Shown here piece after piece: positions 1 to 64,000 of a stretch of 64,000 bases of DNA; within the stretch, counting starts at the first letter, position 1, and every line of letters starts with the position of its first letter. The stretch covers positions 58,776,782-58,840,781 of the forward strand of contig NC_083344.1 of assembly GCF_019175385.1 (NCBI RefSeq), given 5' to 3'. A program made the position numbers and the translations under genes. The notes below the pieces were generated by a model. That model had not been told where the DNA came from and ran no database searches. It saw only the letters and a program-made list of their open reading frames with translations. The stretch is from Lycium barbarum. Lineage: Eukaryota > Streptophyta > Magnoliopsida > Solanales > Solanaceae.

Positions 1-178
1 TTGGTTAGTTGTGACTCCTCAGGAGACAGGTTTATGATGATATGTGGCGTTATAAATCTTTAGTTGCTTTTACAAGTTTCCATACTGTCCTTAGTTTCAG
101 TCTGACTATATCTAACAGGTTCGTATACGAGTGTCTAGCTCAGGCACTAGTCACGGCTCATGGGGTTGGGTCTTGACA
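1..178 (+). repeat. 3' end of an LTR (element K, D family)
   Basis: The first 178 bases match the last part of the element D LTR (2731-2816 continued at 33631-33723), ending in TTGACA like the TCGTGACA end of its relatives. No primer site follows: the next bases are a Gag reading frame. K is therefore a solo LTR or a 3' LTR inserted in that gag, with ACACT (179-183) the probable right copy of the target duplication. The left part lies outside the window. Confidence 0.8.
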
Positions 179-708
179 ACACTATTATAAGGTTTGTAGC
201 CAACTTGAATCGAGACATCTCTAAACCGATGAGGCTCAAAACCTATAATAGTCTTGAAGAGGCATTCCATGACGCATCCAAGGTTGAGGCGGATCTAAAA
301 GAAGAGAGGACCTATAAAGACAAAAGCAAATCGTCTTCAACTTAGAACAAAGGCAAAGAAAAGTGGAAAACTTCCACTTGGGATAAGCCCAAGAGCGACA
401 CTCAAGCACGTCAAGCCAAATTCGATTACAAAGCCAAAGGTGATGACAAGGCTAAAGGAGGTAACAATTCTAACACCAACTATAACCGACCTTCTACCAT
501 CCAATGCTTTAAGTGCCAAGGGAGAGGGCACATTGTGAGTGAGTGTCCCAATCGGAGGACTATCACAATAGTGAGGGATGGGTATCGAACCGATGATGAA
601 CATGAAGGCGGGGATGGTCATGAAGAAGGGGGAGAAAGAAGTGAGTGTGAGGGTGATTCCGATGAAGAGTGTTATATCCTGTATTTTTACACATTGGATT
701 ATTCGTAA
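179..708 (+). pseudogene. gag fragment with zinc knuckle, older Gypsy element L
   Basis: This is a fragment of a Gag polyprotein from a Gypsy family different from the others in the window. The frame is open from the K junction to a TAG at 343-345 and then open again to a TAA at 706-708. It begins with a capsid-end segment (RFVANLNRDISKP), continues through a Lys-rich stretch, and has a CCHC knuckle CFKCQGRGHIVSEC at 505-546, followed by an acidic tail rich in Glu, Asp and Gly. The knuckle would bind RNA in the particle. The left side is cut by LTR K and the right side by element D, so neither the Gag start nor any pol is visible. It is the oldest layer here. Clade assignment is uncertain. 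Confidence 0.8.
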
Positions 709-749
709 GCTAATCGACATAAGTTCAAGGACAAGATTATTTTTGAGAT

Positions 750-2816
750 ATGAGACAAGGACTTTTTAATCCCGATTTTAATAGTGCACGGTTTGCACAT
801 TAATTACAATTTGTGTAGAAACATTAGTGAAGATTAGGGATTAATTAACCATGATTAGATTATTAAGTGGGAATTAATGATTAATTACCTTAATTAGACC
901 ACTAAGTGGGCCCCACTACAACATGGCTGAATTTGATTGGTGCATGCCATAGTGGGACACATGTCAAGTGGGCTGGCCACATGTCAAGTGGGTAGGCAGC
1001 ATATATATATAAGTGATGACTAATTAGTAGTCATACACTTCATTTCATCTTCTCTAATTCAATTGAATGCAAGAACCAAACAGCCATGGCTGCTCACGGC
1101 TAACTCCCAAGTGATTGGAAGGGAAATTTAATGTTCTAGTTTCATTTTCTTATTGAAATTAGGAGTGGGTAGCATGTTCAATTTACCTTGTTCATAAGGC
1201 AAAAACGTTCCAGCCCTCTCCTTGATAAAGTGAGCAGCAACTTTCTTATTCTTTTGAATTGAAGACCTTGTTCTTATGGGATGGAGCAGCCATGTTAGAA
1301 TTTAAATTGAGGAAGAAGAAGTGGTACAATTGGTGCAAGTGATTGTAGAATCTGTCCCAACCTATTTAAGGTAAGATTTCTTCTTCTTGTAATGTAGTTG
1401 GAGTTAATGATGTGGTAATGGAGAGATTAAATTGTATTAGACGAAATTTGAAGTAAGAAAATTGCATTATTATTGTTGACGTTGTAATTGGGCAGAATTG
1501 GAGTTATCTTAATTTAATAATGGTGGATTAGGTTTGATTGTTGTTGTGGTTATTGTTTTTATGGATTATGTGTTAAAAATGAAGGAATCTTGATATTTAA
1601 AGTTGTAGTTGTTTTCATGAGGTTGTTGGACTCATTTGGAATGTTGTACTGGCCGTTTCGAGGTGTTCTTGGATCTTGTTTTGACTAGTTCTTGACATGG
1701 TAACTTGGACGTGTAGTTTTTGATGTCGTTCTGGTTGTGGTATAGTTAGCTTGGATGTGAGGGAAGTTAGTGATATAGGGGAAATGCCGCCCAATTTTCT
1801 AGACATGAATTACTAACTTCGAAATACGTTTTAAGATTTTTCATAGCTTAACTATAGTTCTTAACGTCTTAATATAGGTTGAGGTACTTCGGGTAGCGTA
1901 TACATATCGAATCACGGATTAAACGTCAAAGGTATGTAAAGCTAACCCTTCTTTATTTTTGGCATGATCTATGTGAGACGAACAGACGACGAATGTATAA
2001 ACCCAAAAGAAGCTCCTATTCTTAGAGACACTAGGATGGCTAATGTTCTTGATTTCCAGAAGTTGTTTCATTATTTCCTGATACATGTCTATGATTCCTG
2101 AAGTTCTATTTGATATAATCCATAGTGATATTCGAGGGGGTACTTGACATGACTGTTGTCTTTAATTCTCAAGTGTTAGCTCATTCTAATTATTCTATTG
2201 AGTCTCAGATGATGATTTAGTTTGCATATGGTTGCTCATTATTCTGCTCGTGCATGCCGTTAATATATCTTTCACCGAGTCATCTCAGGCACAGATGCAT
2301 TGGTATCTTTGATTATCATACTTGCCTCCTGTAATCTTTTATTCAGTTATGATTTTCTTTATTGTACTTCATGCTTTATATACTCAGTACATTTCTCGTA
2401 CTGACCCCCTTTCTTCGGGGGGCTGCGTTTCATGCCCCCAGGCACAGACACTCAGTTTGGTGATCCTCCAGCCTAGGACTTCAACTCAGCTGTTTGGAGA
2501 GCTCCATTGTTTCAGAGCTTGATTATTTTGGTACAAATCTTCTGATGTAGACTTATGCATATCCAGGGGTACGGCGGGGCCCTGTCCCGTCATATTTCAC
2601 TTTTATACTCTTAGAGGTCTGTAGACTTGTGTGGGTTGTACGTAGGTTTTGGTCAACTATGTTGATATGATTCGCTTTGGGTATTTCCGTGTATAGTGGC
2701 AGCCTTGTCGGCTTGCGTATTATGTTTTGTGTTGGTTAGCTGTGACTCCTCAGGAGACAGGTTTATGATGATACGTGACGTTATGAATCATTAGTTGCCT
2801 TTACAAGTTCCCATAC
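750..2816 (+). repeat. Element D 5' LTR, first part
   Basis: This non-coding stretch matches the reverse complement of H (55270-57429) from about 1290 onward, and its end matches K. The left boundary lies between 709 and about 790 and cannot be fixed because no second complete copy is present. It carries the shared LTR signals: promoter-like block near 1770-1801, donor-like AAG/GTATGT with GT at 1932-1933, twin hairpins at 2384-2421, and a GCCCTGT-loop hairpin at 2571-2593. It stops at the CATAC duplication (2812-2816), where C is inserted. Confidence 0.75.
2812..2816. other. Target duplication CATAC, left of C
   Basis: The five bases before C are CATAC and the five after it (33626-33630) are also CATAC. 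Removing C and one copy restores a continuous D LTR that matches K at 85-178. Confidence 0.9.
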
Positions 2817-3596
2817 TATCACGACCCGTCTGGAGGGCTGCGACGAGCACCCGGTGCTAGCCCACCCGGGCACCCCTTAACTTACTCTTATGCTTACATC
2901 TACGTGATCCATACAGTTAAACGCATAATTCTACTCATTCATCATGCTAGTCCCATTGGACAATAATGCCTTTAAATCATATTTGGCATCTAGACCACGT
3001 CAAATGTACATAAGCCGACAAGGCTACCAAAAGATATACAAAATATAGGCCGACAAGGCCGGACATGTCTAATCATATACACGTGACTACGAGCCTCTAA
3101 GAAGAGTATAACATATCACATGAGCGGGACAGGGCCTCCCTATGCCCATAATTATGTACACAAAAGAATAAGTACCCAAAAAGCTATGGCTCCGAATGAA
3201 ATGGAGCTCTGCTATGAAATCTTTGAGAAAGCAGCTATGGGTCAAGCCTGTCTCCCTGTGCACCTGCGGGCATGCCACAGCGTCTACAAACAAAAGGACG
3301 TCAGTACGAAGAATGTACTCAGTATGTAAAGCATGATCAATATCGACATAGAAGCATGAATAGCAACATAAGAAATAGCATAGGATGGGAGATGGCAATA
3401 TCATCGCCATATGCACTTACTTGCCTTTCATAGAAACTTTCCATTTCTAATATGTATTTGTGTACATACAACATTGTCCGTATTCCACAATAGTACTCGT
3501 ACCATATTTGTGCTCGTATTCGTAAACATGCCCTTATTCACATTCATACACATAGTAATATAATATCATATACATAATCATGTCATATACATAGCA

Positions 3597-3860
3597 TACC
3601 CGACCACGTAGGATCGGTGTTTCATGCATATCCTTATATAACATACCCGACCATGTAGGTTTGGTGTTTCACGTACCCGACCATATATAGGCTCGGTGAT
3701 CATACATACCTAGCCAACCAAGGCTCAGTGTTACACGTACCTGGCCCTACCAAGGCTCAGTGTTGTCCATACCCAACTGCAGTGGTGTGCGCGCGTTACA
3801 GAAACATACATACATATACATCTATACATATACTACCCGGCCATATAAGCACGGTGTTTC
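3597..3860. repeat. Imperfect tandem repeats in C LTR
   Basis: A unit of about 35-40 bp recurs six or more times. Each has CCGACC or CTGGCC, a short spacer, GGCTCGGTG or GGCTCAGTG, then an AT-rich joint (near 3600, 3650, 3680, 3715, 3740 and 3838). Each unit can form a small hairpin. The same array is at 31874-32150 in the other LTR. Confidence 0.7.
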
Positions 3861-4943
3861 ATAGTAGCCATACAAGGGCATACATACATCTAGCTCATAA
3901 GCATCTTTACTATTATCATTATTATCCTCATCGTTATCATTATCGCTATTACCATTATAGTCGTCATTAATATCATTATCACTATTATCATCATTCATCA
4001 CACTTATCTCTATAGGCTTACTCATCATACGAGGAACTTGGTACAATCGTAGCATATCAATAATCGTGAGCTTAATAGCTCGGAAGATCGAATCATTTAT
4101 GAGACATCATAGACTTATGGAATATTTAGATGTTTGGCCCAAGAACCATGCCTTATGAAAGAAGGGTTAGCCTTACATACCTTTCCGTTCAACTATTTTA
4201 CACTTGCACGTTCTCCTCCAATGCTAGCGTTTCTACCTTCATTAAAAGTCATACTACCATTAGAATCAATAGCTAGCATATATGACTAAAGCTAGAGAAA
4301 ATCGGATAGCATCTCCTCTATTTATACGACATTTCCTCCATAACATATATCAACTCCCAAACCTCAATAACACATTCACAATACCATAACAATAGTCATT
4401 ACTCATTCACATTATCCATATTTCTAGACTTACATTCAAATCATCCATATCCATGGCCATAACACACAACGACGTCCATTCACATAAATTTCTCATCTCA
4501 TGTTCTCAACATCATTTATAACGCATTTACATCACAATACATCAAGAACCATAACTCAATTCAAACCATTTTTCAAAATGACACTATTCCATATTCATGA
4601 CCCCTTTTACCATACCCTTCTACAATCCAAGTATTTCAACTCTTAAGTACCTTAAACAACATACAAATATCATGAATCTTACCTTAGATGTTGTAGGAAC
4701 AAGCTTTAGTTGATAATACTCCACTTGAGCAAAAACCCTAGTTTATCTCCATGAGATTTCTTGACTTGAATGACCTTTAATGGGTTTGCTTGCACTTGAT
4801 TAATTTGTTTAATGTTGTTGATCACCAAATACCCTTGAATTCTTGTGGATTATATGTGGAGAGATGTTTTAGAGAGAAGGGGTGGCAAGGGAAATGAAAT
4901 GAAATATAACTTGGCCTTTTCATTTATTGAGCCAAAATCTGCC

Positions 4944-5107
4944 CCGACCAAATATACGGACCAACATACGGTCCGTATATATTGTACGAGCCGTATGTTT
5001 AGTCGTACATTTGGTCCAGAGACTTGAGCCATTCTAGGCTGATTATACGGTCCCAAACATACGGACCGTATAATTTATACGGCCAGTATGTTTGGCCGTA
5101 TAATCCC
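4944..5107. repeat. Cluster of ATACGG-type palindromes in C LTR
   Basis: The motif ATACGG(T/A)CC and its complement recur in both directions, forming adjacent inverted repeats such as the pair at 5047-5071 and another at 5078-5102. It lies about 340-500 bp inside the LTR from its 5' end on the minus strand, upstream of the promoter-like block. The 5' LTR keeps it at 33122-33286. Confidence 0.7.
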
Positions 5108-5446
5108 CAGTGATCCCGAAATTCGTTTCGTCGATTCGTTTGATCTCCAATCCTTGTGGAACCTTCTTAACACTTGTTCAACACTTCAATACCAATCTAA
5201 GCGACGTTATCACACTTCTCCAAGACATCGTTAATTTCTTGTTAACTCATTACTCGCATTTCCTTTCCAATACTTACCAAATACTTTGCCTTATCTTAGC
5301 CAACTTTCTCGTCTTACATCGGATGCCTTTAAAATCTCACTTAGGGTCATTAAACGTCATTTCTTACTCATGGAAACATCATACACTCGTACTCGTCACC
5401 AGTTCATCCACTTGCATACCAACGGAGGATTTTCCGAGGTGTAACA

Positions 5447-5482
5447 TTCTTCCCCCCTTAAGAACATTCGTCCTCGAATGTT
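5447..5482 (-). promoter_or_regulatory. Element C polypurine tract and upstream inverted repeat
   Basis: On the minus strand, TAAGGGGGGAAGAA (5460-5447) directly abuts the 3' LTR and would prime plus-strand DNA synthesis. Just upstream is the perfect inverted repeat AACATTCGAGGACGAATGTT (5482-5463), also found before the tracts of A, B, E and, with one change, I. Confidence 0.88.
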
Positions 5483-5650
5483 AAAGTGTTCGGGAATTCT
5501 ATAAAAATTTCGCCAGAGTTTCCCCTATAATATAGCACTACCATCCTGTCACAACATCCCATAATATCGATGCCTCACAGGGCCAAAACATAATAGCAAT
5601 AAAATTTGGCCACACACGACCAAAAATCATAAAAGGAAAACATTCATACC
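5483..5650 (-). other. Element C 3' untranslated segment
   Basis: This is the region between the gag-pol stop at 5651 and the inverted repeat before the polypurine tract. I see no reading frame or repeat in it. Confidence 0.6.
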
Positions 5651-5981
5651 TTATAATCTTGATGTCTCATCTTGGACTTCTTCCAAGGGCTGAAATAACT
5701 GTGGGTATCTGGATCGCATACTTTCTTCCGCTTCCCATTTCATTTCCTCTCGTTTGCTGCTTCTCCATGGAACCTTAACTGAGGCCACTTCTTTGTTTCT
5801 AAGCCTCCGTACTTGCTTGTCTATTATGGCAATGGGTATCTCTTCATAAGATAACTTTTTTGTCACATGTACATAACTTATTGGCACAATCTTAGTAGGA
5901 TCTCCTACACATTTCCGAAGCATCGAGACATGGAAAACTGGATGGACCGACTCCAAATCCGGAGGTAGATCTAATTCATAG
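5651..5981 (-). pseudogene. Element C integrase tail and chromodomain
   Basis: This is the C-terminal end of the C polyprotein, separated from the rest by element B. It reads from YELDLPPDLESVHPVFHVSM (end of the GPY region) into a chromodomain-like stretch with conserved pieces IAIIDKQVRRLRN, VPWRSSKREEMKWE and RYPQLF, stopping at 5651. In chromoviruses this domain binds histone marks and steers integration into heterochromatin. The codon series continues exactly across the CATAG duplication into 26476. The piece itself has no stop. Confidence 0.85.
5977..5981. other. Target duplication CATAG, left of B
   Basis: CATAG precedes B here and follows it at 26476-26480, a perfect 5-bp duplication in the integrase region of C. 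Confidence 0.93.
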
Positions 5982-6599
5982 TGTCACAACCTAATCTCCC
6001 TAGGGTGTGATGGGCACCCGACCCTTACTTAGGGCCGAGCGAACCCTCTGACCCTTAGTACACACATAATCTTGTCAAACTTTTAAATCAAATAAGGATG
6101 AAACACATAGCAAAACTATCAGAAATATTCTTTCTCGTAGTTTTCAAATCAAACAAAATCTGTAATCATATAGAACTTATATCATAACACAAAATGACAC
6201 ATCGGCCGATGGAGCCGCTTACAGAACTGGCAACCAATACCCACGACTCTGTCTGCAAAGTCTCTAACTTCGAACAAAACATCATAGCATAATACTCTGA
6301 CTCGGCAACACTCCAGAGGCAAATGGAGCTTGCCAACATTGCTGGAACATCTTCTGTAATGACTTCTACTCATCTGGGTGTATCTGTGCGGCATGAAACG
6401 CAGCCCCCGAAGAAAGGGGGTCAGTACGGAATATGTACTGAGCATGTAAGGCAAGGATCACGGTAAAAGAGAATCATAGCTGAAACAGAGATTTACCAGA
6501 ATCAAGTATAAACTTGTAAAACATCACAGTACTTGCTTTCTCAAAAGAAAATCAGATATGTCATCATAAATCATAAATGAAAATCATGTATGCCATCAT

Positions 6600-7025
6600 C
6601 GTATATCATATGTCATATAACATGCTTCGGCCCTATAGTGAGGGACGCGGTGAGTAAGTTCATGCATGTCATCACCATATATCATGTCCGCATATAACGT
6701 GCCCCGGCCCTCCAATGAGGGACGCGGTGAATGAAATCATGTATCACATTTACATATAACCTGCCCCGGCCCTCCATTGAGGGACGCGGTGAATGAAATC
6801 ATGTATGCCAGTGTCATGTATCATATATGCATGTAACGTGCCCCGACCCTCTTTTGCGGGACGCGGTGAATGAGATCATGTGCCATCCGGGCCACCACCC
6901 CGTCATCAGATCATAATGTCATCATATCATATATAACATGCCCCGGCCCGCAAGTGAGAGGGACGCAGTGAACAATGCAGAGAAGTACGCACGAGAACAT
7001 ACCCTGGCCCGGGACGCAGTGAAGG
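6600..7025. repeat. GC-rich tandem array in B LTR
   Basis: Five to six imperfect copies of a 60-80 bp unit centred on TGCCCCGGCCCT..GAGGGACGCGGTGAA (copies near 6620, 6698, 6762, 6839, 6938 and 7001). The 5' LTR (24035-24375) has one fewer: the copy near 6698 is absent. Each core can pair with itself (CCCGGCCCT with GAGGGACG). Confidence 0.8.
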
Positions 7026-8617
7026 ACATACTGAGACTTGCACGAACAGAGTAGTGCGAAACCATATGCACATAAATCAAGACTCGATAAATACGTACAC
7101 TTACCGACGTTTGAAGGATCATAAACGCGTTTCGAATCAATCGGAGTTAGTATATGAAAGTTACATACATTTTTACCACAGAACTTTTACGAACGTTTCA
7201 AAGTAAATCCAATATCTTTTACAAAAGATAGGGACATTAAAACTTACAGAACTCTTTCAGAAACAAAACACTTTATACTTATCTCATTATTCAATCATAT
7301 AATAAGCTCGATCATATCAGACATACTTATATCAGAAGTGAATCAGAATCATAGACAACCTCGGAAGCATATCAAACAGAGCTTCGGAATCATGGCTACA
7401 TATCAAGTCCATATGAAGTAACTTATTCATTTATTAATCATACAATGGACTCAACCATACGAGATATGCTCATGACAAAAGAGAATAAGCATCATGACCA
7501 AGTTCGGAATCAAAGAGTAGAATTACCCCGAGGTGCGTGTCATGTCATACCTTACTTAGCTCTAGGACATGCCAAAAGAAAGAAGGAATAAGCCTTATAG
7601 ACCTGTCCCACGACCAACTAGCTACGCTTATTTGTCCAAACTTGCTAGTCTACATACAAAAGAATTCACATAATCATTAGATTCATGGACATATACTTGT
7701 CTTAGTCTTTCAAATGAATTCACTTATATTCTACCAAAATTTCGGCAGCATTTCCCCTGTAAATACAACATCCCCGAGAATCTTACTCGGCCCAAATCAT
7801 CAACAACAAATCCGAGAATGTAACTCGGCCAATTTATCAACAATAATCCGAGAATTCCACTCGGCCACATTATCCACAATAATCTGAAATCTTCCAAACT
7901 TAATAAGGACAGTAACAACACATTGTTTTCTTCCAAATTCATGAACTACACCACAATCTACACTTTAACAACTTTTTCAATCAATTCCAAATACCTTCTA
8001 ACGTTAGTAACTTCTTTTACATAATTCGACAACATTTGCTTATATTCAATTCAATCACAACAACCAACTTACAATCTTCCAAACACATGTCTCACTTCCA
8101 AATTCATAAATTATGTTTACAACTTACACATTAGGACTATCATTCCTACAAGTATAAAAAACCATACTAATGTCATACTAACTTCCTCAATAATGCACAA
8201 ACAATTTCAAATTCAATCCAAGTCACCAAACCTTCATTTTACATCATGAAATCCACAACACAACAATCAACTACTAAATAAAATCATTTCATCTTTTCTA
8301 CACAACACCACCCTATTCGGCCATACCACATACACACATATTTTATGAACTTCACCCTTTTCCACATACTACAACACTCAACAACATGCATATACCATCC
8401 ATAACATATGAAAGAGAGTTAAACCTTACCTTTTCCTCATAGCTCTTCAACTTGGCTAGGGTTGTGAATTGCACCATTGAATGGTTTGCTTGCTCCAACA
8501 ACCATCCCATGTTAATTAGGGCCTTCAAATTAGTTGGAATACTAGGAGGAAATAATTTTTCTTGATCAATTTTCCATGGCTAAATTTTTGCACCATGGCC
8601 GAACCCTTCTCTTTCTC

Positions 8618-8682
8618 TTTTTTTTTTTTTTTTTTTTTCTTGCTCTCCAACTTCCTAAATTAAATTGATGAATAAAGTGGCC

Positions 8683-8727
<45 letters not shown>
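8618..8727. repeat. Poly-T run and (TA)n microsatellite in B LTR
   Basis: A run of about 21 T (8618-8638) is followed by a (TA) tract of about 38 bp (8690-8727). The other LTR has a broken T run and a 32-bp TA tract (26041-26072), so both have slipped since insertion. Confidence 0.9.
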
Positions 8728-8730
<3 letters not shown>

Positions 8731-9128
8731 ATACAAGGGTGGCCACATGTCCCCTTCTCTATTTTTCTTGAAGTTTCTTGAAATTAAACAAAGAAGACTA
8801 AGTGTCTTCTTATGTAAGCTTTAGTCCTCATTAAATAAAATGTGGACATATACCACACATACCAAACAGCCAACATGGCCCCTTCAAGAACCTTCATGAA
8901 TATTTTGTGAAATTCCCATTTTTCCCCTAGCCTTCCACAATATTACCATGAACCACTTTGTGAATTTCCCTTTTTACCCTTAGCCTTTCTCAATATTTCC
9001 ATACTAATAGTATTCATATATAATATTAAACCAACTTGTACATTAAAATAATTTTTGAAGATGGTCATTTCCTTAACTTACCACGTCTACCTCGAAATAT
9101 CCGAACGTACAAACTACGGGCTATAACA

Positions 9129-9170
9129 TCCTCCCCCCCCCCCCCTTTAGAACATTCGTCCTCGAATGTT
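9129..9170 (-). promoter_or_regulatory. Element B polypurine tract and inverted repeat
   Basis: On the minus strand AAAG followed by a long G run and AGGA (9149-9129) abuts the 3' LTR. The 20-nt inverted repeat AACATTCGAGGACGAATGTT lies just upstream (9170-9151), identical to that of A, C and E. Confidence 0.9.
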
Positions 9171-9922
9171 CAACTGACCTCGTGAGGTGTCATAATACTT
9201 CGGGAGGGTTCCTTTATAGTTGTCCTTTTCTTCATGCTCATTCCTTATCTTGCACCTTATTTCCTTTATAATCGAGCCCCTCGGTCTTTACATGAGTCCT
9301 CATTCCGTATCATGGTTTTCCTAATCCACTGTGCCAACTTATTATCCTTCGCAGTCCAGCTACACTTATAGTAACTTATAATCCGGGTTCACTTAACTTC
9401 TTAGTTCGCAGCATCTTTGAGTTCTTACTACAACTTTTTCTTTACTTCTTTTTCTCACATCTCTTAACACAAGTATACTTGCCTTTGATTTATTTGTATT
9501 GGAGTTCATTTCGTCCATCGTTATTCCTTGTTGGCCCTCCAATGTGGATTCCTTACAAATATGATCGAGCATTGCTTCACGTCAATAGTTCATATAAATT
9601 TATAACGTATATTCAAATACTCCGTATCATTAATGGTCCATGAACTATTTTATAGTATCCAATGAACCCTTTTATCTCCTTCACCAACGCTGCGTTCTTT
9701 CTTGTTTTCAAAAATTTCCAATCCACCAATCGTAGGTACTTTTATTACCATAGTCGTCGTCATCCGAAATATCCTTTGAATCATATCATTTTCTCCATTA
9801 TTCTTTGTAAACTTAGCTTGTAAGCATTTTCTTGCTCTTTTTATTACTCTTTTCCGCATGTCGCTGCGTACTTAGATACTACGCAATTTTTGCTTGATAC
9901 GGGGGATTCAAATTATGGTCCC
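9171..9922 (-). other. Element B interior, 3' part, non-coding
   Basis: This is the B interior between its pre-tract inverted repeat and the A insertion. It is pyrimidine-rich on the plus strand (purine-rich in the B transcript). No open frame of note or recognisable retrotransposon domain was found on either strand. Confidence 0.6.
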
Positions 9923-10512
9923 TGTTATGTCCCGTATTTTCGCGCATTTGGAAAAATTAGAAATAATCTTGACTTGTATGAAATAAAGTCATCATTGGTT
10001 ACATTTAACACAAGAGTTGTGCATGAAAGAATATTTTTGTGGAAGTGTGGAATAAGGCTAAGGGAAAAATTGGAATTTCGGAAATTAGTTTCGGGAATTA
10101 CAAATAGGGCCATAATTAATTGGGCTAGAAAGAGCAAAAAAAAAAAAAATTAAGGCCCAATTGGTGGGGGTGGCCGGCCCCCTTTATGGGTCAAGGCCCA
10201 TGAGTGGGTTTTTAATTGAAAGGCTTAAAAAAAGAGATGACTAAGTCATCTTCAACTTGTAGAGAAAAAAAAAATCAAGAAGCTAAAGACCACCCCATTT
10301 TCGGCTACAAGAAAGAAAAGAAAGAAAATTTTCTTGCCATCAACCTTTGATCCAAAAGTTATTGTTTTGTGATATTTTCACTAATTCTAGTACCCTTTAC
10401 AACTTGGTGTAGCTAATTTGGAAGGTAGGGAGCTTGTTTCCTCAAATTAACAAGTGGGTTTAGTGAAAACGCTTGGAAGAACAAAGGTAAGATCTTGCTC
10501 CTTTTACTTTGG

Positions 10513-10543
10513 AATATATATATATGTGTGTGTGTGTGTGTGT
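10513..10543. repeat. (TA)n(TG)n microsatellite in A LTR
   Basis: A short TA tract runs into a TG tract. The 3' LTR has the same tract near 18628-18660. Confidence 0.9.
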
Positions 10544-11151
10544 TGTAGCATGTAGGAATAAGTAGAAATTATGAAAAATATGAAGGTTTGCAAAGTGGGT
10601 ATATATGGGTGCATTTGGCCGTGTGGTATGGAGATAAGAATGGCAATGAATTAATTTTGTTTAATATGTTAGTTGTGTTGTGATGATCTCTTGTGATGTA
10701 AATGAAGTTAGAATGATATAAGTTTGTATTGAATTGGAATGTAGAAACTTATGTCATTTTAGTATAATTTTCCGACAATAAGGAAATGAAGTTGTTTGGT
10801 TGTGAATTATGATGATCATTGATGAAATTGGAAGTTGGAAACTTGTTATGAAATTGTATGCCAAAGATTTGATGTTTACCATAAATTATGACTTTGGCGG
10901 AAAGTTGTATATTATGTATATCAAGTGTATAACTTAAGGAAAATGATATAAAATGTCTCAAAATCTATATTGTGATGATCTTGAGTGATAATGGATGTGA
11001 AATCATTGATATTAGTGAAGGTTTGGATTAGAATGAAGGTTATGCCAACTTGTGAGAAAAATGACTAGTTGAAGGATATTTGTGTTGTTGATGTTAATGT
11101 TGTCGTTTGGGTTGTTGTTGATGATTTCTAGCCGAGTTGAATTCTCGGGGT

Positions 11152-11192
11152 GCTATATGCATAGGGGAAGTGCTGCCGAAATTTCGGTAGAC
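11152..11192 (+). promoter_or_regulatory. Promoter-like block with CCGAAATTTCGG palindrome (A)
   Basis: A TATA-like CTATATGCATA is followed by GGGGAAGTGCTG and the perfect palindrome CCGAAATTTCGG (11176-11187). The block recurs at the matching place in LTRs of B, D, E, F, G and I and in degraded form in C and H, which have little else in common there. Its position about 1.2 kb into the LTR fits a core promoter; the start site itself is inferred. Confidence 0.6.
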
Positions 11193-11306
11193 AAATATGC
11201 TTTAAGTTGGAATAATGGTATTCATAACTCACGATTGGTAAACTTGACCAATTGCAGTTTTTCGACGAAACGGGAAGTGAGTTTGGAAAGACTTAAGGAG
11301 CGTGAA

Positions 11307-11314
11307 AGGTATGT
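11307..11314 (+). promoter_or_regulatory. Conserved splice-donor-like site in A LTR
   Basis: AG/GTATGT matches the plant 5' splice site consensus, with GT at 11309-11310. It lies about 120 nt after the promoter palindrome, and the same AG/GTATGTAA sequence recurs in LTRs of D, E, F, G, H, I and C. The matching base in the A 3' LTR is changed (AC/GTATGT near 19438). Paired with the acceptor at 13023-13025 it would define a 1717-nt intron. Confidence 0.5.
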
Positions 11315-12274
11315 AAAGCTACCCCGATCCTTCTTTTGGCATGTCTAAGTGTTTTATGATCGGATTCGAGCCTCAAAAGACCTTCTTGGCCATCGGAATC
11401 CGCAAGAGAAAATCTCAGTTTTTCCTTCAGTAGAATTGAATCATTTTGATATGCTTTTCCTGAAATTATGCAAACTTTCCCTAAACTCCTTGGAAAGCTA
11501 TAGAATGTCCGTAGAACCTTTATAGGTGACCCCATAAGCTTAAAAGGCGTAATTTGAGCCCACCGCCTTGCTTGTTCCGAGGTGGGCCCGCTATTCCCGG
11601 TTTTGCCCTTAATGTACTAAAGTTCCCTTTTTGAACGATTTTTGAAAGAAATGTTTCGACTACCCTTTTAATTACTTAACTAATATGGTTTTAAATATTC
11701 CATTAAGTCTGATAAATTGTTTTGATACTCGAAACTCATTTACTATGATTCCTTCCGACTTCATCGGATCGGTTTGTCTTTGATATGCCTCATCGAGTCT
11801 ATGGAAACATTTATGATATTTTACTTGCATTAGTCTCTCACTACTCCATTCGTGGATGCCCCAATGTTTCCCACACTGAGCCCGGGCCAGGATATGTTGT
11901 CAAGCGTAATCCCCCTGCATTGTTCACCGTGCCTCGATGTGAGGGGGCAGGTATATGCGTACATGGGTTTGTGGAGTGTGCTGTGCCATGTACGTTTGTT
12001 CTGATATGATTTACTATGGCCATCTGATATGACATATTATGTTACGGGGTTATGCCCCTATTCTGATTCTGCTGTGTTGTGGCACCAGCGTCGGGAAGGT
12101 GGCCACGTTCTGTCTGCCGAGTCCCTTGGCAGGGGCCGGATTTGATATGACATATGTTTTGTACACACTCTGCATGTTTTGGAAATATGTATCTGATACT
12201 TTGGATTTTCTGTTTACTGTCTGTATGTTCTGCACCAGTTATGATTTTGTTTCTGCAACTCAGGCTTTACATAT

Positions 12275-12312
12275 TCAGTACATATTTCGTACTGACCCCC
12301 TTTCTTTGGGGG
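12275..12312 (+). other. Twin hairpins in A LTR
   Basis: TCAGTAC (12275-12281) pairs with GTACTGA (12289-12295), and CCCCC (12296-12300) pairs with GGGGG (12308-12312). Both recur in all LTR families here, with compensatory changes of the second stem to CGTCC/GGACG in F and I. Confidence 0.6.
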
Positions 12313-12463
12313 CTGCGTTTTCATGCCGCGCAGGTACCGACGACAGGTTTGCTGATCCGTCTGCTTAGGATCTCATTCTGCTATTCTTGGAGCGCTCTTT
12401 TATTCAGAGCCATCTTTTGGTATAGTCTGTCACTTCTATATATGTATATTCTCATTCATGGGT

Positions 12464-12486
12464 ATGGCGGGGCCCTGTCCCGTCAT
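12464..12486 (+). other. Hairpin with conserved GCCCTGT loop in A LTR
   Basis: ATGGCGGG (12464-12471) pairs with CCCGTCAT (12479-12486), eight pairs including one G-U, leaving the 7-nt loop GCCCTGT. The loop is kept in C, D, E, G and I while the stem changes. Confidence 0.55.
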
Positions 12487-12828
12487 AGGATTCTGTCGGT
12501 TTGTTAGAGGTCTGTGGACATGTTGTGGGTTGGGATCTTTCTGCACAGTTGGGTGCTTATGTTGTGTTTGGGCGATCCCATTCTCCGCGGCGGCCGGTCC
12601 GCATATATTTAAATGTTGCGTTGTTGGCCCTGTGTGGTCTTTGTTGGTATTTTCTGCGTGCAGGATATATGGGATAGTCCGTAAAACAAAGGAAACTCTG
12701 CCGAAATTTTTCTAAAAATTAGCTAAATTTGAAATAAAGCCGTGTCGGCTTCTGCCATATACTAGAATGCGTTTGAGTGCCCAGATCGGGCACTAGTCAT
12801 GGCCTACGGGGTTGGGTCGTGACAAAAG

Positions 12829-12840
12829 TGGTATCAGAGC
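12829..12840 (+). promoter_or_regulatory. Primer binding site, initiator tRNA-Met (A)
   Basis: TGGTATCAGAGC, complementary to the 3' end of plant initiator tRNA-Met, lies four bases after the 5' LTR. Reverse transcription would start here. Confidence 0.93.
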
Positions 12841-12880
12841 GGTTCGTCCTCGAAATGTCTACAGACCGTGTCTAGTAGAG

Positions 12881-12922
12881 TCTTGTTTATCGGTGTGTTG
12901 TGCACCACACCTATAAACAAGA
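12881..12922 (+). other. Leader hairpin with palindromic loop (A)
   Basis: The arms 12881-12897 and 12906-12922 pair over 16 positions with one mismatch. The 8-nt loop is TT followed by the self-complementary GTGCAC (12900-12905). It lies 40 nt after the primer site. The same structure is in B, C, D, E and I. Its form matches a retroviral dimer-initiation kissing loop. Confidence 0.6.
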
Positions 12923-13010
12923 GGCTACAGGGGATTTAGGATATTACCCTTCTTTCTGTCTTAGATCGTGCGATAGAGCTGTGTTATCAGGATGATTCCT
13001 CCCTAACGAA

Positions 13011-13025
13011 TTGTTACATTTGCAG
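13011..13025 (+). promoter_or_regulatory. Splice-acceptor-like site two bases before gag ATG (A)
   Basis: A T-rich stretch ending TTTGCAG stops at 13025, two bases before the ATG. D (TTTACAG), E (TTTGCAG) and C (TTTCAG) have an acceptor-like CAG at the matching place although the surrounding leader differs. Confidence 0.5.
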
Positions 13026-13027
13026 TT

Positions 13028-15649
13028 ATGCCTCCAAAAAAGGCGACAGCGGCCCAAAAGGCCAAGGCAGCAGCTGTGGGAGAGACTAGTCGGGCCCAGA
13101 GGGTTACCAGGGCCCATGCTCATATTGCTCCTGATATTTTGCCCCCGGCAGAGGGCTCTTCCACACCGCCACACGTAGAGGAGATTGGAGCAGCAGCAGC
13201 TGCAGGTCGAGGGGCGGCTCCACCGCCAGCTCCCGAGATTCCAGTACCTGAGCCTCCAGCTCCACGGCCAGGGACTGAGGATCAGACTATGAGAGAGGCA
13301 GTCCAGCTATTGACTAGACTTGTGGCAGGACAGGTTCAGGGGCACGGACTGGGAGGTGACCGGGCTTACAGGCGTGACAGTTCGAGAGCCCGTGAGTTCT
13401 TGACTTGTGGCCCTCCAGAGTTCTTCGGGACAAAGCCCGAGGAGGATCCCGAGGAGTTCATCAGAAAGATGCGGCGCACCTTACAGTTTATTAATGCTTC
13501 CGAGACAGAGTCAGTTGCATTAGCTTCGTACCGGTTGTATGATGTAGCGGCAAATTGGTACGAGTCATGGGAGTTATCCAGAGGCGACGGCGCTCCCCCA
13601 GCAGTTTGGGATGATTTTTCTCAGGCTTTTCTTAGCCACTTTCTGCCTCCGGAGTTACTGCGGGCCAAGGCTGACAGATTCTTATTGCTGAGGCAGAGGG
13701 GTCGCAGTGTTCGAGAGTATAGTATGGAGTTCGACTCATTGGCCCGATACGCACCTGCTGTGGTAGCGACTATGGCTGACATGATGCACAGGTACATTAT
13801 GGGGCTGGACCGTTATTTTGTCGACAGCTGTTTGGTATTGGCTGCTCAGCCCGGCATGGATATTGCCCGGATTCAGGCCCACGCCCAGGGCATGGAGGAC
13901 CGGCATAGGGAGCGTCAGCCTGATAGGGGCCAGGAGCGGAGACAGCCCAAGAGGGCCAGATCATCTGGGTATTCTAGAGATTTTCGGGGCAGGCAGCCTC
14001 AGCAGCCTCAGCAGCCGCAGCAGCCTAGCAGACATCCATCCCAACCGGCACAGAGCGCACCTCCACAGCCTACAGGTCGCAGATTTGATAGCTCAGGTTA
14101 TTCAGGAGCAGGTCAGAGCTCCAGGGCTTCAGGTTCGCGGACAGACAGGGGTTCTGGTCAGACGAGGCCACCTAGGCCTCAGTGTTCTTACTGTGGCAGA
14201 TACCATCCTGGGGAGTGCTCCAGAGCCACCGGTGCATGTTTTTCTTGTGGCCGCCAGGGCCATTCTGTGAGAGATTGCCCGTATAAGGGTAGTTCGGGTG
14301 GTGCAGCGCAGCCTACCGGATCAGCCGCCGGGTCTTCATCTTCATCAGTGGTTATGCGCCCTACGGGGCCAGGTACTTCAGCACCAGCGGGTCGCGGCAG
14401 AGGCCGTGGTGGAGCTTCTGGTACTAGCGGTCCTTCGAACCGTATTTATGCTCTGTCCAGCCGCCAGGATCAGGAGGCATCGCCTAATGTCGTTACAGGT
14501 ACATTATTGGTTTTCTCTCGGTCTGTGTATGCATTGATTGATCCAGGTTCGACTTTGTCATATATTTCGCCTCTGGTTGCTTGTAAAATTGGTATAACAT
14601 CTGAACCTATAGAGCCGTTTGAGGTAGCCACACCGATTGGGGACTTTATTGTAGCAAAACAGGTATATAAGAACTGTTCTGTAATTGTATGTGGCCGTGA
14701 CACTAAGGCAGATCTGGTGGAGTTAGATATGGTCGAGTTCGACGTTATTATGGGAATGGACTGGCTAGCCTCCTGTTATGCTAATGTTGATTGCCAAAAT
14801 AAGGTAGTTCGTTTCCAATTTCCTGGGGAGCCAGTTATAGAATGGGCCGGTAATATAGCATCGCCGAAAGGTAAGTTTATTTCATACCTTAAGGCAAAGA
14901 AAATGATTAGAAAGGGTTATTTTTATCATCTGGTTCGGGTACAAGACTTGACAGCAGAAACGCCGACTCTTCAGTCAGTTCCCGTGGTTAATGAATTTCC
15001 AGATGTGTTCCCAAAAGAGATTCTAGGCCTTCCTCCAGAGCGGGAGATAGATATTACTATTGATTTGCTTCCAGATACTCAGCCGATATCTATTCCCCCG
15101 TACAGAATGGCACCGGCAGAATTGAAAGAACTGAAAAAGCAGTTGAAGGATCTGTTAGAAAAAGGCTTCATTAGACCCAGCACTTCGCCTTGGGGAGCCC
15201 CAGTATTATTTGTGCGTAAGAAAGACGGGTCGTTGCGTATGTGTATTGATTATCGACAGCTGAATAAGGTAACCATAAAGAATAAATACCCCCTCCCCAG
15301 AATTGACGATTTGTTTGATCAGTTGCAGGGCGCCAAGTATTTTTCGAACATAGATCTTCAGTCTGGCTATCATCAGGTACGGGTACGGGAGGCCGATATT
15401 CCTAAGACAGCATTCCGGACCAGATATGGGCATTATGAATTTAGAGTTATGTCTTTTGGGCTGACTAATGCTCCTGCGGTATTCATGGATTTAATGAATC
15501 GGGTATTCAGGCCATTCTTGGATATGTTCGTAATTGTATTTATCGATGATATTCTGGTTTATTCTCGATCCGAGGCAGAGCACGCAGATCATCTGAGAGC
15601 AGTATTGGGGGGTACTTCGGCGTCAGAAATTATATGCAAAATTTTCTAA
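13028..15649 (+). CDS. A: Gag, protease and most of RT (873 codons)
   Basis: The N-terminus is basic, then Ala/Pro-rich, followed by the capsid region ([30 protein letters not shown]) and a Gln/Pro/Ser-rich linker. Two Cys clusters follow: [12 protein letters not shown] from residue 386 and the CCHC knuckle [14 protein letters not shown] at 404-417. Protease has its catalytic Asp near residue 505 in [13 protein letters not shown] runs from about 680, with [20 protein letters not shown] and the active site FIDD at residues 838-841 (15539-15550). The frame is lost about 60 nt later at the extra G, and the stop at 15649 lies in the wrong frame. No stop separates gag from pol, as is usual for this clade. 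Confidence 0.93.
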
Positions 15650-15712
15650 ATGTGAATTCTGGCTGGCTGCAGTGGCATTTCTGGGGCATATTATTGTAGC
15701 TGTGGTGTTCGG

Positions 15713-17422
15713 GTGGATACACAGAAGATTGAGGCCGTGAAAAATTGGCCCAGACCCACGTCGCCCACCGAGGTACGTAGTTTCCTGGGGTTAGCAGGCT
15801 ATTACAGAAGATTTGTGGAAAGGTTTGCTTCGATTTCAGCGCCTTTGACAAGGCTAACTCAGAAGGGAGCCAAGTTCCAGTGGACTGATGCTTGTGAACG
15901 AAACTTCCAGTTGCTGAAAGAGAAGCTGACTACAGCCCCAGTTCTGACTCTTCCAGAGGGACCCGATGGATATGTTATTTATTGTGACGCTTCTGGCGTG
16001 GGATTGGGCTGTGTATTGATGCAGCACGGTAGAGTTATAGCTTATGCTTCTCGGCAATTGAAAAAGCATGAAAAGAATTATCCTAGTCACGATCTGGAGC
16101 TTGCAACGGTGATCCATGCCCTGAAGATATGGAGACATTATTTATATGGCGTTCATGTTGATATCTATACAGATCATAAGAGTCTCCAATATATTTTCAG
16201 ACAGAAAGAGCTTAATTTGCGGCAACGGAGGTGGCTGGAGCTCCTGAAAGACTATGATGTGGATATTCTGTATCATCCGGGCAAGGCTAATGTTGTTGCA
16301 GATGCGCTTAGCCGGAAATCTATGGGCAGCTTGGTCGATTTACAGCCAGACAGGAGAGAGATAGTACGTGACATTCATCAGTTGGCTAACCTTGGGGTTC
16401 GTCTGGCCGATTCTGGAGGTACACGGATTTCTGTCCGAGGGGTTTCTGAATCATCTATTAAGGAAGATATCAAACGGCATCAATATGAAGATCCTGTTAT
16501 GGCACAGTACAGAGACACAGCCTATGATAAGGAGAAGACTCCGTTCGAGTTCACTCCGGACGGGACTTTATTATTTAGGGGCAGGTTGTGTGTACCTGAT
16601 ATTGCAGGCCTTCGGCAGCAGGTTATGAGCGAGGCACATTATGCTCGCTATTCGGTCCATCCTGGGTCTACGAAGATGTACCATGATCTCCGATGCTTAT
16701 ACTGGTGGGATGGCATGAAACGGGACATCGCAGAGTTCGTCGCCCAGTGTCCCAATTGTCAGCAAGTCAAGATTGAACACCAGAAACCGGGTGGACTGTT
16801 GCAGGAAATGGAAATTCCGACGTGGAAGTGGGAGATCATTAATATGGACTTCATTACAGGGTTGCCTCGCACTCCACGGAAGTATGATTCCATATGGGTT
16901 ATTGTTGATAGGCTGACGAAATCAGCCCATTTTCTCCCCGTGAGGACTACTTATTCCGCCGAGGATTATGCCAGGCTTTATATTAAAGAAATAGTGAAGC
17001 TTCATGGAGTTCCTATATCTATTATCACTGACAGAGGTGCTCAGTTCACGGCGAACTTCTGGAGATCTTTTCAGGAAGGATTAGGGACTCAGCTGAGCCT
17101 GAGCACAGCTTTCCATCCTCAGAGTGACGGACAGGCCGAGAGCACTATCCAAACGCTTGAAGATATGTTGCGAGCCTGTGTTATTGATTTCAGAGGTAGC
17201 TGGGAGGATCACTTGCCCTTGATTGAATTTTCTTATAATAACAGCTACCAATCCAGCATCCAGATGGCTCCGTACGAGGCTTTATATGGTAGGAAATGCA
17301 GGTCACCTATCGGCTGGTTTGATATTGGCGAGACAGAATTAATCGGCCCAGATATGATCCAGCAGGCCGTTGATAGGGTGAAACTTATTCGGGAACGACT
17401 ATTGGCAGCGCAGAGTCGATAG
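15713..17422 (+). CDS. A: RT end, RNase H and integrase core (569 codons)
   Basis: This resumes the same frame after the two compensating indels. It has the RT end ([18 protein letters not shown]), RNase H with catalytic Asp near residue 92 ([13 protein letters not shown]) and DALSR near 199, and integrase. The integrase zinc domain is [11 protein letters not shown] from residue 309 with CPNC at 346-349. The catalytic triad is D379 (MDFITG), D440 (TDRGAQF) and E476 (GQAES), with 35 residues between the last two. The base after the triad Glu reads Ser where E and C have Arg. The start given is only the first Met after the lesion, not a true start. The TAG at 17420-17422 ends it. Confidence 0.9.
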
Positions 17423-17452
17423 AAATCATACACTGACAAACGGCGTCGTCCT

Positions 17453-17941
17453 TTGGAATTCCAGGTTGGTGATTGGGTATTTCTGAAGGTATCGCCTATG
17501 AAAGGCGTAATGCGGTTCGGCAGAAAGGGTAAGCTTAGTCCGCGTTATATTGGGCCTTATCTGATCGTGCGAAAAATTGGGAATGTCGCCTATGAGTTAG
17601 ACCTTCCATCTGATTTGGAAGCAGTACATCCGGTATTCCATGTGTCTATGCTCCGCAAATGCATTGGTGATCCCTCCAGAATATTTCCTGCGGATGATAT
17701 TCAGGTGACGGAGCAGTTATCTTATGAGGAGCAGCTCGTAGCTATTTTGGACCGCCAGGTAAGAAAGCTCCGGAACAACGATGTAGCCTCTGTTAAGGTG
17801 CTGTGGCGGAATAATAATAGGGAGGAAATGACCTGGGAAGCCGAAAAGGAGATGAAGAAGAAATATCCTCATTTGTTCCCAGAACCCTCAGGTAATTCCG
17901 AACCTTTGCTTAATTCCATTTCGATAATGAATGTGTACTAA
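17453..17941 (+). CDS. A: integrase C-terminus and chromodomain (162 codons)
   Basis: This is the same frame after the TAG stop; the first codon (TTG) is not a real start. It holds the GPY module (KLSPRYIGPYLIVRKIGN) and a chromodomain-like segment, roughly residues 88-141, with AILDRQVRKLRN, KVLWRNNNREEMTWE and KYPHLF. Chromodomains of chromovirus integrases direct insertion to H3K9-methylated chromatin in studied cases, which fits the self-nesting seen here. The natural stop is at 17939-17941. Confidence 0.9.
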   Translation: MEFQVGDWVFLKVSPMKGVMRFGRKGKLSPRYIGPYLIVRKIGNVAYELDLPSDLEAVHPVFHVSMLRKCIGDPSRIFPADDIQVTEQLSYEEQLVAILDRQVRKLRNNDVASVKVLWRNNNREEMTWEAEKEMKKKYPHLFPEPSGNSEPLLNSISIMNVY

Positions 17942-18001
17942 TTGTGCTGTCTATAAACAGAAACTCCCCCAAAACCATTTCAAACCCTATAAGATCAATC
18001 T

Positions 18002-18037
18002 AACATTCGAGGACGAATGTTCTAAAGGGGGGGAGGA
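18002..18037 (+). promoter_or_regulatory. Element A inverted repeat and polypurine tract
   Basis: AACATTCGAGGACGAATGTT (18002-18021; 8-bp arms, AGGA loop) is followed by AAAGGGGGGGAGGA (18024-18037), which abuts the 3' LTR and primes plus-strand DNA synthesis. The repeat is identical in B, C and E. Confidence 0.92.
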
Positions 18038-20952
18038 TGTTATGTCCCGTATTTTCGCGCATTTGGAAAAATTAGAAATAATCTTGACTTGTATGAAATA
18101 AAGTCATCATTGGTTACATTTAACACAAGAGTTGTGCATGAAAGAATATTTTTGTGGAAGTGTGGAATAAGGCTAAGGGAAAAATTGGAATTTCGGAAAT
18201 TAGTTTCGGGAATAACAAATAGGGCCATAATTAATTGGGCTAGAAAGAGCAAAAAAAAAAACAAACTTAAGGCCCAATTGGAGGAGGTGGCCGGCCCCCT
18301 TTATGGGTCAAGGCCCATGAGTGGGTTTTTAATTGAAAGGCTTAAAAAAAGAGATGACTAAGTCATCTTCAACTTGTAGAGAAAAAAAAATCAAGAAGCT
18401 AAAGACCACCCCATTTTCGGCTACAAGAAAGAAAAGAAAGAAAATTTTCTTGCCATCAACCTTTGATCCAAAAGTTATTGTTTTGTGATATTTTCACTAA
18501 TTCTAGTACCCTTTACAACTTGGTGTAGCTAATTTGGAAGGTAGGGAGCTTGTTTCCTCAAATTAACAAGTGGGTTTAGTGAAAAAGCTTGGAAGAACAA
18601 AGGTAAGATCTTGCTCCTTTTACTTTGGAATATATATATATGTGTGTGTGTGTGTGTGTTGTAGCATGTAGGAATAAGTAGAAATTATGAAAAATATGAA
18701 GGTTTGCAAAGTGGGTATATATGGGTGCATTTGGCCGTGTGGTATGGAGATAAGAATGGCAATGAATTAATTTTGTTTAATATGTTAGTTGTGTTGTGAT
18801 GATCTCTTGTGATGTAAATGAAGTTAGAATGATATAAGTTTGTATTGAATTGGAATGTAGAAACTTATGTCGTTTTAGTATGATTTTCCGACATTAAGGA
18901 AATGAAGTTGTTTGGTTGTGAATTATGATGATCATTGATGAAATTGGAAGTTGGAAACTTGTTATGAAATTGTATGCCAAAGATTTGATGTTTACCATAA
19001 ATTATGACTTTGGCGGAAAGTTGTATATTATGTATATCAAGTGTATAACTTAAGGAAAATGATATGAAATGTCTCAAAATCTATATTGTGATGATCTTGA
19101 GTGATAATGGATGTGAAATCATTGATATTAGTGAAGGTTTGGATTAGAATGAAGGTTATGCCAACTTGTGAGAAAAATGACTAGTTGAAGGATATTTGTG
19201 TTGTTGATGTTCTTTGTTGATGTTAATGTTGTCGTTTGGGTTGTTGTTGATGATTTCTAGCCGAGTTGAATTCTCGGGGTGCTATATGTATAGGGGAAGT
19301 GCTGCTGAAATTTCGGTAGACAAATATGCTTTAAGTTGGAATAATGGTATTCATAACTCACGATTGGTAAACTTGACCAATTGCAGTTTTTCGACGTAAC
19401 GGGAAGTGAGTTTGGAAAGACTTAAGGAGCGTGAAACGTATGTAAAGATACCCCGATCCTTCTTTTGGCATGTCTAAGTGTTTTATGATCGGATTCGGGC
19501 CTCAAAAGACCTTCTTGGCCATCGGAATCCGCAAGAGAAAATCTCAGTTTTTCCTTCAGTAGAATTGAACCATTTTGATATGCTTTTCCTGAAATTATGC
19601 AAACTTTTCCTAAACTCCTTGGAAAGCTATAGAATGTCCGTAGAACCTTTATAGGTGACCCCATAAGCTTAAAAGGCGTAATTTGAGCCCACCGCCTTGC
19701 TTGTTCCGAGGTGGGCCCGCTATTCCCGGTTTTGCCCTTAATGTACTAAAGTCCCCTTTTTGAACGATTTTTGAAAGAAATGTTTCGACTACCCTTTTAA
19801 TTACTTAACTAATATGGTTTTAAATATTCCATTAAGTCTGATAAATTGTTTTGATACTCGAAACTCATTTACTATGATTCCTTCCGACTTCATCGGATCG
19901 GTTTGTCTTTGATATGCCTCATCGAGTCTATGGAAACATTTATGATATTTTACTTGCATTAGTCTCTCACTACTCCATTCGTGGATGCCCCAATGTTTCC
20001 CACACTGAGCCCGGGCCAGGATATGTTGTCAAGCGTAACCCCCTGCATTGTTCGCCGTGCCTCGATGTAAGGGGGCAGGTATATGCGTACATGGGTTTGT
20101 GGAGTATGCTGTTCCATGTACGTTTGTTCTGATATGATTTACTATGGCCATCTGATATGACATATTATGTTACGGGGTTATGCCCCTATTCTGATTCTGC
20201 TGTGTTGTGGCACCAGCGTCGGGAAGGTGGCCACGTTCTGTCTGCCGAGTCCCTTGGCAGGGGCCGGATTTGATATGACATATGTTCTGTACACACTCTG
20301 CATGTTTTGGAAATATGTATCTGATACTTTGGATTTTCCGTTTACTGTCTGTATGTTCTGCACCATTTATGATTTTGTTTCTGTAACTCAGGCTTTACAT
20401 ATTCAGTACATATTTCGTACTGACCCCCTTTCTTCGGGGGCTGCGTTTTCATGCCGCGCAGGTACCGACGACAGGTTTGCTGCTCCGTCTGCTTAGGATC
20501 TCATTCTGCTATTCTTGGAGCGCTCTTTTATTCAGAGCCATCTTTTGGTATAGTTTGTCACTTCTATATATGTATATTCTCGTTCATGGGTACGGCGGGG
20601 CCCTGTCCCGTCATAGGATTCTGTCGGTTTGTTAGAGGTCTGTGGACATGTTGTGGGTTGGGATCTTTCTGCACAGTTGGGTGCTTATGTTGTGTTTGGG
20701 CGATCCCATTCGCCGCGGCGGCCGGTCCGCATATATTTAAATGTTGCGTTGTTGGCCCTGTGTGGTCTTTGTTGGTATTTTCTGCGTGCAGGATATATGG
20801 GATAGTCCGTAAAACAAAGGAAACTCTGCCGAAATTTTTCTAAAAATTAGCTAAATTTGAAATAAAGCCTTGTCGGCTTCTGCCATATACTAGAATGCGT
20901 TTGAGTGCCCAGATCGGGCACTAGTCATGGCCTACGGGGTTGGGTCGTGACA
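18038..20952 (+). repeat. Element A 3' LTR (2915 bp)
   Basis: This is the partner of 9923-12824, with the same ends and signals. Differences include a 13-bp insertion near 19211, the donor-like base change near 19438, and CTGAAATTTCGG instead of the perfect palindrome. The AATAAA near 20861 precedes the LTR end by about 90 bp. Confidence 0.95.
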
Positions 20953-23330
20953 GTCCAACCGTGTCATAATTCATGTCGGCATAAAGTATTCTCTTAAGTT
21001 GTCTTTCATCCTTTCCCTTCATGTCGGCCTCACGGTATACTCATTGGCAATTCGTTTCTACTTCTTTCATGTATTCTCTTGGTATGCCGATATGTTTCGA
21101 ACTCTGGCCCCGAGCTAATAAATTTCCTTTTCTGGCGCTTGAAAATATTGTGATCCCTTTTTGGACTAATATAATATGGTCTCCCCCCCCCCCCCCCTTT
21201 AAGGGGCTCCTATGTACCAACAGTCTTCGAGTACCTTTGTCTACGTTAATTACCTTACTTCTCATCCTTCTTCCCAACTTTGTGCATAACATATCAAAAA
21301 CTTCTTACCATAAGTTTTGTCTACACTATCATTCTTGTCAATATTCCCATACCTTTCTATCCACTATTAGTCCTTTCGCACATTTAGCTCGCTTACTCGT
21401 AAGTCTTCTTAATTATGCGCTTGTATCGCAGCCGTGCGTCCATATTTCTCAAGTGTCCCGCTACTTTAGTTCTTAGCACAGAATCCTTACAATTTTCACT
21501 CTCTTTATCCTTATTCATCGAGTCTTTAACTATATTTATGATGCTATAACCGAGCGGTCTCCTATTACTAACTTGTCAAAGTATCCTTCTTACTCCTATG
21601 ATTAAAGATTTCCAATTGTTTCGCTCCCAAAGGTCCTCCTCTTCCTTCGACTAATCCGTTAGTATATTTTTCCTACTTTTGTCCCTAACCTTCCTTTGTT
21701 TTCTTCCTCCTCGAACACTTTTCTTCTTTTGCCATTTGTGGCATCGGCTCTGGAGTTCGTGAAATTTTGCCTTAAACGTGCAAACCCGTCTTATTCTCAA
21801 GTCATCCTTTTAGGAAAGCATTTCCATGTCCGAGGCAACCACATCAACATAGCTGCACATTTTATTCCTTTATATACCTTTCGAGGGTCTAAATCCCCTA
21901 ACATTGTCATAAGGCCTAATCATTCTTTTCTTGCTTCATATCCCTCGTTATAGTCACTATTCCTCTAGTCCCACTTATTGGAATCGGTTCTCGAGCCTCA
22001 CATATTCCTCTTTGGTTCTATATTACCACACTTTACCCTTTTCACGTACCTATCTTTGAATTTCTGCCCAAGCAGTCTAGTGCTTTGTCGTTAGTTTCTC
22101 TCGGGGGATTCCCTCACTGAGTTTTCTTACTTTTCATTTTTCCCGACCTTTTGATCTCCTTGCCTTCCATTAACTCACACTCTTTCTTTTCCAAGTATCG
22201 TTGTATTGGAGTTTTCCCATCTTAACCTGTAGTGAAAATAGCAGCTTATCTTATAACACTTGCACCATTTTGTTTTTTTTACTGTCACTCGGGCTTCGGT
22301 ATCCTTTACTCGATTGAGACCTTCCTTACCGTAGCGTCGGTTACTGGGACTCACATTTCCACTGATACAATCATATATAAGATATCATATGCATTTATAT
22401 ATATATATATAATTATTATCAACTAACCCACAAAATACTTCCAAACGATATTCAAGCCTATCCAAATTCCATAGTTGTGACGCACTCTCTGTCTCTTCAC
22501 CAGTCTAGTCTGCCTCGTCTTGCGCGACCTCTTATGGTCTCCAACCATCTCGTATACTCTAATTTCACTCAGGCTATTCTAGCTTTTCATTTGTCTCTTA
22601 TGTCTAAATCTTTAAGATTTCTTGCATACTTCCCAGGGGGTCACCCATCCTGAGATTTCTCCCACTTTAGCACGCTTAACCTCGAAACTTTGATGAAATC
22701 CGGTGCATTAATGCTGATATAATCGCGTCCGCTTCCTTACATGACCTTTATCACATGATCCAGAGCAAATTGAAGTCTTACAGATTCCGAGACATGTTCG
22801 TAACACGTCCTTTCTTTTACAATTACTATTTTACCCTTTTCGATTTCCAATGTTCCCTTTTCACTTATATGTGTAACTATCCTTCGTCCCAGATTCCCAA
22901 TTTCCAGATGGTAGCAAATATACCTTCATCGCCGTTACCTATAAGTTCTCAGGTATCAGTATGTTCAGATTTCCACTCACCATCCGTACATAATAGTCTA
23001 CAGCAAAACTGTTTGTCAACTTTCTCTGAATCCTTCAACAGACCTGGTTCCTCTTATACCATTCTTTCCTTTCAAAATCTATACACAACAAATATCAACA
23101 ATGCCTCGCAGAGCATACGACCATTTACCACATTCTAGCCATCCGGAACTGCCAATTTCAGGTAACAGATCAAATATATCAATACTTACCGCAGTGACTT
23201 TCCATGTCATCACTTACCTCATTCCGTCGTATGTAAGGCTTATATATGGAATTTCATTTTCCTATGACTTGGCTCTATCGCACGATCTATGACAGAAAGA
23301 AGGTCAACAATCCCTAGATGCCCCGTAGCC
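20953..23330 (-). other. Element B interior, 5' part, non-coding
   Basis: This is the rest of the B interior. It is pyrimidine-rich on the plus strand with only short random frames (the longest, 21021-21476, has no recognisable domain). It contains a second purine tract on the minus strand at 21203-21181 and a short TA tract near 22395-22410. I recognise no gag or pol remnant. Confidence 0.6.
21181..21203 (-). promoter_or_regulatory. Internal polypurine tract of B
   Basis: On the minus strand CTTAAAG plus a run of about 15 G and AGA resembles the true tract at 9149-9129. It lies about 1 kb from the 3' LTR once A is removed. It could be a central tract, a relic of an internal rearrangement, or a simple repeat. 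Confidence 0.4.
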
Positions 23331-23371
23331 TCCTGTTTATAAATGTGGCGCGCTTCACACCATAGACAAGA
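23331..23371 (-). other. Leader hairpin with palindromic loop (B)
   Basis: In the B transcript the arms pair (about 16 positions, one mismatch, two G-U in the middle and one near the base, one bulge) around the loop AAGCGCGC, with GCGCGC at 23348-23353. Position and size match A (42 nt) although B lacks genes. Confidence 0.6.
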
Positions 23372-23401
23372 CTCTACTGGAAACGACTTTGCAGACAACC
23401 T

Positions 23402-23413
23402 GCTCTGATACCA
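23402..23413 (-). promoter_or_regulatory. Primer binding site (B)
   Basis: The plus strand reads GCTCTGATACCA, so the B strand has TGGTATCAGAGC three bases after its 5' LTR, complementary to initiator tRNA-Met. Confidence 0.93.
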
Positions 23414-23416
23414 CAT

Positions 23417-26033
23417 TGTCACACCCTAATCTCCCTAGGGTGTGATGGGCACCCGACCCTTACTTAGGGCCGAGCGAACCCTCTGACCCTTAGTACACAC
23501 ATAATCTTGTCAAACTTTTAAATCAAATAAGGATGAAATACATAGCAAAACTTTCAGAAATATTGTTTCTCGTAGTTTTCAAATCAAACAAAATATGTAA
23601 TCATATAGAACTTATATCATAACACAAAATGACACATCGGCCGATGGAGCCGCTTACAGAACTGACAAACAATACCCACGACTCTTTCTGCAAACATCAT
23701 AACATAATACTCTGACCCGACAACACTCCAGAGGCAAATGGAGCTTGCCAACTTCGCTGGAACATCTTCTGTAATGACTTCTACTCATCTGGGTGTACCT
23801 GCGCGGCATGAAACGCAGCCCAAGAAAAAAGGGGGTCAGTACGGAATATTTACTGAGCATGTAAGGCAAGGATCACGGAAAAAGAGAATCATAGCTGAAA
23901 CAGAGATTTACCAGAATCAAGTATAAACTTGTAAAACATCACAGTACTTGCCTTCTCAAAAGAAAATCAGATATGTCATCATAAATCATAAATGAAAATC
24001 ATGTATGCCATCATCGTATATCATATGTCATATAACATGCCCCGGCCCTATAGTGAGGGACGTGGTGAGTAAGTTCATGCATGTCATCACCATATATCAT
24101 GTACGCATATAACGTGCCCCGGCCCTCCATTGAGGGACGCGGTGAATGAAATCATGTATGTCAATGTCATGTATCATATATGCATGTAACGTGCCCCGAC
24201 CCTCTTTTGCGGGACGCGGCGAATGAGATCATGTGCCATTCTGGCCACCACCCCGTCATCATATCATAATGTCATCATATCATATATAACATGCCCCGGC
24301 CCGCAAGTGAGAGGGACTCGGTGAACAATGCAGAGAAGTACGCACGAGAACATACCCTGGCCCGGGACGCAGTGAAGGACATACTGAGACTTGCACCAAC
24401 AGAGTAGTGCGAAACCATATGCACATAAATCAAGACTCGATAGATACGTACACTTACCGACGTTTGAAGGATCATAAACGCGTTTCGAATAAATCGGAGT
24501 TAGTATATGAAAGTTACGGACATTTTTACCACAGAACTTTTACGAACGTTTCAAAGCAAATCCAATATCTTTTACAAAAGATAGGGACATTAAAACTTAC
24601 AGAACTCTTTCAGAAACAAAACTCTTTATACTTATCTCATTATTCAATCATATAATAAGCTCGATCATATCAGACATACTTATATCAGAAGTGAATCAGA
24701 ATCATAGACAACCTCGGAAGCATATCAAACAGAGCTTCGGCATCATGGCTACATATCAAGACCATATGAAGTAACTTATTCATTTATTAATCATACAATG
24801 GACTCAACCATACGAGACATGCTCATGACAAAAGAGAATAAGCATCATGACCAAGTTCGGAATCAAAGAGTAGAATTACCCCGAGGTGCGTGTCATGTCA
24901 TACCTTAATTAGCTCTAGGACATGCCAAAAGAAAGAAGGGATAAGCCTTACACACCTGTCCCACGACCAACTAGCGACGCTTATTTGTCCAAACTTGCTA
25001 GTCTACATACAAAAGAATTCACATAATCATTAGATTCATTGACATATACTTGTCTTAGTCTTTCAAATGAATTCACTTATATTCTACCGAAATTGCGGCA
25101 GCATTTCCCCTGTAAATACAACATTCCCGAGAATCTAACTCGGCCCAAATCATCAACACCAAATCCGAGAAGGTAACTCGGCCAATTTATCAACAATAAT
25201 CCGAGAATTCCACTCGGCCACATTATCCACAATAATCCGAAATCTTCCAAACTTAATAAGGACAGTAACAACACATTGTTTTCTTCCAAATTCATGAACT
25301 ACACCACAATCTACACTTTAACAACTTTGTCAATCAATTCCAAATACCTTCTAACGTTAGTAACTTCTTTTACATAATTCGGCAACATTTTCTTATATTC
25401 AATTCAATCACAACAACCAACTTACAATCTTCCAAACACATGTCTCACTTCCAAATTCATAAATTATATTTACAACTTACACATTAGGACTATCATTCCT
25501 ACAAGTATAAGAATCCATACTAATGTCATACTAACTTCCTCAATAATGCACAAACGATTTCAAATTCATTCCAAGCCACCAAACCTTCATTTTACATCAT
25601 GAAATCCACAACACAACAATCAACTACTAAATAAAATCATTTCATCTTTTCTACACAACACCACCCTATTCGGCCATACCACATACACACATATTTTATG
25701 AACTTCACCCTTTTCCACATACTACAACACTCAACAACATGCATAGACCATCCATAACATATGAAAGAGAGTTAAACCTTACCTTTTCTTCTTAGCTCTT
25801 CAACTTGGCTAGGGTTGTGAATTGCACCATTGAATGGTTTGCTTGCTCCAACAACCATCCCATGTTAATTAGGGCCTTCAAATTAGTTGGAATACTAGGA
25901 GGAAATAATTTTTCTTGATCAATTTTCCATGGCTAAATTTTTGCACCATGGCCGAACCCTTCTCTTTCTCTCTTCTTCTCTTTTTTTTTCTTTCTCTCCA
26001 ACTTCCTAAATTAAATTGATGAATAAAGTGGCC

Positions 26034-26075
<42 letters not shown>

Positions 26076-26475
26076 ATACAAGGGTGGCCACATGTCCCCT
26101 TCTCTATTTTTCTTGAAGTTTCTTGAAATTAAACAAAGAAGACTAAGTGTCTTCTTATGTAAGCTTTAGTCCTCATTAAATAAAATGTGGACATATACCA
26201 CACATACCACACGGCCAACATGGCCCCTTCAAGAACCTTCATGATTGTTTTGTGAAATTCCCATTTTTCCCCTAGCCTTCCACAATATTACCATGAATCA
26301 CTTTGTGAATTTTCCTTTTTACCCTTAGCCTTTCTCAATATTTCCATACTAATAGTATTCATAAATAATATTCACAACCAACTTGTACATTAAAATAATT
26401 TTTGAAGATGGTCATTTCCTTAACTTACCACGACTACCTCGAAATATCCGAACGTACAAACTACGGGCTATAACA
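23417..26475 (-). repeat. Element B 5' LTR (3059 bp)
   Basis: This is the partner of 5982-9128, ending at the CATAG duplication (26476-26480). It has one fewer GC-rich tandem unit (24035-24375), a 32-bp TA tract at 26041-26072, and a donor-like CAG/GTGTGT near 24955. Confidence 0.92.
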
Positions 26476-26534
26476 CATAGGCTACCCTGCCCACTTTTCG
26501 TACAATCTCATAAGGCCTAATCATTCACTTCGAA

Positions 26535-26804
26535 CTACAAGTCGCTTCGACGATTATCCGCATAGGACTTTTGACGACTTTGGGCTGCTAACAACCGATC
26601 TTGGATGAGCTTAACTTTCTCTATAGCTTGCTGGACCAAGTCTGGCCCTATCAATTTAGTGTCTCCTATTTCAAACCACCCAATTGGGGATCTACACTTT
26701 CGCTCATATAAAACTTCATACGGTGCCATTTGAATGTTGGAATGGTCACTGTTATTGTAGGCAAATTCGATGAGTGGACAAATGGTCATCCCAATTTCCT
26801 CCAA
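26535..26804 (-). pseudogene. C: integrase core end
   Basis: This open piece reads through IEFAYNNSDHSNIQMAPYE and [20 protein letters not shown] to LAAQSRQKSYADNRR. It aligns with the region after the catalytic Glu in A. It is one frame off from the upstream piece because of an extra base near 26775, and ends at a stop just before the deletion of the segment ahead of GPY. Confidence 0.85.
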
Positions 26805-27498
26805 AATCTAGCATACATGCTCGCAACATATCTTCAAGAGTCTGAATGGTACGTTCAGCTTGTCCATCGGTCTGTTGATGAAATGCCGTGCTAAGGCTCA
26901 CTTGGGTCCCTAAATCCTCTTGGAAAGACTTCCAAAAATTTGCCGTGAACTGAGTCCCTCTGTCTGAGATAATAGATACTGGAACACCATGGAGTCTCAC
27001 TATCTCTTTAAGATAAAGCTTTGCATAATCTTCTGCCACATAGGTCGTTCTGACTGGTAAGAAATGACCTGACTTCGTGAGCCTATCCACAATCACCCAT
27101 ATAGAGTCATGCTTGCGTCTAGAACGAGGTAAGCCAAAAATGAAATCCATGTTAATCACTTCCCACTTCCAAGTTGGGATTTCTATATCTTGCAACAATC
27201 CACCTGGATTTTGGTGCTCAATTTTCACTTGTTGACAATTAGGACATTGAGCTACGAATTCCGCTATATCTTTCTTCATTATATTCCACCAATATATAGA
27301 CATAAGGTCATGATACATTTTTGTCGCTCCGGGGTGAACAGAATAACGGGAACAATGAGCTTTCCTCAATATCTGGTGGCATAAATCTGCCACATCGGGA
27401 ACACATAATCTGCCTCTACATCGGAGAACTCCGTCTCCTGAAATATAAAATGGCAACTCCTCTTTCTGAGGGAGGGAATCTCTGTACTGCATTAGCAT
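26752..27498 (-). pseudogene. C: integrase zinc domain and catalytic core
   Basis: This 248-codon piece holds RLCVPDVADL, the zinc domain (HCSRYSVHPGATKMYHD..CPNC), and the core with MDFIFGLP, SDRGTQFTANFW and TDGQAERTIQ, so all three catalytic acids are present. Its C-terminal residues are in the wrong frame after the extra base near 26775. Confidence 0.88.
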
Positions 27499-27555
27499 GG
27501 AATCTTCATATTACCGCTCCTTCACTTCTGCTACTAGCGACGAGACTGCAGAATT

Positions 27556-28068
27556 CTAAATAGTAGTTCCCTTGCTACCCGAGTCCACTACTCGAACTCC
27601 TAGGCTAGCTAATTGCTGGAGCCCACGAGCCATTTCTCTTTGCTCTGGTCGTACATTGCATAAGCTTCCCATAGATCTGCGGCTAAGAGCATCAGCCACA
27701 ACATTTGCCTTTCCGGGGTGATACAAGATATCAGCATCATAGTCGTTTAATAATTCCAACCATCGTCGTTGCCACAAATTTAACTCTTTCTGCTTGAAGA
27801 TATACTGAAGGCTCTTATGATCCGTATAAATATCCACATGGACACTATATAAATAATGTCTCCATATTTTTAATGCATGAACCACTGCGGCCAATTCTAA
27901 ATCATGGGTAGGATAATTATGCTCATGCTTCCGCAATTGCCTTGAAGCATACGCAATCACTTTACCATGTTGCATCAATACACAGCCTAGCCCAAAACCT
28001 GAAGCATCACAATAGACAACATATCCTTCCAATCCCTCTGGAAGTGTCAAAACTGGGGCAGAAGTCAA
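27556..28068 (-). pseudogene. C: RNase H domain
   Basis: It reads [20 protein letters not shown], then [23 protein letters not shown] and [14 protein letters not shown], the RNase H domain that degrades the RNA template. It is in frame with the pieces on both sides and separated from them only by stops. Confidence 0.88.
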
Positions 28069-28131
28069 TCTACCCTTTAACTCTTAGAAACTACGTTCAC
28101 AAGCATCTGTCCGTTAAAAATTTGCCGATTT

Positions 28132-29265
28132 CTAGGCCAACTTTGTAAGCTGTGCAGAAATGGAAGAAAAGCCCTCAACAAACCTCCTGTAATAACCTAC
28201 TAAGCCTAGAAAGCTACGAACCTCAGTAGGAGTTGTGGGCCTTGGCCAAGTCTTCACGGCCTCAATCTTTTGACTATCCACTCGAATACCATCGGCTGCA
28301 ACAATATGCCCTAGAAATGCCACCGAGTTCAACCAAAACTCGCATTTAGAAAATTTTGCAAACAATTCTCGAGCTCGAAGAACTCCAAGGACAGTACGCA
28401 AATGATCTGTATGTTCTGCCTCGGATCTAGAATACACCAAGATATCGTCGATAAATACGATCACAAATAAATCCAGGAAGGGCCTAAACACATTATTCAT
28501 CAAATCCATAAATACCGCTGGCGCGTTCGTTAACCCAAATGACATTACCCGGAACTCAAAATGACCGTATCTAGTTCTGAAGGCTGTCTTAGGGATATCT
28601 TTCTCCCTAACTCTCACTTGATTATACCCGAACCTCAAATCAATCTTTGAAAACCATTTGGCACCTTGCAATTGATCAAATAAATCATCAATCCTCGGAA
28701 GAGGATATTTATTCTTAATCGTCACCTTATTCAATTTTCGATAGTCAATGCACATCCTCAAAGAGCCATCTTTCTTTCGGACAAATAATACCGGTGCTCC
28801 CCACGGGGATGAACTAGGCCTAATAAAGCCTTTATCAAGCAAGTCTTTCAATTGCTCCTTCAACTCTTTCAATTCTGCGGGAGCCATTCTATAAGGAGGA
28901 ATAGATATAGGCTTCGTGCCTGGCAACACATCAATAGCAAAATCAATCTCCCGTTCAGGAGGAAGGCCTGGAAGCTCTTCCAGGAACACATCCGGAAATT
29001 CATTCACTACGGGAACTGACTGAAGAGTTGGCGATTCAGCTTCTATATCTTGAACTCGCACTAGATGATAAATACATCCTTTTGTGATCATCTTCCTTGC
29101 CTTTAGATAGGAAATAAACCTACCTTTTGGTGACGCCGTAGTTCCTTTCCACTCTAACACTGGTTCTCCCAGAAATTGGAAGTGAACCATCTTCATTCTA
29201 CAATCAACATTGGCATAACAAGAAGCCAACCAATCCATGCCCATAATAACATAAAAATCCACCAT
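28132..29265 (-). pseudogene. C: protease end and reverse transcriptase
   Basis: This 377-codon stretch begins in the protease end ([17 protein letters not shown]) and covers the whole RT palm and thumb: [40 protein letters not shown], and the active site FIDD at 28455-28444. It runs on to [15 protein letters not shown] and stops at 28132 where a Gln codon has become TAG. Confidence 0.9.
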
Positions 29266-29267
29266 AT

Positions 29268-29780
29268 CTAACTCATGAAGTTAATCACGGTACGGCGATC
29301 ACAAATCACAATTACACAATTTCTATATACTCGGCTAGCTATTACCGACTCACCCACTGGTGTAGACACCTCAAAAGGTTCGATCAACTCCGGCTCGACT
29401 CTAAATCGACTCGCAATATATGAAGTAACATATGACAATGTGGAGCCTGGATCAATCAAAGCATATACATCATGAGAGAATACCGATAATATACCTGTGA
29501 CCACATGAGGAGAAGACTCAAGATCTTGGCGTCCAGCCAAAGCATAAATACGGTGCTGAGGACCGCTAGAACTGGGAACTCTCCCTCTGCTTCTACCATG
29601 GACGACTGGCGCATGTGAACCTGGCCCCGTAGGGCGTACAGATACTGAAGATCCGGCTATCGACCCTGATGGCTGGGTCCTACCTCTACCATGTACTGAG
29701 GGGCAATCACGCATGATATGGCCTGGTCGACCACATGAATAGCAACCATCTGAACCTGATCGGCATTGACCCCAATGCAA
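29268..29780 (-). pseudogene. C: nucleocapsid knuckle and protease
   Basis: It has the CCHC knuckle CYSCGRPGHIMRDC (29744-29703) and protease [21 protein letters not shown] companion Cys cluster just upstream (29800-29763) contains an in-frame TAG near 29796. The frame breaks near 29268. Confidence 0.85.
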
Positions 29781-29951
29781 CTTCCCACACTAGGAACATC
29801 ATGGCACGGGTGGCCTCGCCTGTCCCGAATCACCTCTAAACTAGGACCCTGAAAAACTCGGACTCGGCCCTGAACGAGCAGATCTATCAAATCTCTGGCC
29901 TGAAAACCGTGGAGGTGCACTGGTCATAGAATAGCCTGAATGCCTGGGGCA

Positions 29952-30881
29952 CTACTGCCTGTGCCCACCTCTAAACTCGCTCGTCGGACCCAAAGATCTA
30001 TCCCTCTTGCCATGTCCCCTATCTTGCTCGCGTTCACTTCTCTGCTGTTGCAAGCTTTCTTCTAAGTTCTGAGCATGGGCCTGAATGCGCGCAATGTCCA
30101 TACCGTCTTGAAGGGATACAGTCAGGCATCTATCCATCAAGTGTGGCGCTAGGCCTTTCACAAATCGGTGCACTCGGACACCCATGTCCGCTACCATGGC
30201 TTATGCATACCTAGCCAAGGAATTGAAACGGAGACTATACTCTAGAGCACTCATACTACCTTGCCTCAAATTTAAGAATTTATCGGCTCTAGCTCGCCAA
30301 ACTTCTGGAGGCATATAATGACGGAGAAAAGCATCAACAAACTCTTACCATACCGGGGGAGGTGCATTGGCTCCCCGTGAAGCCATCCATACCGTATACC
30401 ATTGGATCGAGACATCTCTCAATCTATACGACGGTAGCTCCACCGACTCGGTGTCCGAAACATGTATCAATCGAAGCATCCTCAACATACCATCGATAAA
30501 ATCCTGAGGGTCCTCCTCCGGCTTTGACCTAAAGAATTCTGGAGGGTTCAAAGTAATGAAGTCACGGGCCCTTGCACTAACAGCCCTATCACCTTACCCT
30601 GAACTCTGCCTATGAGTCTGGGCCGCAACTAATTGAGTCAGTAAATTAATGGCCTCTTTCACATCTTGGCCCGAAGCATCCAGTGGAGGAGCCGGAGGTG
30701 CTGGAGCAGGGGCTGAGGCTCTCTCACACTCCTCAGTAATAGGCACTGTCTGGGAGGACTGAGATTGAGCCGCACTCTGGGACTCACTCTCCTCTACTAC
30801 CGGTGGCGGTGCTCTTTCAGCCCGCTTTTCTGCCACCGTCTTGCTTTTTTGGGCTGCTGTAGCCTTTTTCTTTACAGGCAT
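29952..30881 (-). pseudogene. C: Gag capsid region (three stops)
   Basis: From the ATG at 30881 the frame gives a Lys-rich start, a Pro/Ala-rich linker, LLTQLVAAQT, a stop near 30594, then NPPEFFRSKPEEDPQDFID, a stop near 30345, a stretch matching the A capsid (MPPEVWRARADKF), a stop near 30198, and VHRFVKGLAPHLMDRCL to a stop at 29952. All are one frame, so the damage is by point changes. Confidence 0.85.
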
Positions 30882-30899
30882 TTCTGAAATACACAAGAC
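30882..30899 (-). promoter_or_regulatory. Splice-acceptor-like site before C gag
   Basis: On the minus strand a T-rich stretch ends GTGTATTTCAG at 30884, three bases before the ATG at 30881. With a donor-like GT at 32475-32474 in the 5' LTR this would be a 1592-nt intron. Confidence 0.45.
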
Positions 30900-30991
30900 A
30901 CGGTTAACGAACAAGAATTTCTTATATCATAGCTCTATCGCACGATTCTTATGAAGAAAGAAGGTCAATCATTCCTATAATGTCCGAAGTT

Positions 30992-31033
30992 TCTTGTTTA
31001 TAAGTGTGGCGCGCAACATACCCATAACCAAGA
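30992..31033 (-). other. Leader hairpin with palindromic loop (C)
   Basis: A 42-nt hairpin in the C transcript with loop TTGCGCGC (palindrome GCGCGC at 31009-31014). The stem differs from A at several places but is kept by G-U and complementary pairs, with two mismatches. Confidence 0.58.
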
Positions 31034-31075
31034 CTCTACTAGACACGGCTCGTAGACACACCCTAGGACTGAACT

Positions 31076-31087
31076 GCTCTGATACCA
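31076..31087 (-). promoter_or_regulatory. Primer binding site (C)
   Basis: The plus strand GCTCTGATACCA gives TGGTATCAGAGC on the minus strand, four bases from the 5' LTR. Confidence 0.93.
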
Positions 31088-31091
31088 CTTT

Positions 31092-33625
31092 TGTCACGAC
31101 CCGTCTGGAGGGCCGCGACGAGCACCCGGTGCTAGCCCACCCTGGCACCCCTTAACTTTCTCTTATGCTTACATCTAGGTGAGCCATATAGTTAAACGCA
31201 TAATTCTACTCATTCATCATGCTAGTCCCATTGGACAACAATGCCTTTAAATCATATTTGGCATCTAGACCACGTCAAATGTACATAAGCCGACAAGGCT
31301 ACCAAAAGATATACAAAATATAGGCCGACAAGGCCGGACATGTCTAACCATATACACGTGACTACGAGCCTCTAAGAAGCGTATAACATATCACATAAGC
31401 GGGACAGGGCCCCGCTATGCCCATAATTATGTACACAAAAGAATAAGTACCCAAAAAGCTATGGCTCCGAATGAAATGGAGCTCTGCTATGAAATCTCTG
31501 AGAAAGCAGCTATGGGTCAAGCCTGTCTCCCTGTGCACCTGCGGGCATGACGCAGCAGTCCACAAACAAAAGGACGTCAGTACGAAGAATGTACTGAATA
31601 TGTAAAGCATGATCAATATTGACATAGAAGCATAAATAGCAACATAAGAAATAACATAGGATGGGAGATGGCAATATCATCGTCATATGCACTTAATTGC
31701 CTTTCATAGGAACTTTCCATTCCTAATACGTATTTGTGTACATATATCATTTCCGTATTCCACAATAGTACTCATACCATATTTGTGCTCGTATTCGTAA
31801 ACATGCCCTTATTCACATTCATACACATAGTTATATCATATCATATACATAATCATGTCATATACAAAGCATACCCGACCACGTAGGATCGGTGTTTCAT
31901 ACATATCCTTATATAACATACCCGATCATGTAGGTTCAGTGTTTCACGTACCCGACCATATATAGGCTCGGTGATCATACATACCTGGCCAACCAAGGCT
32001 CAGTGTTACACGTACCTGGCCCTACCCAGGCTTAGTGTTGTCCATACCAAACTGCAGTGGTGTGCGCGCATTACCTAAACATACATACATATACATCTAT
32101 ACATATGCATCTATACATATACTACCCGGCCATATAAGCTCGGTGTTTCATAGTAGCCATACAAGGGCATACATACATCTAGCTCATAAACATCTTTACT
32201 ATTATCATTACTATCCTCATCGTCATCGTTATCATTATCGCTATTACCATTATAGTAGTCATCAATATCATTATCACTATTATCATCATTCATCACACTT
32301 ATCTTTATAGGCTTACTAGTCATACGAGGTACTTGGTACAATCGTAGCATATCAAGAATCGTGAGCTTAATAGCTCGGAAGATCGAATCATTTATGAGAC
32401 ATCATACACTTATGGAATATTTAGATGTTTGGCCCAAGAACCATGCCTTATGAAAGAAGGGTTAGCCTTACATACCTTTCCGTTCAACTATTTTACACTT
32501 GCGCGTTCTCCTCCAATGCTAGCGTTTCTACCTTCATTAAAGTCATACTACCATTAGAATCGATAGCTAGCATATATGACTAAAGCTAGACTTACATATT
32601 TCTAGACTTACATTCAAATCATCCATACCTATGGCCATAACACACAACGACGTCCATTCCCATACATTTCTCTTCTGATGTTCTCAACATCATTTTTAAT
32701 GCATTTATATCACAATACATCAAGAACCATAACTCAATTCAAACCATTTCTCAAAATGACACTATTCCATATTCATGACCCCTTTTACCATACCCTTCTA
32801 CAATCCAAGTATTTCAACTCTTAAATACCTTAAACAACATACAAATATCATGAATCTTACCTTAGATGTTGTAGGAACAAGCTTTAGTTGATAATACTCC
32901 ACTTGAGCAAAAACTCTAGTTTATCTCCATGAGATTTCTTGACTTAAATGACCTTTAATGGGTTTGCTTGCACTTGATTCACTTGTTTAATGTTGTTGAT
33001 CACCAAATACCCTTGAATTCTTGTGGAATATATGTGGAGAGATGTTTTAGAGAGAAGGGGTGGCAAGGGAAATGAAATGAAATATAACTTGGCCTTTTCA
33101 TTTATTGAGCCAAAATCTGCCCCGACCAAATATACGGACCAACATACGGTCCGTATATATTGTACGAGCCGTATGTTTGGTCGTACATTTGGTCCAGAGA
33201 CTTGAGACATTCTGGGCTGATTATACGATCCCAAACATACGGACCTGTATAATTTATACGGCCAGTATGTTTGGCCGTATAATCCCCAGTGATCCCGAAA
33301 TTCGTTTCGTCGATTCGTTTGATCTCCAATCCTTGTGGAACCTTCTTAACACTTGTTCAACACTTAAATACTAATCTAAGGGACGTTATCACACTTCTCC
33401 AAGACATCATTAAGTTCTTGTTAACTCATTACTCGCATTTCCTTTGCAATACTTATCAAATACTTTGCCTTATCTTAACCAACTTTCTCGTCTTACATCG
33501 GATGCCTTTAAAATCTCACTTAGGGTCATTAAACGTCATTTCTTACTCATGGAAACATCATACACTCGTACTCATCACCAGTTCATCCACTTGCGTACCA
33601 ACGGATTATTTTCCGAGGTGTAACA
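31092..33625 (-). repeat. Element C 5' LTR (2534 bp, promoter block deleted)
   Basis: This is the partner of 2817-5446, followed by CATAC (33626-33630). About 120 bp present at 4297-4417 of the other copy is replaced here by a few filler bases near 32591. The lost piece includes the TATA-like sequence and the promoter block, so this copy probably cannot drive transcription. The GCCCTGT-loop hairpin (31394-31419), twin hairpins (31561-31597) and donor-like site (32475) remain. Confidence 0.92.
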
Positions 33626-33630
33626 CATAC

Positions 33631-33723
33631 TGTTCTTAGTTTCAGTCTGACTATATCTAACAGGTTCGAATACGAGTGCCCAGCTCGGGCACTAGTCATG
33701 GCCTATGGGGTTGGGTCGTGACA
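33631..33723 (+). repeat. Element D 5' LTR, last part
   Basis: The continuation of the D LTR after C, ending GGGTCGTGACA. It matches K 90-178 almost base for base. Confidence 0.88.
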
Positions 33724-33727
33724 AAAG

Positions 33728-33739
33728 TGGTATCAGAGT
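33728..33739 (+). promoter_or_regulatory. Primer binding site (D)
   Basis: TGGTATCAGAGT, the initiator tRNA-Met site with its last base changed from C to T, four bases after the LTR. Confidence 0.88.
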
Positions 33740-33775
33740 AGTTCATCCTCGGAGTGTAGACCGTGTCTAGTAGAG

Positions 33776-33817
33776 TCTTGTTTATCGGTGTGTTGTGCAC
33801 CACATCTATAAATAGGA
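33776..33817 (+). other. Leader hairpin with palindromic loop (D)
   Basis: A 42-nt hairpin with loop TTGTGCAC (palindrome 33795-33800). Three base changes from A in the 3' arm (at 33805, 33813 and 33815) all leave G-U pairs, so the stem survives. Confidence 0.6.
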
Positions 33818-33910
33818 AGCTACAGGACATTTAGGATGTTACCTTTCCCTTTTACTCTAGATCGTGCGATAGAGCTATATTATCAGGATAATCCCTCCCT
33901 ACAAATTATT

Positions 33911-33920
33911 GTGTTTACAG
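33911..33920 (+). promoter_or_regulatory. Splice-acceptor-like site before D gag
   Basis: GTGTTTACAG ends two bases before the ATG at 33923. The surrounding leader is diverged from A, while the CAG and its spacing are kept. Confidence 0.45.
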
Positions 33921-33922
33921 CT

Positions 33923-34796
33923 ATGCCTCCAAAGAAAGTGACAGCTTCCCAGAAGGGAAAATCAGTAGCAGGAGACACTAGTCAGACCTGGAGAGTTACT
34001 AGGGGCCCTGCCCAATCTATGCCCGAGATTGTACTCCAGTCAGCGAATTCTGCTACACCGCCACCTCCCGAGGAACTTAGAGCAGCAGCAGCTCTAGTTC
34101 AGGGGGCAGCCCCACCGCCAGCTCCCGAGGCCCCAGCACCTGAGCCTCCAACTTCTCAGTCAGGGGCAGAGGATAGGGCCATGAGAGATGCAGTTCAGTT
34201 GCTGACCAGATTAGTGGTAAGGCAGGCTCAGCAGGCATGGACTAGGATTCGACCATACGGGTAGATCTGATAGTTTGAGGGTTCGTGACTTCTTAAGTTG
34301 TAAACCTCCAGAGTTTTACGGGTCAAAGCCCGAAGATGATCCGCAGGAGTTTATTTGGTAGATGCAGTGTACATTGAGGATAATCAAGGCTTCTGAGACT
34401 GCGTCTGTTGAGTTGGCTTCGTATCGGTTGCGGGATGTAGCTGTTAATTGGTATGAGTCTTGGGAGTTATCTAGGGGCGAGGGTGCTCCTCCAGCAGTAT
34501 GGGATGCGTTTGTGGAGGCTTTCCTTGGTCACTTTATGCCTCCAGAGATGAGGCGAGCTAGAGTCGATAGATTCTTACATTTGAGGCAGAGTGGCAGGAG
34601 CGTTCGAGAGTATATTCTCAAGTTTGATTCGTTAACTAGAGATGCGCCTACTATTGTAGCTGATATGGCAGATAGAGTGCATCGTTATGTGAAAGGACTG
34701 GATCGTTTTTTGATTGATGATTGTATGGCAGTGGCTCTTCAGCCAGGTATGGATATTGCTCGGGTACGGGCATATGCACAGGGGGTAGAGGATTGA
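33923..34796 (+). pseudogene. D: Gag N-terminus and capsid (broken)
   Basis: Starts MPPKKVTASQKGKSV and runs to a TAG at 34262-34264. A second piece in another frame (34362-34796) gives [20 protein letters not shown] and MPPEMRRARVDRFLHLRQSG, matching the A capsid, and ends at a TGA after VED. Between them PPEFYGSKPEDDPQEF can be followed around 34305-34355. This is Gag, the structural protein of the particle. Confidence 0.85.
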
Positions 34797-35015
34797 CACA
34801 GAGGACGTCAGCCAGATAGAGATTACGACAGAGGCCAGCATAAGAGGGCTAGATCGGCTGGTTATCCTGGTGAGTTTCGAGGCAGGCAGCCTCAGCAGCA
34901 TATTAGATATTCTTCCCAGCCAGCACGAAGTGCACCCCCACAGTTCATAGGTAGGAGATTTGACAGCACAGGGTATTCAGGAGCCGGTCAGAGCTCCAAG
35001 GCTTCAGGTTCACAG

Positions 35016-35411
35016 ATGAACAGGGATTCGGGTCAATCGAGGCCGCCTTTGCCTCGGTGTTCTCGGTGCGGTAGGCTCCATTCTGGGGAATGCCATCTTA
35101 CTACAGGTTCTTGTTTCTCTTGCAGCCGTCAAGGCCATATGAAGAGAGAGTGTCCTTATGGAGATGGTACAGGTGGTGTGGCTCATCCTACTGGGTCGGT
35201 TGCTGGTTCATCTTCTTCTGTAGCTATGCGCCCTATGGGGCAGGGTATTCAGACATCAGTAGGCCGTGGTAGAGGACGTGGGGGAGCTTCCAGTTCTAGC
35301 GGTCCTTCGAACCGCATATATGCTTTAGCTAGTAGGAAGGATCAGGAGGCGTCACCGAATGTGGTTACAGGTATATATTATCGATTTTCTCCCAGGACGT
35401 ATATGCATTGA
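35016..35411 (+). pseudogene. D: nucleocapsid Cys clusters
   Basis: Carries CSRCGRLHSGEC and the knuckle CFSCSRQGHMKREC, then a Gly/Ser/Arg-rich tail and the start of the protease region before a frame change near 35400. Some residues before 35016 are in the same frame. Confidence 0.83.
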
Positions 35412-35785
35412 TAGATCCAGGTTCCACCTTATCGTATATATCTCCCTTTGTTGCTAGTAGAATCGGAATAGAACCTGAGTTGATAGAACCATTTGAGGTA
35501 GCTACACCGGTAGGAGATTCTGTCATAGCAAAGCGAGTATATAGAAATTGTTCGGTGGTTATATATAGTCGTCATACCATGGCAGATCTAATAGAGTTAG
35601 ACATGATTGAGTTTCATGTTATTATGGGTATGGATTGGTTAGCTTCTTGTTATGCTAACGTTGACTGTAGAGAAAAGATAGTTCGATTTCAGTTCCCAGG
35701 AGAGCCGATTATAGAATATATAGGGAATACGGCATCGCCGAGGGGTAAGTTTATTTCATACCTCGAGGCAAGGAAGATGGCTTAG
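35408..35785 (+). pseudogene. D: protease
   Basis: Begins at the catalytic segment [20 protein letters not shown], includes [20 protein letters not shown] and [17 protein letters not shown], and ends at a TAG in RKMA. The first codon is TTG and is not a true start; the frame comes from gag. Confidence 0.85.
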
Positions 35786-35858
35786 AAAAGGTTATATTTA
35801 TCATCTGGTTCGTGTGCATGACCTGAACGCAGAGGTACCGAGTCTTTAGTCAATCCCG

Positions 35859-36461
35859 ATGGTTAATGAATTTCCAGATGTATTCCTAGATGAACTTCCA
35901 GGTCTTCCTCCTGAACGGGAGATAGAGTTTAATATAGACGTATTGCCAGATACTCAGCCCATATCTATTCCTCCTTATAGAATGGCACCTGCAGAGCTGA
36001 AGGAGTTAAAGGAGCAACTGAGGGACTTGTTAGAAAAGGGCTTAGGGAGCACCGGTATTATTTGTGAGAAAGAAAGATGGGTCGCTGCGGATGTGTATTG
36101 ATTATAGGCAGCTGAATAAAGTAACAATAAAGAATAGGTATCCCTTCCCCGGGATTGACGATCTATTTCACCAGTTGCAGGGTGCTAAGTGTTTTTCGAA
36201 GATATACTTATGGTCAGGCTATCATCAGGTGCAGGTAAAGGAGGCAGATATTCCGAAGACTGCATTCAAGACCCGATACGGGCATTATGAGTTTAGAGTG
36301 ATGTCTTTTGGGCTGACCAATGCTCCAGCAGTATTTATGGATTTGATGAATCGAGTATACAAACCATTCTTGGATATGTTCATTATTGTATTTATTGATG
36401 ATATTTTGGTTTATTCACGTTCAGAAGAGGAGCATGCAGACAATTTGAGAGCGGTACTTAG
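35859..36461 (+). pseudogene. D: reverse transcriptase, first part (cut by E)
   Basis: The first piece reads [20 protein letters not shown] to [10 protein letters not shown] deletion then removes the segment before [18 protein letters not shown], after which the frame changes (from 36064) and gives [20 protein letters not shown] and the active site FIDD at 36391-36402. The sequence stops at the CTTAG duplication where E is inserted and resumes at 54129. Confidence 0.88.
36457..36461. other. Target duplication CTTAG, left of E
   Basis: CTTAG here and at 54124-54128. Removing E and one copy joins the D RT codons in sequence (...RAVLRVLQHQKL). Confidence 0.93.
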
Positions 36462-37502
36462 TGTTATATCCCGCGTTTCCGCACATCTGGAAAATTAGAA
36501 ATAGTCTTGACTTGTATGAGATAAAGTCATAATTGAGTACATTTAGCATGAGTTGTTTGTGAAAGAATATTAATGTGGAAGTGTCGAGGAGGACTAAGGG
36601 CAAATTTGGAATTTTGGAAAATTAGTTTCGGGAATTACAAAATATGATATACAAGCCAATTGGGCTCAAAATGAGAATGAAATGAGGCCCAAAAAGAGAT
36701 GGGGTGGCCGGCCAACTATGGCCCAAACCCATGGCCCAAATTATTTTTCCATGTGATAAATTAACTAATGGGACCATATTATACATATTATATATCATCT
36801 TCATCCTTTAGAATATTGAAGAAAGAACAAGAAAACAAAGCTAAACAAGAGCAAAAAAATAAGAGGGTTTCGGGTTTGCCATAGGAAAATTAGCCACCAA
36901 AAATCTTGTTCTAAAAATTTATATTTTGTGGTTTTCCTACTAAATTGAGTAGCCTGTTCAATTTGGTGTAGTTGGTTTGGAGAAAGGAGGCCTTGGTTCA
37001 TCAAAGTGATCACAAGTTCAAGTGAAGAAGACTAGAGAATAAGGTAAGAATTCATCCCTTATCCTTGTGTTATGAAGTCTTGTTTGTGTTGTTGTATGTA
37101 GAAATGTGTTGATTGTATGAAGAAATGGAAGTTTGCAAAGTGGGTGTGTGGTATATATGTGTAGCCGTGTGTATGCATGCATTGTATGCCAATGAAGAAT
37201 TGAAATTATGTTGTATTCTAGTTATGAATATGATGGAATTCATATTGAGAATGAAATTTGAATAAAATTGGATGAATTGGAAAAAAGAGCATTGGGTTGT
37301 GTGGTATGTTGGAGTAGGAATAGAAATGAATCAAGTTTGGGTAATGTGTTAGTTGTGTTATTGTGATTCTTGCAATGTAAATGAAAGTAAAATGATATGA
37401 GTTTGCTTTGAAATGGAATGTAGAAACTTATGTCGCTTAAGTATGATTTTACGACATTATGAAAATAAAGTTATTAGGTTGCAAATTATGATGGGTACTG
37501 AT
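36462..37502 (+). repeat. Element E 5' LTR, first part
   Basis: Starts TGTTATATCCCGCG like 50982, and ends at the CTGAT duplication (37498-37502) before F. Matches 50982-52021 with only scattered changes. Confidence 0.93.
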
Positions 37503-40500
37503 TGTCACGACCCGACTAGGGGCCGTGACGAGTACCCGATACTTGTACCGAGCACTCCTTATCTATCATATTACCTTTACCTCTTAGCAAGCCGTGTAAA
37601 CAGAGCCTTATTTTTTTTTGAACATTAACATTAGCAGCGTCATTCTGAACATAGGCTAATAAACTTCGTTAGCACTTTATACAACAACATTAACATGCCA
37701 AAACACCATATATCTAACTATACTAGACGTAGTACACTTATACATAGAAAGGGCCGAGTACTATCGTGCCCGAGATTATATATATACAGAATAGTACCAC
37801 TGAAATAAGGCTCCGGAACGACTGGAGCATTGTAGAGTACTGCTGGCGGAGCTCCTAAGGATCAAGTCCACTTGTCTGCTGACCTGCGCGGCATGGAACT
37901 GTTATGTCCCGTGTTTTCGTATAATTGGAAATCGAGAAATAATTGCGATTTGTGTGTTAAAAAGGAAATGATTTGATTTTCGTGAATATGACTATGTGGG
38001 TTATGGAATTTTTAATGTTAAGACCTCGGGGAAGGCCGAGGATAAATTTGGAATTTCAGAAATTAGTTTCGGGAATTACAAAACGAGACTTTAGCTAATT
38101 GGGCCAAGGAAAATTTTGACCCAAAGATGAAGCCCAACAATTGAAGGGGGCCGGCCATGTCTATTGGCCAAGCCACTTTAAAAGGGTCATGTGCTATGCA
38201 CATGACCCCTAAAAGGATATATACTATGTATGCTTAGCCATTATCAAGAAAACAAAAATCAAAAATCAAGAACACCCCAAAAATAAGGGTTCGGCCGAGA
38301 ATAAGGAAAGGAGAGAAAGAAATTTCCCAAGCCTGTTTGTGATCCAAAAATCATAGTCTCTACATAATTGTGAAGTACTCAAGGCCCTCTTCAACGGGGT
38401 ATAATTAGTTTGGCGCAAGAACGACGTTTACGACAAGTCGGGTTTTCAAGAAAAGGTAAGAATTTTGCCCCTTTAAGGTAATAGAATTGATGTGAATATG
38501 TTAAGGATTGGAAATAGAGGGAAATCCCGTAATTTTGATGTAAATAGAAAGCCGTGGGTGTGTGTGTATAGAGTGTATTGGCCGTGAGCCATAGAGAGGA
38601 AAAATGATGTGAATTGATCTTGGTTAAGTTGGTATAATGTGTTGTTGTGACCCTTATGTCGTAAATGATTAATTGATGAATGAAATTGGCGTTGAAAAAT
38701 GATTTTGGATATTATCGGAAAACGTATACCTTCGGTATCACTATGTATATCATTGTATATTTTGGGTGCTAGAGACTTTAGATGTGGAGTTATAATGATG
38801 TTAATGAATTCGGAATGAAACGACGTGAATTAGAATGTTCGTCGTGAATTTTGATGTTTTAAAGAATTCTGGAAAATAATGGATTTTGGTGTAATTTCGT
38901 GTATGGCTTGGATTGTAGTTAGGATGTGATTGTATAAGTTTGAATGTAGAAATGAATTCGATTATGTAGAGTTAGAATTGGAGTTTTGAAAGTTTGAATG
39001 AAAGTTGCCAACTTAGACAACAAAGTAGATCTTTGAAGCTAGAATGGTTTGATTGTTGTTTGTGTTGTTTGTTGACGTGTGGGCTGTTGTGGTGGATGTA
39101 TTTTGAGCCGAGCTAAGCCTCGGGGATGTTAGATTTATAGGGGAAATGCTGCCGAAATTTCGGTAGGCAAAAATTGAAGTTAAAGGCATTTTTAAGCCTA
39201 AGAATCTCAATTGGTAACTTTGACCATTTGCAGATTTTTGACGAAACGGGACTGGACTTTCGGGAGAGCTTACGACATCTGTGAGGTATGTAAAGCTTCC
39301 CACTCCTTCATTTGGCATATCTTAGTGTGTTAGACGAATATGAGAACTTCCGGAGCATTTCTGCTCCTCGAAACCCGATCCACAGAAAAGTTACTATTCA
39401 TTCAATTCGATTGAAGCCTAAGGGCTCTATTTTGGCTAGAATGCCACCAATCGTCCGAAACCTATCGAAATGTGATCGGGTCACCTGGTAATGATTATGT
39501 ATGACCTTTTGGCCTATTAATGTTCGTGAATTATGTTCGCCACCTCAATTTGACTCGAGGTGGGCCCGCTAACCCCGAGACGCCCTATTTGTCCTATCGG
39601 GCTCTCCTTTGGAATAAGATTTGATATGAACCCTTTGATTTTGAAACGTTCTGCTATGGGCTATGTTTTGAATATTATGATATGCTAAGTTACGTTTTGA
39701 GCCATACGTAATATTTTGGAAACGTTTTGTGAAATGAAACTTTGTATCGACTAAGTATTCGATTATTTTGTACTATGAAATGACTTACTGAGACTACTAA
39801 GTTTTGAAAGGCTATTTTGAAATATGGATTGCATTTGTTTGCTCACGACTCCGCTCGTGCCTTATGATGACTTCGTTCACCGGTTCCCGGGCCGGTTATG
39901 ATTAATGCGCCTTATAATAATTCGGCCGTATGCTGTGTTACGGTTCCCGAGGCTTCGCCATAGGGCCGGGTTCCGTTTGGAGTTATGCTGTGATATGCCT
40001 CGTGATGCGATACGCTCACCTATGATTATGCTTGTGTTCGGGGATGTACGGAGATTTGAAACCTCCTGGTGTTATGCTGTGTGTGGCGCCAGCGTCGGAG
40101 TGGCGACCACGTTCCTAAGCGTTTGCATGATTTCATTTGCATTATGTATACGTATATGATTTCGATATAGATTTTGACCTACCCATTTGTACTCCACGTT
40201 GACATTTGATTTGCTATCGGTTTTGATCCATATTTCTGTACTCCGTGCTTTACATACTCAGTACATATTTCGTACTGACCCCCTTTCTTTGGGGGCTGCG
40301 TTTTTTGCCCGCAGGTGCAGATATCGGTGATCCTCCGCAGTAGGCTTCACTTCTTGCTATTCCGGAGTACTCCTATTTGATCCGGAGTCCACTTTTGGTA
40401 CAGACTCTTTTTGCTTTGTATATATTCGGTATGTTTGACTATTTGGGTATGGCGGGGCCCTGTCTCGCCATATGTCTTTGTTTTGAGTTTGTAGAGGCCT

Positions 40501-43500
40501 GTAGTCATAAATGTGGGGCGAGGGTCCTATGTATGGTTGTCTGATTTGGTTTTCTGGTCTTAAAGCGGTCCGTTCGTTATGATGGTCCCAAATGGCCCTT
40601 ATGCTTATGTTTGCACTTTTGGCCGGCGATGTCTACTCCGCCTCTTCGTTTGTATTTGATATGATATTTTGATTTGGCACGACCGCTTAAGACATATTTT
40701 GATATAAATTACGTTCGATATGATTTCGAAAAATTATGAAATAAGTTTGGATTTGCAAATGAATGTGCGATTCGGTCTGGGTACCCAGGTAGGGTGCCAG
40801 TCGCGGCCCACGGGGCTGGGTCGTGACAGGAACGCAGCGTCCACAAGAAGGGACGTCAGTACGAATAGTGTACCGAGTATGTAAGGCATAGAAAATAATA
40901 CAAGCAGTAACATAGAGTACGATTAATAATATCATGGAGTCACAGGGCATATAACGAGGCGAGAAAGTAACCTGTGCATAGGAAGGCCCCTTTTCAGGCC
41001 GACTGTCATGTAGGCTTGTCCTTTCGTCTTTGAAACGTTTCTTTTCATAAGCATGGGAATTAACATTTATATATTACTTATTCTCGTGTACAGAAAACAG
41101 TACATTTCAGTGAACGGTATCTTTTATTCACATTTACAGACGCCGAATACATCGGCTCTCCCAAGCCCCCTCCCCAACGGTGTCCCAACACATTACATCA
41201 TATATAGGTAGCATACATTATATATATATACAGACGCCGCATACGGCTCTCCCATATCCCGCGTCTGGGCATCCCGCGTCCAGGATGGAATCCAGCTGAA
41301 TCAGGTGGTGATATAACAGTGACCCTTCCCCTTTCCCCATACACATATACATATACATTTGCGTATCTTTTATACATATACACGTCTCATATACAATTAC
41401 TTATCTTATTTATATATACATATCCATACACATATACCTGTTTTATATACATATATCATATAAGCACACAAGAGCCAAGGAAAATCATGTATCCATCGGA
41501 GTGACGTAAGGTCGGTGACCTCCGATTACGTTATGGAATGCTAGTTATAGCTTTGTCTCACCTTGAAGGAACAAGTATTTTAAGGCAAGACTATCAACGG
41601 AGAATAGTATTACAGTAACAGTAGAATGAAATCGTGGGCATCATAGATGACCGTCATAGGCTTTGGAGTCAGAGAAAATAAAGATATAGCTAGGAAATAT
41701 AAATACGATTCAAAAATTAGTGTATCACTTTCATGTTTACGTAAGATACTTAGCTTAGTCATCTTAGTCATAGAGTCGTTCCGGTCGTACTTATCAAAGG
41801 TACATTCTTTTGTCTAACATTGTAATTATCATTATCCTTATAGAAACATTCTCGTTAGAGTAGTCATAGTACTTATCATTCGGTAACGAGATTGGGATCA
41901 AAAGTCCCCTTTGGATTTACTTCAAGTAAGTCAACCATGACTATAGGAAAATCCGAGAGTAACGGCCCCACCTCGGGCCGGATGAGGTAGCGTATACGAT
42001 TTACGTATGTTACGTGTCATAGCGTTACTTGTGAGGGTCTTCGGGTAATCGGGTCCCATTTATACAAGTTCTAAGGGTGTAGGAGGTTTTTCCAACAATT
42101 GGCACACTTTCTAGTTCAATTCTATTGAACAAAAAGTGGAAAACTTTAGGTGCGGATTCCGTGGAACCGAGTTGTCCCCGAGGCTCGTACCCAACTTATT
42201 ACAACTAAGACATGCCATAGAAAGAAGGGTGAAGCATTACATACCTCCTTCCGCTCCTTTTGCTATTCCAAATTCACGTCACAATTTCGTCAAAATCTGC
42301 AAATTGGTCGTTTTTACCAAAACTCTCATTAGTATACTTAGAGTTGAAATCTTAAGGTAATACTTGGCTACCGAAATTTCGACAGCATTTCCTCTGTAAA
42401 TATACCATCCTCGACATTCAATTTAGTCAAATTCTCATCAAACACAATCCGGGAATTCAAACCCGGCCAAACTATCAACATGAATTCAACAATCACACTA
42501 GCGATCCATACATTCAATTCAAGATACATGATATCAATTTACTACTTTCTTCAAAACCTTCCAACTCCAATAAAACAATGCAATCTTTTAATATATATAT
42601 ATTCCAACGACCCCATACCAATATCATTGTCTTTCATACGCATAAGAACATCACATTCAATATGCATGATTTCTAAAATAAGTCTCCAACTTCCACAACT
42701 CAACTAAGGTTCCTAGACATTCATTAGCAACATAGGATTCACAATATAACAACAACCAAAACACTACATAAAATTAACTCGTTCACTTCCATACTATACC
42801 ACAACCTCACGGCCACACACACACAACACTCACGGCCACACTTCATGCATGCATAACTACATTCTCTCCAAATTCATTCAACTTCCATCTTCAACATATC
42901 ATTCACAACCATAACAACCAAACACTAAACAAAATAATTGAAATATGATTCTTATTCATATATGAACATGCACGGCCACATACTAATTTCCTCTCCTTCA
43001 TGAATTTCATCAATTTTAGCATACTACAACACATATAAACCATGTATAACACATAAAACAAGATTAGAATTTACCTTTCTTCTTCAACTTCTCACTTGCC
43101 TAACTCTTGGCAACTTGTATGATTTTGAACCTTTCTTGTTCCAACAACAACTCCACCTTGTTGTGCACCCCCTACTTTGTAGAAAATGATTTTTGGAGAA
43201 ATTTTATCAATTTTTCTTGGCAATTTTTGCTCTTGGCCGAAATGGCCTTGTAGGGGTTTCCTCTCTCCCTTTTTCTTTCCAAGTCTTGAATTTTCTAGAG
43301 TGTGGTATGAAAAGATGACTTGGTCATCTTTTATTAATCCATATGACTCCTAAGTGGGCTAAGCCCACTCCAAGTGGGTCGGCCAACATGGCCCAAAACA
43401 TAAGCCCACTTCTTTTTTTTTTGTGTCTTAATTTGCACTTCAAGAAAAATTAAATTTTTCCAAATTCCAAATTTGCCCTTCGTCTTCCTCCATAATTCCA

Positions 43501-43667
43501 CGAGTCGTATTGCAAATTTCCCTTTATGCCCTTGACCTTCCTCATTATTTCCACTTCAAAATTTTCATAACAACTTATATGCCAAGCAAGGTAAAAATAT
43601 GGCCTTGGTTACTGTCTTCCCGCGATTGTCTTGAATTATCCGATTGCATAAAATGCGGGATATAATA
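37503..43667 (-). mobile_element. Solo LTR F in the E 5' LTR
   Basis: On the plus strand it starts TGTCACGACC and ends GCGGGATATAATA (expected ATAACA, one C-to-T change). CTGAT flanks it (37498-37502 and 43668-43672). Without G it is about 3.2 kb and has one set of LTR signals: twin hairpins (40838-40876), donor-like GAG/GTATGT (GT at 42244-42243) and promoter block (42369-42405). No primer site, gene or second LTR is present, so this is a solo LTR left by recombination between the two LTRs of an element. Confidence 0.9.
37900..40828 (+). mobile_element. Solo LTR G inside F (2929 bp)
   Basis: Starts TGTTATGTCCCGTG and ends GGGTCGTGACA, flanked by perfect GGAAC duplications (37895-37899, 40829-40833). 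It is of the A/E type but a diverged subfamily. It carries the palindrome CCGAAATTTCGG (39152-39163), donor-like GAG/GTATGT (GT at 39286-39287), twin hairpins (40258-40295) and the GCCCTGT-loop hairpin with eight pairs (40449-40471). No interior exists. Confidence 0.93.
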
Positions 43668-43672
43668 CTGAT

Positions 43673-45774
43673 GAATTTGGAAGATGGAATCATGTTATGA
43701 ATATGTAAGTCAAAGATTAGAAGTTTCGAATGCGTTAAGACTTTGGCGGAAAGTTTGTATATTATGTATACCGTATGTATAATTTGAGGAAAACGATATG
43801 AAATGCTTCTAAACTATGTTATGATGATCTAGATTGATAATGAATGTGAAAGCCTTGAGATTGGTTGGGAAATTGAAGTTGAAATGAAGGTTATGGCATT
43901 ATGTCGGCAAGTAGAACTAGTTGTGTCATATTGTGTTTCTAATGTTTGTTGTTGATGTTGATGTTGTTGTTTGGGTTGTTGTTGATGGGTTTGAGCCGAG
44001 TTGAATTCTCAGGGGTGCTATATGTATAGGGGAAGTGCTGCCGAAATTTCGGTAGACAAATATGAGTTGAATTGAATTCGTAGCATCTATAACTTACAAT
44101 TGGTAAATGTGACCATTTACAGATTTTCGACGAAACGGGGAGTGAGCTTGGATAGGCTTAAAAATCTCAAAAGGTATGTAAAGCTACCCTGATCCTTCTT
44201 TTGGCATGCCTAAGTGTATTAGAATCGGATTCGGGCTTCGAAAGATTTTCTGCCCATCGGAATCCGCAATTGAAAATCTCGCTTTTTCCTTCAGTAAGAT
44301 TGAGCCCTTTTGGTTTGTATTCTTGAAAATCATGCAAACTTTCCCTAAACTACTTGGAAAGCTATAGACCGTCCGTAGAACCTTTGTAGGTGACCCCATA
44401 AGTTTAAAATATGTAATTTGAGCCCACCGCCTTGCTTGTCCCGAGGTGAGCCCACTGTTCCCGGTTTTGCCCGTATTGTACTCAAGTCTTACTTTCGAGC
44501 GGTTTTTGAAAGAAATGTTTTGACTACCATTCTAATTACCTAACAAACGTTGTTTTAAATATTCCATTAAGTCTGATAAATTGTTTTGACACTCGAAACG
44601 ACTTCAGAAAGGTTATACTCTGTAATTCATTATTATATCCGAAACTCATTTACTATGATCCCTTCCGACTTCGTTGGATCGGTTTGTCTTTGATATGCCT
44701 CATCGAGTCTATGGAAACATTTATGATATTTTAATTGCATTAGTCTCTCACTACTCCATTCGTGGATGCCCCAATGTTTCCCACACTGAGCCCGGGCCAG
44801 GATATGTTGTCAAGCGTGATCCTTTGCATTGTTCGCTGTGCCTCGATGTGAGGGGGCAGGTATACGCGTACATGGGTTTGTGGAGTATGTTGTGCCATGT
44901 ACGCTTGCTCTGATATGATTTGCTATGGCCATCTGATATGACATATTATGTTACGGGGTTATGCCCCTATTCTGATTCTTCTGTGTTGTGGCACCAGCGT
45001 CGGGAGGGTGGCCACGCTCTGTCTGCCGAGTCCCTTGGCAGGGGCCGGATTTAATATGACATATGTTTCTGTACACACTCTGCATGTTTTGGAAATATGT
45101 ATTTGATACTTTGGATTTTCTACTCACTTTTCTGTACGTTCTGTACCAGTTATGATTCTGTTTCTGTAATCTAGGCTTTACATATTCAGTACATATTTCG
45201 TACTGACCCCCTTTCTTCGGGGGCTGCGTTTTTATGCCGCGCAGGTACAGACGACAGGTTTGCTGATCCGTCCGCTTAGGATCTTATTCTGCTATTTTAG
45301 AGCGCTCTCTTATCGAGAGCCCATCTTTTGGTATAGTCTATCACTACTGTATATATATATTCTCGTTCATGGGTACGGCGGGGCCCTGTCCCGTCATATG
45401 ATTCTGTCGGTCTGTTTAGAGGTCTATGGACATGTTTGTGGGTTGGGGTCTTTCTGTACAGATGCGGGTATATGTTGTGTTTGGGCGATCCCATTCGCCG
45501 CGGCGGCCGGTCCGCATATGTTTAAATGCTGCTTTGTTGGCCCTGTGTGTTCTTTTGTTGGTATTTTCTGTGTGCAGGGTTATTTTGGATAGTCTGTAAA
45601 ACAAAGGAAACTCTGCCGAAATTTTTCTGGAAATTATCTAACTTCGAAATACAGCCTTGTCGGCTTCTGCTATATACTTGAATGCGTTGGATAAATATTG
45701 ATCTAGCATTTGATAAATGTGTTTGGGTGCCCAGATCGGGCACTAGTCACGGCCTACGGGGTTGGGTCGTGACA
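43673..45774 (+). repeat. Element E 5' LTR, second part
   Basis: The rest of the E LTR after F. Contains the palindrome CCGAAATTTCGG at 44041-44052, donor-like AAG/GTATGT (GT at 44174-44175), twin hairpins at 45186-45223 and the GCCCTGT-loop hairpin at 45375-45397. Ends GGGTCGTGACA. Confidence 0.93.
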
Positions 45775-45778
45775 AAAG

Positions 45779-45790
45779 TGGTATCAGAGC
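45779..45790 (+). promoter_or_regulatory. Primer binding site (E)
   Basis: TGGTATCAGAGC, four bases after the 5' LTR; initiator tRNA-Met type. Confidence 0.93.
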
Positions 45791-45830
45791 GGTTCGTCCT
45801 CCGAATGTGTACAGACCGTGTCTAGTAGAG

Positions 45831-45872
45831 ACTTGTTTATCGGTGTGTTGTGAACCACACCTATAAACAGGA
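45831..45872 (+). other. Leader hairpin (E), loop palindrome broken
   Basis: Same 42-nt hairpin as in A, but the loop reads TTGTGAAC: one C-to-A change destroys the GTGCAC palindrome. If the palindrome works in dimerisation, this copy should be weak. Confidence 0.55.
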
Positions 45873-45960
45873 GGCTACAGGGCATTTAGGATACTACCCT
45901 TCTTTCTGTCTTAGATCGTGCGATAGAGCTGTGTTATCAGGATGACTCCTCCCTAACGAA

Positions 45961-45975
45961 TTGTTACATTTGCAG
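45961..45975 (+). promoter_or_regulatory. Splice-acceptor-like site before E gag
   Basis: TTGTTACATTTGCAG ends two bases before the ATG at 45978, identical to A. Paired with the donor-like site at 44174 the intron would be 1802 nt. Confidence 0.5.
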
Positions 45976-45977
45976 TT

Positions 45978-46442
45978 ATGCCTCCAAAAAAGGCGACAAC
46001 GGCCCAAAAGGCCAAGGCAGCAGCTGTGGGAGAGACTAGTCGGGCCCTAAGGGTTACCAGGGCCCATGCACATATTGCTCCTGATATTTTGCCCCCGGCA
46101 GCGGGCTCTTCCACACCGCCACATGTAGAGGAGACTGGAGCAGCAGCAGCTGCAGGTTGAGGGGCGGCTCCACCGCCAGCTCCCGAGATTCCAGTACCTG
46201 AGCCTCCAGCTCCACGGCTAGGGACTGAGGATCAGACTATGAGAGAGGCAGTCCAGCTATTGACCAGACTTGTGGCGGGACAGGTTCAGGGGCACGGATT
46301 GGGAGGTGACCGAGCATATAGGCGTGACAGTTCGAGAGCTCGTGATTTCTTGACTTGTGGCCCTCCAGAGTTCTTCGGGACAAAGCCCGAGGAGGATCCT
46401 GAGGAGTTTATCAGGAAAAGATGCGGCGCACCTTACATTTGA
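45978..46442 (+). pseudogene. E: Gag N-terminus
   Basis: Starts MPPKKATTAQKAKAA. Ala/Pro-rich; after the TGA at 46158 the same frame continues through [15 protein letters not shown] and [18 protein letters not shown] to the frameshift near 46415. Confidence 0.88.
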
Positions 46443-47047
46443 TTAATGCTTCCACGACAGAGTCAGTCACATTGGCTTCGTACCGGTTGTATGATGTAGC
46501 GGAAAATTGGTACGAGTCATGGGAGTTATCCAGAGGCGACGGCGCTCCCCCAGCAGTTTGGGATGATTTTTCTCAGGCTTTTCTTAGCCATTTTCTGCCT
46601 CCGGAGTTACGGCGGCCCAGGGCTGACAGATTCTTATTGCTGAGACAGAGGGGCCGCAGTGTTCGAGAGTACAGTATGGAGTTCGACTCATTGGCCCGAT
46701 ATGCACCTGTTGTGGTAGCTACTATGGCTGACAGGATGCACAGGTATATTATGGGGTTGGACCGATATTTTGTCGACAGTTGTTTGGTATTGGCCGCTCA
46801 GCCCGATATGGATATTGCACGTATTCAGGCGCACGCCCAGGGCATGGAGGACCGGCACAGGGGTCATCAGCCCGACAGGAGTCAGGATCGGACACAGCCC
46901 ATGAGGGCCAGATCGTCCGGGTATTCTGGAGAGTTTCGGGGCAGACAGCCTCAGCAGCCGCAGCAGCCTAGCAGATATCCATCCCAGCCGGCACAGAGCG
47001 CACCTCCACAGCCTACAGGTCGCAAATTTGATAGCCCAGGTTATTGA
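46421..47047 (+). pseudogene. E: capsid and Gln/Pro-rich linker
   Basis: Frame after the two-base insertion. Reads [39 protein letters not shown] and a Gln/Pro/Ser-rich linker, ending at the TGA at 47045. The first Met is internal, not a start. Confidence 0.88.
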
Positions 47048-47209
47048 GGAGCAGGTCAGAGCTCCAGGGCTTCAGGTTCGCGGACGGATAGGGGTTCTGG
47101 TCAGACGAGGCCACCTAGGCCTCAGTGTTCTTATTGTGGCAGATACCATCCTGGGGAGTGCTACAGAGCCACCGGTGCATGTTTTTCTTGTGGCCGTCAG
47201 GGCCATTCT

Positions 47210-48766
47210 GTGAGAGATTGCCCGTATAAGGGTAGTTTGGGTGGTGTAGCGCAGCCTACCGGATCAGCCGCCGGGTCATCATCTCCGTCAATGGCTATGC
47301 GCCCTACAGGGCCGGGTACATCAGCACCGGCGGGTCGCGGCAGAGGCCGTGGTGGAGCTTCTGGTACTAGCGGTCCTTCGAACCGCATTTGTGCTTTGTC
47401 CAGCCGCCAGGACCAGGAGGCATCGCCTAATGTCGTTACAGGTACATTATTGGTCTTCTCTCGGTCTATGTATGCATTGATTGATCCAAGTTCGACTTTG
47501 TCATATATTTCGCCTCTTGTTGCTGGAAAAATTGGTATAACGTCTGAACCTATAGAGCCATTTGAGGTAGCCATACCGATTGGGGACTTTATTGTAGCAA
47601 AACAGGTATATAAAGACTGTTCTGTAATTGTATGTGGCCGAGACACTAAGGCAGATCTGGTGGAGTTAGATATGATCGAGTTCGATGTTATTATGGGTAT
47701 GGACTGGCTAGCTTCCTGTTATGCTAATGTTGACTGCCAAAATAAGGTAGTTCGTTTCCAGTTTCCTGGGGAGCCAGTTATAGAATGGGCAGGTAATACT
47801 GCATCGCCGAAAGGTATGTTTATTTCATACCTTAAGGCGAAGAAAATGATTAGAAAGGGTTATATTTATCATCTGGTTCGGGTACAAGACTTGACAGCAG
47901 AAACGCCGACTCTTCAGTCAGTTCCCGTGGTTAATGAATTTCCAGATGTGTTCCCAGAAGAGCTTCCAGGCCTTCCTCCAGAGCGGGAGATAGATTTTAC
48001 TATTGATTTTCTTCCAGATACTCAGCCTATATCTATTCCCCCGTACAGAATGGCACCGGCAGAATTGAAAGAACTGAAAGAGCAGTTGAAGGATCTGTTA
48101 GAAAAAGGCTTCATCAGGCCCAGTACTTCGCCTTGGGGAGCCCCGGTATTATTTGTGCGTAAGAAAGACGGGTCGCTGCGTATGTGTATCGATTATCGGC
48201 AGCTGAATAAGGTAACCATAAAGAATAAATACCCCCTCCCCAGAATTGATGATTTGTTTGATCAGTTGCAGGGCACCAAATATTTTTCGAAGATAGACCT
48301 TCGGTCAGGCTATCACGAGGTACGGGTACGAGAGGCCGACATTCCTAAGACAACATTCCGGACCAGATATGGGCACTATGAATTCAGAGTTATGTCTTTT
48401 GGGCTGACTAATGCTCCTGCAGTATTCATGGATTTAATGAACCGGGTATTCAGGCCATTCTTGGATATGTTCATAATTGTATTCATCGATGACATTTTGG
48501 TTTATTCTCGGTCTGAGGAAGAACACGCAGATCATTTGAGATCGATACTCGGGGTGCTTCGACGTCAGAAATTATATGCAAAATTTTCTAAATGTGAATT
48601 CTGGCTGGCTTCAGTGGCATTCTTGGGACATATTATTGCAGCTGATGGTGTCCGGGTGGACACACAGAAGATTGAGGTCGTGAAGAATTGGCCTAGACCC
48701 ATGACGCCCACAGTGGTACGTAGTTTTCTGGGATTAGCAGGCTATTACAGAAGATTTGTGGAATAG
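47210..48766 (+). pseudogene. E: knuckle end, protease and reverse transcriptase (518 codons)
   Basis: Same frame as the previous piece; the two Cys clusters lie mainly just upstream (47123-47220). Contains protease with DPSST, then RT in full: [68 protein letters not shown]. The last two show what A has lost around its indels. Ends at TAG 48764. Confidence 0.92.
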
Positions 48767-48787
48767 TTTGCTTCGATTTCAGCGCCT

Positions 48788-49774
48788 TTGACAAGGCTAA
48801 CTCAGAAGGGAGCCAAGTTCCAGTGGACTGATGCTTGTGAACGAAGCTTCCAGTTGCTGAAAGAGAAGCTGACTACAGCTCCAGTTCTGACTCTTCCAGA
48901 GGGACCAGACGGGTATATTATCTGTTGTGATGCTTCTGGTGTTGGGTTAGGTTGTGTATTGATGCAGCACGGCAGAGTTATAGCCTATGCTTCCCGACAG
49001 CTCAAAAAACATGAAGAGAATTATCCTACCCACGATCTGGAGCTTGCAGCGGTGATTCATGCTCTGAAGATATGGAGACATTATTTATATGGCGTTCATG
49101 TTGATATCTATACAGATCATAAGAGTCTCCAGTATATGTTTAAGCAGAAAGAGCTTAATTTGCGACAGCGGAGGTGGCTGGAGCTCCTGAAAGACTATGA
49201 TGTGGATATTCTATATCATCCGGGTAAGGCTAATGTTGTTGCAGATGCACTCAGCCGGAAATCTATGGGCAGTTTAGCGGATTTACAGCCAGACAGGAAA
49301 GAGATAGTACGTGATATTCATCAGCTGGCTAATCTTGGGGTTCGTCTGGCCGATTCTGGGGGTACGCGGATTTCTGTCCGAGGGGCTTCTGAATCATCCA
49401 TTAAGGAAGATATTAAGCGGCACCAATATGAAGATCCTGTTTTAGCTCGGTACAGAGAAACAACCCATGAAAAGGAAAAGACTCCGTTCGAGTTTACACC
49501 AGACGGAACCTTACTATACAGAGGCAGGTTGTGTGTACCTGATATTGCGGGGCTACGGCAGCAGGTTATGGGCGAGGCACACTATGCTCGCTATTCTGTT
49601 CATCCTGGGTCTACGAAGATGTACCATGATCTTAGATGCCTATACTGGTTGGATGGTATGAAACGGGATATCGCAGAGTTCGTCGCTCAGTGCCCAAATT
49701 GTCAGCAGGTCAAGATTGAACATCAGAAACCGGGTGGACTGTTGCAGGAAATGGAAATTCCGACGTGGAAGTGA
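48788..49774 (+). pseudogene. E: RNase H and integrase zinc domain (328 codons)
   Basis: Contains RNase H ([41 protein letters not shown]) and the integrase zinc domain ([21 protein letters not shown]). Ends at a TGA made from the Trp codon before the core. The first codon is TTG, not a start. Confidence 0.92.
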
Positions 49775-49786
49775 GAGATCATTAAT

Positions 49787-50899
49787 ATGGACTTTATTAC
49801 AGGTTTTCTTGGCACTCCACGGAAGTATGATTCCATCTGGGTTATTGTTGATAGGCTGACAAAATCAGCCCATTTTCTCCCCGTCAGAACTACTTACTCC
49901 GCTGAGGATTATGCCAGGCTTTATATTAAAGAAATTGTGCGACTTCATGGAGTTCCTATATCTATTATCACTGACAGAGGTGCCCAGTTCACCGCGAACT
50001 TCTGGACATCTTTTCAGGAAGGATTAGGGACTCAGCTGAGTCTGAGCACAGCTTTTCATCCTCAGAGTGACGGACAGGCCGAGCGCACTATCCAGATGCT
50101 TGAAGATATGTTGCGGGCCTGTGTTATTGATTTCAGAGGTAGCTGGGAGGATCCCTTGCCATTTATTGAATTTGCTTATAATAACAGCTACCATTCCAGC
50201 ATCCAGATGGCTCCGTACGAGGCTTTATATGGTAGGAAATGCAGGTCACCTATCGGCTGGTTTGATATTGGCGAGACAGAGTTAATCGTCCCAGAGATGA
50301 TCCAGCAGGCAGTTGATAAGGTGAAACTTATCCGGGAGCGGCTATTGGCAGCCCAGAGTCGACAGAAATCATACGCTGATAAACGGCGTCGTCCTTTGGA
50401 ATTCCAGGTTGGTGATTGGGTATTTCTGAAGGTATCGCCTATGAAAGGCGTAATGCGGTTCAGCAGAAAGGGTAAGCTTAGTCCGCGTTATATTGGGCCT
50501 TATCTGATTGTGCGAAAAATTGGAAATGTCGCCTATGAGTTAGATCTGCCATCTGATTTGGAAGCGGTACATCCGGTATTTCATGTATCTATGCTCCGCA
50601 AGTGTATTGGTGATCCCTCCAGAATATTTCCTGCGGATGACATTCAGGTGACGGAGCCGTTATCGTACGAGGAACAACCTGTAGCCATTTTGGACCGCCA
50701 GGTAAGAAAGCTCCGGAATAAAGATGTAGCTTCTGTTAAGGTGCTGTGGCGGAACAACAATAGGGAGGAAATGACCTGGGAGGCCGAAGAGGAAATGAAG
50801 AAGAAATATCCCCATTTGTTCCCTATGCCCTCAGGTAATCTTGAATCTTTGCTTAATTCCATTTCAATAATGAATGAGTGTCATATGTGCTGTCTATAA
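49787..50899 (+). pseudogene. E: integrase core, GPY module and chromodomain (370 codons)
   Basis: An unbroken stretch from the first catalytic Asp (MDFITG) through TDRGAQF and GQAERTIQ, the GPY module (SPRYIGPYLIVRKIGN) and the chromodomain (VAILDRQVRKLRNKD, VLWRNNNREEMTWE). Stop at 50897-50899. It is the only integrase C-terminal half in the window with no lesion. Confidence 0.93.
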
Positions 50900-50945
50900 A
50901 CAGAAACTTCCCCCAGTGTATTTTCAAACCCTATAAGATTAATTT

Positions 50946-50981
50946 AACATTCGAGGACGAATGTTCTAAAGGGGGGGAGGA
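50946..50981 (+). promoter_or_regulatory. Element E inverted repeat and polypurine tract
   Basis: AACATTCGAGGACGAATGTT (50946-50965) then AAAGGGGGGGAGGA (50968-50981), abutting the 3' LTR, as in A. Confidence 0.92.
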
Positions 50982-53900
50982 TGTTATATCCCGCGTTTCC
51001 GCACATCTGGAAAATTAGAAATAGTCTTGACTTGTATGAGATAAAGTCATAATTGAGTACATTTAGCATGAGTTGTTTGTGAAAGAATATTAACGTGGAA
51101 GTGTCGAGGAGGACTAAGGGAAAATTTGGAATTTCGGAAAATTAGTTTCGGGAATTACAAAATATGATATACAAGCCAATTGGGCTCAAAATGAGAATGA
51201 AATGAGGCCCAAAAAGAGATGGGGTGGCCGGCCAACTATGGCCCAAACCCATGGCCCAAATTATTTTTCCATGTGATAAATTAACTAAGGGGACCATATT
51301 ATACTTATTATATATCATCTTCATCCTTTAGAAGATTGAAGAAAGAACAAGAAAACAAAGCTAAACAAGAGCAAAAAAATAAGAGGGTTTCGGGTTTGCC
51401 ATAGAAAAATTAGCCACCAAAAATCTTGTTCTAAAAATTTATATTTTGTGGTTTTCCTACTAAATTGAGTAGCCTCTTCAACTTGGTGTAGTTGGTTTGG
51501 AGAAAGGAGGCCTTGGTTCATCAAAGTGATCACAAGTTCAAGTGAAGAAGACTAGAGAATAAGGTAAGAATTCATCCCTTATCCTTGTGTTATGAAGTCT
51601 TGTTTGTGTTGTAGTATGTAGAACTGTGTTGATTGTATGAAGAAATGGAAGTTTGCAAAGTGGGTGTGTGGTATATATGTGTAGCCGTGTGTATGCATGC
51701 ATTGTATGCCAATGAAGAATTGAAATTATGTTGTATTCTAGTTATGAATATGATGGAATTCATATTGAGAATGAAAGTTGAATAAAATTGGATGAATTGG
51801 CAAAAGGAGCATTGGGCCGTGTGGTATGTTGGAGTAGGAATAGAAATGAATCAAGTTTGGGTATGTGTTAGTTGTGTTATTGTGATTCTTGCAATGTAAA
51901 TGAAAGTAAAACGATATGAGTTTGCTTTGAAATGGAATGTAGAAACTTATGTCGCTTAAATATGATTTTACGACATTATGAAAATGAAGTTATTAGGTTG
52001 CAAATTATGATGGGTACTGATGAATTTGGAAGATGGAATCATGTTATGAATATGTAAGTCAAAGATTAGAAGTTTCGAATGCGTTAAGACTTTGGCGGAA
52101 AGTTTGTATATTATGTATACCGTATGTATAATTTGAGGAAAACGATATGAAATGCTTCTAAACTGTGTTATGATGATCTAGATTGATAATGAATGTGAAA
52201 CCCTTGAGATTGGTTTGGAAATTGAAGTTGAAATGAAGGTTATGGCATTATGTCGGCAAGTAGAACTAGTTGTGTCATATTGTGTTTCTAATGTTTGTTG
52301 TTGATGTTGATGTTGTTGTTTGGGTTGTTGTTGAAGGGATTGAGCCGAGTTGAATTCTCGGGGGTGCTATATGTGTAGGGGAAGTGCTGCCGAAATTTCG
52401 GTAGACAAATATGAGTTGAATTGAATTCGTAGCATCTATAACTTACAATTGGTAAATGTGACCATTTACAGATTTTCGACGAAACGGGGAGTGAGCTTGG
52501 ATAGGCTTAAAAAGCTCAAAAGGTATGTAAAGCTACCCCGATCCTTCTTTTGGCATGCCTAAGTGTATTAGAATCGGATTCGGGCTTCGAAAGATTTTCT
52601 GCCCATCGGAATCCGCAATTGAAAATCTCGCTTTTTCCTTCAGTAAGATTGAGCCCTTTTGGTTTGTATTCTTGTAAGTCATGCAAACTTTCCCTAAACT
52701 ACTTGGAAAGCTATAGAACGTCTGTAGAACCTTTGTAGGTGACCCCATAAGTTTAAAATATGTAATTTGAGCCCACCGCCTTGCTTGTCCCGAGGTGGGC
52801 CCACTGTTCCCGGTTTTGTCCGTATTGTAGTCAAGTCTTACTTTCGAGCGGTTTTTGAAAGAAATGTTTTGACTACCATTCTAATTACCTAACAAACGTT
52901 GTTTTAAATATTCCATTAAGTCTGATAAATTGTTTTGACACTCGAAACGACTTCAGAAAGGTTATACTCTGTAATTCATTATGATATCCGAAACTCATTT
53001 ACTATGATCCCTTCCGACTTCATTGGATCGGTTTGTCTTTGATATGCCTCATCGAGTCTATGGAAACATTTATGATATTTTAATTGCATTAGTCTCTCAC
53101 TACTCCATTCGTGGATGCCCCAATGTTTCCCACACTGAGCCCGGGCCAGGATATGTTGTCAAGCGTGATCCTTTGCATTGTTCGCCGTGCCTCGATGTGA
53201 GGGGGCAGGTATACGCGTACATGGGTTTGTGGAGTATGCTGTGCCATGTACGCTTGTTCTGATATGATTTTCTATGGCCATCTGATATGACATATTATGT
53301 TACGGGGTTATGCCCCTATTCTGATTCTTCTGTGTTGTGGCACCAGCGTCGGGAGGGTGGCCACGTTCTGTCTGCCGAGTCCCTTGGCAGGGGCCGGATT
53401 TAATATGACATATGTTTCTGTACACACTCTGCATGTTTTGGAAATATGTATTTGATACTTTGGATTTTCTACTCACTTTTCTGTACGTTCTGTACCAGTT
53501 ATGATTCTGTTTCTGTAATCCAGGCTTTACATATTCAGTACATATTTCGTACTGACCCCCTTTCTTTGGGGGCTGCGTTTTTATGCCGCGCAGGTACAGA
53601 CGACAGGTTTGCTGATCCGTCCGCTTAGGATCTTATTCTGCTATTTTGGAGCGCTCTCTTATCCACAGCCCATCTTTTGGTATAGTCTGTCACTACTGTA
53701 TATATATATTCTCGTTCATGGGTACGGCGGGGCCCTGTCCCGTCATATGATTCTGTCGGTCTGTTTAGTGGTCTGTGGACATGTTTGTGGGTTGGGGTCT
53801 TTCTGTACAGATGCGGGTATATGTTGTGTTTGGGCGATCCCATTCGCCGCGGCGGCCGGTCCGCATATGTTTAAATGCTGCTTTGTTGGCCCTGTGTGGT

Positions 53901-54123
53901 CTTTTGTTGGTATTTTCTGTGCGCAGGGTTATTTTGGATAGTCTGTAAAACAAAGGAAACTCTGCCGAAATTTTTCTGGAAATTATCTAACTTCGAAATA
54001 CAACCTTGTCGGCTTCTGCTATATACTTGAATGCGTTGGATAAATATTGATATAACATTTGATAAATGTGTTTGGGTGCCCAGATCGGGCACTAGTCACG
54101 GCCTACGGGGTTTGGTCGTGACA
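50982..54123 (+). repeat. Element E 3' LTR (3142 bp)
   Basis: Complete LTR from TGTTATATCCC to GTGACA, partner of 36462-37502 plus 43673-45774. Keeps CCGAAATTTCGG (52390-52401), the donor-like site (GT at 52523), twin hairpins (near 53535-53573) and the GCCCTGT-loop hairpin (near 53724-53746). Followed by the CTTAG duplication. Confidence 0.95.
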
Positions 54124-54128
54124 CTTAG

Positions 54129-54348
54129 GGTGCTCCAACACCAGAAGTTGTATGCTAAGTTTTCTAAATGCGAATTCTGGTTGACTTCAGTAGCATTCTT
54201 GGGGCATATTATTGGAGCTTATGGTATTCGGGTAGATACACAGAAGATTGTGGCTGTAAAGACTTGGCCTAGACCTACGACACCTATTGAGGTACGCAGT
54301 TTTCTGGGGCTAGCAGGATATTACAAGAGGTTCGCAGCTAAGTTCTAA
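54129..54348 (+). pseudogene. D: end of reverse transcriptase
   Basis: Resumes D after [38 protein letters not shown] and [18 protein letters not shown], then a stop. Compared with A about 50 nt are missing between YYKRF and the segment before RNase H. Confidence 0.88.
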
Positions 54349-55269
54349 TGGACTATGCTTGTGAGCAATGTTTCCAGTTTCTGAAAGACAAGTTGACTAC
54401 GGCTCCAGTCTTAACTCTTCCAGAGGGACCAGATGGCTATGTTATTTATTGTGATGCTTCAGGTGTTGGACTAGGTTGCGTATTGATGCAGCATGGCAGG
54501 GTTATAGCCTATGCTTCCCGACAGCTCAGAAAGCACGAAAAGAATTATCCTACTCATGATCTGGAGTTAGCAGCGGTAATTCATGCCTTGAAGATATGGA
54601 GGCATTATTTATATGGTGTTCATGTTGATATTTATACGGATCATAAGAGTCTCCAATATATCTTTAAGCAGAAGGAGCTGAATTTACGACAGAGACGGTG
54701 GTTAGAGTTAGTAAAGGATTATGATGTTGATATTCTATACCATCTAGGGAAAGAAAATGTTGTAGCAGATGCTCTTAGCCGTAAATCTATGGGTAGCTTG
54801 ACAGACGTACAACTAGAAAGGAAGGAGATAGTTCGTGTGATTTACCGGCTAGCTAACCTTGGAGTCCGTTTGGCTGATTCTGGAGATGGTGGAGTTTCTG
54901 TTCGAGAAATTGCTAAGTCCTCTATCATAGCAGAGGTAAAGAGACGCCAGTACGAGGATCCTGTTCTGGCACTGTATAGAGATACAACTTTTCAAAAGGA
55001 GAAGACCCCATTTGAGGTTACCCCTGACAGAGTGCTACGGTATGGAGGAAGATTGTGTGTACCTGAGGTTGCAGGGTTACGACAACAGGTTATGGGAGAG
55101 GCACACTGTGCCCGTTATTCTATTCATCCAGGATCAACGAAGATGTATCATGACCTCAGATGTTTATATTGGTGGGATGGCATGAAAAGGGACATAGCGG
55201 AGTTTATTTCTCAGTGCCCGAATTGTCAACTGGTTAAGGTCGAGCATCAGAAGCCTGGTGGGTTATTAC
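54348..55269 (+). pseudogene. D: RNase H and integrase N-terminus (cut by H)
   Basis: An open stretch of about 307 codons: RNase H ([41 protein letters not shown]) and the integrase zinc domain ([21 protein letters not shown]), ending at HQKPGGLL where H is inserted. The catalytic core would lie beyond the window. Confidence 0.9.
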
Positions 55270-57429
55270 TGTCACGACCCAACCCCATGGGCCATGACTA
55301 GTGCCCGAACTGGACACTCGTATACGAACCTGTTAAATATAGTCAAACTGAAACTAAGGACAATATGGAAACTTATAAGAACAAACGAAGGATTCACAAC
55401 GTCACATATCATAAACCTGTCTCCCCTGGAGTCACGGCTAACACTATCATAACAATAACACAATACGCAAGCCGACAAGGCTACCACTATACACGGGGAT
55501 ATCCAAAGCAAACCATATAGACACAGCTGACCAAAACCTATATACAACCCACACATGTCTACAGACCTCTAAGAGTATAAAAGTGAAATATGACGGGATA
55601 GGGCCCCGCGGTACCCCTGGACATATACATAAGTCTATATCAAAAGATCTGTACCAAAATAGTCTGGGCTCCGGAACAATGGAGCTCTCCAAACAGCTGA
55701 GCAGAAGTCCTAAGGTGGAGGATCACCAAACCGAGTGTCTGTACCTGTGGGCATGAAACGCAGCCCCTCGAAGATAGGGGGTCAGTACGAGATATGTATT
55801 GAGTATATAAAGCATGAAATACAATAAGGAAACTCATAACTGAATAAAATATTACAAGAGGAAAATATGATAATCAAAGCTACCAATACACTTGTGCCTT
55901 CCGAGATGAGAATCATGCATGTTTATATCATATACCATACCCGGCCCATTATGGGACTCAACGAGCATAGTAGTGAGCAACCATATGCAAACTAAATCAT
56001 CATCTGAGACTCAAGAGAATAGGTAGAATGAACTAATACTTGAAAATCAAAGATAACAATCATATCAAGTACCCCTCGAATGTCACTTTGGATTATATCA
56101 AATAGAACTTCAAGAATCATAGACACGTATCAAGATAATGTGAAATAGGTTCTGGATATCAAGAACATTAGCCATCCTAGTGTCTCTAAGAATAGGAGTT
56201 TATTTGGAGTTATATGATCGTCGTCTATTTGTTTATAAAGGGCATGACAAAAAGAAAGAAGGGTTAGCTTTACATACCTGTCGTAGATCAACCGTAACCA
56301 AGCTTTCTTCGTCGCCCCTTTAGCCTATTTAATATGAGAGTAACACTATTGTTAATAAACGAAGACTTCCAAAACTTATAAATCTACAACCAATCACTTA
56401 TGGGAATCACTTAGTTCATACTTCTTGATTAGTTAAGAACTTAACGGAAATCGGGCAGCATTTCCTCTATATAACTTGCCTATCCCGAACTTCCAATTAA
56501 TCTCCGATTATCACAACAATACCAACAACAACGATAACAGAAATAATCATATCAAATCCTTAAAATCCAGCCCAAAAACAACTCAAACAACCCAATAACC
56601 TGTCTTAATCCTTTTTCAATCCAAATCATTAACATCTAAGACTATACACCAAACAGACCATACGCTTCGTATACGATACCTATACACTTCTTTCTTCCAA
56701 ATTTATGAGCCAAATCAACAATAACACGACAACAACACCAATTACTCATACACAAGCAAACTATCTATATCACAACAAGTTCTAAAACAACCCATAAAAT
56801 AATACAAGTTCTAGCATGATTTAAACTTTCCTTTCACAAATTCCACATCCATGAAATTGTACAAAGACCACACAGAACATGTAGGAGGGAATAAAACTTA
56901 CAATAACATGCCCCAAACAGCCCATCAACTACAAGAAGAACAACCCCTAACCTCATGAACGTATAATCCAATTCATATCTCAACTTTAATTATCATGATT
57001 CCTTCACTTTTAATTATCATGATTCCTTACTACAACTTTAACACACAATCAACGACACCAGCAACAATCAAACTCGATTAAATTGAAACAATTCCAATTC
57101 AGCCCAACTTACAATACCAACGAATTCGTGCAATTTTTTTACTTCCAATTTCGCCTAATACAAACTAATCTCTCCATTACAACATCATTTAACTCCAATT
57201 ACAATATAAGAAGAAGAAATATTACCTTAAATTAGTTAGGGTAGATCCTACAATCACTTGCACCAATTGCACCACTTATTCATCTCCAATTTAAATTCTA
57301 ACTTGCTGCCTTCTTTGGGACGTTTAGAACACCTTTATGGAATCATAATTTCCTTTCTTCAACATCTTGGAGCTTGGCCATAGGGGCCCAAGGTGCTGCC
57401 ATGGCTGTGTGCTTCTTTCTCTCAATTAG
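55270..57429 (-). repeat. LTR H, D family, minus strand (cut by I)
   Basis: Starts on the plus strand with TGTCACGACCC after the probable duplication copy ATTAC (55265-55269), and is the reverse complement of the D LTR from its end up to about the level of D 1080-1300. It has a GCCCTGT-like loop (GCCCTAT), degraded twin hairpins (55763-55802), donor-like CAG/GTATGT (near 56277) and a degraded promoter block near 56447. It is cut at 57429 by I; whether it is a solo LTR or part of an element is not visible. Confidence 0.85.
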
Positions 57430-60144
57430 TGTTACGCCCCAGAAAATTTAATGTTACTAAGGCTGCAGACGGCTTAATGTGAGCTCAATGAGGAGAAAAT
57501 ATTACAAGTATAAAGGATGAAATTATACTATATTACCATGAGGATAGCATGAGTATGATATTTGGAATTCGTACAATATGTTGGAATGATACGTTAAAAG
57601 ATATATAGCCCTCGTAATCGTAAGCTGACGTGGGGTCCACATGTTGAGATTTTATAAAGGACATATGACACGTTATATGGATAATATATGTGAAGTTAAA
57701 CACAACTCAAGGAGGACCCTTGAGCCAAATCAAAGTGGAAGCCTTTCAAAAAGAAGTTTTTAAGTTACGTTTTCGGGTGATCTGACTTCGGGAGGTCATA
57801 ACCCCATCATTATTTGGGAATTTGGGAAAACACTTAAAATAAAAGTTGTAGATAATTGAAATACCTTTCCAACCATAGGTCGTGGGACTACCTGTGACAT
57901 AGGGATAAAAGTTATGGACGTTTTAAGGCAGAAAGGTCAAGCTGGGCAGCGGGCTCGGCCCAACCCTATTCCAAGTCGGGTCAGGCCCACTTCCCTTGCT
58001 ATTTAAGGGAAATTTTCAGCCTTATCTGCCTCATGTTTCATACCAAAGGTCCAGAATATTTTAGATAGAGATAGAGGAGAGTTAGAGAGAGAAAGCGGAG
58101 AATCGATCAAGTTCGAGGCCCCGAATCCCGAGGCCCGTGAAGAGTAAAGTGTAGTACAAGTTGTTGCCATCGTTTTAAGCTAAAAATTGAACTTGGGGGA
58201 TGTTGTTTTCGTGGTGTCTTCTCATAAAAGGTATGTTTAAGATTTTAATGATGTTCTTACCCTGATCATTGATAGATTTGGCGGGTTAGAATAGAGAAAA
58301 TGACATTGAAAGTTCGGTTATAATTTTTGGATATCAAATGACTTGGGGGCTGTTTTGGTATTATTAAATGGATAGGATTAGTTGGATATTGATATAAAAT
58401 AATTGTTGATATTGTTGTTGATGTTGTTGATAAGTTGTTGTTCTTGAATTTGGGAGAATAAAGTGTATGAAGATATCGTATACAAAGCGTAAACCGAGCC
58501 GTTTTGGTGTATATCCTTGGGAGTTGATACTTTGAGTTTAAAAAGGCTTATACGAGATGGTTCTTGTTGTTGTTAATTTAGCTGAATTGGATTCTTGGGG
58601 TTGTCGAGTTTATAAAGGAAATGCTGTCGAAATTCCGTTAGCAATAAAGATAAGTTTTAGGGATTGATTATAAGGATATCTATTGGATTGATTGTTGGTA
58701 AATTGGTATTGTTGATAGATTAGCATGACCCGAAGATGGGATGCGGTTAGCTGGAAAGCGGCAAAGGTATGTAAGGAAAACCTTTCTTCCTTTGGCATGA
58801 TTCTTATCGTTATTCGTTCGTAGACGAGTAATGTCTAAATGTTTCTTGTGATGGCTTGTTGATATTGTACTCCTATTTTGTTCCGAAGGGAACACCCATA
58901 AAGTGCCAAGTTGAGTTATGTATATGGTTTTACTATTGATCTTGAGGAAATGATTTTTATACTAAATGAAACATAAAGTTTGATTTTCAAAACCACTCTG
59001 AAGGGGGTGCGAGATTTTACTACTTCATTTCATTTACGATTTATGTTTACACTCCGTAGTATCATCCCATTGTATTGACATGATCATTTATTCTTTGGGT
59101 AAGGCAATAAGATGAAATTGAGTAGAATATAGGTAGTAAGAATTTCATAACAATTCTACCCTCAAACCTGAAAGTATGTCCTCCTAAGTCTAGTGAGATA
59201 CAAATTTGATAACTTCTTATGAAACTCTAAGGCTAATAACTGGATTGTGATGAATTAATTAGTGACTTATGATATTAATTGAAATTGATATTTGTGGATT
59301 AAGTTTGTGTTGATATGAGGATGATATTAAGCCGGAGGCAGCCGCCCGAAGGGGCCATCATTATTATGCCGGAAGCAGCTGTCCGAAGGGACTATTGTAA
59401 TACTAGCCTCAAGCGGCTGTCCGATGGGACCATTCTGTTAACATGTCGGAAGCGGCATGTGTGTTGGATTTCATTATTTACTTAAAGATTGTTTTGAGAC
59501 TTCGTGTGCACATTTATGTTTCATCCAGCGAAGGCTGCAGGTATTGAGTTAGGTTGCGATTTCTTCTCTCCTAAGTCAAATTATGATTATGACTTGTTAC
59601 CACCTTACATACTCAGTGCATTGTCCGTACTAACGTCCTTTTTCCTGGGGACGCTGTGTTCATGCCCGCAGCCACAGATTATTTGGCAGGTTAAGTGTAC
59701 AGCTAGGATGCTTGGATGTCAGCTACGATTGGCAAGTTCCACCTCATTCTGGAGTCGTACTGAGTCATGTATCGATATGTATGATTATGGGTATGTCAGG
59801 GCCCTGTCCTGACTCATAATGTTTAGTTTACTTCTTAGAGACTTCTGCAGACAGTGTCCTGTAGTATGTTTGTCGAGATGTCTACAAAGTGATGTCAGTT
59901 GAGTCATTTGTTGATTTTAAAAGAGTGTGTATTTTAGATGATTTAAATTGGTTAAGGTACTTATTTGATTGAAGGTTTTCATAATTGTTATAAAGATGAT
60001 GATTTCTAACTGGAAAATTTTTATGTTTTTTTTTTTAATTTTTTTTTGAAATGGCAAGCTTTGATAGAGCAAATGTCTAAGGGTTCGCTCGACTCTGATG
60101 AGAGTCAGGTGCCCGTTATGCCCTACCATTGTTAGGGTGTGACA
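57430..60144 (+). repeat. Element I 5' LTR (2715 bp)
   Basis: TGTTACGCCCC to GGGTGTGACA. Contains a promoter-like TTTATAAAGGAAATGCTGTC near 58609-58628, donor-like AAG/GTATGT (GT at 58767), GC-rich repeats (59331-59462), twin hairpins (59613-59653) and the GCCCTGT-loop hairpin (59795-59813). Confidence 0.92.
59331..59462. repeat. GC-rich tandem repeat in I LTR
   Basis: About 3.5 copies of a 40-bp unit with core GCCGGAAGCGGCTGTCCGAAGG. The same array is at 63189-63315 in the 3' LTR, with small differences. Confidence 0.8.
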
Positions 60145-60147
60145 AAG

Positions 60148-60159
60148 TGGTATCAGAGC
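60148..60159 (+). promoter_or_regulatory. Primer binding site (I)
   Basis: TGGTATCAGAGC, three bases after the LTR; initiator tRNA-Met type. Confidence 0.92.
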
Positions 60160-61237
60160 TGTTCGTTCTGGGGTTGTCTGCAAAGTCGTGTCCGGTAGAG
60201 TCTTGTTCATGGGTGTGTTGTCGACCACACTTACGAATAGGAGGCTACAGGACATCTAGGATGGTTTCCCTTTATTCAGACCATAAATTGTGCTATAGAG
60301 CTGTGTTATAGGCCTTGAATCCTTGCTGCTAATTTTAAGATTTGAATTTTGATTAAGAGATTGTAAAGTGCAGCCATGATTGCGAAATTGGGATTGTTTG
60401 TAAGAAAGATAAGTTCTCTGATGATTAATGATTGCTATGTGAGGTAAGTGTTGCAGGTTAAGGATTGCGGTAAGAAAGGTATGCTTCTTGTCGAAGTGAG
60501 AATGTCGTTTGTGAAGGGCATTTGTACAGGTATGTATATGGTGTTGTAATATGATTGTGGCCCTGTGAGGCATGTTGATATATTTTGATTGCTGCCTTGT
60601 GAGGCTTTCTGGTTAGCTGCGTACATGTGGGTAGTACAAATTACAGAGGAGGTTCTGCCAAAATTTTGTTAAAATTGATTGTGATCAGTAAATATATGTA
60701 TGCTATGATCAGTACGATACACAAGTGTAAACTATAGAATGAAAGATTAATAATAGTTGTAAATCAGCAGAAACAAGGGTTATGAGATAGGTTCAGAATG
60801 AGTTTGAGAGTTAGGTTGAAATTACTCCTGGATATAGAAGTGAGTCGAGGGTTAAGTTAAGTTCTCTCGGGGATTAGAAGTAAGGTTGATGAACTAAGAT
60901 TAATGTGATTCGAATAATGTGATAAGATTATGAGAAAAGACTTAAGAGGGGAAGCAATGATAAGAAAGGAGTCATTCGAGAGGTGAGTTAGTATAAAAAA
61001 GAGTAAGCTTAAACGAGTAAAGAATGAAACAAGGAAGAGAAAGAAACATGACATGCGTCTGAGGAAAGGGAGTAATGTGTCCCTTATAGAAATCAATATA
61101 ACTGAAAGCATCAATGAGGTTAAGGGAAGTTGAAGCTTATAGAGGAAAGATAAGTATTGAAAAGGACTTTAGGAATTGTGAAGATTTGAGTCATATTAAT
61201 AAGCATAGTAATTGGATACGAGTATTAGTCTTTATTT
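60160..61237 (+). other. Element I interior, non-coding
   Basis: The first 140 bases match the leader of A, B and C; the rest is purine-rich (60840-61200) with no frame longer than about 100 codons and no recognisable domain. A CAG lies two bases before an ATG at 60375, a position like the gag start, but only about two dozen codons follow. Confidence 0.6.
60201..60242 (+). other. Leader hairpin with palindromic loop (I)
   Basis: 42-nt hairpin with loop TTGTCGAC (palindrome GTCGAC 60220-60225). A T-A pair of A is C-G here (60208 with 60235), and several others are G-U, so the stem is kept by paired changes. Confidence 0.6.
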
Positions 61238-61273
61238 AACATTTGAGGACGAATGTTTCTAAGAGGGGAAGGA
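61238..61273 (+). promoter_or_regulatory. Element I inverted repeat and polypurine tract
   Basis: AACATTTGAGGACGAATGTT (61238-61257; one base differs from A, giving a G-U pair) then AAGAGGGGAAGGA (61261-61273), abutting the 3' LTR. Confidence 0.88.
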
Positions 61274-63318
61274 TGTTACGCCCCAGAAAATTTCATGTTA
61301 CTAAGGCTGCAGACGGCTTAATGTGAGCTCAAGGAGGAGTAAATATTACAAGCATAAAGGATGAAATTCTACTATATTAGCACGAGGATAGCATGAGTAT
61401 GATATTTGGAATTCGTACAATATGATTGGAATGATACCTTAAAAGATATATAGCCCTCATAATCGTAAGCTGAGGTGGGGTCCACATGTCGAGATTTTAT
61501 AAAGGACATACGACAAGTTATATGGATAATAAATGTGAAGTTAAACATTACTCAAGAAGGACCCTTGAGCCAAATCAAAGTGGAAGCCCACCAAAAAGAT
61601 GTTTTTAAGTTACGTTTTCGGGTGATCTGACTTCGGGAGGCCATAACCCCATCCGTATTTGGGAATTTGGGAAACCTCCTAAAATGAAAGTTGTAGATAA
61701 TTGAAATACCTTTCCGACCATAGGTCGTGGGCCTGCATGTGACATAGGGATAAAAGGTTATGGACGTTGTCAAGCTGGGCAGTGGGCTCAGCCCAACCCG
61801 ATTCCAAGTCGGGTCAGGCCCACTTCCCTTGCTATTTAAGGGAAATTTTCAGCCTTATTTTCCTCATTTTTCATACCAAAGGTCCAGAATATTTTATATA
61901 GAGAGAGAGGAGAGTTAGAGAGAGAAAGTGGAGAATCGATCAAGTTCGAGGCCCCGAATCCCGAGCCCCGTGAAGAGTAAAGTGTAGTACAAGTTGTTGC
62001 CGTCGTTTTAAGCTAAAAATTGAACTTGCGGGATGTTGTTTTCGTGGTGTCTTCTCATAAAAGGTATGTTTAAGATTTTAATGATGTTCTTACCCTAATC
62101 ATTGATAGATTTGGCGGGTTAGAATAGAGAAAATGACATTGAAAGTTCGGTTATAATTTTTGGATATCAAATGACTTGGGGGATGTTTTGGTATGATTAA
62201 ATGGATAGGATTATATGGATATTGATATAAAATATTGTTGGTATTGTTGTTGATGTTGTTGATAAGTTGTTGTTCTTGAATTTGGGAGAATAAAGTGTAT
62301 GAAGATATCGTATACAACGCGTATACCGGGCCGTTTTGGTGTATATCCTTGGGAGTTGATACTTTGAGTTTAAAAAGGCTTATATGAGATGGTTCTTGTT
62401 GTTGTTAATTTAGCTGAATTGGATTCTTGGGGTTGTCGAGTTTATAAAGGAAATGCTGTCGAAATTCCGTTAGAAATAAAGATAAGTTTAAGCGATTGAT
62501 TATAAGGATATATATTGGATTGATTGTTGGTAAATTGGTACTGTTGATAGATTAGCATGACCCGAAGATGGGCTGTGGTTAGCTGGAAAGCAACAAAGGT
62601 TTGTAAGGCAAACCTTTCTTCCTTTGGCATGATTCTTGTCGTTATTCGTTCTATACGTACTCCATATGATTCCATTCTTAGAGGAGTAAGGTCTAAATGT
62701 TTCTTGTGATGGCTTATTGATATTGTACTCCTTTTCTGTTCCGAAGGGAACACCCATAACGTGCCAAGTTGATTTATGTATATGGTTTTACTATTGATCT
62801 TGAGGAAATGAGTTTTATACTAAATGAAACATAAAGTTTGATTTTCAAAACCACTCTGAAGGGGGTGCGAGATTTTACTACTTCATTTCATTTACGATTT
62901 ATGTTTACATTCCGTAGTATCATCCCTTTGTATTGATATGATCATTTATTCTTTGGGTAAGGATATAAGATGAAATTGAGTAGAATATAGGTAGTAAGAA
63001 TTTTATGACAATTCTACCCTCAAACCTGAAAGTATGTCCTCCTAAGTCTAGTGAGATACAAATTTGATAACTTCTTATGAAAGTCTAAGGCAAATAACTG
63101 GATTGTGATGAATTAATTTGTGACTTATGATATGAATTGAAATTGATATTTGTGGATTGAGTTTGTGTTGATATAAGGATGACTATTAAGCCGGAGGCGG
63201 CTGCCCGAAGGGTCCATCATTATTATGCCGGAAGCGGCTGTCCGAAGGGACTATTGTAATACTAGCCGGAAGCGGCTGTCCGAAGGGACCATTCTGTTAA
63301 CATGTCGGAAGTGGCATG
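61274..63318 (+). repeat. Element I 3' LTR (cut by J)
   Basis: Matches 57430-59454 with scattered changes, then is interrupted within GGCATG by J. The remaining 0.7 kb is outside the window. Confidence 0.9.
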
Positions 63319-64000
63319 TGTCACACCCCGGCCTTACTAGGGTGTGATGGGCATGTTGATCTTGCAACAATAAATGTTCTACTTGTTCGAATGACCTCTT
63401 CTCCTTGCTAGGGACCTTCCAATTAGTAGAGAGTAATTTTTGAGAAATTTTTCCAAGGTTCTTGTTTCCTCCAAGCTTGGCCGAAATTGGCCCTTTGTGT
63501 TTCTTCCAAAGTGTCTTCTTTTTTCTTTGTTTCTTGAACTCTCCAAATTGATGAATTAGTCCTCTCCTATTATATATATATATAGTCTCCTCCAATCTTA
63601 TTTGGCCACCTATCCATCTCTAGATTCTTCTTAATTTGGGGGCAAAGATGACTTATTTGTCATTTTTTTTTCTAGAGTTTTCTTGAAATTTTAACAAAGA
63701 AGACTAATGTCTTCTTTGGCAAGCTTTGCCCCTTATGTTGTTATAATTTACCATTAGCCCTTATTAATTAATAAAAATGTGGACATATAGGGGCATGCCA
63801 CACGGCCAAGGGCCCTTCAAGAACATTCTTGATATTTTTTGTGAAATTCCCATTTTGCCCTTAGTCCTTCGCAATATTTTCCATGAACCCTTTTCGCGAA
63901 TTTTCTTTTTTACCCTTAGTCTTCCTCACTATTTCCATACTACCAATGTTCGTAAATAATATTCACAACAACTTATACATTATAATAAATTTTTGAAAAT
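63319..64000 (-). repeat. LTR J, B family, internally deleted, runs off window
   Basis: Begins TGTCACACCCCGGCCTTACT and GGGTGTGATGGG like the B LTR left end, then jumps at about 63352 to sequence matching the far end of the B LTR (TTGCTAGGG, the T-rich run, a short TA tract, GGCCACC, CTTCTTTGGCAAGCTTT, ATGTGGACATATA, CCACACGGCCAA). Some 2.4 kb of the LTR is missing. The probable left duplication copy is GCATG (63314-63318); the right end is not visible. Confidence 0.8.

Follow-up and report, generated by a model that had tools for sequence, protein, structure and literature searches.

A candidate kissing-loop dimerization hairpin in the leaders of Lycium barbarum LTR elements, with a tip that varies and mostly stays self-complementary

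According to the accessible part of PMC5874298, three hexamers, GCGCGC, GUGCAC, and GUGCGC, are the prevalent dimer-initiation sequences of the HIV-1 SL1 hairpin. In the barley pair BARE1/BARE2, the partner that lacks Gag reportedly retains its dimerization and packaging signals (PMC3735527, available excerpt). Among the matches listed in the open-access literature, no title concerned dimer-forming hairpins in plant Ty3/gypsy elements, and little was in print on the pairing and packaging of their RNA. Here, we describe a leader hairpin from Lycium barbarum that we consider, at a probability of roughly three in four, to be an element by which plant chromovirus RNAs initiate dimerization and, probably, are packaged. 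The kissing-type dimer hairpin is a known kind of structure, and its occurrence in plant chromoviruses is likely new.

The leader hairpin and its host elements

A first-pass annotation of the window (the whole 64,000-nucleotide stretch of DNA analyzed) had placed a hairpin of 41 to 42 nt shortly after the primer site of six elements, here named A to E and I, and inspection of the sequence showed that positions and strands were correct in all six (Table 1). The upper part of the structure stood as described, but the lower stem had been missed, and the full length is 67 to 68 nt. The base of the upper part opens into an internal loop of purines (2x2; AG facing GG, AG, or AA). Below it, a GTAG/CTAC helix, in which C has CTTC, is separated by a 1x1 mismatch from the outermost helix, GUGUCY/GGACAU, some pairs of which are broken in A and B. 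The distance from the 12-nt primer site to the hairpin as first annotated ranged from 30 to 42 nt. The primer site was TGGTATCAGAGC, which we take to be complementary to tRNA-iMet, in five of the six elements and TGGTATCAGAGT in D.

When the 67- to 68-nt segments were compared with 200 dinucleotide shuffles each, the folding z scores were -5.4 (I), -4.9 (E), -4.6 (D), and -4.2 (A), with folds only modestly better than the shuffled ones in B (-2.2) and C (-1.7). The 5' leaders thus carry, beyond the primer site, the stable hairpin that a retroviral-type dimer-initiation site should have, although its stability is modest in these last two copies. RNAalifold, run on the six leaders with no structure supplied, recovered three base pairs of the outer helix in addition to the inner helices. 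The compensated pair reported at 60208/60235 was also seen (U-A in five of the window copies and C-G in one).

A domain scan of element A detected gag, protease, RT, RNase H, integrase, and a chromodomain in the order of Ty3/gypsy chromoviruses, and that of element E detected RT, protease, RNase H, and integrase plus chromodomain, while the scan of one frame of D gave no domain match. Given that the chromodomain in the integrase of A is a chromovirus mark, A and E are chromoviruses, presumably of the Tekay/Del lineage. Elements B and I had been called noncoding, and their internal regions indeed contained no sense-strand frame of at least 150 amino acids in the frame list; both retain the hairpin, as had been claimed. 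In a self-BLAST comparison (E value of 1e-10 or better, best 400 matches at most, matches of at least 150 nt considered), the leader was the sole match between coding A and noncoding B or I among those listed, with identities of 75.6% to B (A 12814-12979) and 78.5% to I (A 12814-12987). Despite this common leader, the LTRs of A differ from those of B and I. Identities between the two LTRs of each element, in aligned pieces, were 98.3% (A), 98.2% (E), 95 to 97% (C), 93.3% (I), and 91 to 96% (B), so some copies are old.

Table 1. Coordinates of the leader hairpins and of other features of element A in the window
Feature	Position	Strand	Details
A, leader block	12814..12987	+	matches B 23272-23426 (minus) and I 60135-60309
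A, primer binding site	12829..12840	+	exact TGGTATCAGAGC
A, full hairpin	12868..12935	+	68 nt; upper part 12881-12922; hexamer GTGCAC 12900-12905
A, gag-protease-RT frame	13028..15646	+	Retrotrans_gag, RVP_2, RVT_1; starts 105 nt after the upper part of the hairpin
A, integrase C terminus with chromodomain	17423..17938	+	PF00385 4.9e-06, PF24626 6e-28
A, inverted repeat ACATTCG-AGGA-CGAATGT and polypurine tract	18003..18037	+	before the polypurine tract, to about the 3' LTR start
B (noncoding), hairpin	23318..23384	-	upper part 23331-23371; hexamer GCGCGC 23348-23353, preceded by AA
C, hairpin	30979..31046	-	upper part 30992-31033; hexamer GCGCGC 31009-31014; weakest fold (z -1.7)
D, hairpin	33763..33830	+	upper part 33776-33817; hexamer GTGCAC 33795-33800
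E, hairpin	45818..45885	+	upper part 45831-45872; hexamer GTGAAC 45850-45855, palindrome lost
I (noncoding), hairpin	60188..60255	+	upper part 60201-60242; hexamer GTCGAC 60220-60225

Other features of these elements lie outside the hairpin. The inverted repeat and polypurine tract found just before the 3' LTR of A are common to A, E, I, B, and C, with further sites at 50947-50981 and 61239-61273 on the plus strand and at about 9169-9129 and 5481-5447 on the minus strand; the repeat of I includes one G-U pair. Kept even in noncoding B and I, this repeat is likely a second cis element. A splice-donor-like GAGGTAAGTG occurs in B (23220-23211, minus strand) and in I (60441-60450, plus strand), about 190 and 290 nt beyond the start of the primer site, and in A, C, D, and E, a CAG stands two bases upstream of the gag ATG. 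The internal region of B also contains a 5S rRNA-like stretch (RF00001, 44.5 bits) at 22615-22724 on the minus strand.

Palindromic loops in the window and in a wider genome sample

The loop hexamers were those given in the first-pass annotation, as were the two loop bases before them (TT, or AA in B). Five of the six window copies are palindromic, E being the only exception, and since palindromes make up 1.8% of the hexamers in the window (1163/63995), a chance origin is disfavored. The independence of the six copies had been overstated, as A, D, and E are relatives and the window alone provides ca. five lineages. Covariation among these copies was 0.194 against 0.136 in shuffled alignments for the inner structure (1/500 shuffles as high) and 0.186 against 0.147 for the whole structure (7/500).

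A wider sample consisted of 27 stretches of the Lycium barbarum genome, located at mid-chromosome and starting from round-number positions (20 of 10 kb, 2 of 8 kb, and 3 plus 2 of 10 kb; 266 kb). The six window copies served to build a covariance model, which scores the loop letters, and this model was used to search the stretches. Copies are referred to as unselected in the sense that their content played no part in the choice of stretches before the model scan. Neither weak model matches nor matches opposite in strand to a counted hairpin were included. The scan provided 13 further hairpins (11 in the first 20 stretches, none in the next batches, and 2 in the last). A wide alignment had been named as the check on the palindromic loop, and the outcome in this sample favored the palindrome: 9 of these 13 unselected hairpins had a palindromic hexamer, compared with the 1.8% of window hexamers. 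Altogether, 14 of the 19 hairpins were palindromic, with GTGCAC in seven, GCGCGC in five, and GTCGAC and GCCGGC in one DNA copy each. The last, a fourth kind, was found after AA in the unselected copy L067, which grouped in a loop-free tree with the GCGCGC copies B and L058 (moderate support, 82/91), indicating that both central bases changed. The five nonpalindromic loops were GTGAAC (E), GTGCGC (L056), GCGCAC (L065), GCGTGC (L086b), and GACTTC (L059). The two bases before the hexamer, which act as an internal control, took six forms (TT, AA, TA, TG, TC, and AT) in the 19 copies, and the next best 6-column slot of the hairpin alignment was palindromic in 8/19, with a single kind. Hence, a self-complementary apical loop apparently kept by selection was found, with five exceptions and with CpG bias as a possible explanation for part of the pattern. 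GTGCAC was also present in 40/40 of the best 40 of 1536 candidate matches to leader A (A included), which were left outside the statistics because the similarity used for picking them includes the loop.

Some candidates were examined and set aside. Two matches, on the minus strand of L051 near 1655-1724 (model E value of 0.058) and on the plus strand of L064 near 8452, were not counted, as the hexamer hairpin was not seen; these diverged leaders have the same primer site, a different fold, and no obvious palindromic loop. A primer-site match without hairpin in L081 was likewise not counted. In the much diverged L059 copy (4544-4617), the outer helices are kept, whereas paired changes have replaced the upper stem by a new one, GGTACG/CGTACC. 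In viral contigs, a protein search for related loci found none, and of two DNA patterns, the first found 0 loci and the second 17; one pattern found 3 loci in genome contigs, and these 20 loci had no tblastn match to the gag or pol of A.

Covariation was measured on a MAFFT alignment made without structure, against 500 shuffles, which ignore relatedness. The covariation expected by the first-pass annotation in a wider alignment was clear for the self-pairing of the loop, while for the stem it was strong with L059 and weak without it. In the loop of the 19 copies, 94.7% of the cells were paired, versus 80.0% after shuffling (0/500), and covariation was 0.487 versus 0.195 (0/500). Two pairs were double-changed, a number reached in 114/500 shuffles. 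The excess of paired cells persisted without L059 (96.3% versus 83.4%; 0/500) and in the 13 unselected copies (94.9% versus 81.2%; 0/500), and in both of these sets, no shuffle (0/500) had as many double-changed cells. Control loops slid along the alignment were 13 to 84% paired, one of them, with two pairs, reaching 84.2%, and their covariation was at most 0.266. In the stem (26 pairs), 94.3% of the cells were paired across the 19 copies (0/500), compared with 38.5 to 57.1% in slid controls. Six of the 26 pairs were double-changed, versus 1.4 after shuffling (0/500), three of them due to L059, and covariation was 0.157 versus 0.135 (0/500). Without L059, the stem values were 94.4% versus 94.1% for paired cells (79/500), 3 versus 1.2 for double-changed pairs (29/500), and 4 versus 1.3 for double-changed cells (5/500); in the 13 unselected copies, with L059 included, 5 pairs were double-changed, versus 1.2 (0/500).

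Predicted peptides added a further source of loop variants, given that A, C, D, and I can be translated through the loop in one frame and that database peptides exist for this frame. Out of 37 database matches, the loop was translated in 22 and absent in 15, and the residue pairs fit a palindrome in 22/22 (11 Leu-Cys-Thr, 6 Lys-Cys-Thr, 3 Lys-Pro-Ala, and 2 Lys-Arg-Ala). The search queries included the loop residues, and these pairs are compatible with a palindrome but fall short of proof. The six Lys-Cys-Thr matches had E values of 0.12 to 8 and were recognized via the flanking SRVLFMGV. For Lys-Pro-Ala, a palindrome is possible only as GCCGGC; this loop was predicted from the peptides beforehand (if the codon is CCG) and later found as DNA in L067. 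Covariation between GTGCAC and GCGCGC alone is weak support for a dimerization loop; stronger are the central swaps to GTCGAC in I, backed by one DNA copy, and to GCCGGC in L067, backed by one DNA copy and three peptides.

A dimerization model and its alternatives

The predicted self-duplexes of the palindromic hexamers were favorable (GUGCAC, -7.9; GCGCGC, -10.9; GUCGAC, -7.5; and GCCGGC, -11.7 kcal/mol), while that of the E loop, GUGAAC, was +0.4 kcal/mol. Nonpalindromic GUGCGC and GCGCAC were still favorable as bare hexamers (-7.1 and -8.5 kcal/mol), and these two loops may therefore still pair. Relative to two monomers, the predicted energy gain of extended homodimers was 10.9 to 14.9 kcal/mol in A, B, C, D, and I and 3.0 kcal/mol in E. 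Along these lines, the leader would form a long stem just beyond the primer site, interrupted by the purine 2x2 internal loop and capped by an apical loop of 8 nt, consisting of two free bases and the self-complementary hexamer. Two full-length RNAs would first kiss via identical hexamers, forming six intermolecular base pairs; the stem could afterwards open, with its strands re-pairing across the two molecules to give an extended duplex, and the RNA dimer would be taken into particles by Gag. Noncoding B and I, by retaining the leader, might be packaged by Gag from coding relatives. Dimerization, the order of these events, Gag binding, and packaging are all steps that we infer from the leaders.

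The most serious competitor, which we nonetheless consider unlikely, is that the stem is the true packaging or Gag-binding hairpin and that the palindrome is mostly a by-product of inheritance and of the decay of CpG in an ancestral GCGCGC to GTGCAC. CpG decay is common in methylated plant elements, this conversion takes two CpG transitions, and three of the five nonpalindromic loops (L056, L065, and L086b) are each a single CpG transition away from GCGCGC; in a tree without L086b, L056 and L065 adjoin the GCGCGC copies. In simulations with an assumed 10- to 30-fold CpG rate, two changes from GCGCGC gave a palindrome with a frequency of 0.29 to 0.41, compared with 0.067 with no CpG effect. However, two random changes from GTGCAC, GCCGGC, or GTCGAC gave one at only 0.057 to 0.080, two central transversions separate GTCGAC and GCCGGC from the common kinds, variation is free at the two loop bases next to the hexamer, and the CpG-bearing GCGCGC persists in 5/19 copies.

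Lower still, and improbable in our judgment, is an intramolecular role, in which the loop would pair with the block ATCGTGCGATAGAGC further downstream and thereby form a pseudoknot or act as a switch between monomer and dimer. This block (with at most 4 mismatches) lies downstream of 18/19 hairpins, and its best predicted pairing reaches -5.4 to -5.6 kcal/mol with GTGCAC loops and -7.8 to -8.5 kcal/mol with GCGCGC loops, but the self-duplex was stronger in 14/14 palindromic loops, the GTCGAC loop of I had a best downstream pairing of -2.7 against -7.5 kcal/mol with itself, and such a partner needs no self-complementarity. That the block can compete, more weakly, for loops with GTGCAC or GCGCGC would be in keeping with such a switch, which is speculation. 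The block lies at 12965-12979 in A, with counterparts in the other leaders, and bases that follow the primer site may pair with the end of the block. That the inverted repeat feeds small-RNA silencing, or that the structure acts on gag translation, with no dimer role, seems very improbable: long stems can be diced, the gag ATG is 105 nt beyond the hairpin end, and seven of nine weak Rfam matches were microRNA precursors, but all nine were far under threshold, no Rfam family reached the gathering threshold on the hairpin, and neither a palindromic loop nor retention in noncoding B and I would be predicted. Conservation due to a short leader peptide is scarcely credible, since the frame that reads through the loop without a stop in A, C, D, and I, and that has database counterparts, includes a stop within the loop in E and is shortened by a 1-nt shift in B.

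If the hairpin does initiate dimerization, its hexamer could also work as a family identity tag by which RNAs sort into like-with-like dimers, an extension that we regard as doubtful. The idea comes from palindromes that self-pair well while some cross-pairs are poor (A with I, -0.1 kcal/mol; I with I, -7.5 kcal/mol), and it would apply to coding and noncoding elements with a common leader, perhaps a common Gag, and palindromes that differ per family. With a predicted cross-pairing of -6.6 kcal/mol, GTGCAC and GCGCGC would be sorted from each other only leakily. A true tag would mean less interfamily recombination and noncoding parasites that use the common Gag with their own choice of partner. 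This switching of palindromes among families with a common leader is the most interesting part of the pattern.

Comparison with known dimerization systems

LTR elements represent a large share of plant genomes, and if the dimerization reading is true, retrovirus-type dimer initiation would extend to plant chromoviruses and would help explain the continued movement of elements without genes. The variable yet mostly self-complementary tip provides a testable handle, with natural variants that include the broken E loop. The apical loop of HIV-1 has 9 nt, whereas the one described here has 8, two of them on the 5' side of the hexamer and none on its 3' side; a loop without a base after the hexamer is sterically possible, given that TAR-TAR* complexes have fully paired loops.

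As in HIV-1 SL1, in the accessible part of its description (PMC5874298), the palindrome is an apical hexamer in the leader, on a stem with an internal loop. Both GCGCGC and GUGCAC, which the first-pass annotation had compared with HIV-1, are indeed among the prevalent hexamers there, the third being the loop of L056 (GTGCGC), and the two central G-C pairs reported as critical in SL1 are present in all four palindromic kinds found here (PMC5874298, same part). Unlike in HIV-1, the hexamer differs among families within one genome, and it is known from sequence alone. Yeast Ty3 belongs to the same superfamily, and its DS/PAL6 palindrome also tips a 5' hairpin with a proposed kissing dimer, but the Ty3 site lies in the gag coding region and has in vitro dimer assays and in vivo probing behind it (PMC11381356, available part), while the plant hairpin lies in the untranslated leader and is read from DNA only. 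A kissing-loop model for retrotransposon RNA dimers has also been presented for yeast Ty1 (PMC5454406), which, unlike the plant elements with the hairpin, is copia-type (Pseudoviridae). BARE1/BARE2 is likewise a plant element pair, in which the partner without Gag is reported to retain such signals (PMC3735527, available excerpt), but BARE is of the copia superfamily.
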